This document shows positions 1 to 64,000 of a stretch of DNA of 64,000 nucleotides, piece after piece. The DNA comes from Sparassis latifolia (taxonomy: Eukaryota > Basidiomycota > Agaricomycetes > Polyporales > Sparassidaceae). How positions within the stretch are numbered: the first letter of the stretch is position 1; each line of letters begins with the position of its first letter. The stretch is from assembly GCA_018466975.1 (NCBI GenBank), contig CM031556.1, positions 558,001 through 622,000 of the forward strand, written 5' to 3'. Made by a program: the position numbers and the translations under genes. The notes under the pieces were generated by a model. That model made no database searches. It was not told where the DNA came from and worked only from the letters and a program-made list of their open reading frames with translations.

Positions 1-2938
1 CAGTGAATTCGGCGTAGCGATTCCTGAGCAGTAGAGGAAGTCAGATGCACCGGAAATGAAGGATGTCCGACAAGGTACCTAGGATCATGGCAGAAGAGGC
101 CATCTCGTTGGCAAAAGTACTTAAGCTTTTCTCCATGTCGTCGTCGTTCGACAGTCGAGTGAGCAGGGCATCATGAAGCCTAAATTGAACAGGAGTACGA
201 GGGAAGTAAGCCAGAGTAGCAAGACTCGCACCTGAAGCTGCCGTATTCTGCGGAGATGAAGCATCCACACATTGCCATGACGGTCAGCAGCCCGATCTGT
301 CGCAGATACGTGCTCTTTCCTGCATCAGGGTCAATCAAAAGTTCGTGGATGCACGGGTGTGTTTCTATACCAGACATACTGTGCACGAATCATCAATGGG
401 AAAGTCGTCAGAACAAAGAACGAGCCTTACTTTGGTCCCTGGACGATCTGGAAAGAGGAGGCTTCGCAGCAGTAGACGTCATTTGGCACAAGCGTGCCAG
501 CTGATTGGACGTTTTCCAGGATCGGGTGTCGACCCGCCTTAATAGCCAGCGTGCCGGTGAACTCGGGACGTACTGCAGCAAACGTGTGAGAGACGTGCTC
601 AAAATACCAGACTTTGGACTTGCCGTAGTTGCGCACTGCGATGCGAAGAGCCACGTATAGCATGGAAAAGGGACAGAGATGATACATACATACAGATGGA
701 AACATGAGCAAAGGACCACAGCATGTCCAAGATGGCGACAGCCTCCGACGCCTTGTACAGAGCACCAATATCTACCACAATCTCGGCGGTGAGTTCTTGA
801 ATGATTCTGAAGAGCATACAATGAGTACTTGGTGACCATGAACGCGGTACGAAGTGTCCTCACTTATCGCTCAGGATCAACGTCTCATCCAACGCATCCT
901 TCATGCGTGCATTGCGTTTTTTCTACTCACGGCTGTGAGATTTCTTTTATCAGAATCAAAAGTGCATACACACCAACTCCACGCTCGAGAAGGTCCACCG
1001 TCCCTTCTGCATCGTCACGTTGACGAACCCCTTAGGAAGCTCGCCCTCGAGGTCGCCCTTCTTGAGCGCGAACACGAACCCCGTGTCCTGATACACTAGG
1101 CTTAGCGGTAGACTGTGGCGATCCGAGAGCGCCTGCTGCAGCGTGAAGATGTCGCCGACGTTCTCCTTGTACGTTTCGCGCGCTACATCGAGCAGGCGGT
1201 TATAGTTGGCCTGCCAGGGGATTGAGGTAAAGAATGTGTTGGAGGACAAGGAGAAGTGCATACCTTGACCGCATACACGCGGGCGTTGACTGCGCCGAGG
1301 CCGCCCTGCTGGATGGTGAACATGAAGTCTGTTTGAAGCGTGAGGTGCCTACTTTGGCAGGCGTTGCCTCCTCGTTCAAGCTGTTGCGCACCAGCTGCTC
1401 GATCCGCTCCAACCGCTCATCGGATATCATCTGGAGTACGCAAAGGTAAAACTCAGGCATTAGCGTATGAAGCATAGATCCCCACCTCTCTGATGATGTG
1501 CAGTAGTTCCGACCTGCATCCCGTCAGAGCCTTCGCGAGAAGCGGCAGGCTCTTCACAATGTTCCGCAGGTTGAGCATCTGCGCGACACGCGCCGCTGCG
1601 GGCTTCGCGGTGCCGGTGTCGCGGGCTTCGGAGGAGGCGAGCTATATGAGGGGTTAGAGATCGGTGGATGTAAACAAAGGAGACCAACAGAAGATATCAG
1701 CTTGTCAAAGTCCATTCTGTTCAGGGTCTTCAGCGCGTTCTTGACTTCGTTGAAGCGATCTTCTGATTGGACCAGTTCTGTCAAGGTGTTTGTTTGTTTG
1801 CCTATAGGAGTGAGTGGGATGAAAATTACCTTCCACGATGTCGAGGCGCGCCTCGATTGACCCATGTACTATGACGCATCACAGATTTCAGTACGTCAGC
1901 GGTGTATCTGGGAAATTTTCTTGTGTACCTGTGATAGGAGCGAGTAGGTTGACGCGTAGAAGGCGAGCACCCATCGCAGTGTATGTGTGATTCAATAGGC
2001 TGAAAAGCACCGACGGCTCGTCGATTATACGGGTAAATCGGTCAAGATTCTTACCCGAAGAGCGAATGAGACGACTTCTTGTAGGATATGTTGCCCACCA
2101 ACTCGAGATTTCGGGCAGACTCCGGGTCGATCATCATTGTACCCTCGACCTGAACATACCGGATTAACAATGACGACGCGGAGAAACGGAGATTGAGCTT
2201 GAATTCCGCGTGTTTGAACAGCGCACTAGCGGCTGACAGCGCGTAGTACCTGCTTAGACACCCTTGAGAACCTTGGAACATCATTCAAGTGCGCATATAC
2301 CGACTTGCTTGATGCTGCGACGAGTGTTGCAGCCCTCTCGTCATCTTCGACAGTGAGCTGATTAAGGAAATCGTACCCTGAAATGACGTGTCAGTCTTTA
2401 CTTCGTCGACAGTACTACGCAATCACTCACCAGCGGTCTCGTTCCAGTATTTTCTCGGCACTGGTTCAATCGGTACGGAATCAAACTCTTCCATGATACA
2501 CTGTATCAGAATAGACGTTGTTGACGGCTTCTTTGCTCCAGAAGCCAATAAAACATCTGTTACCGACAGGAAGGTGTCCGGGACAAGGATAAGCGAGGGA
2601 GAGTGAAGGTGCAATTGGTGTAAGGTCTTCACATATGTCGGGCAATCTGCCAACTGTATCACGTACATTCAACACTCTGTATATACGAAGCCTTGGAGAC
2701 GCACCTGGATGAGAGTGACTCTGCCTGTATCCTTATCCAACGCTGCCATTCCCACCTCGCGTGCAACGCCGCGACCTTCGACGAGAGCAACGATGTAGCT
2801 GGATTCATGGCGGGAAGAGGCTGCAGTTTGAGGGCGGGCAGTAGTTGGACGAGATGGTGCGGTCCATGTATGCGTCATGCCAGTCTGAGGTCGGGACGAA
2901 GGAGGCCTTGCCGAGGTCGGACGATGCAGAGAATGCAT
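1..2938 (-). CDS. MSH4: MutS homologue MSH4 (partial, C-terminus beyond window)
   Basis: Meiosis-specific MutS protein that pairs with MSH5 and stabilises recombination intermediates for crossovers (family knowledge). The N-terminal exon (about 2938-2705) reads SYIVALVEGRGVAREVGMA and continues from 2653 with LADCPTYVKTLHQLH, the start of the MutS connector-type region. Further down, EGTMMIDPESARNLELVGN (about 2150-2080) is the MutS core, and the ATPase begins with a Walker A spelled GPNMSGKSTYLRQ across three exons near 431-300. After it come AEYGSFR and TRLSNDDDMEKSLSTF (signature region, about 160-110). The start is taken at the Met about 2938 because the frame upstream has only non-ATG starts; an extra 5' exon is possible. 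The ATPase C-terminus lies left of base 1. MSH4 is preferred over MSH2/3/6 because of the YFNETxG-like and EGTMMID motifs and the missing mismatch-binding N-terminus. Confidence 0.88.
371..378 (-). other. MSH4: 8-nt micro-exon in MSH4 Walker A
   Basis: The exon upstream ends at 431 in GGA CCA AA, followed by a donor GTAAGG. An 8-nt exon TATGTCTG lies between acceptor CAG (381-379) and donor GTATAG (370-365). The next exon starts at 319 with GAAAGAGC. Joined, they read G-P-N-M-S-G-K-S, the universal MutS P-loop. The flanking introns are 52 and 51 nt, normal for this genome. Confidence 0.8.
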
Positions 2939-3451
2939 ATCTGGCGCAAATTTTTGACTTGTTGGACTTTGAGAACACTGAACGACCAAATGTCAATATT
3001 TGTCACCCCTCTAACACTTTCTGAGAATCCGTGCACAGTAACGGAAATATATCTGTCACATTACTCACCTGGTCCCTTCGTGCTTCGTGCTAAGATCCAA
3101 CTTGTGCGTGAAGCGGCAGACGATTCGTTAGTGACACAACGAATCAGTAGTGCAATACTGAGGTCAGCTTACCTCTTACAAGGAGAACTGAGACGCAAAC
3201 TCGGTAGGAAGGAGCTTAATGTTGACGTCGAACACGGTGCACGTGATAGGTCGCGTCTGTGGCGCGTCGGATTCAGTATAAGCAATTGAAGTAATTTAAA
3301 TAGTGCAGCCTAATGCTGAGCTACAGCCCAATATATAGAACGTGGTCAAGATACAAGAAAATCGTCGTAGTAGCTCGTAACAGCTCGTGACATGGTAGCA
3401 TACAACGAACCCAATCGTAAGACAACTCGACTTGATCCAAGGCTCCAAGCA

Positions 3452-4677
3452 TCAGACCTCCGAGTTGACGGTGACTTCCTTGACCTGGCCACCAGATGTA
3501 TACATATCTTCCGTGGCTTCGTCCCCAGCAACCCAAGGTTCGATGACATTCTGTCGGCAAGAGTGAACATTGCACGAACACTTGCGGTTATCGTTACCAG
3601 AAGGCATCCGCTGGGGAGCACGCACAGCCCAGATAGAAAGGACGTCGACGCGAGCACGACGCCCAGGAGAAAGCTTCTTCACAACACGGCATACGGTCTT
3701 GTACGTAGTACCACGAGGTCCAGGAGGGGAGGGTTGGAGTTTCTCAGGGGAGGTCGTTATGCAAGCGTTCTGGCTCGAGTAACCATGGACGGGTCCACCT
3801 TCGCTGTGGTTTTCAGCATTACTGTCAGCAGAAGATCCATCGGATAAGCTTGCTTCTGCCACTATGCGTTCACCCTGAGACACCGCAGATGATACGAGCG
3901 TGATGTCAGAATCTCCGGCCTTTCCTGAGGACGACCATAGACTGGGGATTCTGAGCCGAGCGAGCTTCGTGTGTTGTTCGTGTGTTGGGACATTGCTGGT
4001 GGGTATCTTATCCGGGGACGAGATAACTTGATTGTCGCCGCGGATCGGCTCCGCTGCTGAACCCAAGAATTCTGCGATATGCAAGCACATGAATATTCAA
4101 TCAATCTAAGGAGAAGGAAGATGAAAGTTACCGGCTATATCCTGAGGTGAAGGAAGATTTCCTTCAAGGTGGAGCCTGATTCTTACCTGCGCACTTGTTG
4201 TCTAGAAAATATTGCGTATAAGAGGATAGTTTTCGCTCAACGGATGGGCACTAACCGCAATTCGAGCACGAATCTCCTCCACATGTTTGGACCTGGAAGA
4301 TATTTTTGATGACAGTCCTCTTACCGTTGCCATGAACAGCTGGCAAAATGTCCTAGCGCAGTAGGTCTGCGCTCGTAGTAGCTCCGTCTGGGAGCGGGCC
4401 CTGCGGCAGACGTCAGAATTATCTTCGATTTATATTGTCACATTATCGAGATCACTCACATGGTAAGCTGCGACTCCGTGTGCAGAACATACAAGGGCGT
4501 CCGAGCGAACAAACCTTCTTCCATAGCTTTGTGCCACAGTGATTCGGCGTCATGCAAGACCTCATCCAGATATTTCATTTTGCGGGATGGAGATTGCGAT
4601 TGGAGGAAAGCAAGAACAAGCGCAAGAATACCGATGATGCCAGATACAACGCCGAATATATCGTACGGTGATCCCAT
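3452..4677 (-). CDS. hypothetical single-pass membrane protein
   Basis: Not a family I can name. The proposed start at 4677 gives MGSPYDIFGVVSGIIGILAL, a short N-terminus with one hydrophobic segment (about residues 8-25). A charged, probably helical stretch follows (KMKYLDEVLHDAESLWHKAM). Middle exons around 4390-4260 encode a short helical stretch (LLRAQTYCARTFCQLF, then SKHVEEIRARIA). The last exon begins after a CAG acceptor near 4074 and gives a long, Ser/Pro-rich, probably disordered tail ending at the TGA at 3452. The exon joins are approximate. The layout suggests a membrane-anchored protein with a helical juxtamembrane region and a disordered tail. It could be species-restricted. Confidence 0.5.
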
Positions 4678-6216
4678 CTTCAGTTCCGTCGACGTCGCGC
4701 AGCGAAATGGCACGGGTGCGCGGAGAGAAAAGCTGAGGAATACGCACGCACATTGGGGTTTTTGAGGAAGTAGAAACGCGTCCACGCCTTTCCAATGCGT
4801 TGTTGGCCATAGGAGGAATCCAGCTGAGCAGGCCGGGCGTCACCCTGAGCTATTCGGCGAAATGAAGAAAGTGAGATCTGAGATCGGCCACCACAGTCTA
4901 TTGAGCAGCTGCTCTATTTGGCAAGTAAGAAGCGTGCCGCATCATCACGTTCACAACTGCTATTGTTCAGTCCACTGTCTTCCCGCATTCATCTCATGCG
5001 AGGCTTCGTGCGCATGCTCTATGCACACCCGAGATTTCATTTCACGCTGAGGCCACCCCCTAAGGACTCTACGCGTTCACGGCGAGAAGTTCTGGAGAGA
5101 AAGCCACGCCTGCTTGCAAGGATTCGGATATGATCTCAGACCGCGCTACAACCTTGGTCCTATCGCTTCGTGGTTGGGCAGTAACCCTGAACCCATAATA
5201 TGCGAAGATTCATTCCTACTGAACATCTGTATTTTGGCTCTTAGTGATTCACATACACCCTAAAAGGTGGGCTCTAACTGATGATCTGTTTCTGTGGGAG
5301 ATGTTGGATCCTCACTCCGAGGAGTGCCAGGGAAGGTCACGCTAGCGTAGGCGCATCAGCACCCCGTGTATTTGACAAATTGCGAACGGTTGAGGATCCT
5401 CTAGTACACTGAATCATGACGGCTCATGAGTCATCATGGAAAGTGGCCCATAGCAGAGGATGCGCAATCGCTGTTGCTGAACCAGTGTGAATGGAGCGGT
5501 GTTACGTTGGTGTCTGCGTCTGCTCATGAGAGTGTTGTGTATGACACCACCTTGGTTGCGCAAGAGGGGATGTAACATTTGATAACACTGGTCGGCTACC
5601 GGTCTCTTGATTCTGGTACGTTACTCCCTTCAGTTCGGCGGCTTCGATCTCATCTGCCATCCCCCAGCCGCATGTATCGAGATCTCATGAACCTGGGAGG
5701 TACTATGACTATTTCTCGGCAACCCCTACGCTAGCATGCCAACTACGGTGCGTGTATACCCTCAATTGTACTCGCTCACATTTGGATGTTAGTATCTATG
5801 GGACCGCTGTTCTTTATCCCCCGTATGTTCGGTTATTTACATATCCGTGACCATGCTGAATGAACTTGTGTCAAGCATTTCACAACTCGGGTGTATGTCA
5901 AACTGCACAGTTCGCATGTTTGCTCGGCTTCTTGTCCTATTTCTATGGCAAGAAGATTCAGGTCGCAATGTTATACGCAGTACGTTCATGCGGTCGGTGA
6001 ACATCAACGACGACTATTATTGTGGTGATGAAACTTGAATACAGCCAAGGATATCAGTACAATCACAGTACTGTAGCCGACATCGTGCATGTAGCCAGTG
6101 GACGCAGAGTATCAAATGCGACACCAAAAGTAGCGCATTGCATATACAGCCCGACTAGATTAAGGAGTGTAAATCTTATGTATCTACAGGTCGGCGGTTT
6201 GGGGCTCGGACCTCCG
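4678..6216. other. gene-poor spacer
   Basis: No reading frame here has recognisable protein features, and small open frames on both strands overlap at random. The left end presumably holds the promoter of the membrane-protein gene at 3452-4677. I saw no clear repeat or RNA gene. Decayed mobile DNA cannot be excluded by eye. Confidence 0.5.
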
Positions 6217-7198
6217 TCAATCAACGTCAACATGGATGCGGCGAAGGAGATATCTCAGGACTCCTCCAGCATGAGCTCGTTCCTTAGGGAAGTACTTCCC
6301 TTCGGCCTTGGTATAATCCCTAAGCCGCTCCTCAGACGGATGTATACGCGCCGGAGTACCCGTCCTGGTATAATCCACGAGATCAATGAGATTAACGTGG
6401 GTGTTTTTCACGGCCTGCGTCATGAGCGGCATGAGTATCACATCAGTAGTGTGCGGCTACCTGAACTAGTAGCCACTCACTTTGCGACATGCTTCCAGTC
6501 CTATTGGGATCGGATCGATCTGTAACAACTGGCATAGCCTCTGCCAGTTCTGAAGCTTATCCACCTTCTTGCCAAACAGGCTGTTGAATTGCCCCACTAG
6601 AGCCTTCCGAAAGCCTTCCTCAGCAGCCAGTCTCTCCTCGTGCTTATTCACCTTCTTGCCAAACAGGATGTCGAATTGCCCCAATAGAGCCCTCCCAAAG
6701 CCTTCCTCAGCAGCCAGTCTCTCCTCGTGCTTATCCAACTTTGGCTCCCTTCGCTTTTTCTTTGGCCATTGAAAGAACTTGCACATCCGTCGCAACTCGA
6801 CAGTCACTGGCGCTGACGGATCGTAGTCGAATGTGGGATATTTTGCGAAGAACGCATCCAGCTCGGTGCATTCGGCCGGTTGCTTAGAAGGCTGAGGAGC
6901 ATTATTCGGCGGTGAGCTGCTCTGCCTCTGGATCAGCGGGTAAGTGCACGGTATCTCGGCGGCCACAGCTACTGCGCACCTTCGTAGACTTCGACTTCAA
7001 ACTACTGGTGCTAGCGCTTCGTATGCCTGAAACCCATGTCTCGGAGTCCAGCAAGGTAAACGCGCGCCGAAGCAGGATCAATGTCATGGCTAGAGTAAGG
7101 GGGAGGTGCTTGTTCGGAATGGCAGACACATGTTGGCCGCGGCGTGTGGCAGACCACGTGGGGGTACGGTGCTTCCACATCCATGCGAGCATGGGCAT
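6217..7198 (-). CDS. uncharacterised basidiomycete protein with an internal 29-residue duplication
   Basis: Function unknown. The core exon (about 6910-6481) reads TELDAFFAKYPTFDYDP, then RRMCKFFQWPKKKRRE, then two near-identical 29-residue repeats (KHEERLAAEEGF...LFGKKV), then LCQLLQIDPIPIGLEACRK. A GTGAGT donor at 6480 joins it to AVKNTHVNLIDLVDYTRTG and a C-terminus ending GGVLRYLLRRIHVDVD at 6217. The order (acidic start, basic linker, short helices, a CRKALK-like motif, a VNLxDLVD segment) matches a family I recall as common and multicopy in Agaricomycetes. A 5' exon starting at Met 7198 joins through an intron whose donor follows the STK codons and whose acceptor is GATCCAG. This part is weaker. 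The repeats are charged and probably form helices. Confidence 0.55.
6555..6728 (-). repeat. tandem duplication, 2 x 87 bp, in frame
   Basis: Copies 6555-6641 and 6642-6728 share the phrases gcttat, ccttcttgccaaacagg and gccttcctcagcagccag at an exact 87-bp spacing. They encode two consecutive 29-residue units within the gene at 6217-7198. The near-identity of the copies points to a recent duplication. Confidence 0.9.
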
Positions 7199-8136
7199 TC
7201 TCCGAGAGAACCTGCGGAGAGTGCGGGCCCGTGAGACATTATAGGATGTCCTCTTCTTGATGTACGGAAGAGATGAATGCCATCTATGGTCACAAAGTGT
7301 AAAGTTGTGTTGCGCTGCGGTGAACTTCACGACGTGCTTGAAGTACAAGGCGTTGCGCAGTGTCACTTCCGCGCGAACCAAGAGAAGTTACCTAGAACCT
7401 GCCTCACGCTGCTATTGCTCACGAGATTATCGTCATAGCCTTGTCAATACAACGAAGAGGGCGTACCGACGATAGGACACCCACCCGCAGGTCATAACAT
7501 GCAAAATTGAATATGATCCATCATTGGGACCGACCCCACCAAGACGACTTCATCTACCGAACTGAGCGCACACGAGGCGGTCTCCCGGTAGACCGTGTCG
7601 CAGGCTGCGAAGGTCACTTTGAGAAGCTGTGGATACCGAGCGTCGGTTCTTCGTCCACATAAATGCCCCCATCTAACATGCCGAAGGAGAAGGTCGACAT
7701 TGTCGCCAAGAGGTGGAGTATTCAACGAGGTGGCTTTCCACAATACTGGTAACGTCCTGGGTAGTGCTCTCTGCAGGCTCTTCCAAGGCCTGGAGCATGG
7801 GCACGAGATCCTACAGGGCCTGCTTGTTCCAGCAAAAGCAGTGGTAAAAAAAGGTTCCAAGTGGCCCAGACCTCCGACACTGATGTCAAACTAGGTTAGA
7901 TCTACGAGCTCCAGTATTCAACGTTCAACGAGAGTGTATGGGCACGAGATCAACTTGACACAAGCAGGGAAGGAGAAGGTAGCAGCGCAAAAGGAAAGGT
8001 TCAAGCTGATTTCGGAGATTTAGGATCACCGGTCAAATTCCCATAGACCTGTTCGCCTCCTCATAAGCCCCGCCCGAAGTCATGATTCCAAGTACGCACC
8101 CAGCCCAGCACCTTCCGATTGTGCACCCAAAAGACA
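7199..8136. other. spacer with one possible degenerate gene fragment on the minus strand
   Basis: A minus-strand frame at 7860-7492 has no ATG start and contains DNVDLLLRHVRWGHL and FAACDTVYRET...VDEVVLVG. It resembles the leucine-rich tails of basidiomycete F-box-like proteins, but I cannot connect it to a full gene. It may be a remnant. The rest shows nothing I can support. Confidence 0.3.
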
Positions 8137-8888
8137 ATGGGTAACTGCCTCTCCGCCAGCGACACAATTACGCTCAGCGACCTCGTCAATCGTCCTGGCC
8201 AGCCCGAAGACGTCCTTACCGCGGACAAAATCACGCAAGGGCTTGAGAAAGTCGCCAGCGCCCTGAAGGCGAAGGGCCGCGACATCTCCATCATCGCTGT
8301 GGGCGGCGCAGTCAACACGCTCTTCCTGCATTCGCGCGCGACCACGTCCGACGTCGATTTCTTCTATCGCACGAAGACGAAGACGGAGGACGTGGCTGCG
8401 ATCATCGTCGCCGCATATGATGCGTCCAAGTCACTGAAGGTTGGAGACCAGTGGCTGAACAACCACACTGCGTTGTTCATCGAGGTAGCCTTTGATCTGT
8501 TTTCGAGTGGTCGAGCGCCCCGCTAATAAAAGCATTCATCTTTCAACTTTTGTAGGAGGGGACAATTAAAGAGTTGTATGACGAAGCGGTCACCCAGAAC
8601 GACTTGGTTTTCAACAAGCCGGGACTGAAGGTTTATGCCGCACCTTGGCGTTACGCGCTGGCGGCGAAACTAGACCGGTTGGCCAAGGCGGGTGCTCGTC
8701 CGTATGACATGGATGATGCCGTCGAGTACCTTGCACACTTGATTCAGAAGAGGGGGTCTGCGGTGAAGAGGGCGGAGTTAAAGGACTGGGCGGGGAAGTT
8801 CAAGTTCACGGTACCATCCGAAAAATTGATTGATCAGCTGGCTAAGGCGTACAAGGATAAGAAGCACTCAGATGGCATTGTAAACTGA
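8137..8888 (+). CDS. nucleotidyltransferase-fold protein of unknown function
   Basis: Two exons, 8137-8484 and 8556-8888, joined by a clean phase-0 intron (GTAGCC...TTGTAG), give a protein of about 226 residues. The signature is IAVGGAVNTLFLHSRATTSD followed by VDFFY. This is a glycine pair before a DxD-like acidic cluster, as in minimal nucleotidyltransferase folds such as the AbiEii/DUF6036-type families. The second half is helical (PWRYALAAKLDRLAKAGARP, then DMDDAVEYLAHLIQKRG), as expected for the helical domain following such a fold. An alternative ATG lies 18 nt upstream at 8119. Substrate unknown. It may be inactive or act on RNA, nucleotides or proteins. It stands alone in a gene-poor region. 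Confidence 0.72.
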
Positions 8889-10182
8889 TATGGATTGGTG
8901 TATTGGTCCTCTTGTACGATATAGCAGTGCGAGCTTAGTGCGAGCAGTCAAGCAGGGCATCCCTCAGATCTGGAAAAAAACAATGTGCTGTCGGAACAAC
9001 ATAATGTATTCAATACTAGTAGGACAACTTCGCACCTGTAAATGCTCCTGCACTCAACGCAGTCTTGTCGAAGAACTTCATGCGAGATGGCAGCAGGCTG
9101 TGGAAGAAAGCCCGATAACACAATTTCGACTCGGACTTGCGCAAGAGGCGGGCGAGATTAGGATCGGGGACACACACCTCCAAGGGGAGCCAACTTTGGT
9201 ATCGGTGTCCGGGGTCCATTTTCAGCCACTCTGGCGATTTTCGCTGTTTCTCGGCCAAATTTCCGCTCAACGAGCTTCCACCTCCACAACTTCTCCTGAT
9301 TACTGTCTTAGTATGTGTATTTTGTAAGAAATAGGGTAGTCATGTGGTAGTTTGAGGCAGAACAATAAGGAAATGCAACGAGAGTTGAATACCAAGAGAG
9401 GACGTACTACAGTATCACGTGAACCTGTTCTCTGAGTGACATCCCATAGGCTAACATGTATATAAGCCAGACTGACAGTAGCATATGTGCAAATGCTTCA
9501 CATGCAAATATCTTGCATGACTCTATCCCTTCGACTGTCCAGGATCATCCCCGAAAGCCAATACCATAGGTTACCCCCATGGAGGAAGGTGTCCCCAATC
9601 CTAATCTCGCCCACCTCTTGTATCTTCCGGATCTTAGTACATACCATGTCTCTGCCTCATTTTGTACAGCTAGCTACGCTGTAATACATTGAGCGTGCAG
9701 TCTGGGTGTATCGTCTTCGCGCGAGACGCGTCTCGGGCACGTCGGTTGATCATTGCAAATCTCACGCTGGACAAAAGTGGAAGGAAGGGTACCTTGCGCT
9801 AGACTAAAACGGGAAGGACTATGTACCCTACCCCCGGTTCCCGGGGTCCTTTCAGATTTTGAGGACGGTGTCGAAAATTATGATTTCGCCTGCCTCTTGG
9901 ACTTGCGCGTCAATAGTCCGGCACGTGACGCCTCTCCCTGCGCGTCGATACAAACAACCATTCCTTTCCTACTTACAGCTAAGTCGAAAACGATAGACGC
10001 ATTTCGACTGTAACATGTCTTGTGATTTTCGCCGTTGAAAGTTCCAATCGCGACCCTATTCATATCGTCTCTAAGGCGAGATCGAGCATGACAAGAGACA
10101 TCTCCGCATACTGAATATTGCATTACTGAAGGACTACTAATACACAGCTTGGATACTTATCAGTCCTCGAAGTCGCATGACA
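8889..10182. other. gene-poor spacer
   Basis: About 1.3 kb between convergent genes. Short open frames exist on both strands but none shows motifs or splice-compatible extension. No repeat or RNA gene was recognised. Confidence 0.5.
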
Positions 10183-11228
10183 TCAAAGGTACTTCGCGAA
10201 GAATTCAACGGTCGCTTTGAACGATCCCTCTTTCCCGGCCTTCACCTTCGGGTCGCTCTGCGGAATATATGAGAATGTGTTGCGATTATGGGCAAATTTC
10301 GACACACCAGATCGCCACGGACAGCAAAGCCATGGGCGCAACCTTCCCAGTACGTCCTCTGGTAACCAGGAGCAAACTTCCCTTCGCCGAAGATCTTATC
10401 TGCAATAGCTTGGCGGTCTGGACCAAACTGCGTATCGACCTCACAGCTATTGATCAGAAGGGGCGCCTTCGAATTCGCGTGATAGCTCTGTGACCAGGGA
10501 CTCAATGGTCAGACGAGGTCAAGGAAAAGATCCCGCACATACCTCCAAATCTGCGGGGACGTCTAGGGCAGACGGATGGCTAAGCACTGTTACATGACTG
10601 ATGTTGGCACGCGCTAAGTAGAACGCCGCCTGAGCACCGAAACAGTACGACGTTGTTCCAATGCGCGTCACCCCGCTCTCCGTTAAAACCTTTACAACGT
10701 TCTCAACTATTGCTGCGGCCGAGACAGGAGAGTGCTTGGCTTTCCAGGATCGGCGATCCAAGTTGGGATCACTGAACGCTGCATCGTCGACCGCCTCACC
10801 GTTGAACAAGTCAGGCATAATGGTTTTGAACCCGTTACGTGCAAAATCATCCACCAAAAGCTGAAAACGTTGAGCTCCCTAGGAAGCACAAATTCACCTC
10901 GAAGATTTCACACACCCTGTTGTTTAGCAGCGGGATCCCAAACACGTCGGACAGGAAGAGGATGACCTTGTCCCTCGGATAATCAACGGAAGGCATGGCG
11001 ACGTAACACTCGACGCCTCCAATCTGTTCGATCTTGCCTGAGACGCCGAAGGACATGCATCAGATCTCAGGTGCCACACTGAATCTAGAGGATGTTACCG
11101 TCGGGTTCGCCCTCATGACGGACACCTACCGATGTCAGATGCGATGGCGCACAAAAAGGTCAAGCTGCGTTCTTCGTTGGAGTCTCGAGCAGGTACATAC
11201 CGCGAAAACAATCTGCGCACAAACTCAT
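10183..11228 (-). CDS. dienelactone hydrolase family protein
   Basis: Alpha/beta-hydrolase of the DLH family, which opens lactone rings such as dienelactones from aromatic catabolism. The natural substrate of this copy is unknown. The start is recovered only by splicing: exon 1 (11228-11201) MSLCADCFR, exon 2 (11125-11099) GVRHEGEPDG, exon 3 from 11037 KIEQIGGVECYVAMP. The body reads DKVILFLSDVFG, LVDDFARNGFKTIMPDLFNG and the nucleophile motif TTSYCFGAQAAF with Cys in place of Ser, as in DLH. The remaining triad members are in LINSCEVDTQFGP (Asp) and YWEGCAHGFAVRGD (His). The last exon encodes SDPKVKAGKEGSFKATVEFF and stops at 10183. A start at the Met at 11054-11056 would lose the conserved N-terminus. 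Confidence 0.88.
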
Positions 11229-11536
11229 GATGGACTTGAGCGAATTGTTTCAAAGCTGTTGAGCTAAACGGAAGTATTCTGGAGTTAGAGGTGGCGCTTC
11301 CTCGGTGTGAGTGGGGCAATTGCACCACTCCGAGTGTCTTTATATTGCGTGTGGCTTGCGGACGCTTACGTGTGCTTGTTTACGAGACAGGGCACCGTAG
11401 TAACTTTCCACATGAATGATGAAGCTATCGATCCAGGCAGCGGGAAGTAGTCACAACTCAACCGTGACAGGCCTGATAATCTGTCAGAACGGCAGGCCGA
11501 GTGACGCGTCCATCCGGAACATGGACGGGGACACAG

Positions 11537-11674
11537 CATCAGGAAAAGTCAAATCCACTTAACCTTCTTATTGCCTTATTTAAGGAGAAATAAGAAAGAA
11601 TAAGAACATGGATGGTCTTATTTCACCTTTAATAAGGCAATAAGACGGTTAAGTGGATTTGACTTTTCCTGATG
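11537..11674. repeat. near-perfect inverted repeat, 58-bp arms, 22-nt loop
   Basis: The left arm 11537-11594 begins catcaggaaaagtcaaatcc. The right arm 11617-11674 is its reverse complement with three mismatches. The loop is 11595-11616. No obvious target-site duplication flanks it. It could be a foldback/MITE-type element or the source of a hairpin RNA. Confidence 0.9.
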
Positions 11675-11814
11675 AGGTTGAGGGTTAGGGTGGCATTCAA
11701 ACAGGAGGACCTTCCGGGATGCACTGACTGAGACAGGTTGTGTGGCATTAATGAGACAGAACACACGGCAGGAGTCCTCGTAGACACCACTTGTAAGCGT
11801 AGCCCAATCCGGAT

Positions 11815-11837
11815 GGTCACAGGTCACAGGTCACAGG
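11815..11837. repeat. short tandem repeat, three copies of ggtcaca
   Basis: Three perfect 7-bp units plus gg lie just right of the hairpin. This is probably simple slippage. Confidence 0.85.
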
Positions 11838-12083
11838 ACCGTGGCCTGCATGGTCACACAAGCCGTCCCGGCCCCGTGGGCCGTCCATCGTGGTGATCTC
11901 ACTGAATTATAACCCGCCGACCGCTCAGTCATCTCGACACAGTTGTTGGCAGAACTATTGAGGTGCGTGCATAGCCTTTGCAGTGGGACTCACTCTCTGA
12001 CAGTCTCTGGTACACGTGTATACGACAGGCTCTACGAGCAAAGACGTTCACCGTACGACAGATCTTAACTTGAACTATCACCG

Positions 12084-13001
12084 ATGAATGGCTTGGATAG
12101 CTTGCTTAACAGGCGACCGTCGACGGTTTGGGAGCAATTCTGGTTCTCCCCAGCAATCTTTCTTGCTCGATGGGCATATGCTCGCTGCCAAGAGGCATAT
12201 GCGGCTACTCGGAGCAATGCTGATGCGATCCGTGTTGTCTGTATCTCGGACACTCACAATGCCCATCCTTCTTTACCTGAACTTCCTCCGGGAGATATTC
12301 TCATTCATGCCGGGGATTTGACTCAGTCTGGAACCTTGGAAGAGCTTTCAGAGGCACTCAACTGGCTCAGCATCCAGCCACACCCTCACAAGATTTTCAT
12401 AGCCGGGAACCATGACTCTGCCTTGGCTGAGCCCGCTTTTCGCGATGCCGCTCTTTCGGCCCATCCTGACCTCATCTATCTTGATAAGTCCTCGGTGTCA
12501 TTGACCGTCCGCGGTCGCGACCTCATTGTCTATGGAAGTCCCGATACACCATGTCATGGTTCTTGGCCTTTCCAGTATCCTCGCGTCCCAGCCTCCCAGG
12601 CCCGCTCGTCGTCGGTCTGGTCTGAGATGCCCATTCAGACGGATGTGCTCATTACACATGGTCCTCCAGCCTTCCATCTGGATATGGGAGGTAGTGGTTG
12701 TATGGCTTTGCTCCACGCTGTCTGGCGTGTACGACCACGACTGCATGTCTTTGGTCACATCCATGGAGGGCGCGGCATTGAATATGCCCATTGGACACAA
12801 GCACAGATGGCATTCGAAGCTATTTGTTCCACCCGAGGAGTGTGGTGGAGCATGCTTACGCTCGTGTGGGAGACTCTGAGGAGCGCTCTTGGGCGACAGA
12901 TAGGCAATCAAGTTACGCACGGAGGCACGGTCATGGTCAATGCTGCTGCCGTCGGTGGTCTCAGAGACGAGAAGTTGAGGGCGATTGTTGTCGAGATCTA
13001 A
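12084..13001 (+). CDS. calcineurin-like metallophosphoesterase
   Basis: Single-exon gene of 305 residues, unusual in this intron-rich window. All five metal-binding blocks of the metallophosphoesterase superfamily are present in order: ISDTHN (about 55), HAGDLTQSG (about 75), IAGNHDSA (about 105), ITHGPP (about 190) and FGHIHGG (about 217). A C-terminal VMVNAAAVGG matches the fungal and animal MPPED-like group (UPF0046-type). These blocks coordinate a dinuclear metal centre for phosphoester hydrolysis. The substrate is not predictable from sequence. The N-terminus has a weakly hydrophobic stretch but no convincing signal peptide. Confidence 0.93.
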   Translation: MNGLDSLLNRRPSTVWEQFWFSPAIFLARWAYARCQEAYAATRSNADAIRVVCISDTHNAHPSLPELPPGDILIHAGDLTQSGTLEELSEALNWLSIQPHPHKIFIAGNHDSALAEPAFRDAALSAHPDLIYLDKSSVSLTVRGRDLIVYGSPDTPCHGSWPFQYPRVPASQARSSSVWSEMPIQTDVLITHGPPAFHLDMGGSGCMALLHAVWRVRPRLHVFGHIHGGRGIEYAHWTQAQMAFEAICSTRGVWWSMLTLVWETLRSALGRQIGNQVTHGGTVMVNAAAVGGLRDEKLRAIVVEI

Positions 13002-13686
13002 ATTTTGCAGAAGGCAGATCACATGCCTGCTGAATGTTCGATACTCTACCGACAAGCTCTGCTGTTGAAACATGCTTCTCTTCCCTTCTGGATGTTCGTT
13101 CAGCTTTGGCCGTGAACATTGGTTCGGATTTTCCCTTAGAAATACAACCACGTCGACAAGTTTAGCCTTGCTTCCTCGCCAGTGCATATACAATGCATTG
13201 GAAGGGGTAGGTAGCTTAGCAGCTACCGGACAAAAAATACTGATCTACCTTCATTCAAGTTTCAGGTTCTCATTAGAGGTGCAGTGCCGACCCGTCGAAT
13301 CTGCGAGTGAGAACTACGCCGAATTAGACAAAAACGTGTGAGTGGATGGAATATCTGTTGCACAACCTACCTGCATTAAAGCAGATGATTTCTAAAGCGT
13401 CCCAGTCATGGCGGTGGTGGAGCAAAATTCTTCGATATCCGGCAGAGATCTGATGTGATGTCAGTGCCCTCGGCCTTGCGCATACGATTCCCTTGTGAGG
13501 AGCACAATCAAACCTACTTCTCTCACACTTGCTACCTCCGACGACGTACTGCTGCTAGCCATGGACATTTGTCAGGCCACACGCTGTTTGAGGTCAAAAA
13601 TATGCGTACGTCATGTGGCGACTTTATTTTCGTCTAAAGACCCGACCTGCGGTCTGCCATAAAGTTTACATTTCTCGTCCACCACT
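13002..13686. other. intergenic spacer
   Basis: Tandem-gene spacer between the phosphoesterase and the P450. No coding or repeat structure was recognised. The right end is pyrimidine-rich and presumably the P450 promoter/5'UTR. Confidence 0.5.
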
Positions 13687-16054
13687 ATGTTCTCCGAGAT
13701 GGATTATCGAACGCGCTTCTTCCTTGGCCTCCTGGAGAGCCTCTTTCCTCCGTTCATCACTACGTACATCTTGCTTTCTGTCGCTCGTCACGCTCGCTTC
13801 GACGCCCTTGCTGTTGTTATATACGTCCTCTCACCATGCGTTTGGATCTCTTTGAAGGCATGGTGTAGGACCTGGACGAACGACCAACGTGCCAGGCAAC
13901 TCGGTGCGAGGATCATTCCTCGCGCTCGCGGAAAGTGGCCAGGGAACATCGATATCATGTTCAGGTTCGCTAGGGACTTGCGCCACGGGTATGTTCTGGA
14001 GTCCATGGGGAACTTGCTCGACGAGTATGGATGTGATACGCTCAACACCAGCATCCTATGGAAGGATAACGTTTGTCTTCCTCTTGTCCGGGGTTATCGT
14101 AAAGCTCAGTTGTGCGTCATGTAGTTCTTGACTCGTGATAACCTGCATATGCAGGCGATGCACTCGACTAACTTTGATCTCTTTGAGAGAGGTCCTGAGC
14201 AGTTTCATATAATGTGAGTTTGCCAGGATTGTTATTCTCGCCGATTGAAGCCATGACGCCTGTTCAGGGGTACATTCCTGGGTCGCGGAATCTTCGTGAC
14301 GTGAGTGAATCCTCTTCTTTCTGTCGTACGTGCCCTTTACTCTTATGTATAAGGGATGGACTGCCCTGGAAGAAGGTAGGTGTCACGTGTGTTCCCGAAT
14401 TGCTCACACTCGCCCCCTCCTTCCGCAGAATAGAGCACTCATTCGGCCGTTCTTGAGCCGAGAGCGCGTCTCAGACTTTGAGATCCTTGCGAAACACGTC
14501 GAAAAGACGCTTGCCATCCTCGCAGACGCTGCCGAGAGTCAGCAGCCAATCGATCTCCAAGACCTATTCCTGCGTTTCACTCTCGACGCCGGCGCGGAAT
14601 TCATTCTGGGCTTCTACCCGGACTCGCTCTCAGGCCCGCGGCCGGTTCCGTACAAGGCGCGTATCGGCGCGAAGGGTTCGACCATTGACGACGAGTTTGG
14701 CACGTTCACGCAGGCGTTTGAGGAGGTGCAGGTTACGATCTCCATGCGCTGGAGGCTGAACGCCTTCTGGCCGCTGTATGAGCTCTTCGGAGATCGCCTT
14801 CCGAGCGTCAACACCATCATGATGTGGGTGAAACCCATCGTTACGAAGGCGCTCGAAGGCAAGAAGCGCGCTGACGAGCAAGGCGCCACGCTCAATCGCG
14901 AGGAGAGGACGTTGTTGGACAGTCTCGTGGAAAGTACCGACGGTGAGTTGTCTATCAGTGTGATGCAAATGGCTCATGAAGTATCTTAGATGAAGAGACT
15001 GTTCGCTACGGATTGCTCAATGTCATGATGGCGGCTCGCGACACGGTTGGTTCTTTCTTCTATTCCCAATATTGTGTCTAATTTTGAACATTTGCAGACT
15101 GCAGGTCTACTCACCTACACAATGTACTTCCTGACCCAACACCCAAACGTCACGAAGCGACTTTTGGATGAGGTGATCGCGGTGTGTGGACCCTTTGGGA
15201 ATCCTACGCAGGCGACCATCCGCAAGCTGACTTACAGTATGTGTCACTGTCATTCGTTTTGACATGGATTACTGATACTCGAAAGCCGCCAGGCGGCGGC
15301 GGAACTTGCTCGGAGACGAGAGCGGACAGAATTGCCACAAAACAAATAGCGCACAACAACTGTAAAAGGACACTTTCACTTTTGGGTCGGGAGAGCTTGC
15401 TCTCCGAGCAAGAACTTAGGCGCCGTAGTGACTGCTGTGCTCAATGAGACGCTGCGCTTGTACCCCGGCGCGCCTCTCGGGATCCGCCACTCGATCAAGG
15501 AGGTCCTCCTCCCGTCGTCTGATGGTGGTCCACCTCTGTACTTACCCGCGAAATCGCGGATGACCTGGATGAGCCTCCACCTCCACCGTCGCAAGGATCT
15601 ATGGGGCGAAGATAGTGAAACCTTTGATCCAGAGCGGTGGTTAGACCCAAAGAGAATCGCTCACTACCAGCAGGATCCGTCGGTCTTCGTCCCCTTCCTC
15701 TCTGGACCGAGGATGGTCTGTATATATATCAACTCACGTTATCGGACACTGACCTGACGTTCTGTTTCCTCATAGTGTCCTGGACAAGCGTTCGCGCTGA
15801 CCGAAGCGTCCTTCATGCTCTGCAAGCTTCTCCAGCGGTTCTCCAAATTTGAGCTCGTGCCCGAGGCCATTCCGAGAGGAGCGGAACCACCAGAAGCCTG
15901 GAAGGCGGGCAAGGGACGCAAGGCCTTTGAGAAGATCTGGCCCGGTACGGCCTTCACGATCTACGTTAAGGTGCGTATCGCACGGGCCTATCTGTGGGGG
16001 AAGATGCTTAAGTTGTGTGTCCAGGGCGGGATGTGGGCTCGCTTGGGACGATAG
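13687..16054 (+). CDS. cytochrome P450, CYP63-like
   Basis: Haem monooxygenase with an N-terminal membrane segment (FPPFITTYILLSVARH). Conserved blocks in order: RPFLSRERVSDFE; LFLRFTLDAGAEFILGF; I-helix NVMMAARDT|TAGLLTYT (split by an intron); K-helix AVLNETLRLYP (ExxR); FDPERWLDP; and the haem loop FVPFLSGPRM|CPGQAFAL, where an intron falls just before the Cys ligand. The last exon is tiny (GGMWARLGR, stop at 16054). The blocks match the CYP63 family of wood-decay fungi, which oxidises alkanes and xenobiotics in the studied members. This copy's substrate is unknown. There are many introns, a 22-nt exon (14354-14375) and one intron of 192 nt. Exon joins in 14110-14330 are uncertain. Confidence 0.88.
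15237..15428 (+). other. unusually long intron (192 nt) with an internal inverted repeat
   Basis: Donor GTATGT and acceptor CCGTAG join LTY-M-TAVLNETLR in frame. Most introns here are 45-75 nt. Inside, cttgctcggaga (15305-15316) is mirrored by tctccgagcaag (15401-15412). This suggests a small insertion inside an older intron. Confidence 0.6.
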
Positions 16055-16357
16055 CTGTGATGTCTGGAATTACCTAGCGTGTGATATGCGCGGGGTGTAT
16101 CGTATGTAGGATACTGTAAACTTTGCACATAAGTTTTTTTTGGATCAAAAGTTCGAGCGTTGATGTTCGCGCACGTGGGAGAGGGTACCCTCCCAGTTGG
16201 TCCATCCTGCTCACCTTCCTTTTGTAGAAGTGAATGACGCTGGTGCAATTAGCGCCGGTAGGCCTTCACTGTCTAGCCTCTCAGCGAACATTCTCTTCTT
16301 TCTCCTTCTCCTCCTTCTTCCTCCTTACACCATCTCCCCCACGTGTTTCTTGCAGAT
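16055..16357. other. intergenic spacer / 5' region of the DUF21 gene
   Basis: Tandem-gene spacer with a CT-rich tract (about 16288-16330), typical of fungal promoters. A 5' exon of the next gene could hide here. Confidence 0.45.
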
Positions 16358-18724
16358 ATGCTACTCCCACTTGTTCGTGTGCAAGCCCACCTCGGAGACC
16401 CAGCTGGTTCTCCTGACTTCTGGTTCAAGATGGTCGTGAGTGTCGGACTCGTTCTCGCTGGCGGTGTCTTTGCTGGGTGAGTTCGTCTTTGTGGATGTTC
16501 ATGGTACCATGAAATGTTGAGACATGCCCTTGTGCGTCCCAGGTTGACACTTGGTCTCATGGGACTAGACGAACTCCACCTCCGTGTCCTGGCCGCCTCA
16601 TCGGATGAGCCACAAGAGCGAGTGAATGCACAGAAAGGTATGGCCACTCTTTGTGAACATCTCTCTACTTCTATAATGCTTGCAGTCCTCAGGCTTCTTA
16701 CGCGTCGCCGCCACTGGGTCCTTGTGGTATGTGGCCAGGCTCAATTTGTGGTAATGCCCTCTAATGTACAATGACATCAGGTCCTCCTCCTAGGGAACGT
16801 CGTATGTGGCTTTGATGCATGCTTTATCACATCCCGTTGATTTCTGTGCAGATCGTGAATGAAAGCTTGCCCATATTCCTTGATGGGGCTGTGAGTACAC
16901 TTAATACACAACGCGTATAGTTTGAAGTGAACACTCTGTGGTAGCTCGGTGGCGGATTACTAGCCGTTGTCATCTCGACAACTCTGATTGGTACGTGTAC
17001 TCACTTTGGTTCAAATTGTCTTTGGGCATATTTGTCCGCATTGGGCCACCCAATTCATCGTATAAACCATACCTTTTTTAAGTTTTTTCTTCCTCAACGC
17101 AGATCGTGTGACTGTACTGAACATTTTTCTTTTCTTATTGCAGTGATATTTGGGTTTGTCGCTCACTGAATTGAGTGTAGTTGAAACTAACCTTGCATGC
17201 CTCTTCGTGTTAAATTAGCGAGTACGTGCCTCATTGGTTTATGATCTCCCTCGTTTCTCATATCAGCACTAGAATTATCCCGCAAGCAGTCAGCGTGCGC
17301 TATGGCTTGTCAATAGGTGCTTCATGTGCACCTGTGGTGTTAGCCATGATGTATATTTTTGGTAAGTCTGGTGGTTTAAATTGCACCATGACGGTCGTTT
17401 GCTCTTCATCAGCACCCCTCTTTCTAACTCAAACGTAGCCCCCATTGCGTGGCCGATTTCGAAGCTTCTGGATTGGGTTTTGGGCGCAAATGATGCGCAT
17501 ACATATAAAAAGGCTGAACTCAAGTGGGCTTCCTTCCGGCTTCGTTGTTTGACTCGTCGCCGAGATTTTTATCATCAGGTCGTTCTTGGCGTTTCATCGA
17601 CAAGGAGAAGAGCCATTACGAGACGATGAGATTAGCATCCTGAACGGTGTACTCGAGCTCAACAACAAGCATGTGGAATCGATCATGACGCCCATGGCGG
17701 TACGCAGTTGTTTCCAATGCCCTATATATTCGTCGATTGACGCTTCTTGCACTGTTCGCTCTCGTAAAGGATGTGATGACGGTTAGCTCTGATCAGATCT
17801 TGGACCATGACACTGTTGAATCTATGTACGTTTAAATTTTGCAGTTTTGGGCATCGCATGCAGCCAACGAACTGACCACAATCACTTAAGTCTACGAAGT
17901 GGATATTCGCGCATTCCGGTACATGCACCCGGGAGGCCACTAGCATTCATAGGAATCCTGCTTCTGAAGAAGGTACGCGGACTGGCCTTGTTTCTGAAAC
18001 GCTCAAAACATTTTCGCCGTTGTCGGGGTTAGTTGTCCGTATATGACCCATCACAGGCCCTTCCTGTCTCGAAGTTCCCGCTGTCTATCCTACCCGAAGC
18101 GCACCCTTCTATCAACTGTTTTCAGGCGCTGGATTACTTGTAAGATGTCATATTTCTCATCTTGTGCACATTTCGATCAAACCTTGAGCTAGCCAAACCG
18201 GCCGCGCACATCTCCTGCTACTGAGTAAAGCACCGGGCGTGGAAGGTGGTGCCATCGGCGTGATCACTCTCGAAGGTGCGTGAAGCTCTTGCACTTTCAC
18301 TTGTTGGACGCTCGAGCTTTGTGTGTAGACATTATCGAGGAAATCATCTCGGAAGAGATCGTTGACGAGACTGATCGGTACGAAGACAATCAGAGCAAGC
18401 GCCGCGCCAGGCGTCTGAAGAACGCAACAGTCATGCGAGGGTGAGCCCTCTTGTTACCATTTCGCACGCGTTGACCATGCTGACTGCCGCCGCTCCGCTG
18501 TGCTCGCGTCTAGAATCGTGGAGTACCACACGAGTAGGGCGAACTCACTGTCGGCAGGCACTGAACGGACACCACTCCTCATCGGCAATCAGAGTCCCGC
18601 TGTCGGCGCTCTCGCTGAAGCGCACATACCAGAGGTGGACGGATTGGGAGAGTGCCTGAACCACGTGAACGGAAATACGCCGCATAGTGGGACTGTTGTT
18701 GTTGGCTCGCCTTCGGCGGCATAG
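16358..18724 (+). CDS. MAM3: DUF21/CBS-domain metal transporter (MAM3/CNNM-like)
   Basis: Homologue of yeast MAM3 and animal CNNM, implicated in divalent-metal (Mg2+/Mn2+) homeostasis at the vacuole or plasma membrane (family knowledge). DUF21 core: VFAGLTLGLMGLDELHLRVL, then VLRLLTRRRHWVLVVLLLGN, NESLPIFLDGALGGGLLAVV, VIFGEIIPQAVSVRYGLSIG. CBS pair: GEEPLRDDEISILNGVLELN, IMTPMADVMTVSSDQILDHD, GYSRIPVHAPGRPLAFIGIL, SILPEAHPSINCFQALDYFQ, ending GVITLEDIIEEIISEEIVDE. A hydrophilic tail follows to TAG at 18724. At least a dozen exons; one is only 3 nt. The start at 16358 (MLLPLVRVQAHLGDP) follows a likely acceptor, so a 5' exon may be missing. Confidence 0.92.
17219..17221 (+). other. MAM3: 3-nt micro-exon (CGA) in the DUF21 gene
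   Basis: The upstream exon ends at 17153 (ATA TTT GG). Intron 17154-17218 runs GTTTGT...TTAG. The exon is CGA. Intron 17222-17272 runs GTACGT...CTAG. The next exon starts AATTATCCC. Joined, they read V-I-F-G-E-I-I-P-Q. Skipping the 3 nt stays in frame but deletes the Glu. Confidence 0.75.
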
Positions 18725-19005
18725 CAATATTTGCTTGCTCGGACGCGGCTTTTCGGTAAATGCGAGAATACTTGCATTGCGCGGACACTTGGTATGCGGA
18801 TTGTTTGTTGATATGGATATCAGGGGAAAACTGAGTCTTGTTTAACCATGGAGTAAATCACATCAAGATTCATGAAATAGAATGACATGGGTTTCCAGGG
18901 AGTGTGCGTTGTAGGTACAATTATTGGATATCTGCTCTACAAGTGGTATGATAATGCATGAAATAAAATGGCAACGAGTGACAGTGTGGGCCCAATGCGA
19001 TAAAA

Positions 19006-22000
19006 TCAGAACTTCCGTGCACCGCCCACCAAACCCTCTATCGAATGGTGCTCAAGGTCATTCCGAGCCTTGAGGATCGTCGCGTGCATCTCCTTCATGG
19101 CGTTTCCGAGCTTGATCCCGAAGCGGCTCAGGATGTCTCTTTGCCATGCGTCGTACTTGGCATTCACGCGCGCCTGGACCTGCTCGTAGTCGATAACGCA
19201 TACACCGAACGACTTCTGCGTCTCCGAGGTGTCGAATGTGGAGCGCGCTTTCTTGATTTCGGTGAGAAGCTGCTGCCAGTGCGCCAAGGAATCACCGAGG
19301 CGATTGAACACGTATTCTGCCTCGAGATCCCATAGAGACTGGAATTGCAGCCACTTCGCGACATAGTCCTTTAGCTGCTGCACCTTGTTCTCGATTAGCG
19401 CGAATGGCCGCTCGAGGGTTGCATCAGAGAAGTGAGTTAGCTGGGCATGTAGTTAGCAAGAGCACGAATAGCGATGATTGGGCGGGATTAATGCACCAGT
19501 GATGTGTATGTTGCTTCCGAGGCCACTGACCCTTGCATCTGGAGCCCAATTTCGTATCGAGAGCTCTGTATCCGTCGTAGCCGGCAAACGACTCCTGTAG
19601 CGCGCTGCTATGAGTATATGAAAGTCCGAGCGGCGACATGTCCATACCTAACCAATCATGCAGCTGGCGAATCCAGGTTTGTCGGGCGTATTCTATTGGG
19701 GGATCGAGGAAGATGACTTGATTTTGTATCCGGATCTCATGCACGATCGGCTTCAGGGATATGCTGCCCTCCAAGGACTGACATAGCATTGGTTCAGCAA
19801 TCGGGGAGCGAGGTCCATGGCAAGACTCACCTTTTCCTCCTTCGTGCGCTTGTCCCCTCGCCGCTTGTTTGTGATATCCCGCAGAACTAGTGTGTCACGT
19901 CTGCCATCGGGATCCTCGGATCGGTCGAACTCTCCGCACCAGAGTTGGATCACATTGTTCAGCCGTTGCAAGAAAATGCCTTCTATCCGCTTGTCCAGCT
20001 CAGCCACCCAATACTCCAGGTTGGCGTAGCCTTCCAAGTTTAGTCTGTCGATCTAGATGGAGATGAGTTACTGAAGTAGTTAATACGGTAAACGCCTACA
20101 TCTGCCTGGATTCGACCCAGCAGTTCCGTGAAGGCTTCTGGTGTGTATGGGCAAGTAACAAGCTCTTCAACTGCACGAATGATGTCCTTGTACAAATCAA
20201 TCACGTTGTTTGTTTTGTCCTTGGACACCGTTAGAACCAATTGAATCCTGGTATCACAGTACTCACTTGGAGGACCGATACTACACTTGCGAATTCCCGA
20301 ACAAACTGAATGTGGCGGTTGTCACGAGCATCTCCACTCGATACATACCGAGCAGTGTCGTACTGGTTCACGAAGTAGTCCCATCGAATGTTCATACCTG
20401 TGCAGGATGGCTATTAGATGATTGCATTCACGGACGTTCACGAGGATCACTTACCGCGCGTGACCATCCGCTGTGCCTCATTCCGATACTCGGCCACGAG
20501 CCACTCAATACCTTGGTTGTTCTCGACCAGATCGAGCGTCTGCCCGTACGTCCTGACAGTCTCCATAAGACTCACAGCATGGGGATAGACCCGCTTCGCG
20601 TCCTTCGCCATATTCGTGATCGCATGTGGCACCTGGAAATTCTGCCAAAGCAGATTCCGCACCTCCTTGAACAGCGTGATGATCTGCGGGTCGAAATTTA
20701 CCGCTAGTTGGAACCCGCCCCCTCGGAGCCGCACAATCTCAAAGAGCCGGCCGTTGACACCCATATCTCGCCGGTTGATGTCGTGCAGCCAGGCATCGTA
20801 GACGGGGCGAGTGTCCAGCTTCTTGCGGAAGGCGGTGCTCTCGGACTGTAGCTTTTGGCCCTCAGCGTAGAGCTCCCATCCCTTACCCAGGACGTCCTCA
20901 ACTCGCTTCATGTATGTCTGCAACTGCCGATCGATCTGGCGGGCCCAGATAATAGCTCCCGAGATGGGAGGCAGATCACGCATTTGTGACATATGGTACG
21001 CCTCTGAGAAACGGTACTGTGTTTTGAACTATGGGAAGTGCTTCAGCAACGCGTAGATGATGATGAACCATAATTCACCGTCTGCTGACCTTGTCGTGCA
21101 GACGCTTGATGTCTTCTTTGACCGAGTCGATAAGCTGAGTCTGGTATTCCTGAATGGCACCACGAATCTAGGAGGCTAAATTCAGCTACACCCCAAGATA
21201 CTGAATAAACAGGCAGCCTGACTTTCGGGCGGACGAAAAGGGCGTTGAACTTAGAGAAGACACGGAACATTTCATTCGCATTACGCGCTGTTCCCAGCCT
21301 GTCTCTTAGCCGTGCAATAATCTGGTTTTCAACGCGCGCAACGCGCTCATTATACGCGTTTTCCGCTGCCACCCAGATCTCGCCGCCCTCTAGAGGTGGG
21401 GATCAGCGCGTATTATATCAGAGGACTGATAGAATTTTACCAAGGGATACGTCGAGCACGTCAATTCTTTTCATGACTTCGTACGCGTCCTTGACCTCTG
21501 CCTCCATGTCCATGCCGCCCATCTCCATCCCGACGCCGCTGAGGCCCTTGGTAGGCCCGGTCATGACAGCGAGCTGCTCATGCTGTTTGCGCCAGTCGCG
21601 GAGATAGCGCACGCGGTCCTGGAGCTTCGCGTGAGCTGGAACGACCTTGATGGGGATGAACTTCTCCGCGCGCTTCCGCGTGACCTCGCGCGCGACGTTC
21701 GTGAACTCCTTGATGTTGTCGTCCCACGTGCGGAAAATCGTCATCGCCTGCGAGAGGAGGCGCTCGAAGGTGTCGTACGGCGTGTACAGCAGACGGTGTG
21801 AGGTGAGCACGCGCAGGAGTTGGTCATTGAAGTCGCGCGAGATGGCTTCGACGAGTGGAAGCGCACGCCGGATGGGGTATGGTGAGAGTTTGAGCTTGCG
21901 GTTAATGTGGCCAAAAATGAGTACGAGAGATTCCTGAATCTTGTCTAAGTCTGTTGCAGAGAGGAGTTCATTCAGTGGGAAGTCCTTCATGAGCTGGTTG

Positions 22001-23173
22001 TACTTGTGCACTGGAGAACCTTGATTTAATGACTGTTACAGTGAACATACAGAAGATCACCCCACCAGTGTCGGTCGCGTCCTTGAGACCCGTATCCGCA
22101 ATGAAACTGACAGTAGCATGAAAACGTTTCGCATTGCGCAGACATTCCATGACCATGTTCACTTCCTCGCTGCGCAGCTGGTTCTCAATCCCTTCCAGCG
22201 CTCGTTCCAAGCTCAGCCAGAAATTTATTTCTTGCGAGGCGGTCCCTGACCCGACATCGCGTGTGAGCTTCGTGACAGTCTGAATGGACTTGATCCACTG
22301 ATTCACGTGTCCGTGGAGAGTGTTGAGGAATGAGCTGTCATTGAGTAGCTTGGATGGTATGTCAGAGATATTGGGCCGAGTTCCCGCTGTATGGGCCTGC
22401 TCGACTGTCCGTTGGATGACGGGGTGAATGATAAGATGCGTTTCAGGTATCTCGACGTTCTGCTGGAGATGTAGAAGCGAAAGCTCGAGCTCAGCGAATT
22501 TCTTCTTCGTCATGGGTATACCTGCGGGTCGTCTGTACGTGCACGAGCGAGGAAATTAGTGCAGCGACTTACCCATCTTGCTATCACCGTCCTTTCCTCC
22601 TCCGCGCGTCCCAACGAAAGCGTCGAACCATGGCTTGACGGCGCAGCTGAGTACCGCGTGGAGACTCTCGTAGGGTGTCTCATCGCCTCCAAAAAGATTG
22701 AGGATATGCAGCTGCGTGGCCAGCGGAGTAGTAGAGTCCAAGATGGGACTGCGCTTAAAGATGGCGAGGGTGGTTACATGGGAGGAGTCGTAAGCGAGTT
22801 GGTGCGTGAGTTGGTATGTGTAGGTTGGCGGTATATCCTCTACTGCATCTCTGTTGTAGCGGAGGGACGAACACGTAGTGCGAGCGGACTTACCATCGAC
22901 TTCGTCCTTGCGCTTGACGACATATATGACGCCGCCGCCTTCGCCGGCGAAACGGGAGAAGCGTTCGTCGAACTCGTCGTCGAAGAGAGACTCGAGCTCT
23001 TCCGGTGAAGCACCGAGGACGGGTTGGAGCAGCGCGAGGAGGTAGGAGCGGAAAGCAGAGGGCTGGAAGGAGATGGAGGGTTCGACAAGGCCGTCGTGGA
23101 GTGCGCCGTTGCCGTTTGTTGTGGCACCGTTAGTATGAGGCGGTGAGGCATATGCAGAGTCTACGGCTGCCAT
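19006..23173 (-). CDS. dhc1: cytoplasmic dynein heavy chain, N-terminal tail half (split gene)
   Basis: Encodes roughly 1,200 residues of the dynein heavy-chain tail (DHC_N1), the part that dimerises and binds intermediate chains. Start at 23173 ([12 protein letters not shown]). Recognisable blocks: [134 protein letters not shown]. It ends [12 protein letters not shown] plus a few residues and TGA at 19006. A full heavy chain is about 4,500 residues with six AAA modules. None are here, and the MAM3-like gene ends only 280 bp beyond. Dynein heavy chains encoded by two genes are known in Ustilago and in Agaricomycetes such as Schizophyllum, so this is probably the genuine N-terminal gene and not a pseudogene. 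Confidence 0.9.
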
Positions 23174-23633
23174 CGCGGTCGGAGGTGGGCTTGAAGAGAC
23201 GGGATCCCCGTGGTTGACGGTCAGCGAAACAGTGGATCTGGACTTGAAGGAGCTGCGAGACGTCCAGGAGAGGACCTTTGGGAGAGGTCTGCGTTGTCGG
23301 GAGAAGTACTGCTGGAGGGGATACATTGTCTCGGGTCAGCGTGCACGACGGCGCGGAGAGCAGGACGCATACCTGGTCGTAAGTCGTGAACCACGCGTCC
23401 GAGGCGAGGAGAGAGCGTGTCGGAAAGAAGTCGAGCCCGTCGCCGTCGTTATCGTCGAGGAGGAAGGAGAGGCGGGAGAGGGAGCAGCAGCGGAGGAGCA
23501 GTGGTGGACGCGTCTGGTCGCCTTTCCAACCCCGACCGACGGTCGCTTGTCTCCTCGCCCCGTCCCATGCTCGCCTGATTCTCTGCATTTATTTCGCACA
23601 TTTTCAGAAAATACACTCGCAGGTAGTGTGCGC
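23174..23633. promoter_or_regulatory. shared upstream region of the dynein-tail and E2 genes
   Basis: 460 bp between divergent start codons. It is strongly purine/pyrimidine-biased near the middle (gga/gag-rich on the + strand). Both promoters must lie here; individual elements cannot be assigned by eye. Confidence 0.5.
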
Positions 23634-25320
23634 ATGCTGCTCCTTCGCTCCCTTCGCTCCTGCCCACAGTCATTTATCTCTCGCTTTCACACATCTGCCG
23701 CATACTGGGCCTCTCGCAAATCTCTCAAAAGGTTCAACCTTGCGGACATCGGAGAAGGTATCACCGAATGCGAGGTCATCAAGTGGTGCGAACATCGACT
23801 GCTGCGCCGCCCACCCACTCGCTTATCGTGAATTCCAGGAGTGTGAAGCCTTCGGCTGCTGTCCAGGTCTTCGACCCGCTCTGTGAGGTCCAGAGCGACA
23901 AGGCAAGCGTGGAAATCACAAGTCCCTTTGACGGTGTCGTCAAGGAGCTCCTCGTTAACGAGGGTGAAATTGCGAAAGTCGGCAAAGCTCTATGTGTTAT
24001 TGAGGTGGAGGAGGACGTCGCCGAGGACTCGGACGCTTCCACTACCGAGCCTGAAGCGGCCCAGCAGTCCACTCAGCCCGTGAGCAGTGTATCTAGCCCG
24101 GAATCCAGTGTACAGCCGGACAGCCCTTCGCTGTCTCGCAGACCGCACCCACTGGATCCCAATGTTCCTCGGACAGCTTTGCAAACAACTTCTGCAGATG
24201 TTCTTGCTACACCATCGGTTCGCCATTTTGCGCGGCAGAAAGGTGTAGACCTCGCCCTCTTGATCCCTGGCAGCGGGAAAGCTGGGCGCGTTGAGAAGCG
24301 CGATGTAGAAGCGTACTTGGCGAATGTCACTCAGGGTACACCTGCACCTTCACAACCTTCCACGACGACGGATGAGGGTGCAGATACTGTGATAGAGCTC
24401 GGTCGCACGAGATACAACATGTGGAAGGCTATGGTGAAGGTACGTCGCTGTTGCGTCTCTCGAGCCCCAGACGTTCACGGCTACTTGCAGAGTTTGGAGA
24501 TCCCTCAGTTTGGGTAGGCCCATTTCCCTGAACGACGGGATCTACTGCTCTAATTGCGAACAGATATTCTACGACCTTTGATATTACAACCCTCCATGAC
24601 TACATGGCTGTCCTGAATGCTCATATCCCAGCCCAATTCCTACCCCCTTCTCACTCGTCTTCCCGACCAAACCCGGCCATCTCGCCCTCCTCCTTCTATC
24701 CGCCTCCCAGCCCTCCTCCAGCCCCGGAATTCGGGCACTACTCGCGTCTGACCTATCTGCCCATCCTCCTCAAGACACTCTCCAAGGCGATGCTCGAATG
24801 GCCGCTCTTCCGCGCCTCGATCGTGGCACCCGCCGCTCCCGCAGACAAGCCCACGCTGGCGATCCGGCCGCACGCGGACATTAGCATCGCACTCTCGACG
24901 CCGACGGGCCTCTACACACCGACGCTCCAGCGCGTCGACGCCGCGTCCGTGTACGCGCTCGCCGCACGCCTTCGGCATTTCTCCCACCTCGGGCGCCAGG
25001 TTCCCTGCGCACTCAGCCCTGCGGACATGCCACGGCGCGGGGGCACCATCAGCGTGTCGAACGTCGGCGGCATCGGCGATGCCGACCATGCGTCGCCTGT
25101 GCTCGTCCCCGGCGGTGGCGTCGCCATTGTTGCCATCGGCCGCGCGAAGTGGGTGTGGGACGTCGATCGCGGGGACGGGAAGGGCGAGCGCCGGTTGAAG
25201 GTGGGCATCAGCTGGACGGCGGACCATCGCGTCGTCGAGGGCGCGGAGCTCATCGCGTTTGTCGAGGCGTGGAAGGCGTGGGTCGAGCGCCCCCAAAGAC
25301 TGATCGCTGACGGTGTATGA
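23634..25320 (+). CDS. DBT: branched-chain 2-oxo acid dehydrogenase E2 (dihydrolipoyl acyltransferase)
   Basis: Mitochondrial E2 core that transfers acyl groups from lipoate to CoA in valine, leucine and isoleucine breakdown. The N-terminus [20 protein letters not shown] is a typical mitochondrial presequence. The lipoyl domain follows ([33 protein letters not shown] with the lipoylated Lys), then the subunit-binding domain ([20 protein letters not shown] ... [13 protein letters not shown]) and the catalytic domain ([37 protein letters not shown]). Introns follow VIKW, MVK and PQFG. The exon carrying SLEIPQFG is only 23 nt (24492-24514). The catalytic motif reads [12 protein letters not shown], with Glu where most acyltransferases have Asp (DHRxxDG). 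The branched-chain type is favoured over pyruvate or oxoglutarate E2 by the IGEGI and SVRHFA blocks. Confidence 0.92.
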
Positions 25321-25607
25321 TGACGGCGTGGGGGGCATTGCTGAAGTCATACCAATGTTGTTGATTTTATGGATTACCGTTGTAATGTACAGTAGCCGTT
25401 TGTTGTCTTACTTTGTTGCACGATATCCTTTTACTGCTTATTTAACATGTCTATGAATTCGTTTGAAATTCTGGGAGCCGGGAGCATGTCCATCCATCGC
25501 AGCCTACCAATTTTCGTTCTCCTGGGAGTGCATGACGTTGCCTATAAAAACAATAATCCTGGCTACAAATAAGATAGTAAGATCGGCTATACACCAACAC
25601 CTCCAGA

Positions 25608-26510
25608 TCATCTGCCCTGCACAACCAAATCACAGAAAGCTTGCCGAACCTGCCTGATGAAATCATATACGTCCCGCGAGTCATTTAGCGCGTCGAGCAG
25701 TATTGGCAATGTGGGAAGAAACGGCGTTGTTGTCGGGACTGGAGGCAACGTTAGTACGACCGATAGCCTACGAAAGAGTGACCATACCTTTGTATGAGCG
25801 ATTTGAAATGTCAAGAACTAAGCTGAATTCTCGATTGAGATCTGAGGGATCCAGATGTGTGAAACGAATAAGCAGTTTGTCTTCGTCTATGCCTTCGACC
25901 AGGCACTGTAGCCTGCTTTCGCAATCCACGAGTTCTGGCGCTACGCGAGAAGCATGATTGTTAAGGAGTGATCGCTCCCTGTTTCGCTCTGCATCATATG
26001 AGACAATGAGGGGTATAGAGGAATGAATGGGCGTTATATACCTCGACGCAAATTGGCAGTTACCGTGCGGAGCTGCTCAATTTCCATATCAAAAGAAGCG
26101 CATTTCTCCTTGACTGACGCAAGCTGACGTCTAAAAGCGGCAACCGACGTTTCAGCCTCTTTCTTCTCCTCCTGTTCCCTGTCCAAGACTGTCGAAAGGG
26201 TGCGATAAGCTTACAGTCAAGATGGATTCATGACGGGCACACCTGCAATCAGCTCGATCTCCTTGGCCTTGCACTGGTTCGTCTCTGTCTCTATCTGCTG
26301 CATCTTCTCCCCAGTCTTCTTCCGTTCTGTGGTGTGGGCGTTCTTGCGGTTTGTGATCTCGGTGTGTGCCCGTTGTGCATAGTTGGAGACCGCTTTGAGG
26401 AAGTTGCGGGTAGACGTCTCGTATGCGTCGAGTCTGAGGTCAATCTGCGGGTTCTGCTGAGACAAGATGGCGGGTAGGTCGAGCTTGGGAACGCGAGCAA
26501 CGTAGGTCAT
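25608..26510 (-). CDS. SPC25: kinetochore protein SPC25
   Basis: Subunit of the Ndc80 complex, which links centromeric chromatin to spindle microtubules; SPC25 pairs with SPC24 at the inner end. Start at 26510 (MTYVARVPKLDLPAIL), followed by IDLRLDAYETSTRNFLKAVS and a long coiled coil (TEITNRKNAHTTERKKTGEK, IETETNQCKAKEIEL). The C-terminal RWD-like globular domain spans several exons and ends LPTLPILLDALNDSRDVYDF then IRQVRQAFCDLVVQGR, stop at 25608. Length and layout fit fungal SPC25. It is divergent from the Dbf2-like kinase gene and convergent with the E2 gene. Confidence 0.85.
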
Positions 26511-26663
26511 CGTGGCCGTCGTCGGGGAAGAGAGCGTCTCTACGAGCGGTACTGTATGTGAGCGCGATCGGGAGCTGCACGTGACCGTTCCGTGCATGTT
26601 CGCGCGCCATCTGGTAATCACCTCAGCATCTCTCCCATCCCAGTCTCGTCTCCTCTGCCCACC
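26511..26663. promoter_or_regulatory. bidirectional promoter, SPC25 and Dbf2-like kinase
   Basis: Only 153 bp separate the two start codons, so the mitotic kinetochore gene and the mitotic-exit/septation kinase gene must share promoter DNA. A common cell-cycle control is plausible but not shown. Confidence 0.55.
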
Positions 26664-28650
26664 ATGCCCGAATACCCACAGAAGAAGACGGAGAAAATGT
26701 ACGAAGGATACCCAGACATACACATGAACACCGCAAAGGGCATGACTGTCGGCCTCCCCGATGTGCATATGGCGACCGCGAAGGGGTTGACCCTCGACCA
26801 CGATATACACATGGAGACCGCCAAGGCCGGAGGCACCACCCTCAAGCAGGTTGGCTTTAAGTTGTGGGAGAAGGAGCTTCTTGAGAGCCCCGAGGTCAGG
26901 CGGAAATCCACCGTCGCTCAACTGTGTGAGTCTCCCTCTTCAAGGTATCGCTACGTACGTGCCTCGAGCCTTGTCTGCGCGTTTTGCGGGATTATTTTTC
27001 TTCTCTTTGGGGTTGTGAGACCTCTGACCAGTGGTACCTGTCCTTCATAGACTTCTTGGACTATTACTTTCAAATGCTCGGATACCTGGCCGCTCGGAAA
27101 GAACGCCGAGCGAAATTCGACGCAGACACGACGGAGCGTGATCTGTCCGCCGCCGAATATGCAAAGGAATACAAGTCGTACTGCGGACGGGAGCGTGTCG
27201 TCCTCCGCAAGCGCCGCACCAAGCTGAAGGTCGATCAGTTCCATATCATCGCCCAAGTTGGCCAGGGCGGATACGGCGAGGTCTACCTCGCGAGGAAACA
27301 AGAGACTGGCGAGGTGTGCGCGCTCAAGAAAATGCGCAAGCGGACTTTGTTCAAGATGGACGAGGTGGGCTGCAGCCCATTGGCTCTTCCTCACGCTCTT
27401 ATGCCATCTCCAGATTCGCCACGTTCTCGTGGAACGAGATATCCTCACGGCAACCAAGACGCCATGGCTCGTCCGGCTCCTGTACGCCTTCCAGGACCCG
27501 CAATATGTCTATCTTGCTATGGAATACGTTCCAGGCGGGGATTTCCGAACACTGCTCAATAACTCCGGCGTATTAAAGGAAGAACATGCGAAGTTTTATA
27601 TCAGTGAGATGTTCGCTGCAGTGAATGAGCTGCACAAGCTCGGGTATATCCATCGCGATCTCAAGCCCGAAGTATGTGCTGAGCTCTCTCTATTCGCATC
27701 TAGTATTGACAGAGTATAGAACTTCCTGATAGACGGTACAGGTCATGTCAAGCTCACAGATTTTGGACTGGCAACCGGCGCGCTTAACCCGCAACGTATC
27801 GAATCCTTGAAAGTCAAGGTAGACTATTTAGACCAGTTTTGTCTAGGTGTTCGTTCTCTGATGTCCGTCCTCAGCTCGACAAAGTCAAAGATAACGAAGT
27901 GATCCACCGATCGACTATAGAGCGACGCTCCATCTACCGCTCCATCCGTAACCAGGACCCGCGGTATGCAGACTCCATCGTCGGATCGCCAGACTATATG
28001 GCCCCAGAAGTGCTCCGGGGTAAACCTTATACGTACTCAGTCGACTACTGGTCGCTCGGCTGCATCCTGTTCGAGTTTCTCGCAGGCTTCCCCCCGTTTA
28101 GCGGCGTGACGCCGGAGGAGACCTGGACGAACCTGAAGCAGTGGACCAAGGTCCTCCGGCGGCCAGAGTACGACAAGCCGGAGGACCTGATCTTCAACCT
28201 GACCGACGTCGCGTGGGACGCCGTCACCAGGTCAGTGCCTCCGCCGCACCCCGAACGCCTGCGCCCGCGCTGACGATCACGCTCCGCACAGGCTCATCGC
28301 GCACGCCAGCGTGCGCTACGCGACGCTCGTGCAGCTGGCGGGCCACCCGTTCTTCGACGGCGTGAAGTGGGACACGATGCGGAGCGTGAGGGCGCCGTTC
28401 GTGCCCGCGCTCGACTCCGAGATCGACACGGGCTACTACGACGACTTCACGTCTGTCGGAGGACATGGCCAAGTACGCGGAGGTGAAGGAAAAGCAGAAG
28501 AACGTCGAGCTCGTCAAGGAGAAGGAGGAGCCATTCGCGCGCGGCGTCTGGGTCGGGTTCACATTCGGCAAGAATGGCCCAAATACGCGTGTACTGAATG
28601 CTTTCGGAGGGGGCGCAGGAGACGGTGACGCGCTTGCGACGATTTTCTGA
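26664..28650 (+). CDS. DBF2: NDR/LATS-family kinase, Dbf2/Sid2-like (frameshift near the 3' end)
   Basis: AGC kinase of the mitotic exit/septation initiation network, activated by a Mob1 partner. The Mob-binding N-terminal region is FLDYYFQMLGYLAARKERRA. Kinase motifs: VGQGGYGEVYLARKQ, CALKKM, YIHRDLKPEN, LTDFGLATG, the long NDR-type insert (LDKVKDNEVIHRSTIERR), SIVGSPDYMAPEV, SVDYWSLGCILFEFLAGF. The C-terminal hydrophobic motif is VWVGFTFGKN. One extra G within gtcggagg (28455-28462) breaks the frame between DDFTSV and EDMAKYAEV, and no intron repairs it. Read literally, the protein loses its hydrophobic motif and ends at 28628. The N-terminus carries three DIHMxTAKG-like repeats not typical of the family. 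Confidence 0.9.
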
Positions 28651-29043
28651 TACGTACAGAACATAGATACAGCTTCACGTTTTTCTTGCGGACTGGAGTA
28701 AGAGTAATGCGACAAGTAGAAAATGGGTATCGCTGTAATGGAATACTGCGCGTGAAACAGGAGGACCAATACAAACACAAAACAAGCAATGCATCGATGA
28801 CCACTGATATCTAAAACAACAAGCAGAACATGAGTATGACAGATTGCGTCCGCAGCAACCGCAACATGGGTAAAAGCGTCCAATGGCAGCGCGCAATCAG
28901 ATTAACAGGTCCAATCAAACGGTGGTAGGTCCTTCGGGTTTGGATGAAGATATGGTGGGGAAAGATGTGGCAGGGGGGTCGCCGCTCATTTGGGCGCTAA
29001 AAAGCATAGTTGGCTTTCGGATAGCGTAAGACACGAGATGCAC
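28651..29043. other. convergent intergenic region
   Basis: Spacer between the kinase and permease 3' ends, holding both 3'UTRs. No other structure was recognised. Confidence 0.5.
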
Positions 29044-30965
29044 TCACAGGATGTCGTCGATCTCGTCCGTGGCTTCCGTGTGGTCCTTCACACGCAAGTA
29101 GATCATCGGGAAAGCGAAGAACAGGCCTGCGACGAGTAGCACCCATGTGGAGACGAAAATGTTCATGTAACTGTGTTTTCGTGACGGTCAGCACAATGTC
29201 CGAGCGCTCATTGAGAAAACTGCTCACGGGAGGCCAACGGCATCGGCGCGCCAGACGCCGGCAGCACCCGCGGACTGGAGGGACTTGTCTGCGGTGAGCA
29301 TCGTGAGTTACGAAGATTCAGTGAGGGATCCAGCGTAGATACGCACAGAAACCAGTCATATTGGCAAGCTTGGAAGGATCATTAGACATGGCGCCCATGA
29401 TCCAGTACGCGGTAGTCTGCCACATGGAGTCGAGTAGACCGCAGAAAATGTACAGCCAGATTCTGCCAACGAATTCCTTGTCGTGAATATCGATCTTGAC
29501 CGGGTTCGCAGCGACACTTGCACGGGTATAGTTCCTGCACCACGACAACGGTCACTTCTCGCTGAAAATATGGTAGGGAACATATACTGACTTCTGGTAG
29601 AAGTACGCCCAGATATGTACGATGAAGACCATGATGAGAAGCACGACCCAGCCGGCAAACGCGCGGAAGCGACGCCTCAGACCCCTCTGGTCGAGCAGGA
29701 AGCCGATGCTGACGGAGCCGATAATCTGGGCGAGCCAATAGACGAGATTGTTGAGGGCACGGCCACGGATGTTGAACAGCGCGGCGTTGAAGTCGTTGAA
29801 TTCTGTGCAAGCGGCTCAGTTCGGCGTCGTAGATGCGCCTTCGGTACTACTACTCACGCCAGGTGTAGAACCAGTTACTGGCAAAGAACATAGGGAATAA
29901 GAGAAGCACCCAGGGATCCGTGCGGAGTGTAATGTAGAGACCGTAGAATTCGGTCTTCCAGGAGGGGTGGCGCATGGTGGTAACCTTGGTTCCATCTGAA
30001 CGGATCATCTTCTGCGGGTTCGCCATGAGCATGGGGATTGTGACGCCGATGCAGGTGAGGACGAGGAAACCAATCTGTGATGTCGTGTGAGCAGACCGAT
30101 CCACGTATGGTAGACGATAAATGAAGACGTACGTAGGTACCATTTCCGACTGTTCAAGAGCATGCGAGCACAATTGACATCATTCCAAAATGAAGGAGGG
30201 GATTGAAACATACCAGAGTTATTCTGGGGGAGTTACTTGAGTATAATGAACTGTAACTCGCAGGGATGCAACTCACCTCTGAGTGGAAGTTCTGGCCAAG
30301 GGAAACGGAAGCACCAACGACGCCGCCAAGATTAAAGACGGACCAGAAAATGCCTATGAACTTTCCCTTCTGACTCTCAACGGGGTAGGCCAACATGAGA
30401 CAGCCCTGCGCAGTCCAGAGGAGACCTGCACAGATACCAAGGATGGCACCCGCCGCGATAACGAAGCCGCCAGCGTTGTGGTGGATGTTGACCGTGCTGG
30501 AGGGACAATGTGAAGATAGATATTGCGACTATCTGAGGGCACCTACAGGTAAGAGCCGACGTATAAAGCGTAACCTGTACTTCCGAGTAGGAGGGTAAGC
30601 CGAGGGCCAAGTACATTGTTGATCGAGCTAAGAAAAAAATGCTCATGAACATCGGGCAGAGATCAGATCAGACGGCGAACATACCCAGCAAAGAAGGCGA
30701 CGAAAGCGAAGGTGGAGTAGAGAGCGACATTGGCATTAGCACTGGTGGTAGTGTTGACCATACCACCACCGCCGAGACCGTTCAAGGCGTTGAACAAACC
30801 CGGGCCCATGAAGCAGACGAAGCCGAGCATGAAGCATTGTCCGATGGGGTTGTAGTAAAAGCTCTTGAGACCGGTGTATTGTTCATGGATCTCTGGATGG
30901 GAGACAAGATCGGAGCCAGTGCCGGCATGGCTGGCGTTGTCCTTTTCTTCCGCGATGTCCGACAT
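29044..30965 (-). CDS. UNC93-like major facilitator permease
   Basis: Membrane protein of the UNC93/DUF895 branch of the major facilitator superfamily, about 11-12 membrane segments. The fungal members (C922.05c-type of fission yeast) have unknown cargo. Start at 30965 (MSDIAEEKDNASHAGTG). Blocks: SFYYNPIGQCFMLGFVCFM, GPGLFNALNGLGGGGMVN, AGAILGICAGLLWTAQGCLM, YPVESQKGKFIGIFWSVFNL, IGFLVLTCIGVTIPMLMANP, and a last segment FVSTWVLLVAGLFFAFPMIY followed by the acidic tail TEATDEIDDIL with TGA at 29044. Two consecutive micro-exons (10 and 17 nt) encode NNSVGNGTY. About nine exons in total. Confidence 0.9.
30133..30149 (-). other. 17-nt micro-exon in the UNC93-like gene
   Basis: Flanked by acceptor CAG (30152-30150) and donor GTACGT (30132-30127). 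It completes V and encodes GNGTY, joining to IGFLVLTC. Confidence 0.75.
30214..30223 (-). other. 10-nt micro-exon in the UNC93-like gene
   Basis: AATAACTCTG lies between acceptor CAG (30226-30224) and donor GTATGT (30213-30208). With neighbours it reads SE-NNS-V. It is separated from the 17-nt exon by a 64-nt intron and from the upstream exon by a 53-nt intron. Confidence 0.72.
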
Positions 30966-33340
30966 GTCTCTGAAATTTGCCGGTGGAATTTGACGAGGAG
31001 ACGGGGAAGGGAGAGAGCAAAAAAACGGGAACTGAGGCGCACGAGATTGTAGAAACGCGCGGTGAAATAAAGGGAAACACCCGCGATAAGTCGAGAGCGG
31101 GAGCGGTCATATCAGCAGGGCAGCCTGAGGACAGCCGGACCATATGGCCGTCGAACAGAACATCCTATCGGGATCAGAGACATCGAGGCCAAGTTCTCTT
31201 CTCTCCATTATGCGCTGCCATCATTCGTTTTCCGCTCTCTCTCCTCTTCATCCATCCTAGGCACTCCAGTCTCTCCGCCTTCCCCAGCTCGAGTTCGCTC
31301 TGGAATCGCTGCTTACCCGGGGCGAGCCATTTCGCTCAGATGATGTTCCGCGATTGGCTTTCCAATCCATGAGTCGAGAGCTCGCGCACTCGCGTGGCGC
31401 AGATTAAAGGTTTAGGTTCAGCTGCAGAGCAACATATTGATATCCTTCCAATTGCTCCCGTCGCATCAACAGGCAACCGTTGTGCCTGCGCGCGGTACCG
31501 GTGGTCGTCGTAAGAACCAAGACATAATAACATGAGTAGTACACGTCTGAGGGTTGGCAATGTCCTACGTCGAGCGACGAGCACGTCGTGATCACAAACG
31601 CGGTCCGACCACGGTGCGCATTGCGCAAGCCCCTCAGGCTCGACGTGGTGGCGTCGGTATCGTGGCGGACGTCGATTGCTGCTACCAACCGCTGGCTTGC
31701 CGCCACCGACGCTATATCGTGCAAGTACAAATCTCCCGCGTGCGCTCTCGTGCACAGCAGAGCTCACTGCTCTGACAAGACGGAAAGATATCGATCTCAA
31801 TGTACGGGGTGCACTCATTTGTCCACCGACGTTCGCCGAGTCCACTCATTGCCATTCCTGCAATAGGCGAGTCCTGCAAATATTGCTACAAGTGATCATG
31901 AATTTTCACCTGGAAGATAAGTATGCGAAGCAGAAGCATGCGCAAACTCCCGCGAACATGCACCGACCTTCGACTTCTGTTGTCGGCGCATCTGTTCGGA
32001 CTCGGAGATTGTGGTGACGGTACTGATGGCCTTCTATCTTCTATCTTTTGACGGAAGCTTGAGCGAAACCCGTCGGCGCACTAAGGCTGACGTCGCTGGG
32101 GACGTACAATATATAGCTATGCATGCACGAGACGCGTAGCTCATCGTCTCATGCGACCGAACACGGAGCTCAACATTCCAGTGACCCGCCGATACACTCG
32201 ACGCGCGCCGCTCGCCTGTCGACGCTGGCCGGGCTGAATTGCAACTAGTCCATCACGGAGACACCAATCCACTGGCAAGCTCTATGAAAAGAAACCTAGA
32301 AGTCTGACTGTCGGGTCCAATCTGGCGCGCATGGTCGGTGGCGCCCGCCCCTCTGCGGTTGGGCTGATCATCTAGAATGGAGCCCGCCTGATGGACAGGC
32401 CGCTTCAGCGGAAATGGATCGAAGACCACTGTGGGCGTAACGCACAAACCTTGAGCTTTCTACCCCGGTCCCAGATCCGCTGGCCCATCAAGAGGACGCG
32501 TCGATGGCATGCAGCGCCTTCCAATGTCGGATCTTAAGTCAGAGTCCCAGGCGGGGATGTGCTCACCGCCCTCGGTATTCCAAGGGCGCGCTTACAAGCC
32601 TGGACAGCACGAGGACAAGTCATGGCCCGCATCAGCTGACCGAAGGCGCGCCAGAGATAGGACTCTTGAAAAGGAGCAACTTGTCGTAATGATACAATGT
32701 CTGGCACCTCGACAAGTACACGAGTACGTACTCACCTTCAGTCTACATATTATCAGCCGCATCGGATCTTTCAAGTGTCGGTGAGTCCCCTTTGCCCTAC
32801 AGCTGCAACTTCCGAATGGCATCAGGGCTCGACTTGTGTATGTGTGGCCCACCGCGTCCCTGGGTACAACAGTGTAGACTTGCATTGGTGTCACTGTCGA
32901 GGCCAGGTAAGGACCGGTGAGTATATGCCTCCTCCAGACGGAACATCGTGGTGTCTCAGAACAGGTCGATAAATACTGCGACACGGCGTTGTCTCGTTGC
33001 GCTCAAGTGCGCTCGTGGTGCCAGCATGATGGTGGTATTCAACGGTGCGATACTCGGACATGCGGGAAATAATGAGAAAGTTGGTCTCACTCAGGTCGAA
33101 ATATCGTCCGAATTCGCCGTGTCACAAAGGGATATCGTGAATTAAGTCATAAATCATTCATATGAAGACGTCGCAAAAGAAGACAACCTGGATAAAATAC
33201 TTGCAGAAATCCAGCCACAGTACTTAGCCAATATCGTACGGTGAACGACGACAGCTCAAGCAGGCGTATCGGTACGTTAGGGGAAAACAAGATACGAGAG
33301 CTAGTGTTCTACGGAGAACGCCAGACGCCCAGCGGAGCGC
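30966..33340. other. long intergenic region, no gene seen
   Basis: About 2.4 kb, the largest empty stretch in the otherwise compact right two thirds. It starts with the permease promoter (CT-rich, about 31195-31300). Small open frames occur on both strands (e.g. 31404-31730 minus, 32509-32784 plus) but lack domains and spliceable continuations. Non-coding RNA, a short-protein gene or decayed mobile DNA are all possible. Confidence 0.45.
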
Positions 33341-34026
33341 TTACTCGGTCGCGGTAGCCACGCGCTCGCGCAGGCCATCGGCAGTGACGGTCGACTCGGT
33401 GGTGGGAGCGGAGTTGGCCTTCGAGTGCACGTTGGCGAAGACGGGCTTCACGACGCTACCGTAGAGCGATTGCGCACCCTGCACGCAGGCGATCAGCATT
33501 TGAAATAGCACAGCTGCGGATGACACGTACACGGAAGGTGGGGAGCTGGAGCCAAAGGATGAAAGAGCTCTTGAAGACGAAGTACCAGGGGAAGTAGTAG
33601 AGGATGGGACCGAGGGCCAAGCTCTCAAGGAAGTTGAAGAAGCCGAAGACGATCCAGTACGTCAACCACTGGATGTCGTCCTGGTGACCAGGGGTTTCAA
33701 GGGCCTTGACGGAGAAGTAGGCAGGGAGGGCCCAGCCGATGAGGTTGGAGACAGGGGCGGCGAGGACGTTAACGGAGTGGAAAAGGGTGACAAGAAGCAG
33801 GCCAACGAGGAAGGCATAGCTCTTGGGGATCTGGGTGCGCTTTTCGAAAGCGGTAAACGCGCTGTGTTTTGAAAGCTGGAGTCGTGTGACAAATAGTGAG
33901 GATGAGCTGTACATGAATACAACTACCGACGCGCACCTCCTTGTCAAGCTGGTTGACGTAGTAGGAAGCCTTGTCCCGCACCTGAATGACCACGGGGTGC
34001 TGCTGGAGATTGTGAGCGGACGACAT
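33341..34026 (-). CDS. YOP1: ER-shaping protein YOP1 (TB2/DP1/HVA22 family)
   Basis: Hairpin-forming integral protein that tubulates the ER with reticulons. Start at 34026 (MSSAHNLQQHPVVIQVRDKA); an intron follows NQLDKE. Exon 2 contains IPKSYAFLVGLLLVTLFHSV, then PVSNLIGWALPAYFSVKALE, WLTYWIVFGFFNFLESLALG and ILYYFPWYFVFKSSFILWLQ, the paired long hydrophobic hairpins of the family. The last exon (GAQSLYGSVVKPVFANVHS) ends with TAA at 33341. Length about 190 residues is standard. Divergent from OST5. Confidence 0.94.
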
Positions 34027-34279
34027 CTGTGAGGCGGGGTGAGCGCGAGGTGGGGTGAAAACGGGGCAAATTGAGGGAAAACAAGGGAGAGACGAACCTC
34101 TGGAGAGTACAAGAGAGTAGCGAAACAGCAGACGTCGATGGTGATGGTGGTAAGGAGGAGAAGGCGGAGAGGAGAGCGAGTTGATATGCGTTTGATGACA
34201 CCTATTTGCCCGACACGTAGTACGTCAGCGACAGCCGAGCAGCAGCAGCACTCTGCCCCAGCGTGCTCCAACATCCAGC

Positions 34280-34635
34280 ATGCAAGACTATCTCTCCATT
34301 CAGGTAAACCTCTTATGTTTGTTTTTCCGTAAATATTAAAATATGTCTCCGCCAGGCCTTGCACAGGTCCATCCCGCCTTTCTCCCCCGACATCCCCGTC
34401 GGTCTCCTGCCCTACCTCGCCTTTGTCCTCCTGGCGACGACGTTCGCACTCGCTTTCTATTTCTCCACGTCAGCCCTTTCATTACTTTGCTCGCTCATCC
34501 TACTCATGCGCTCCAATATCCAGACTTCCAAAAGATACCCTTCCCGTCCGTGAAGTCGCCGTCGCCTCCATCGCCAGCCTTCTCGGCGGCTTCGGCGTCG
34601 TCGCACTCTTCTGCACAGTCGGTGTGTACGTGTAG
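34280..34635 (+). CDS. OST5: oligosaccharyltransferase subunit OST5 (TMEM258-like)
   Basis: Small two-span subunit of the ER oligosaccharyltransferase that N-glycosylates proteins. Three exons: MQDYLSIQ (34280-34303), then ALHRSIPPFSPDIPVGLLPY with the first span (LAFVLLATTFALAFYFST), then LPKDTLPVREVAVASIAS with the second span (LLGGFGVVALFCTVGVYV) and TAG at 34633-34635. The VASLxGGFGxxALFCTVGVYV ending is diagnostic. The first exon, only 24 nt, is easily missed. The stop lies 53 bp from the RPA12 stop on the other strand. Confidence 0.92.
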
Positions 34636-34688
34636 ACCATCACGCAGTACCATCTCTTGCGCGACTATGCCCGTGTACGCGGGCACGC

Positions 34689-35340
34689 TCAGTTGTTCAC
34701 GCGCCAACCGTACTTGCACTTCACGCACTGCGGTAACTCGTCAGTCCCGGGCGGGCCACGCATACAGCTAGGACACTCACAGTGTAGAAAATGGTGGATC
34801 CTTCATCCGCACTCCTTAGCTGTGTACATACCGTGTCATTCATGCAACTCGTCGTCATACAACGAAAACCTCGCACCTGAGCTTCGTGTGAATATGCCTC
34901 CATGTGTCCGCACTCGGGACACTTTTCCGTAACCTGCACATAGTCAGAAATAAATACGCAGCTGAACATATAGGTAGCACACCTTGAGTAAGGCCTCGTT
35001 GGCTTCATGTACCTTGGTCTGTGTTTTGCTCTTCTGTCTCAGCGGAGAGGGAAACGCGTCTGGATGTGAACGCGTGACGATCTCGATGTTCTCGTACGCT
35101 GTCCGAGAGTCAAATTTCATCCAAGAGCGCGAAGAAAACACTCACAGCTAGCCGGCTCTTCGTGACCACATTGTTCGCACTGCACCACCGCGTCCCCGTC
35201 CTGCGGCAGGTTCAGCAGCGTCCCGCAGTCTGGGCAGAACAGCAGCGATCCTAGACCGTCCACCCGTCAACGACACGCTCTCGCCGCCGGGGTCGCGGTC
35301 CGCTGGATCACCTACCTATCTTATGAGCGCGCTTGGCCAT
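34689..35340 (-). CDS. RPA12: RNA polymerase I subunit RPA12
   Basis: Zinc-ribbon subunit of RNA polymerase I, needed for transcript cleavage and termination of rRNA synthesis. Exon 1 is MAKRAHKIG (from 35340). The N-terminal ribbon is SLLFCPDCGTLLNLP and VVQCEQCGHEEPAS. The linker is YENIEIVTRSHPDAFPSPLR then QKSKTQTKVHEANEALLKV. The C-terminal TFIIS-like ribbon is TEKCPECGHMEAYSHEAQ, the acidic hairpin SADEGSTIFYTC, and CVKCKYGWRVNN with TGA at 34689. The Asp-Glu pair of the cleavage hairpin is intact. RPA12 is favoured over RPB9/RPC11 by the ENIEIVTRSHPDAFPS linker. Confidence 0.94.
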
Positions 35341-35614
35341 GTTTTCCGGAATCCAGACGCGCTATGTTTCGCAGTTCCTGTCTTGCTCAGCCAAGTACGC
35401 TAGGCAGTGCGCTCTGGTTTCTTCTGAGACTTTGTCGGGGTCTTTGTCGACTTCACACCTCCGAGGACGTTGGAGGCATGTGATCTCAGATCGATAGATG
35501 GCTCGAAGCTGAATTCTGAGTTCACCACACAGACCCCGTCCATTCTCCTTCGACCACCACCCGTCCCCCACTCTCCCCGCACGCAGGCATCTCTCCTCGA
35601 TAGTGCACCGAGAC

Positions 35615-38320
35615 ATGGACCCCACCACCCAGGCTAATTACGATCAAATCGCCTCCTCGCACATTGACTTCGCTTGGACGGTCGACTTCGCCCAGAGCAT
35701 CATCTCCGGCTCCGCGACCCACACCTTCAATGTCAAGCAGGACGATGTGCAGCAGGTCGTGTGCGTTCTGCTTTCGTCGCAGCCCGTGCATGCCCAAACT
35801 CATGTCTCTGTAGCCTTGATACGGCCGATCTCTCCATAGAGAAGGTTCTAGTCGACGGGCAGCCCGCGTCGGTGAATATATGCGCGGTCTTTTGTCGTGT
35901 CGCTCGTGCATATTGACCGTGCGGATCTGTCCTCGCAGTACAACCTTGGCCCCAGGCATGAAGTCATGGGTTCTGCGCTCCAGATATCACTACCCTCCAC
36001 ACCTAAGAAGGGTGCGCGATTTAAAGCTACCGTCTTTTACAAAACCACAAAGGAGTCTATGGCTCTGCAATGGCTCGCAAAAGAGTAGGCCTTTTACCGA
36101 TACTTTGTGATGATAACCCTGAGACATTCCCAGGCAGACCCAAGGCAAGACCTTCCCGTATCTCTTCAGCCAATGCCAGCCCATATATGCGCGCAGTCTT
36201 GCGCCGCTGCAGGATACGCCATCGGTCAAGATTGTATGTCACGTCGATTTTTTACCGTCGCGCCCATTTTAACACCCGCGTCAGACATATACAGCGAAGG
36301 TCACGTCTGTATTGCCTGTCCTATTGTCCGCGCAGCGCATTTCGCCTCCTTCTGACGGACCAGCCCATGACGGGAAGGTTATCGGGAAGGATGCCGTGAC
36401 GTACACTTACAGCCAGGTAAGCACTGTAATTTTCTTATTTTCGGTACTGATATATAGCACATTTCCTTTTGTACATCATGCAATTACTCGTATAGCCCGT
36501 TCCAATACCCTCGTACCTTATCGCTATCGCCGCGGGGAATGTGCGCTATCGCTCCTTCCCCAAAGCGGAGGGAAAGGCTTGGACCACGGGTGTGTGGGCC
36601 GAGCCCGAGTTCATCGACGCCGCGTACTGGGAGTTCAGTGAGGACCTCAACAGGTGACATAGTTTGATACGGTGGTACATGGACATAACTTGATCGGGGA
36701 TTTTCAAGGTTCCTATCTACCGCAGAGACAATCTTGCCACCGTACCGGTTTGGTGTGTATGATATACTGGTGTTGCCTCCATCCTTCCCCTATGGTGGCA
36801 TGGTACGATATTTATCGGTCAGATTCGCGGCTGAATGCTGATGGTGTTCTTTGCAGGAGAATGCGTGTCTCACATTCTTGACACCCTGTATGACATGAAG
36901 TTGCACTCTATTTCTGGGTGATATGCTCATCATCCCGTAATCAGCACTGCTAGTCGGCGACCGTACCTTGGTGCGCCTCTCTTATCGTTCCGTGCCTTAT
37001 CGACTGACGTTTTATCTCAAGGTGGACGTCGTCGTTCACGAACTGACACATTCGTGGTTCGGAAACGGCGTAACGTACGTACGCCTTTCACTCAACGTTC
37101 ATCCGTTCATCCTCTCCCGATCAGCCAAGCGCACTCGACACATTTCTGGCTGAACGAGGGCTGGACGACATACATCGAGCGCGTGCTGCAGCAGCTACTG
37201 CATGGCCCTGCGGAGCGCGGTTTCTCGTTCCTGATCGGGTCAAACTCGCTGAAGGAGGCGCTCAAGCTCCACGAAGACCGGCCCAAATATCAACGGCTCG
37301 TCATCGAGTTCGAGAAGGGCGAGGATCCAGACGATGCGTACAGCACGATTCCGTACGAAAAGGAGCAAACTTCCTGCTTCACCTCGGTGAGCTGTGGTTA
37401 TTCGCTTTTCTTGCAACGTTCTCTGATAGACTTGCTACACCGTCACCAGAGCGGAAGCTGGGCGGTCTCGACGTCTTCTTGCCCTACGTAAAAGACTACG
37501 TTAGCACATTCATGGGCAAGAGCATCACGACGGACGAGTGGAAGGCCCATCTATTCGCGTACTTCGAGAAGCACGGAGGTGAGGAGAAAGTGAAGGTGCT
37601 CAATAGCGTCAAGTGGGATGCAAGCATGATTTACTGTTTTACATATTGCACTTTGCTGATGTTCGCATCCAGGAATGGCTGCACGGAGAGGGCCTAACGT
37701 TGCCCAACACAATGGTATACGACACAGCACTGGCGAGGCAGGCGTATGCGCTCGCTGAGCAATGGGACGCGTCCCGCTCTGAGCCTGACACCTCACGGCT
37801 TGCATTCAAAGAGACGGATCTCGACGAGTTCAACTCAAACCAAAAGAGTGCGCACGCTCTTGTTACGAAGCATTTATCCTTCTCCTAAGTCCCAACCACA
37901 GCGGTCTTCCTGGAACGCCTGCAGTCCTACCCGGCACTACCTTCGGCGCACGTCAACTTCCTGGGCTCGCTCTACGGCTTTACCAACACAAAGAACGCGG
38001 AGCTCCGCCTCCGCTTTTACCAAATTGCACTCGTGGATCCCGCATCGGATGCGGCGAAGGGCTTTGCGCCCGCCGCGGTGCGGTGGGCAGTGGGCGACGA
38101 CGGCACTGGCATCATCAAGGGACGCATGAAATTCTGCCGGCCAGTGTTCAGGGCTGCAAGCAAGGTCGACAAACCAATGGCAGTCAAGTACTTCTCTGCG
38201 TTTAAGGATGCTTTCCATCCAATTGCGCGCAGGCTTATAGAGAAGGTGAATATCATTCCCTCATCACTCGACAAAGATTAACTGATCCGTTAACTTCCAT
38301 AGGACTTGGGATTGTCGTAG
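35615..38320 (+). CDS. LTA4H: leukotriene A4 hydrolase / M1 aminopeptidase (one apparent frameshift)
   Basis: Cytosolic zinc metallopeptidase of family M1 with epoxide-hydrolase-type architecture (yeast LAP2). Start at 35615 ([20 protein letters not shown]). Blocks: [72 protein letters not shown], and the zinc site [10 protein letters not shown] ... [13 protein letters not shown], exactly HEXXH-x18-E. The C-terminal helical domain ends [17 protein letters not shown] at 38320. At least ten introns, one with a GC donor (37620-37672). At 37360-37364 a single G is missing: the [12 protein letters not shown] frame needs aaaaggg where the sequence has aaaagg, and the literal frame ends early. Downstream sequence is fully conserved, so a base-call error or a very recent lesion is likely. 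Confidence 0.92.
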
Positions 38321-38435
38321 TCAATGGATATATGAAACACATGGGCAAGTACAGTGTACTAAATGGATATATGGTACATGCACAGTACAACATCAGACAC
38401 GCATGAGGATAGTCGAGAAACAAATCCACTGTATA

Positions 38436-39804
<1,369 letters not shown>

Positions 39805-39910
39805 GGTGGAAATATCGAGCGGTGAGTGGGAGAGAAGGAGATCAAGTTGATGTCACAAAAGGAGGTCGAAGTGTGCACGTGGCAGCCACAAGGGACTGCA
39901 CTTGACGGCC
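39805..39910. promoter_or_regulatory. bidirectional promoter, ArfGAP and GET2-like genes
   Basis: 106 bp between divergent start codons of two ER/Golgi-traffic genes. No specific motif is assigned. Confidence 0.5.
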
Positions 39911-41050
39911 ATGTCTGCTGCAGCCAGAGCTGAAGCTCGCAGGAAGGCCATCCTAGCCAGAGGCGGCGACCGCCTCGCAAAACTCACATCGTCCGCCAGG
40001 GGCGAAGAGGCTCCCGCCTATATGCACGATGGTGCGTACCTCTCTCTCCCTTCTACACCGCTGCTGACGGCGCGGTACGTACCGCCAGATCCTCCATTGG
40101 CTCCGTTGCCCAACCGTCCGAATCTCGAGAGCTTCGTAGGAGAAAGAACGGAGCTTCCCTCTTCTCCGTCGTCGTCTCGCAATGTCGGGAGATCGTCGAG
40201 TGCGCCTTTCCAGGCAGCAGGCTTGGGCACCAGCGTGCCGGATCCTTCTGTCTGGTCAGAAGAACAACAGAGGCAGTTCTTGAATGCACTGCTCGGGGGT
40301 GGTCTAGCACCGCCACCTGTATCCAATAACCAACCCCGACTCCCTCCGTCCTCAGGGAGCTCTGCACCCCCATCCGAGGATGAGCCCCTTGCAGCTCTTA
40401 TGTCGAGTATGACACAATTTAGTGATGCAAATGGTTCCTCTCTTATGGACTCAACTACGTCGGCCGCGTCGTCCCAGAAACTCGCCGATGCGAAGCCAAA
40501 GACATTCCTGCAGAAAGTCTTGCCACTTGTACACTTACTAGTTGCATGGGCCCTATTGGCGTACTTCGTCTTCTGGAAGGAGCCCGAATCCTATGATCTA
40601 CGAACTCACGGTGCTGTACTCTCGGACACTCGTTGGACACGCTGGGCAGAACTTGCTTGGAAATTTCCGGAGCAAGGTTGGGGTGTACAAGCTGTGGTAA
40701 GCATCATCTGAGCTATCATCTAGCGCTATGCAACCTCTGACCGACCATAGCCCTTCTTTTGGGCTTTCACGACATCTATCCTTGTTCTACACTCTTGGCG
40801 CGTCTTTTCCAGATTAGTGAGTTCTTCCCCCCTGCTTTTGCAATTAAAGTCTCGAGCAGAGTTTCAGGATACGATACAGACACCTATGCTGCTCGCATTC
40901 GCACTTCCGCACCTTCCTCCACCACTACCTTCCATCATTACCAATGGGATGAAATACTTGCAGATCGGAGGAATCTTCCTCGATGATTTGGCAGCATTGC
41001 TTGTAGGGCTCGGGTTCCTTGTGTGGATAGCAGGATGGCTTGCAACCTGA
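39911..41050 (+). CDS. GET2: GET complex subunit GET2-like membrane protein
   Basis: Probable ER receptor subunit that accepts tail-anchored proteins from GET3. The N-terminus MSAAARAEARRKAILARGGD then RLAKLTS has the basic GET3-recognition helix followed by a long disordered region. Membrane segments: LPLVHLLVAWALLAYFVFW, PFFWAFTTSILVLHSW, and the last one IGGIFLDDLAALLVGLGFLV with WIAGWLAT at the end (TGA 41048-41050). The three-span C-terminal layout fits GET2/CAMLG. Introns: one after YMHD (58 nt) and one after GVQAV. A stretch of 33 nt (GTGAGT...TTAAAG, about 40818-40850) looks like an intron but is in frame and open, so it may be exonic. Assignment rests on layout and the N-terminal motif. 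Confidence 0.72.
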
Positions 41051-41643
41051 TATATGTATTACTCATGTTCATGAACATTTCATTGGTTTTGTGCTGCCAC
41101 AAACATTGTGTACAGTCACTATCAAAAAAATATAAAGCTATAACAAGCTAGCAGCTGCTCCAGTGGCACTCAGGCCATACAACGTGGTGCCTATCTATAA
41201 GATAACATTGCAAAATACATATTATAAGATGCTACACAGTATGATAGAACTATAAATAGAAAAACAATGATTACTCCTTTACAAGTGTCCCTACTCTCAG
41301 ATAGCACTAATGCATATGCAAAATGTGTGATCAAGATCAAAGTAAAATGGCCCGGATCTGCAATGACAAAATGTCAGGCTCAGAAAATATTCAGCAAGAA
41401 CAGACTCCTACATTGTTGCTGATAATGATGCTAAAAGTCATAAATGCATGGTAATTGTGGAGTAATTTATTCAAAATGCAGGAGTTGATCAGAAAGGAAG
41501 GTAAAAAGCCATGAGTAAGAACAGCAATGAAAGCAGTAGAGCAACCATAAGAAGAATGTGGGAAGAAAATTGGTTATTTCAGCAAAAAGATTATTGGAAA
41601 CATGATCAGAATGAGAAATAGGTGCAGGTAAATCATTGCAGGA
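41051..41643. other. AT-rich, CpG-depleted intergenic block
   Basis: About 590 bp between convergent genes. It is visibly richer in A/T than its neighbours and I count only two CpG dinucleotides, against CpG-rich coding DNA on both sides. TG and CA are abundant, as after methylation-driven decay. There is no coding frame. It may be a decayed repeat, or long 3'UTRs of the two genes. Confidence 0.6.
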
Positions 41644-43259
41644 TTAGATCATTGCTGCTGTAGTAAGGCTTCGCCGAAGAATTATGCTGAAGTCATGGAG
41701 ATCAACGAGGGTGAACACTCGAAAGATAAGAAAAGGAAAGGAGGTGGGGGATATGGGAAAAGCAAAAGAGCCAAGACTTACTCTGAAGAAAATAGAGTTA
41801 GACTGAAATTCATGTTGTGACAGAATAGACTTGCCTTCAACTGCAGCCATTACTACCTTTAGCATTACGGTATCAGTAGCAGTGGTCACACTGGACAAAG
41901 TACATCATATCACTCAGTTATGTTCCAACTGCACGTGGACTCCAATTAGAGAAGAGAGAACGTACTGGATATAAATCTCGCGTTCCCTCGCATTAGCTTT
42001 CTGGGCCAACTTTGCGAACCGCTTCTTAAAATAGTCTCTTCCAGCGTGAGCATCACCAGGTTCGCCATCGAAATCCTGCGAGTCAATGGACAGACGTCAA
42101 CAATAAGGGCAATGAAGGCGGTGACACCTTACAGGGAAAAAGTTCTTGATATCCGAATGTTTGACTTTCTGTTCGAAGAGGTCGTTCTTGTTCAGGAAAA
42201 GAATCTAAGCAACCCTTCAGCACTATTTAAAAACTGCCGAAGGTGGTTGCAGCCGCACTATGGATGTTTGTTTAAACCACTGAGAGTGACATATGGAATC
42301 CCATATTGTCATTGCGTCTTGCATTTGATTCTGTCGTCCGAATCAGTCAGCTGGTCGAGATATGAATCATTGACTTACCGCATCTTTATCCTCGATGAGG
42401 CATTGGTCATAACCACTCAAGCTGACCAGAAACAAGATACTGGTGACATCCTGGAAACAGTGAATCCATTTACGTCGTTCACTCTTCTGGCCACCCACGT
42501 CTACCATCAGAAGTTCATGATCGTGTAGGTGGAAGACAGTTTCGGTGATGCCTATAGTCCGCACGCGAGCGCGGACAATGTCTTGTTCGCTCGGTACGTA
42601 AGTAGGCTCGAAAAGTCGACCCAGGTCCGAGAAATAATACAGCAGACTGTGGGAGTAAGATGATATATCGTGTGCAGAACAAAGAGTGCCACTCACTTGT
42701 CCGGAATAGCGGCCTCATTGCCTCTGTCCCATGCCTTCTGTACACTCGGATCCTCCCACAATCTCTTCAGTGGCTCGTAGTAAGCCGGTGGGAATGGCTC
42801 CCCGTCTCTGAGATCCGCTGCGTCGTCCACCAGAGACAGATATGACCTGTTCTCTTCGGAGACCTCAAGACCCATATCTTCCATTGAGTCGAGCAGGTAC
42901 TTGATGCCCTGTGTAAGGTTGTTAAACACAAGTTGCCGGAAAGATTCGACCTCCTGCGTGGAGAATGGGACGCGATGGATTAGTCGCATCTGCTTCAGAA
43001 CCGTCGACTTCCCTGAGTCGCCAGAGCCAAGCAAGAGGACCTACATGGGTAGCTTCGCATCACACGTACAGACACATCAGACGAGGGACATACCTTGACC
43101 TGCTTGGCCATCTTTGCCTTGGCCTTGAGGGAACGTTAGTAGATTTCCATACGCGGACGGAGAGAAACCTACCTCCTTCAGGCTCTTCTCTGCCTGCCTA
43201 TGTAGCCTCTTCTCCTCATCGCTAACCTCTACGGACTCCGAAGACAGACAGGCCCCCAT
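41644..43259 (-). CDS. gpa: heterotrimeric G-protein alpha subunit
   Basis: Receptor-coupled GTPase. Start at 43259: [20 protein letters not shown], with Gly2 and Cys4 placed for myristoylation and palmitoylation. G1 is [19 protein letters not shown] (the GSGDSGKS variant seen in fungal subfamilies). Then [10 protein letters not shown] (switch I), [18 protein letters not shown] (switch II), [12 protein letters not shown] (NKxD), and [18 protein letters not shown] (TCAT-like). The extreme C-terminus is recovered only by a 1-nt exon: [17 protein letters not shown], stop at 41644-41646. An Asp followed by IIL is the usual C-terminal helix. The preceding junction reads IYI-H-VTTATDT. The C-terminus ends AMI with no Cys four residues from the end, so there is no pertussis-toxin-type site. 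Confidence 0.93.
41782..41782 (-). other. gpa: 1-nt micro-exon (A) in the G-alpha gene
   Basis: Upstream exon ends GTT GAA G at 41835. A GC-AG intron (41834-41783, 52 nt) runs GCAAGT...TTCTTCAG. Then comes a single A, then a GT-AG intron (41781-41687, 95 nt) from GTAAGT to CTTCAG. The last exon starts C ATA ATT CTT. The codon G|A|C gives Asp in VEDIIL. I found no other splice choice giving both the frame and the Asp. Confidence 0.65.
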
Positions 43260-43707
43260 AGTCAGTAGATAACGAGCGACTGAAAGGAGAGAAGGAAGAT
43301 GCGATGAACGCTTAGGTTCGCCCTCCGAGCGTCACGGGGGACGATTGAACGTGTCAAACGACCAGACAAGAGGCGAGATGGTCGAGTTTAAGAGCGGAGA
43401 CGTAGCGATGGAGGCCTGGGAGCCTGAGAGGCTGGAGAGAGAAGCTGGGAGCCTGAGAGGCTGAGAGAGAAGCTCAGTGCACACGCCATTTCGATTGTTA
43501 TGTAAACAAGCAGGTACGCCTGATCATGACATCCTTATATTTACTGTACCGCGGCGGTCATTGTATTCAACAATCTCGACTTCTGCAGACGCAAGCGGAA
43601 TCCGGTCGTACATGATCAACTGACCATCGCCGCAGTTGTGATGTAGCTAAGTACAGGAGACAAGGCAGAAAACACATGGCTACACCACTTTCCACGGTCA
43701 CAACGCT
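43260..43707. other. upstream region of the G-alpha gene with a short tandem repeat
   Basis: Contains the G-alpha promoter and, to the right, the 3' end of the dehydrogenase transcript. A 29/28-bp direct repeat (43416-43472) is the only structure seen. Confidence 0.5.
43416..43472. repeat. direct repeat, two copies of about 29 bp
   Basis: 43416-43444 and 43445-43472 both read ctgggagcctgagaggctg then gagagagaag, with one G missing in the second copy. It lies about 160-210 bp upstream of the G-alpha start. Confidence 0.85.
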
Positions 43708-44974
43708 TCAAATGCCGGCGCCGCCGGTAACCTCGAGGGTATGGCCAGAAACGAATGACGCGAGTGGCGATACAAGGCTATCACAAACCATCCTCGTAAA
43801 TAAAGCGGACAAGCAGATAACGCGGTAGATCTCACAAAAGTACGGCTGCCGCGGCTTCGTCTGGAGTTGCTCCTCTTCCGAGGGGATTCACGGGTGCTCC
43901 TCCTCCGCCTGTGACAGCGGTGGCCCCTTTCGGGATCCCGAGAGCAACCTTCTTGCCGTCAATCTCAATGGTAGCGCCTTCTTCTTTCGCAGCTGTTAAC
44001 CTTTTGGCATCGGTAAGCATAGCAGTATCAGGCATCGCAGAAAAAGGTGGAGAATGACCTACCTGGTTTGCACATAGCCAAAGGCGACGACGTTTGCCCT
44101 TACACCGAATACGCCCCATTCCTTGCAAATGGTCTTCGTCAAGCCAATGACCGCGGACTTGGCAGCCGAGTAATTAGCCTGACCGACATTCCCGTGCAGG
44201 CCTGATGTTGAAGACACGTTGACGATTGAGCGGTTCTCCGTGTTGCCCTGAGAAACTAGGTAAACGCACATAGTTGCCCAAGAAACAGAAGGACTGACCT
44301 TGATGCGCATATATGGCGCAGCGGCACGAATGAGCCTGAACGGAGCGCGGACATGCACCTTTTGTATGATGTCGAACGCGTCGTCCGGTGTAGTGTGCAG
44401 CATGCGATCGTAGGTAAACCCGGCATTGTTTACTATATGGTTGATTTTCCCATACTTTCTACGACACACTATAAGTAAATCGTAGTCAAGTGGGACTGAA
44501 CGGCTCAGGCGTACTTGATCGTGGCGTCAATGACCTTCTGGGGGAAGTCATCTGCACTGACATCGCCGCTGACAGCTAGTGCATCTCCCCCGGCCCGCTT
44601 TATCTCGTCGACGACTGTTTGCGCCTTCTGTTGGTCCAAGCTAAGAAGTTTATACGTCTCTAGCAACTCAAAGGCATGCATATAAGGAGAGGGAGACGTA
44701 CTCGGTGACGACGACCTTGGCACCCTCCTTTGCGAAAAGGAGTGCGGTACTTCTCCCTATGCCCTGCACAGAGTCTGGTCATTGTATCGCTTTCTAGATT
44801 GTGCGGCCATACCTGAGCAGCGCCTGCAAGCAGTTGTCCAAGACGTCAGTGACGGTCAGGTTGTAACAGCAGGGGCGGATATGCACCAGTAACGATGGCC
44901 ACTTGGCCTGCCAGGAGACCGCGACCGTACGTGTTTGTGAGATGGCCAGCAACTTGGGAGAGACGGTCAGCCAT
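43708..44974 (-). CDS. short-chain dehydrogenase/reductase, FabG-like
   Basis: NAD(P)-dependent oxidoreductase resembling 3-oxoacyl-ACP reductases. Start at 44974 (MADRLSQVAGHLTNTYGRGL). The cofactor motif VTGAAQGIGRST is assembled over three exons, the middle one 11 nt. Then GDALAVSGDVSADDF, HIVNNAGFTYDRML, and the active site: Ser in SIVNVSSTSGLHG and YxxxK in QANYSAAKSAVIGLTKT. The C-terminus reads SGHTLEVTGGAGI, stop at 43708. An insertion relative to short FabG (ATIEIDGKKVALGIPKGATA) precedes NPLGRGATPDEAAAAVLL. There is no targeting sequence or extra domain. It could serve mitochondrial fatty-acid synthesis or a secondary reduction; the sequence does not decide. Confidence 0.88.
44813..44823 (-). 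other. 11-nt micro-exon in the dehydrogenase gene
   Basis: GCGCTGCTCAG lies between acceptor TTGCAG and donor GTATGG. It completes Gly and encodes A-A-Q of TGAAQGIG, the dinucleotide-binding turn. Neighbouring introns are about 60 and 50 nt. Confidence 0.75.
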
Positions 44975-45242
44975 AAGAACAAGGGGTGAGAGAGGGTTGA
45001 AGGGGTAGAAGCCCAGGGACTTATAGTTGGCGTGAAGTTGCAGTGCTTGTGATACTCAGGCCCTAACTCAGGTGATGATGGACTTGCCCTCTCGGTCCGG
45101 CCGCGACAGTGCCGCTACGTCCGAGCTCGTACAGGCTCGTACTTGCTGTGATTCTCAGAAGTGGGTAGCATTACTCTGATACAGTACTACACCGATACAA
45201 GCTGATAACATTCACCAAGTCGTCCATCCCCCATCATCGCCA

Positions 45243-46648
45243 TCACAAGTACCCGCCGCTCTTACCTGTGCCGAATCTGTCACCCAAGCCCCTTGCATCT
45301 CGGATGAACTTCTGACGAGACCCATCGTCCATCAACCGTCCAGAAAGTGCCATATCTCGGCTGTGATCCCAGATTCCGGACGGTTCGTCTTCCCCTTTCT
45401 CGTCCTTCAAGGCACTAGCGTGTTGCTTCAGCAGCGTTCCGCCACGAATGTTCCTCTGAAAAGGTACAGTTGACAACCGGCGCAGTATGCACACGACGCA
45501 CAGACATCAGCATACCACACCATACATGAGAGGCAGGGACCACGAACCGTGTGCTCTTCTACTCCTCGTCGGACCTCCTCTTCGTGCTTCCTCCGCTTCT
45601 TCATCTCGCCCTCCCCTTCGACGTCGACTGCATCAACATCAGCAGCGCGGCGCCGTTTACCTGCAACTTCATCAGCAACGCGCTGCTGACGTTCTGCAGG
45701 GGTCTCTGTCCACAAGGATGAGTCCACGTCACGAGCAGGAGCTGCACTGCGCGCGAATCTCCGTGGTCGGTTAAGCTTTGATGGATCGATTGCTAAGGGT
45801 GGATAAGGGCAAAGGATAGGCAAGAGAAGTGTCAGAAGACGATGTATGGGGCCGATTGTGAGTGAACTTACAGCCTAGAAGATCGGACGAAGAGGGTGGG
45901 ACCAGCATCCACTCTTCACGTTGAGGTGCTTTCGGAACGGAAGCTGCCTGTAAAAAATTAGTCCTTCCGTAAGACAAGTCGTTGTAGAGTAATGATGTAT
46001 CAAGTTGAATGAATTCTGAGCAGCAACTGGCCAGAGTAGTCCTTTCGGGGTGTACGCACCAGCTGCGTTGAATACAGCACATTGAGAGTGCTGACAAGTT
46101 AATAACGCCCAACGACTGAGTCCCGCACACATCTGCTACTGCGACGACACGAGACGAATACGGGACGAGAGTCATTCAAATAGGGACCTCTTCATACGAG
46201 GCTTGTTGCACGTAGGCCGCCAAGACCAGAACGACAGACACCGCTGACTCTCTAGATTTTATTTTCAAGCTGCAAGACTGACCTCGGTCTGTTTGCGCCG
46301 TCTCTCCTCCTTCTCGAGAAACTCCTTCACACCATCTCGTTCCTCAACTGTGACACCGGACGGCAGGGGCACGGGACCATATTCATCGTCATCATCCTCC
46401 TCCTCTTGCCGTGACAGGCTTCTGGCCAGAGATGGAGGAAAGGATGGGCCAACGACCGGTTTGTGTCTTTCTATGCTGGAAGCGGGTGCAGAGTTCCGGG
46501 CAGCGAGCAGATCTGGAGGAAGAGTAGGCATGTAGTCATCCTCCTCTTCGTCCTCCTCTGGTTGGGGTCGACTGGGGCCAGTATGTGGAGATTGATGGAC
46601 ATCGTCATGGGTGTCGAGCAGGTGGGCGGGAACGCTGGGTCCTATCAT
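45243..46648 (-). CDS. GPALPP-motif (DUF3752) protein
   Basis: Nuclear-type disordered protein of unknown molecular function; the family is conserved from fungi to animals (GPALPP1). The Met at 46648 gives MIGPSVPAHLLDTHDD, the first GPALPP-like motif, and VVGPSFPPSLARSLSRQEEE is a second. Acidic runs (EEDEEEDDYMPTLPPDL, EEEDDDDEYGPVPLP) follow. The DUF3752 part reads REEWMLVPPSSSDLL, then IDPSKLNRPRRFARS, LWTETPAERQQRVADEVAG, a basic stretch KKRRKHEEEVRRGVEEHT, and the end PSGIWDHSRDMALSGRLMDD ... RDARGLGDRFGTGKSGGYL (TGA 45243). An alternative Met lies at 46711. Divergent from the adenosine deaminase-like gene. Confidence 0.85.
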
Positions 46649-46782
46649 CGTGAGCAACAGCGGTAAGTCACAGAGGCCGCTAGTACTAGTGCCACTTGTT
46701 GCCCGAGACATGGCCGAGGCAGGGAACATAGCCACGTGCGGTGAGCGCCTCGCTGTACCTTGCAAGGTACAATTTGTTCGCG
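46649..46782. promoter_or_regulatory. bidirectional promoter, GPALPP and adenosine deaminase-like genes
   Basis: About 134 bp (or 71 bp with the alternative GPALPP start) separate the two start codons. Confidence 0.5.
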
Positions 46783-48037
46783 ATGTCCAAGCTCGGGGGA
46801 TATGCAGCAGCTGCACTCGATAGTCTCACTCCTGCTCAACTCAGCTTTCTGCAGAGCCTTCCCAAGGCAGAACTTCACGCCCATCTGAACGGATCCATCC
46901 CGCTTCCAGTCCTCCAGGATCTCGCACGTAGTTACCTACAGGTACATGCGTCTGAACTCCATACCCTGTCGTCCGATGTTGTTCGCGAAGGAATAGAACG
47001 CCTGGTGCAGGGTGTCACTCTTGGTCAAATCCACGAGTTCTTTGACTTGTTCCCCGCCATCTACGCTTTGACCTCTACTCCCGTCGCGCTCGCTGCAGCT
47101 GCTCGCGCCGTCCTTGAACATTTCCTCTCCATTAGCGATGGCTATGTTCAAGCCGCGTACCTCGAGTTGCGCACCACTCCTCGTGAAACGTTTTCCATGA
47201 GCCGTCTCCGGTATCTTGAAACGGTGTTAGATGAAGTGGAGCGATACCCTGCAAGTCAGGCTGCCCTTATAGTGAGCCTTGATCGAAGAATGCTCCCTGA
47301 AGTGGCTCTCGATTGTGTCAACTGTGCAATACAATTGAGACAAATGAAACGGAGGGTTGTCGGTGTCGATTTGTGTGGCGATCCGAGAGTATGTCTTGCT
47401 CTTCTCTCGATATTCTCTTTTCATCGGAGGCACTCGTTATTAGGCTGGAAATATGACAGAGTTTGCGCAGCATTTCCGTGCTGCGAAGGAGGCAGGCTTG
47501 GGTATAACTCTCCACATAGCCGAGGTGAGTTTCGTTTGGCAGCCAAGGTGCAGTCTATATTCGGTGCAATTGTGTTTCCCCGCAGATTGAGGAAAGTCCT
47601 TCGGCTGAAATTCACCAGCTTCTTTCTTTCAATCCCGACCGACTTGGCCATGCAACATTTCTTGACGATTCTTCAAAAATCTTGGTCCGCGAACACAAGC
47701 TTTGCATTGAAATCTGTCTATCGTCCAACCTCCTTTGTAAGACCGTGCGTGACTTGGACGCACATCACATCCGGTACTTTTTGCAGCATAACCACCCTAT
47801 TGCCATCTGTGTGAGTCTCGTCTCTGATTGCTCCAAACGGTGATTCAAACCCGATGCTTTCTGTAGACCGATGACATCCTTCCTTTCCGTAACTCCCTTC
47901 TGGGCGAGTACGCCATGCTGATGGCCGTTCCGCCTCACGGACTTGGGCTCACGAAGTCGGAGATCGAGAAGGTGGCACAAATGGGGTTGAATTGTCGCTT
48001 CGGGACGCGCAAGTCGTCGCGGTATTTACAGAATTAA
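46783..48037 (+). CDS. ADAL: adenosine deaminase-like protein (ADAL / N6-methyl-AMP deaminase)
   Basis: Zinc hydrolase of the adenosine deaminase family; ADAL members deaminate N6-methyl-AMP to IMP, cleaning up modified RNA nucleotides. Start at 46783 (MSKLGGYAAAALDSLTPAQL). Metal and substrate motifs in order: LPKAELHAHLNGSIP (HxH), VVGVDLCGDPR, ITLHIAE (His), SFNPDRLGHATFL (GHA), IEICLSSNLL and ICTDD (catalytic Asp pair). C-terminus EKVAQMGLNCRFGTRKSSRY then LQN, stop TAA at 48035-48037. Introns after CGDPR, HIAE and AIC. The HLNGS form, where true adenosine deaminases have HLDGA, identifies the ADAL subgroup. Confidence 0.93.
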
Positions 48038-48234
48038 CCTCTCAAGGCGTTGCCCGCTTTTTTACTCCGTTCATCTCTCTTATAGGGTCCGCTCTAATCC
48101 CTTCTGCTGGGGATGTGGTATTTTGCCCGATGACTGTGTAAGTATACATAATGTATTAGGGTAGCGGTCCGTACGTATAAATGCAACAAACTGAGGTAAA
48201 ATCAACGAAAGCGTCCGTCAAATCCTGTGAGAAA

Positions 48235-49529
48235 CTAGTATCGCTCCATTGGTGGTGGATAACTCCGTCCACCTGGTCCTGCATTCTGGTATAACTGCTT
48301 CCCACTGTATCCTCCCACAAGACTAGCGGGAGGGCCGCCATGATAATTGCTCGCTGTGTCTTCCTCGCCATAGTCAGGACCTGCGAGCAGGGGATCTTTG
48401 ACCTCCCACACTGTCGCCTTTGATCCAACAGAAAACTCGAGATCCTCGCGCTGGCAAAGCATAAGAGACAATGATGCCGGGCGCAAGAAACACGTGAACG
48501 CACCGTAATGCTGTCCCAGTACTTGTACACCATCATGACGCTAAGAAGCATACAGAGGGTGAAGAAGAATAGTCCGTCGATGTAGTGTTTAACAGCATTG
48601 CAAATAGTGACGCTGAACGCGAACAGCACGACCTGGGCAACTGTGAAGAATGCAGTACCGAAAACGATGTCACCGATGGGCCAACGGTCTTCCAAAGTGC
48701 GAAAGACAAGGATGAGCTGGGAGACGACGTAGATGACGACACAGACTAATGGCCAGAGAATGTATATGATCCAGAGACCAATAGGTTTTGTGTAACGGAA
48801 GCCAACGTAGCCCTTGAATGTGGCAATGGCGATGAAGAAGGAAACGCCCCAAACAACAAGTATGGATATTCTCAAAAGCTGACTGCCAGTGAATATTTGC
48901 GGGCTTCGCAGTGACATAGCTGCACTCACCCAAAGGGACAATGGTGTACCGTCCTCAGCAAATTGGAACCCGATGAAACCATTGATGAGGAGGCAACAAT
49001 ACGTTCCGGCTACGAGTCCAGTGTAAACTGCAGCAAACCACTGGAACGGAGTCAGCCATGTGTATTTTTTTCTGTGCGAGATGAGACTTACCGGGTAGCT
49101 AGCATTAGCCGTCGGAATGATGCCTGAATCCAGGAAGAGGGCCAGCAGCTCGATGATTGCGTAGAGATAGAAGAAGGTCAGAATTTCCTTCCGTCCTTGA
49201 GTGTACTATTAAGCGAGAAACGGGATGAGGAACAGAGAACATACCGACAGCCGTGTACTTGCTCCGAATGTGGAAGATCATGATGCCAGTCATGATAATG
49301 GCTACTATATGGATAAAGCACGTTGCTGGGCGCCACTAGTGAGCGGAGTGCAGCGTCGCGTATCGAGAAGTGAAGAGAACTAACCTGGTTGAAATATGAG
49401 GTTGCCACCGATCTCGACATTTCTGCTGTAGCATGAAGGCTCTATGCCCTGGGCAGTGCCTATGAGCGGACATATGACGAGAGCCGCGGTTTCGCATATG
49501 CCGTTGAAGGAACCAAACTGGATCCCCAT
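48235..49529 (-). CDS. CHS7: chitin synthase export chaperone CHS7
   Basis: ER membrane chaperone required for exit of class IV chitin synthase. Start at 49529: [20 protein letters not shown], with conserved [19 protein letters not shown]. About seven membrane segments follow: [115 protein letters not shown] and [20 protein letters not shown]. The tail is [20 protein letters not shown] followed by a Gly/Pro/Tyr-rich end. Stop TAG at 48235-48237. Divergent from the cyclin gene and convergent with ADAL. Confidence 0.95.
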
Positions 49530-49885
49530 GGCGGAGGAAGGAGAGACGGATCAAGCGAATGGAAAGGAATCTATGTACTGGTTGCAATATCGCCTGGAGA
49601 TGGCGGTCAGGGAGCAGCAAGTTGTGACGTGATGGTCACGCGTAGTGTCCGAATATTACATAATTATTCTAGCTGGCTTCCACGTCGGGAAGGTAGGAAC
49701 TGGTGCTGGAGTCGGAAGGCGAAGTCAACCTTCAGAGCAGCAGCCGTCCTAATTATGCCACCGTCTTTTCTGCATCTTCCTCTCTCTCCCTCGAGGTCTT
49801 TCCTTTTGAGCCCCCTTTCTTCGGTATTGTACCGTGTCCATTTATACTCTCCCCTCTTCCTCCCCCCTCTCTCGCATCGCATACC
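49530..49885. promoter_or_regulatory. shared upstream region of CHS7 and the cyclin gene
   Basis: 356 bp between divergent starts. A long CT-rich tract (about 49768-49875) sits directly upstream of the cyclin ATG, a common feature of highly transcribed fungal promoters. The frame upstream of the chosen cyclin ATG stays open to 49703, but an extension into the CT tract is unlikely. Confidence 0.5.
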
Positions 49886-51834
49886 ATGAACCTTCCTTTA
49901 CGTCCACTTCCCTTGGAACTCCTCTCGACCTGGTCGTCGTGGCGTCCCAACGTTACCCCCTCTTCTCTCAAGGCCCCCTTCCGTTATCATTCAGGCACAC
50001 ACTACGATGAGTCCCAAGCGGACTCGGATATAGTACTTCCGCCGGTACACTGTTCTCGTAAGTGCATCGTTTCATGCATTTTTCACTTGAACTCATGAGC
50101 ATTCAAGCCCTCACTCGGCGTGAGCCGCGTAGCAGCATCTCCACCTCCACTGGGTTGCCTGCAGCCATTGTGCCCTCTGCGCCGCCCAATGCTACTTTAC
50201 CTGATATCTGTGACTTCCGACATGTGTCTTCGCTGTCTCGTCAGTCGCCCCTTGATTGGTTCAGCAACGCTCAACAGCGACCATCTCGACACATCGTAGA
50301 GAAGACCTGTGAAATGATCTGTTACCTCTGGTTCTCGTCCCAGTCCTCGTCGATATCGCCGCCCAAGAGGACTCGCGCAGATCCTGAGGGCCCCCAAACT
50401 TACTTTCCTCATAGCGATTCGTCCACGGCGTCACTGCAATTCTCCGTTTCACCTGCCTTTATATGTTTCATGCAAAAGGTCCTCGAGACTACGCAAGTTA
50501 GCCAGTCTGTCATTGTGCTCTCGCTACATTATATCTACCGCATGAAAGCGCGTAATCGCTTTACTTCCGGACAACCCGGGAGTGAGTATCGGGTCGCCAT
50601 GGCGGCTCTGATGATGGCGAACAAGTTTGTCGACGAGTGAGTGTGTTTTTCGGACGTCGTCCACTCTTTCTGATATTTTCATATCAACAGTAACACATAC
50701 ACGAACAAGACGTGGTCAGAAGTGTCTGGAATTGATCTAGTCGAATTAAATAAGATGGAGAGGGAGTTTCTCCTCGGAATCGACTTTGGACTGTATGTGG
50801 ACAAGACAACATATAGCTCGTGGTTGAATCTACTGAGGGGGCTCATCATGGCGAAGGAGAGAGATTCGCAGCAGTGGCATCGTCCGTGGTGGCGTGCACG
50901 TTCTGGTCATTGGTCCAGAGCGATGACTTCTAAGCACACACCATCGTGCAGCGCCGGGTCATTTGCAAATTCTCACCGTGCGCGTTCTTCTTCTCCGAGG
51001 CGTTTTTCAGCTGCGTTCCCTCTCACTTACTCCGACTCGAGCACGCTTCCATCTGTGCCGTCTGTCTCGGCTCACGCTGTCTCCGCGTCGTCCGGCTCAA
51101 AACGTTCTGCCGAGGTTGCATTTTCTCCAGTCCCGAATGTCTTTCCTCTAGTCAATCCAAGCCACCAACCTACTGGTCTCACCTTGCAGATCCCTCAGGC
51201 GGAATACTCCGGAGGTTACTCCATGGCGAATTCTTCATCCCCTTCAGAGCCGCTGCAATCATTAGCCCAGTTGTCGTTAGACGCGTCACCAACCAACGGC
51301 AGTAATTCTCCGGCTTGGACTTCCGGCGTGAGACAGGATGTGGGGCCGCAGATTTTGGTATCTGCCTATCATTTAGATGAGAGACAGCCGCATACGGCTC
51401 CTCAGGTTAAGGTCCCTATTCCTAACTCAGATCAGTTGCTGACATTCGTGTATCAGAATCTTTATTACTATGCGCTCACCTCTTCAGCAACGGAGGAGAG
51501 AAATTATCGCAAAGCCAAGTTGCAATACCACCAACCGCCTTCTGTCCCGTCATCGGTCCGGCACATCCATGCGCCTGTACCTCTGCTCGTGCAGTCTGTT
51601 TCTGCCAGTCCCTGTGACGGGCATCGCCGCTCAATGCCTGTTCCAGTACTGCCACCATTTTCGGAAATCTCGCGCAATCTGCCTCAAGCGCATACTCAGG
51701 GACGGGAAGGTTTCGAGCAGCGTCAGGCAATACCTTCCGCCCCGTTTGCCAACGCTGGTCCCCCCGGATACCACCAATTCTATTCTGCTCATTCACCGAA
51801 TACGTCGGCTCTTTCACAGCAGGCGAGAGGCTGA
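49886..51834 (+). CDS. Pcl/Pho80-type cyclin
   Basis: Regulatory cyclin of the Pho85-associated (PCL1/2, Pas1) group, controlling polarised growth and G1 events. Start at 49886 (MNLPLRPLPLELLSTWSSWR). Intron after PPVHCS. The cyclin box spans SRHIVEKTCEMICYLWFSSQ, FSVSPAFICFMQKVLETTQV, VIVLSLHYIYRMKARN, EYRVAMAALMMANKFVDD, and, after a second intron, NTYTNKTWSEVSGIDLVELN then KMEREFLLGIDFGLYVDKTT. The remaining 350 or so residues are Ser/Pro-rich and disordered, with many SP/TP sites, suggesting phosphorylation-controlled turnover. End TGA at 51832-51834. The NKxxDDxxYTNKxWxEVSG block is diagnostic of the group. Confidence 0.9.
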
Positions 51835-52530
51835 CACTTTTGATTCCTCCCGCGGAACTTCTCTCGCATCATAGCATCAGTGACTTTACATTCGCATTCA
51901 TATCTGCATACACATTCGTATTGTATCATTTCAGCTGTATTCTCGCGTAATACGTATTCCCGTGCCAGCATTCACCTCACACGTTGTAGCAGTTCCTTGC
52001 GCATCCATTCTCAGGGTTTATTTTAGACACGTTGTCTCTTCTGACCGTTTGTCTGCGTCGTTCGACAACAATCTAATCCTGCCGAAAGTTTCGACAGTCA
52101 AGCGCCTCTCAAACAATTGATTGATTCCAAGATCCGCTGTTCTGTCAGAGGCTTGCAAAGGCAAAGCGGTGAACGAGGTGAAATAAATTGACCTCAGTTG
52201 GTGGTGCTGTACACCTTCTGTAGGCCTGTCACTCCCACATCATTGGCTCATGAGGTCTGGGACCGTATCAGCATCACACTCCGCAATAATGATATTCCGA
52301 AGCTGGGCACCAACACATGACGACTGGGCCACGGTAGCAGCAGACTAAGCGGCGTAGTTTAGTCCGCAGTGATGGTTCACGCTATCTTCGCTATGTTCTT
52401 CCGCTTGAAGTTCTACGGACGTGGTGGTGACTCTCACCCACCCTGCGCAGTTTCAATCAACATTGTTCATCCATCCATAACTGTCTTGCACACGTTGAGT
52501 GGTAGTACACCAAGGTGGGAAAACGGGGGT
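51835..52530. other. convergent intergenic region
   Basis: About 700 bp between the 3' ends of the cyclin and small membrane-protein genes. No coding or repeat feature was seen. Presumably long 3'UTRs. Confidence 0.45.
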
Positions 52531-53012
52531 TTACTCGTCCCCAATGAACGAGTCGCTGTCGCCCCTGGTTTGCCGCTTAGCATGCTCCGCTTTCAGTCGA
52601 GCAAGGTTAGAGGACAGAAACGCTTGGGTGAATTGATACCCGGAAAGCACTCCCGTTACTGCATGAGACGTGTCAGCATTGGAAAACTCCGATACTACAA
52701 CGCGCACGGAGCTTTGAGCTCACTCACCAATCCCGCAGAGGATGGTGGTGTTCCTATTGAACCGGAAAAGCCTGGAGCCCAAGATAGCTAAACCGTGTCC
52801 GCATGATCAAGAGGTGAGTAATTTCCGATAGGAGGTCAAGAGCGTACTGCCGACTAGACCAGCGGAAACTCCGGCGAAGATTCCATCTCTTTGAGCTTGC
52901 TGTGGATGCCGCTGTGTAAGTTGGCATCAGAGGAAGAAGGTAAGCAACAAACTCTGGTGCAATCTGCAACAGCATCGATGGGGAGCTGGTCATTTGTGCC
53001 ATCTGAGGCCAT
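52531..53012 (-). CDS. small glycine-rich membrane protein, four exons
   Basis: Hidden in splicing. Exon 1 (53012-, MASDGTNDQLPIDAVADCTR), a 41-nt intron, exon 2 RHPQQAQRDGIFAGVSAGLV-G, an intron (GTACGC...TTTAG), exon 3 ILGSRLFRFNRNTTILCGI, an intron (GTGAGT...TGCAG), exon 4 VTGVLSGYQFTQAFLSSNLA then RLKAEHAKRQTRGDSDSFIG-DE, stop at 52531. About 104 residues with two short Gly-rich hydrophobic helices (GIFAGVSAGLVG, TTILCGIVTGVLSGY) and a charged tail. It looks like a fungal small mitochondrial- or ER-membrane protein family of unknown function. All junctions fit GT-AG and phase. The first intron is unusually short. Confidence 0.65.
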
Positions 53013-53243
53013 CTCCGCCGTGAATGGTTGAACTTGTATTCGACACTACTTAGGTAGAAGTCGCAGTGACACAGTCATCCTGCCAATCTTTCCTGCTTGC
53101 CGCGCGTCTTGTCACATCAGGATGGTAACACGGTCACGCTGTTTTCCGCCCTGTCCAGTGTCACATCCTTCCATCTTCTCGCAGTACTTCCCTTGTTCAT
53201 CAGCGGTCGTGGAACCACCGAAAGCCGCTTATCCAGAACAATC

Positions 53244-56200
53244 ATGTCGGCCCGCAAACGGAAGACGTCCTCCAACTTCAAGGAACTTTACGAATCAATT
53301 AACGGTGTGTTTTGATCACACCACTCATAACTCGCAACCTCACCGCCCACGGCTAGGCGTCCTGGCCAGGATCAAACCTAAACTTATCGAGAGCGCGCAG
53401 ACCTCATGCTATTCGCCATCTCTATGCGAAGACCTGCACCAAATAGCTGCTTTGGCGCAGGCCCTTACAAACCAGCGTTCGCGTGCAAATAAGGACTGGA
53501 TCAGTCTCGCCGATGTCCTCGATAGAGAAGGTACTCACATGTGCCCCAATTCATTATTCTGCGACTTTCTCAGCTACTGTAGGGGTCTATCTGTGGAATC
53601 TATCCGCCTCCATCCGAGAATGCTCAGACGACGACAATCGTCCAGCAGTTTTCGCAGCACGTGAGAGCCCAACCTTCGCGTTCGTGCCAATGATGTTGAG
53701 AATTCTGACCCTCAATGTCTATCAGTGAGATTAGCTGGCTTTCGGCTCATTGAAGCAGGTTTAGAGCAGAAACCAGGAATCGAGAGTAGGTTGAACGGCC
53801 TGATCATTGTGTCGGGATAGAAGGGTAACCATGTTACATCTTCACCGCTAGCTCTTATACATGTGCTCCAACTCGCTAGTAAAGCGGGTTCTAGCCTTTC
53901 AGGTTTGTCAGCGTAGGAACGTTCGAAACTTTCTCAAGGTAGCGCTAACGTCCTGGCATATTCACTGTCACAGATGCGGGCAGCAGTGATCTTGCAACCA
54001 GTGTTCTCGGATCTGCGGCGAAGGTTTGCGAGTTCAATTATGCTCACGCACTGTATGAATATAACGTCAACAGTACGAGGAGGCTCTGAGGAACGCACAG
54101 GATCCGCAGCACGCCCATGTTCAAGCGAGGGTGCGCGCAACGGTTATGTACTACTGCAGCAGGATGGAGGCAGTATGTGATACGTGCCGATCTGCCCTAT
54201 CCTGAACTGAATCTATCAGCAGGCCTTCAAGGAGGGAAACGAGGGTGTAGCTAACTTCATGTTGCACAAAGCTACCGGTCGGTCATCGATAACCCAAGTC
54301 GCCTCTGATAGACCTCACGTGATGAATCAACAGAGAATGTCGAATATCTTACTCTGCTGCTGTCACGCGAAGTAAAGCTCATTTTTTGCTGTATTCGTCC
54401 CCTTTCTTACTGGCGGAATGCTATGCCCAGCGAGAACTCCTCGCAGCTAAGATTCTGGCGATAGGCAAGTCCTTACTGAAAGCTGGTTCACACGATGTCA
54501 GCAACGCCGGGGAGGCAAGGAGGGCCATTGACTCCGTCAAATGGATACAAAAGGCTTTCGCCATCGTGGACCACTCGGAGTCGGAAAATGCCGGCAGCAG
54601 TGAACTGAAAGTACGTGGCGTTTGCCATCTAGAGTGTAGCTCGCTAACTTGAATCAGCGATCAATTTTACGAAGTTTAGGTGCGTGCCTGGGAAACCAGC
54701 GTCTGGTCCATGTGGAGATATGAACTGATGGATATGGCCGGTTTAGCTCGAGCGTATTTTCTATCCTCTTCAGACGATCCAGAAAACCTGGTCCGAGCGG
54801 AAGCTTCCTTGCACGAGTTGATATCATCTATTGACGCATCGGTTGATCACGTTCGTGTCGGGCAAACGTTGTCTTCTCAAGTGATCTGATAAATCTGTCT
54901 GTTGCAGACGAAAGCGGAGTTTCAACAATTGCGGTGGATGAGAATAGCTGTCTTGCGAAAGCGCAAGGCGGCGCAGAATGTCATCATTGATGGTGACTTC
55001 TCCAACGACTTTTTGCTTATGCTATGCTCATTGTCCCTGACTCAAAAGCATTTCGGTCCATCATTGACCATATGGATCTTTCCGACGTTTCCATCTCAGA
55101 GTGTGTACTTATTCCATTTGATTCTGAGAGATTAATCACATGTGAATTCGGACAGTATTCTACAAGAACTGAGAACATTTGGACATGATCAGTGAGTATC
55201 GCTTAGTTAGCACTAGTGTGCGTGGGTACTCATACTATCCATGCAGTGCTCTCGTCTCTACGATACACCATCATTGTCTGCTCAAAATTCTGGAAGTTGT
55301 AGATGAATCAACCCAACAAAATGTTGATCGGATACTACTTCCCTTGATCCTGCACTGCGCGAAGGACCAAACCCACGCTAAAGCCATGGACGACGTTCGG
55401 GCAGCTTTGACATGTGAGATACCTCTTACCTCGAGCCAGGTTTTGTTCCCTAGAGGATTCACGTTCAGGTCTGAGCGATGCGAACTTTGAAATCACGAAG
55501 ATTTCAGCTACTGCATGCGTTACGGTATGTTTACCATCACCTATGACGAAAGATGGCTGAAGTTCCTATTCGCGGGCGTGGGCAGTTGTTGTGGCAGTGC
55601 GGAGATCGTCATTATCGTGCGAGGAACTGGGGAGAAGCTGCTGACTGGTTTTTAGCTGGAACACACCCTGTTTTCTCCATTATCTCTCCCACAAGCGACA
55701 GCAAATGTTATCGCAAAGCTGCGCTATGTCATATTCAACAAAAGGAATACGCCAAGGCCTCCGCTGTTATTCGCCGATGTGCTCATACCGAAGCTGCAAC
55801 CTGCTACGTTTTGCTATTGGTTGCAGTCCATCAAGGTGTGTTCAGATATGTCGGACCATGGGCTTTAACAATTAACCACACATTGATTTTCACCTTTATG
55901 CAGGGCTCGAAGATGAGGGTATGATGCGCATTTCCAGATGTTAAGCTTTTTTATCGACTTCACTTGACAGCGATCGATGCTATCAGATCTATGGTGATTG
56001 CCCCCGACTTCGACCGCAAAATGTTGATGTTAGCAACTCGACTCGCCAACGAATCAGAGATGAAGGCTCTACTCCTCTCAGCTCTCGAGGCCCTATTGGA
56101 TGTGGTCAAGATAAGACAAGGACCTGCGACCGATGTCGAAGCTCTGACCTTGATTCGTTGCATCATCAGACTGGTGCTCAAGTTACTCGCAGAGCCTGGT

Positions 56201-57890
56201 CCCAACCGGTACGTCGTAGCGCGGACTACGCAAGGCCTACATACCGCTTACTTCTTGTCCAAGAATGACCCTGATAGCCGTTCTTGTCAAACATTTTCTG
56301 ACTGGTACGTAGCGGTATCTATATCTTCAGAGTCACTCACTCCCTGCTAGCAACGACACTCGTGGCTCGTTTAGATGCCAAGCATATAGCTCCGACCATT
56401 CTGAAGGATCTATCTTGGCTTTGGCGTACGGCCTACAATTGCGCCGTACAGGGCTGCACAGAGTGGGCTAACTCAGAGGAGAGCGTCTCACAGCTCTTCG
56501 ACACAGCAAATCAGGTATGACGTTGTATATACTTGCTGGCAAGTTGTTTTCGATGGCATTTATTCCTCGTGTAGCTTTTGAAGGTTTATCTCAAATCGAC
56601 GTTAACAGACGTTGATCCTGAAGTTCACATGTTCTTGCTGAATGCCTCCTTTGCTGGAGTAATGGGAAAAGGTTTGTCTTCTACTGACTCAAAGTCCGAT
56701 ATGGCTTATCTTTCTGCAGTCTTCTCTATCCGAGACGGTGGTTCAAAAGCTCATTCTGAACAAGTAAGGGTCGAGTAAAACTTGCAAGCGCACGACTTTT
56801 TTGATGTTATCCTCCAGATGGAACGGATGCAGATTCTGTCGGACAACATCACCGCGTGCAAGAAGGAAATAAGCGAAGTAGTCAACAATGTGAAGTCTCT
56901 GCAGAGTGATGACTTCGTACGTAGCAGTCAATTCCTTCGTATGTTGTGGATCTTCGAAACGGAGATGCTCTGCCATCTGGGAGAATGGGACAAGCTACGG
57001 AACACTATTGAGGTACACTGGTCGCCTCTCCTGTTGCTTCCATGCTCATGATATTCCATCGCAGGAAGTTGTTAAATCAGACACGGTTGCATTGAATACA
57101 CTCGAAGCTATTGCAGATACTTTGGTTATATTCACCTTTTTCACCAATACCATCTGACTAACGGGCGTGGCTTTAGTGGATTGAAGAAAGTTGTCCCGTC
57201 GAAGGTGAGTGGGTACTCAATCTCGTAGGGATGCTGCATGACCGTCCTGGATCAGTTCTTTTCATGGCATTGGAGGTACGGATATATATCACTCTGGGCA
57301 CTCAGTTTGAATGACCCTCGAAACGCAGGCCATCCTTCATGCTGCGCTGGACCACGACTTGCTGTCCGTCGAAAAGTTTTCTCGGTGGTTGCGGGCTACA
57401 TGCACGATTCTTCTGTCGAAGAATACCTCGGCCGACAGACTCAGGGCTATTGGTTATGTCGAGCAGGCCATAACTGTTATGGGCGAGCATTCAGCGGAGA
57501 CTGAGAATCAGGTGACGGTATTCTCGTGACCCGTTGAATGTCTCCGTTCCTTAGCGCCAGCAGATATATCCAATGGATGAACGGCACTGGCTGCTTGGGA
57601 CGTCATATAACGCCGGTGTTGAGTGCTTACAGTTTGTAGTAATTTTTCTTGCGCAATGATGTACTCAACCACTTTTTTAAGCAGCTCCTCTCTCTTGGAC
57701 GAAGCCAAACGCTGGTTTGAGGTCTCCACCACAATATGTCGGTTTGTACTTGGTGGTGCTAAGCGCGCCGAAAAGGTCGGTACTCACCTTACGCAATGCT
57801 ACCTGTCGATAATCAAACATTCCGTTGAAGATATCCGAAACTTACTCCCGTCTGTTGACTCGGTGCGCAACTGATTCTCGAACATCCTGA
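53244..57890 (+). CDS. ZIP4: meiosis protein SPO22/ZIP4
   Basis: TPR-like scaffold of the ZMM group that promotes meiotic crossovers (plant and yeast ZIP4/SPO22, mammalian TEX11). Start at 53244 (MSARKRKTSSNFKELYESIN), joined to GVLARIKPKLIESAQ. Recognisable helical-repeat blocks: IAALAQALTNQRSRANKDWI, GEARRAIDSVKWIQKAFAIV, LARAYFLSSSDDPENLVRAE, TKAEFQQLRWMRIAVLRKRK, CGDRHYRARNWGEAADWFLA, YRKAALCHIQQKEYAKASAV, and near the end YPMDERHWLLGTSYNAGVEC then SSSLLDEAKRWFEVSTTICR. C-terminus ISETYSRLLTRCATDSRTS, stop 57888-57890. At least fifteen small exons, so several junctions between 53700 and 54450 are uncertain. The DERHWLLGTSYNxGxEC block is the strongest family signature. Confidence 0.87.
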
Positions 57891-60472
<2,582 letters not shown>

Positions 60473-60553
60473 TCACAGAGAACTAGTGCAATGGATACAC
60501 GTTTGCCGCTATGCTACATACTAATTGACAGACGTAATGCAAAACACTACCTG

Positions 60554-63500
60554 CTACAGAGATTCCCATCCGCCGCTATCTACTGTGCTTTCCAATCTTC
60601 TTGCTATCAGAGTCGGTATGCCTTGATTGAGCCAAGTTTTCCGTACATCTTCCCACCTGACATGGTGGAGGTACTGTCTACGACCGCGCCTAACTCAACG
60701 GTGAGTGGCTTACGGTGGTGCAAGGAGAAGACAAGGAATTACCTCATGGATATGTCGACCTCGCCGTGGTTGTCGAGATATGGAGATTGACCAAATGTGC
60801 CATTGTTGGCGTAGAGATACAATAAGGAACACCTCTTCACCAGGAAATAGAGTCCCACTGGACCAGCACATCTGTAAGCAAAGCATATAAGTGAGTTTCT
60901 ACGACACAAAAAGGGTCTACATACTCCTTTGTATGCATGTTGCATTCACCTCGGCTCTGGTTGTCATAATCAATGCAACAGTGACTCTGCATACAACACG
61001 TTGTTCCACAAATCAAACAAATGGCGGCATCCAGGGGAACAGTATGGCAGCGTGGACATGTCATTAGCTTGTCTTGCTCTGGGTAAAGGTTGTCCAAAAC
61101 AAGAGGTAACCGAGCGAGATGATATACGACGGGATAGTCCAGGACAACGCCACAATTGAGTTGGGATGCCGCATGTGAATGGCCATAATGGCCACACCAG
61201 CCAGACAATGCATTCTGCAACGTATCTTGGTTTGGAAGATCGGATAACGGAGGTATTTCCAACATCTCCAGCAAACGCCTATATTCGCAAGCATCACCTC
61301 CAGACGCACGAATTTGGAATCCAGTTGGAACCATTGCACGACATAGGATGGCGGCTCTGCGTAGAAAAGGGAGTGTATATGCATACAATAGCTTCTCGAT
61401 CCGGGCCTCGCCGAAAGCTTGGAACGCCATATCGGCTGCCTGTTCGAACACAGGCGAGTGGCGGACAACCGACATGAAAAACATCTGAACGTCGCCGAAA
61501 ATGTCTTCGTGGCTGCGCTGCACGATAGTTGAGGCGTGGTAGCTGCGGGTTTTATTCAAGACGTAGATCAGTCCGATGACTGTCCGAGCGAGACACGCAT
61601 AATACGTGAGAATAAGAACATGCCGTAGCATGTCTGGTGCGACAGCTGCAGTCTCGACGAGGATGGCGAATGGGTCGCGAAGAAGAAGAGGAAAGGCGAA
61701 GGAGGTGAGGGAAGTACGACTCCACTCAGGTAACAGACGCTTGATGATGGCTTGTCGCACAGCATCACACCCTTCGTCAGGCCTGCCCTTGAAGTTCCAC
61801 GCGACAAGCTTTGTGAGACAAGCAACCAAGCCTCTGATCACCCCATAGTGGGAATCAGACAAGTTATCGGCTACAGTGTATCCAGCAAAACCAGATCCCC
61901 GCTGCGCAACCTCGAACGAAGCGATTGTGTATCCCACCAGTTCTTCCGGGAGATACATACCTGCACCTCTTTCGCCTAGATCAGGTTCTGGACGATCTCG
62001 TAGATGCCGAGTTTGCTGGGAAATGGTCTTTGCAATCCCGACAACGGTATCAACCATCTTGTACGTATCCGTGTTGACTGGTCCTGGTCGATCGAGGATA
62101 CGCATGAAAGATTGGAATCCTAGATCTTGAGCACTCCAGAATACAAACTCTCCGGTGCCACTGCGGAACTGCAGAGACTCAAGAACAGGGTCAGGCTTTG
62201 ATTTAAGGATGTTGATACCAGCGGCACGAATCCAGTCCGGGAATGATACTGCATTCAACTCGGTAGCTGCCAAACCCATTCCCACAGGAAGGATCACGTT
62301 GCCCAAGCTTTTGCACAATGGACAAATGTATTCTTTACGTTGAACGTTCTCAGGGTGGTTCCTGGTAGCCTGTGTCCTGTGCCGCTGTCGTATCGAACTG
62401 CAATAAACATTGAAGCAATCTAAGTGCATCATATGGCTGCAGATCGAAGCATGAAGACCAAACCGGGTATACTGGGATGGAAATGCGTCGAAATTATGTG
62501 AGCTTCGGGCCTTTGAGTCCCGTATCTCAGTTTCCGAAGGAGGGAAGCTAGGCATAGGAACAACCCCCAGGCTCCTGTCTAAAGACTGCGGTGCCAAGAG
62601 GGCCTCGTTGATATGTACGTGGTGACCATCAGGATGACGCCGAAGTAACCTGCTAGGTTGGATGAAACCAAGTGAACCAAATGCTTTGGAAGAATTCAGT
62701 TCTTCTTGACAGACAATGCAGGTGCCGTATGACATGGGGACATCTGGAGTTGTGCTGATATCCTCGTTCTCCTCATCTTCAACATCCTCCAAGTTGAAGG
62801 CGACTTTAGCTTGCTGCGCTTTCATCTGCTTCATGATCGCTTCTTGTCTGGCTTTTGCAGCACGCTTCTTCGCATCCACGGGATCAGCAACTTCACCTAC
62901 GGATGCGCTGACCATCCGTCGTCGTTTCAAGACCTCGTCCTGCTGATGCTCCGCGATGTGCTGCAAAATCCAGCCAGAGCGGGACTTGTACGGCTTGTAG
63001 CTGTCGTGGCACTCAAACTTGCAGAGCATGTCCAGCAAAGTCTGGCCCTCTTCGAACGGTTTGTGAGCTACCAGGCCACTGAACACCTGCGGTTGCTCTA
63101 TGACCGCAACCATGATGAGATACATGAGCTGATCCAAAATGGCCTCAGCGGAACCTGGAGAAGATCCTATCGCGTCGGTCAGAGTGAGTATGTTGTAGAT
63201 GCCGTAGAATAAGATTTGGAGAAGAGCTTCGGACTGGAAAACGGACTGCAGGGCGACATATGGACCATTGGTGATCGCCACAGGCCTTGGAACGACAACA
63301 GGATCATCCAAACCCGTCGCCTTCTTCAGTCTATTACGCAGTGTTGTTTCCACGTCCTCGCGCTTGTTCCGGGTGTAGTGGTAGAAGAAGGGGTCCACTT
63401 CGTCATACAACTCATCCTTCAGCTCGAAAATTCCGGAGTCTACTCCAGACTCGGGTGCTCTGCAATTTGCCACCTCTTTCAAGACACGTTCAAACGATAC

Positions 63501-64000
63501 GTCGTCCACCATTCGCTCGGTAACCCGCTTCGTCAGATCTGTGAATGTGCAGGGTCCCACAGCGAGCGCGTGGATAATCTCCCTCCTTATAGCAGAAGGA
63601 AGGGACAACTTTGTGGCAGTGGCCGTCTCGGTCAGTATTGTAATGAGGATATAGAGGAACTCTTCAACCATGCTGGACAGCTGGGAGCTATCGAAGACAG
63701 GGTGCAGCGTGGCGCCAGAGAAATATCCCAGGAGTTGGAAACGGTCAAGCATGCTGACGATGACGGTGTTTGGATCAAGAATTACCAGCGCGCTTTGCAG
63801 AAGGAACAAGTCCTGGTCGTAGCACAGTTCGCGCAGCATGAAGTCGCGGTAATGCATGAGTTGCCCCCGGATAGCAAAACCATTCCGGACCCAGAGACCA
63901 GTTCGAATCTGGGCGACCTTGGTCAAAACTAGTGATCAGGACTCGTGAGCATATTTAAGTGCCTGAAGCAATCGGAGGGTCTGACCTCGTAATGGATAAT
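60554..64000 (-). CDS. UBR1: N-recognin E3 ubiquitin ligase UBR1 (partial, N-terminus beyond window)
   Basis: RING-type ligase of the N-degron pathway. The window holds the C-terminal 1,100 or so residues. A long exon from about 63930 starts VAQIRTGLWVRNGFAIRGQL and includes MHYRDFMLRELCYDQDLFLL. The RING-H2 is split by an insertion: YGTCIVCQEELNSSKAFG ... HASICSHMMHLDCFNVYCSS ... KEYICPLCKSLGNVILPVG. The C-terminal cap has CPRCHTVPLDAAICLICGTT then CCMQSHCCIDYDNQSRGECN. Two small introns lead to the conserved end LGLYFLVKRCSLLYLYANNG, SPYLDNHGEVDISMRRGRRQ and YLHHVRWEDVRKTWLNQGIP, stop at 60554. The UBR box and ClpS-like domains lie right of base 64000. An intron (donor near 63985) is visible before the edge. 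Confidence 0.92.

Follow-up and report, generated by a model that had tools for sequence, protein, structure and literature searches.

Known single-nucleotide exons

In Arabidopsis and other land plants the APC11 gene carries an exon of one nucleotide (PMC4674806, PMC8831610). In the accounts given there, it resembles the G-alpha gene of Sparassis latifolia analysed here in that one A stands between an AG and a GT, is essential for the reading frame, is conserved in orthologues and is absent from annotations; the sequential removal of the two introns by intron definition has also been proposed for it (PMC4674806). In contrast to our case, APC11 is a plant gene, its exon was demonstrated with cDNA, mutants and GFP fusions and is constitutive in Arabidopsis, and its upstream intron has 300-odd nt compared to 52 nt of a GC-AG intron in the Sparassis gene. 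VPS55 of plants also contains a 1-nt exon (PMC8831610), which as described there is conserved (in land plants), followed by a GTRAGT donor directly after the single base and again absent from annotations. However, in Selaginella and non-vascular plants VPS55 transcripts with and without the exon give two proteins, and both the gene and the kingdom differ from ours.

The 1-nt exon of CYP621A in Fusarium is presented by its authors as the first for a fungal gene (PMC12940212). According to the parts of that paper that deal with the exon, it shares several features with ours: it is fungal, it supplies the second base of a codon within a conserved motif, the phase passes from 1 to 2, the deposited models are wrong with the exception of one transcript, and the gap between the flanking exons is of double length (139 nt compared to 148 nt here). 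It differs in belonging to an ascomycete P450, in being a G, in its 20 orthologues within Fusarium and in being supported by reads in two species. The Sparassis case, on the other hand, concerns a basidiomycete G-alpha gene, the base is A, the upstream intron is GC-AG, several orders and two tail types are involved, and the exon is predicted from sequence. A 1-nt exon has also been reported from placozoan mitochondria (PMC5436844). An earlier note on this DNA had remarked on the rarity of such exons and mentioned an Arabidopsis case; that case is APC11, and the fuller list adds the plant VPS55 and the Fusarium CYP621A. Among the open-licence PMC papers listed we found no 1-nt exon in a G-alpha gene or in a basidiomycete. 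If our reading is true, this would be, by that literature, the first such exon reported for a basidiomycete as well as for a G-protein gene, and several fungal orders would share it.

The C-terminal tail is the part by which a G-alpha subunit recognises its receptor. In animals, alternative 3' exons of the G-alpha-o gene give two C-terminal sequences from one gene; there the exchanged part is larger and is not known to involve a 1-nt exon, whereas the fungal case is deduced from DNA and protein sequences. Concerning mushroom G-alpha isoforms and G-alpha-o isoforms, we found nothing on point among the open-licence papers listed. Compared with these systems, the Sparassis exon is unusual in its spread, in its GC-AG neighbour and in a likely tie to alternative tails.

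The G-alpha gene and its junction at position 41782

The window, i.e. the whole stretch of 64,000 nucleotides that was analysed, comes from a genome of 22 contigs and 41.4 Mb. By published accounts S. latifolia stands very close to S. crispa (PMC6207663). The G-alpha gene lies on the reverse strand (41644..43259), as do all the features given below, and under the 1-nt exon model it has 10 exons and encodes 360 aa. Its translation matches PF00503 with 395.5 bits and a Gt/Gi1 chimera (chain 6oya_A) with 304.9 bits, and it contains the nucleotide-binding motifs of G-alpha subunits. Among the matches listed, the best is the S. crispa protein P0001 (100% identity over 96% of the query). The first seven introns measure 48-75 nt each. 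Intron 5 (42205-42258) has an unusual donor, ATA/GTGCGG, and neither it nor intron 3 contains a YTRAY branch motif; joining across intron 5 gives an 11-residue stretch that matches other G-alpha proteins.

Exon 8 (41835..41890) terminates with GTT GAA G, in phase 1, and is separated from exon 10 by 148 nt, which equals two introns and one base. Intron 8 (41783..41834; 52 nt) is of the GC-AG type, reads AAG/GCAAGT..TTCTTCAG and contains a branch-like CTAAC motif, the A of which lies 15 nt from the 3' end. Exon 9 is a single A (41782..41782), found in the context TTCTTCAG/A/GTAAGT with just this one base between the AG acceptor and the GT donor. Intron 9 (41687..41781; 95 nt, GT-AG) begins with the donor GTAAGT, ends with GACTTCAG and has a branch-like TTGAT, its A likewise 15 nt from the 3' end. 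Exon 10 (41644..41686), the proximal last exon, encodes a tail of type A and reads C ATA ATT CTT CGG ..TAA. The intron phases across the junction are 1, then 2. The sequence thus matches the layout of exon 8, A and exon 10 described in the earlier note, and the codon assembled from G, A and C, of which the A is the middle base, is GAC, the Asp of helix alpha-5, with the tail following in frame. Also as claimed before, leaving out the A when exons 8 and 10 are joined yields a stop (GAA GCA TAA).

The gap contains two sites of the form AG-N-GT, namely AGAGT (the one used here) and AGTGT. The latter would place Val instead of Asp, use a donor GTTCAC and shorten the last intron to a mere 30 nt. 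By the rates on both strands of the window, the site itself included, 0.12 occurrences of AGAGT and 0.0035 of AGAGTAAG are expected per 148 nt. The 1-nt exon reading was the sole one we found that has both the Asp and the correct length of helix alpha-5; the spliced junction that it predicts is GTTGAAGACATAATTC (also given as GAAGACATAATT and GTTGAAGACATAATTCTTCGG).

A sequencing error in this interval, which had been named beforehand as a possible refutation, is unlikely, because the tail of P0001, a protein from a contig of another size (4,666,114 bases compared to 4,516,377 for the contig of the window), is exactly what this interval encodes if intron 8 is retained and intron 9 is spliced out at identical borders. 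This agreement supports the DNA as far as the two assemblies rest on independent reads.

That exon 9 is used in Sparassis itself, in which order the introns leave and that they are recognised by intron definition, we infer. Intron 8 (GC-AG) and intron 9 (GT-AG) would each be recognised across the intron, which fits since both are short and self-contained. They would leave one at a time, because splice sites with a single base between them can hardly be bound simultaneously, and either order would spare the sites of the other intron. As for the quality of the sites, the branch motif looks better in intron 8, and the GTAAGT donor belongs to intron 9. The spliced product would restore the Asp codon G/A/C in helix alpha-5, together with the tail. 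The earlier note had argued for intron definition or stepwise splicing, and its reasoning is sound. The junction would also offer a small natural test of how the spliceosome handles splice sites one base apart.

Orthologues and competing products

We collected relatives by three protein searches, taking the best 120 of 3457, of 5581 and of 1492 matches (90% identity clusters), which pooled to 157 proteins; because of the best 120 per search, all counts below refer to the nearest relatives. A set of 59 proteins had no NCBI record and came from contigs of 1.2-3.2 kb (sources jgi, lgn, ena). We took them as products of spliced RNA, as their contig size and open reading frames suggest, because they run unbroken over 342-362 residues, whereas nine introns interrupt the Sparassis gene. 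The annotated set comprised 98 proteins from NCBI or nr, from which P0144 was set aside as it departs before the site, leaving 97 readable ones.

In all 59 transcript-like orthologues listed, Asp follows ..VE and the tail has 12-14 residues (the nearest among those listed, P0002, is 87% identical). Not one of the 97 annotated orthologues that were listed and readable shows this combination: each of them either lacks this end, carries a changed one or is one residue out at the Asp. The sole annotated model with Asp, P0109, continues into an unrelated tail. Thirty-four of the 97 stop at AVEE, the end expected if intron 8 is removed and the A with the donor following it is taken for coding sequence (G AG TAA or G AG TGA); among these 34, P0059 comes with no contig and could be a cDNA, perhaps not a genome model. 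The species with the VEE end span Polyporales, Agaricales, Russulales and Corticiales (checked with a single example per order). Gly follows ..VE in 53 of the 97 (three of them stop there), as expected when reading continues into a GT or GC donor of intron 8, Val in five and Ala in four. Fomitopsis and Laetiporus are among the genera with Gly in their models. In five annotated models that continue into the last exon (P0063, P0068, P0073, P0097 and P0106) a Ser, AG/C, stands right before IVLR or IILR, and six of the 97 tails, that of P0001 included, start with GK. Eleven models show Gly in place of Asp at normal tail length (P0012, P0014, P0016, P0033, P0040, P0077, P0087, P0098, P0118, P0130 and P0149); there could be a real Gly codon at this place, or the base could have been misplaced in modelling. 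The footprint of the A plus donor accounts neither for these 11 nor for the models that stop at VEG (P0091, P0115 and P0119).

Judged by these protein ends, the A and the GT after it may be conserved in the orthologues. Asp and tail in 59 of 59 transcript-like proteins, compared to none of the 97 annotated models and an AVEE stop in 34 of them, therefore suggest that the 1-nt exon probably dates far back in Agaricomycetes and has escaped annotation, with none of the 97 models listed capturing it. Anyone cloning or modelling the G-alpha subunit from such records would obtain a faulty end. Altogether we consider it very likely that position 41782, the single A, constitutes a constitutive exon of its own, spliced sequentially by intron definition and inherited from an ancestor common to several orders of Agaricomycetes.

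We then weighed the products that other ways of splicing would give. They were scored with a profile of 31 orthologues of the same tail type, which is not a neutral judge because all its members carry the Asp: the 1-nt product reached 737.7 bits, the Val variant 733.4, the product of the GTCTAT donor 729.7, the product of a candidate distal exon (see below) 726.3, the public model P0001 716.4, the AVEE-stop product 715.8, the product of skipping 715.4 and the body alone 714.8 bits. The Pfam scores (395.5, 392.2, 391.6 and 391.4 bits) separate the competing products poorly because PF00503 ends near the Asp. The GTCTAT donor belongs to the in-frame alternative that the earlier note overlooked when it listed only a stop or a lost frame: one intron from GGCAA/GTCTAT to CTTCAG/C, which does not need a 1-nt exon and would give AVEGNIILRRSL (AVEGNIIL), one residue longer and with Gly-Asn for Asp (predicted junction GTTGAAGGCAACATAATTC, GAAGGCAACATAATT). 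The annotated P0027 and P0030 have a tail of this kind, GNIVLRRNLEVAALI, but none of the 59 transcript-like orthologues listed does, GTCTAT is far from GTRAGT, and the product scores below the 1-nt product both on the profile and against the best solved animal G-alpha (298.3 compared to 304.9 bits). Aligned to the animal protein, it opens a gap in the helix, whereas the Asp of the 1-nt product aligns without a gap (in the three alignments shown). We regard the single intron as very improbable. Retention of intron 8 with splicing of intron 9 is less probable still. Its 381-aa product is the public model, i.e. the deposited S. crispa protein P0001, and the pipeline behind that protein is described as using RNA-seq hints (PMC6207663); however, it replaces the alpha-5 tail, its score lies barely over that of the body alone, the rest of the P0001 tail has by eye no likeness in the other GK tails or in the 59 transcript-like tails, and intron 8 possesses both the donor AAG/GCAAGT and the CTAAC motif.

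The gene might also end early by design, through skipping, AVEA-stop or AVEE-stop, so that the tail is never made. An AVEE end is indeed present in the 34 annotated orthologues mentioned, including P0059 with its lack of a contig, but early ends are the outcome of a program unable to place a 1-nt exon, exon 10 still codes for a conserved tail, and all 59 transcript-like orthologues listed possess a tail; we give this reading hardly any weight. The 347-aa annotated orthologues, considered as AVEA products of skipping, actually end in AVEE. The same negligible weight falls to a stwintron or zero-length recursive site, i.e. one composite intron of which nothing is kept. The adjoining AG, one base and GT resemble a recursive site, yet the Asp requires the A. 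In a stwintron or at a recursive site no middle base enters the mRNA, and here the frame stops at once without it.

Two tail types and a candidate distal last exon

The tails of the first 57 transcript-like proteins fall into two patterns, ..LRxNLxxAALI and ..I(I/V)SxNIRxxML: 31 are like DIVLRSNLETAALI (type A) and 26 like DTIISKNIREVML (type B). Two later transcript-like proteins, P0155 (DIIMRRNLRSVDSI) and P0157 (DTIVNKSIRNIML), represent one of each kind by eye. We built a tree of the bodies, with the tail removed, from 55 sorted transcript-like proteins, the 21 of the 97 annotated ones with a recognisable tail, two unsorted ones (P0086 and P0095, both B-like by eye) and Sparassis. On this tree, made by a quick method and with 35 of 76 branches weak, the 45 A and 31 B rows require 19 tail changes, of which well-supported branches force nine. 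When the labels were shuffled 500 times, the average was 24.4 changes, and counts as low as the observed one came up 3 (A) or 8 (B) times. Thus, the tail types cluster above chance yet are far from forming two clades. Moreover, P0127 (transcript-like, tail B) and P0132 (annotated, from Suillus fuscotomentosus, Boletales, tail A) are identical in 345 of 348 body residues.

Because the tails interleave on the body tree and because of these nearly identical bodies, alternative last exons account best for the two types, and the 1-nt exon may feed them. Near-identical paralogues are a less likely but conceivable source of the two tails; Armillaria solidipes does have two copies of this class, one per tail (P0087 and P0130). 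These two annotated copies are divergent, with 319 of 347 body residues the same. On balance we lean towards the view that the single A has been kept as an exon since the ancestor of several Agaricomycete orders as the joint for two alternative last exons, so that one gene provides two tails that contact receptors. If this is true, the split of the codon, G/A/C, gives both tails an identical, conserved Asp at their start. Confirmation of the second tail would mean that a single gene could couple to two receptor sets.

In Sparassis, a doubtful candidate for a distal last exon with a type-B-like start, IIISNNVGVCSC, lies at 41391..41430 (reverse strand), 213 nt past the stop codon, and reads AG/C ATC ATT ATC AGC AAC AAT GTA .. 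TGA (41430-41391). Placed after the Asp, IIISNNVGVCSC is as long as tail B and shares its ISNN core but differs from it at the end; the predicted junction with the upstream exon is GTTGAAGACATCATTATCAGC. The motif is a single site on the two strands of the window and was met in 1 of 5000 resampled 1-kb stretches, as a motif chosen after the site had been seen. A 12-residue tail profile was not significant on the distal exon (142 of 2000). With a profile of the 26 orthologues of the other tail type the distal-exon product was the best (715.7 bits, compared to 711.4 for the 1-nt product with the proximal exon and 702.4 for the body), while with a profile of all 57 the proximal product led (728.6 compared to 725.2 for the distal one). 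In Sparassis the candidate distal exon may have decayed.

Finally, we looked at the other G-alpha-like loci of the same genome, which number 13, or 12 after subtraction of the Arf-like L021. In the nine of the 12 that were readable (L009-L013 and L017-L020; L014, L015 and L016 were left out) we found no split Asp or Glu codon: the codon stood whole in an open frame, as judged from the open frames themselves. Several of these dozen loci (L009-L020) have divergent C-termini, for example VRDSIFRDYLKSAALV.
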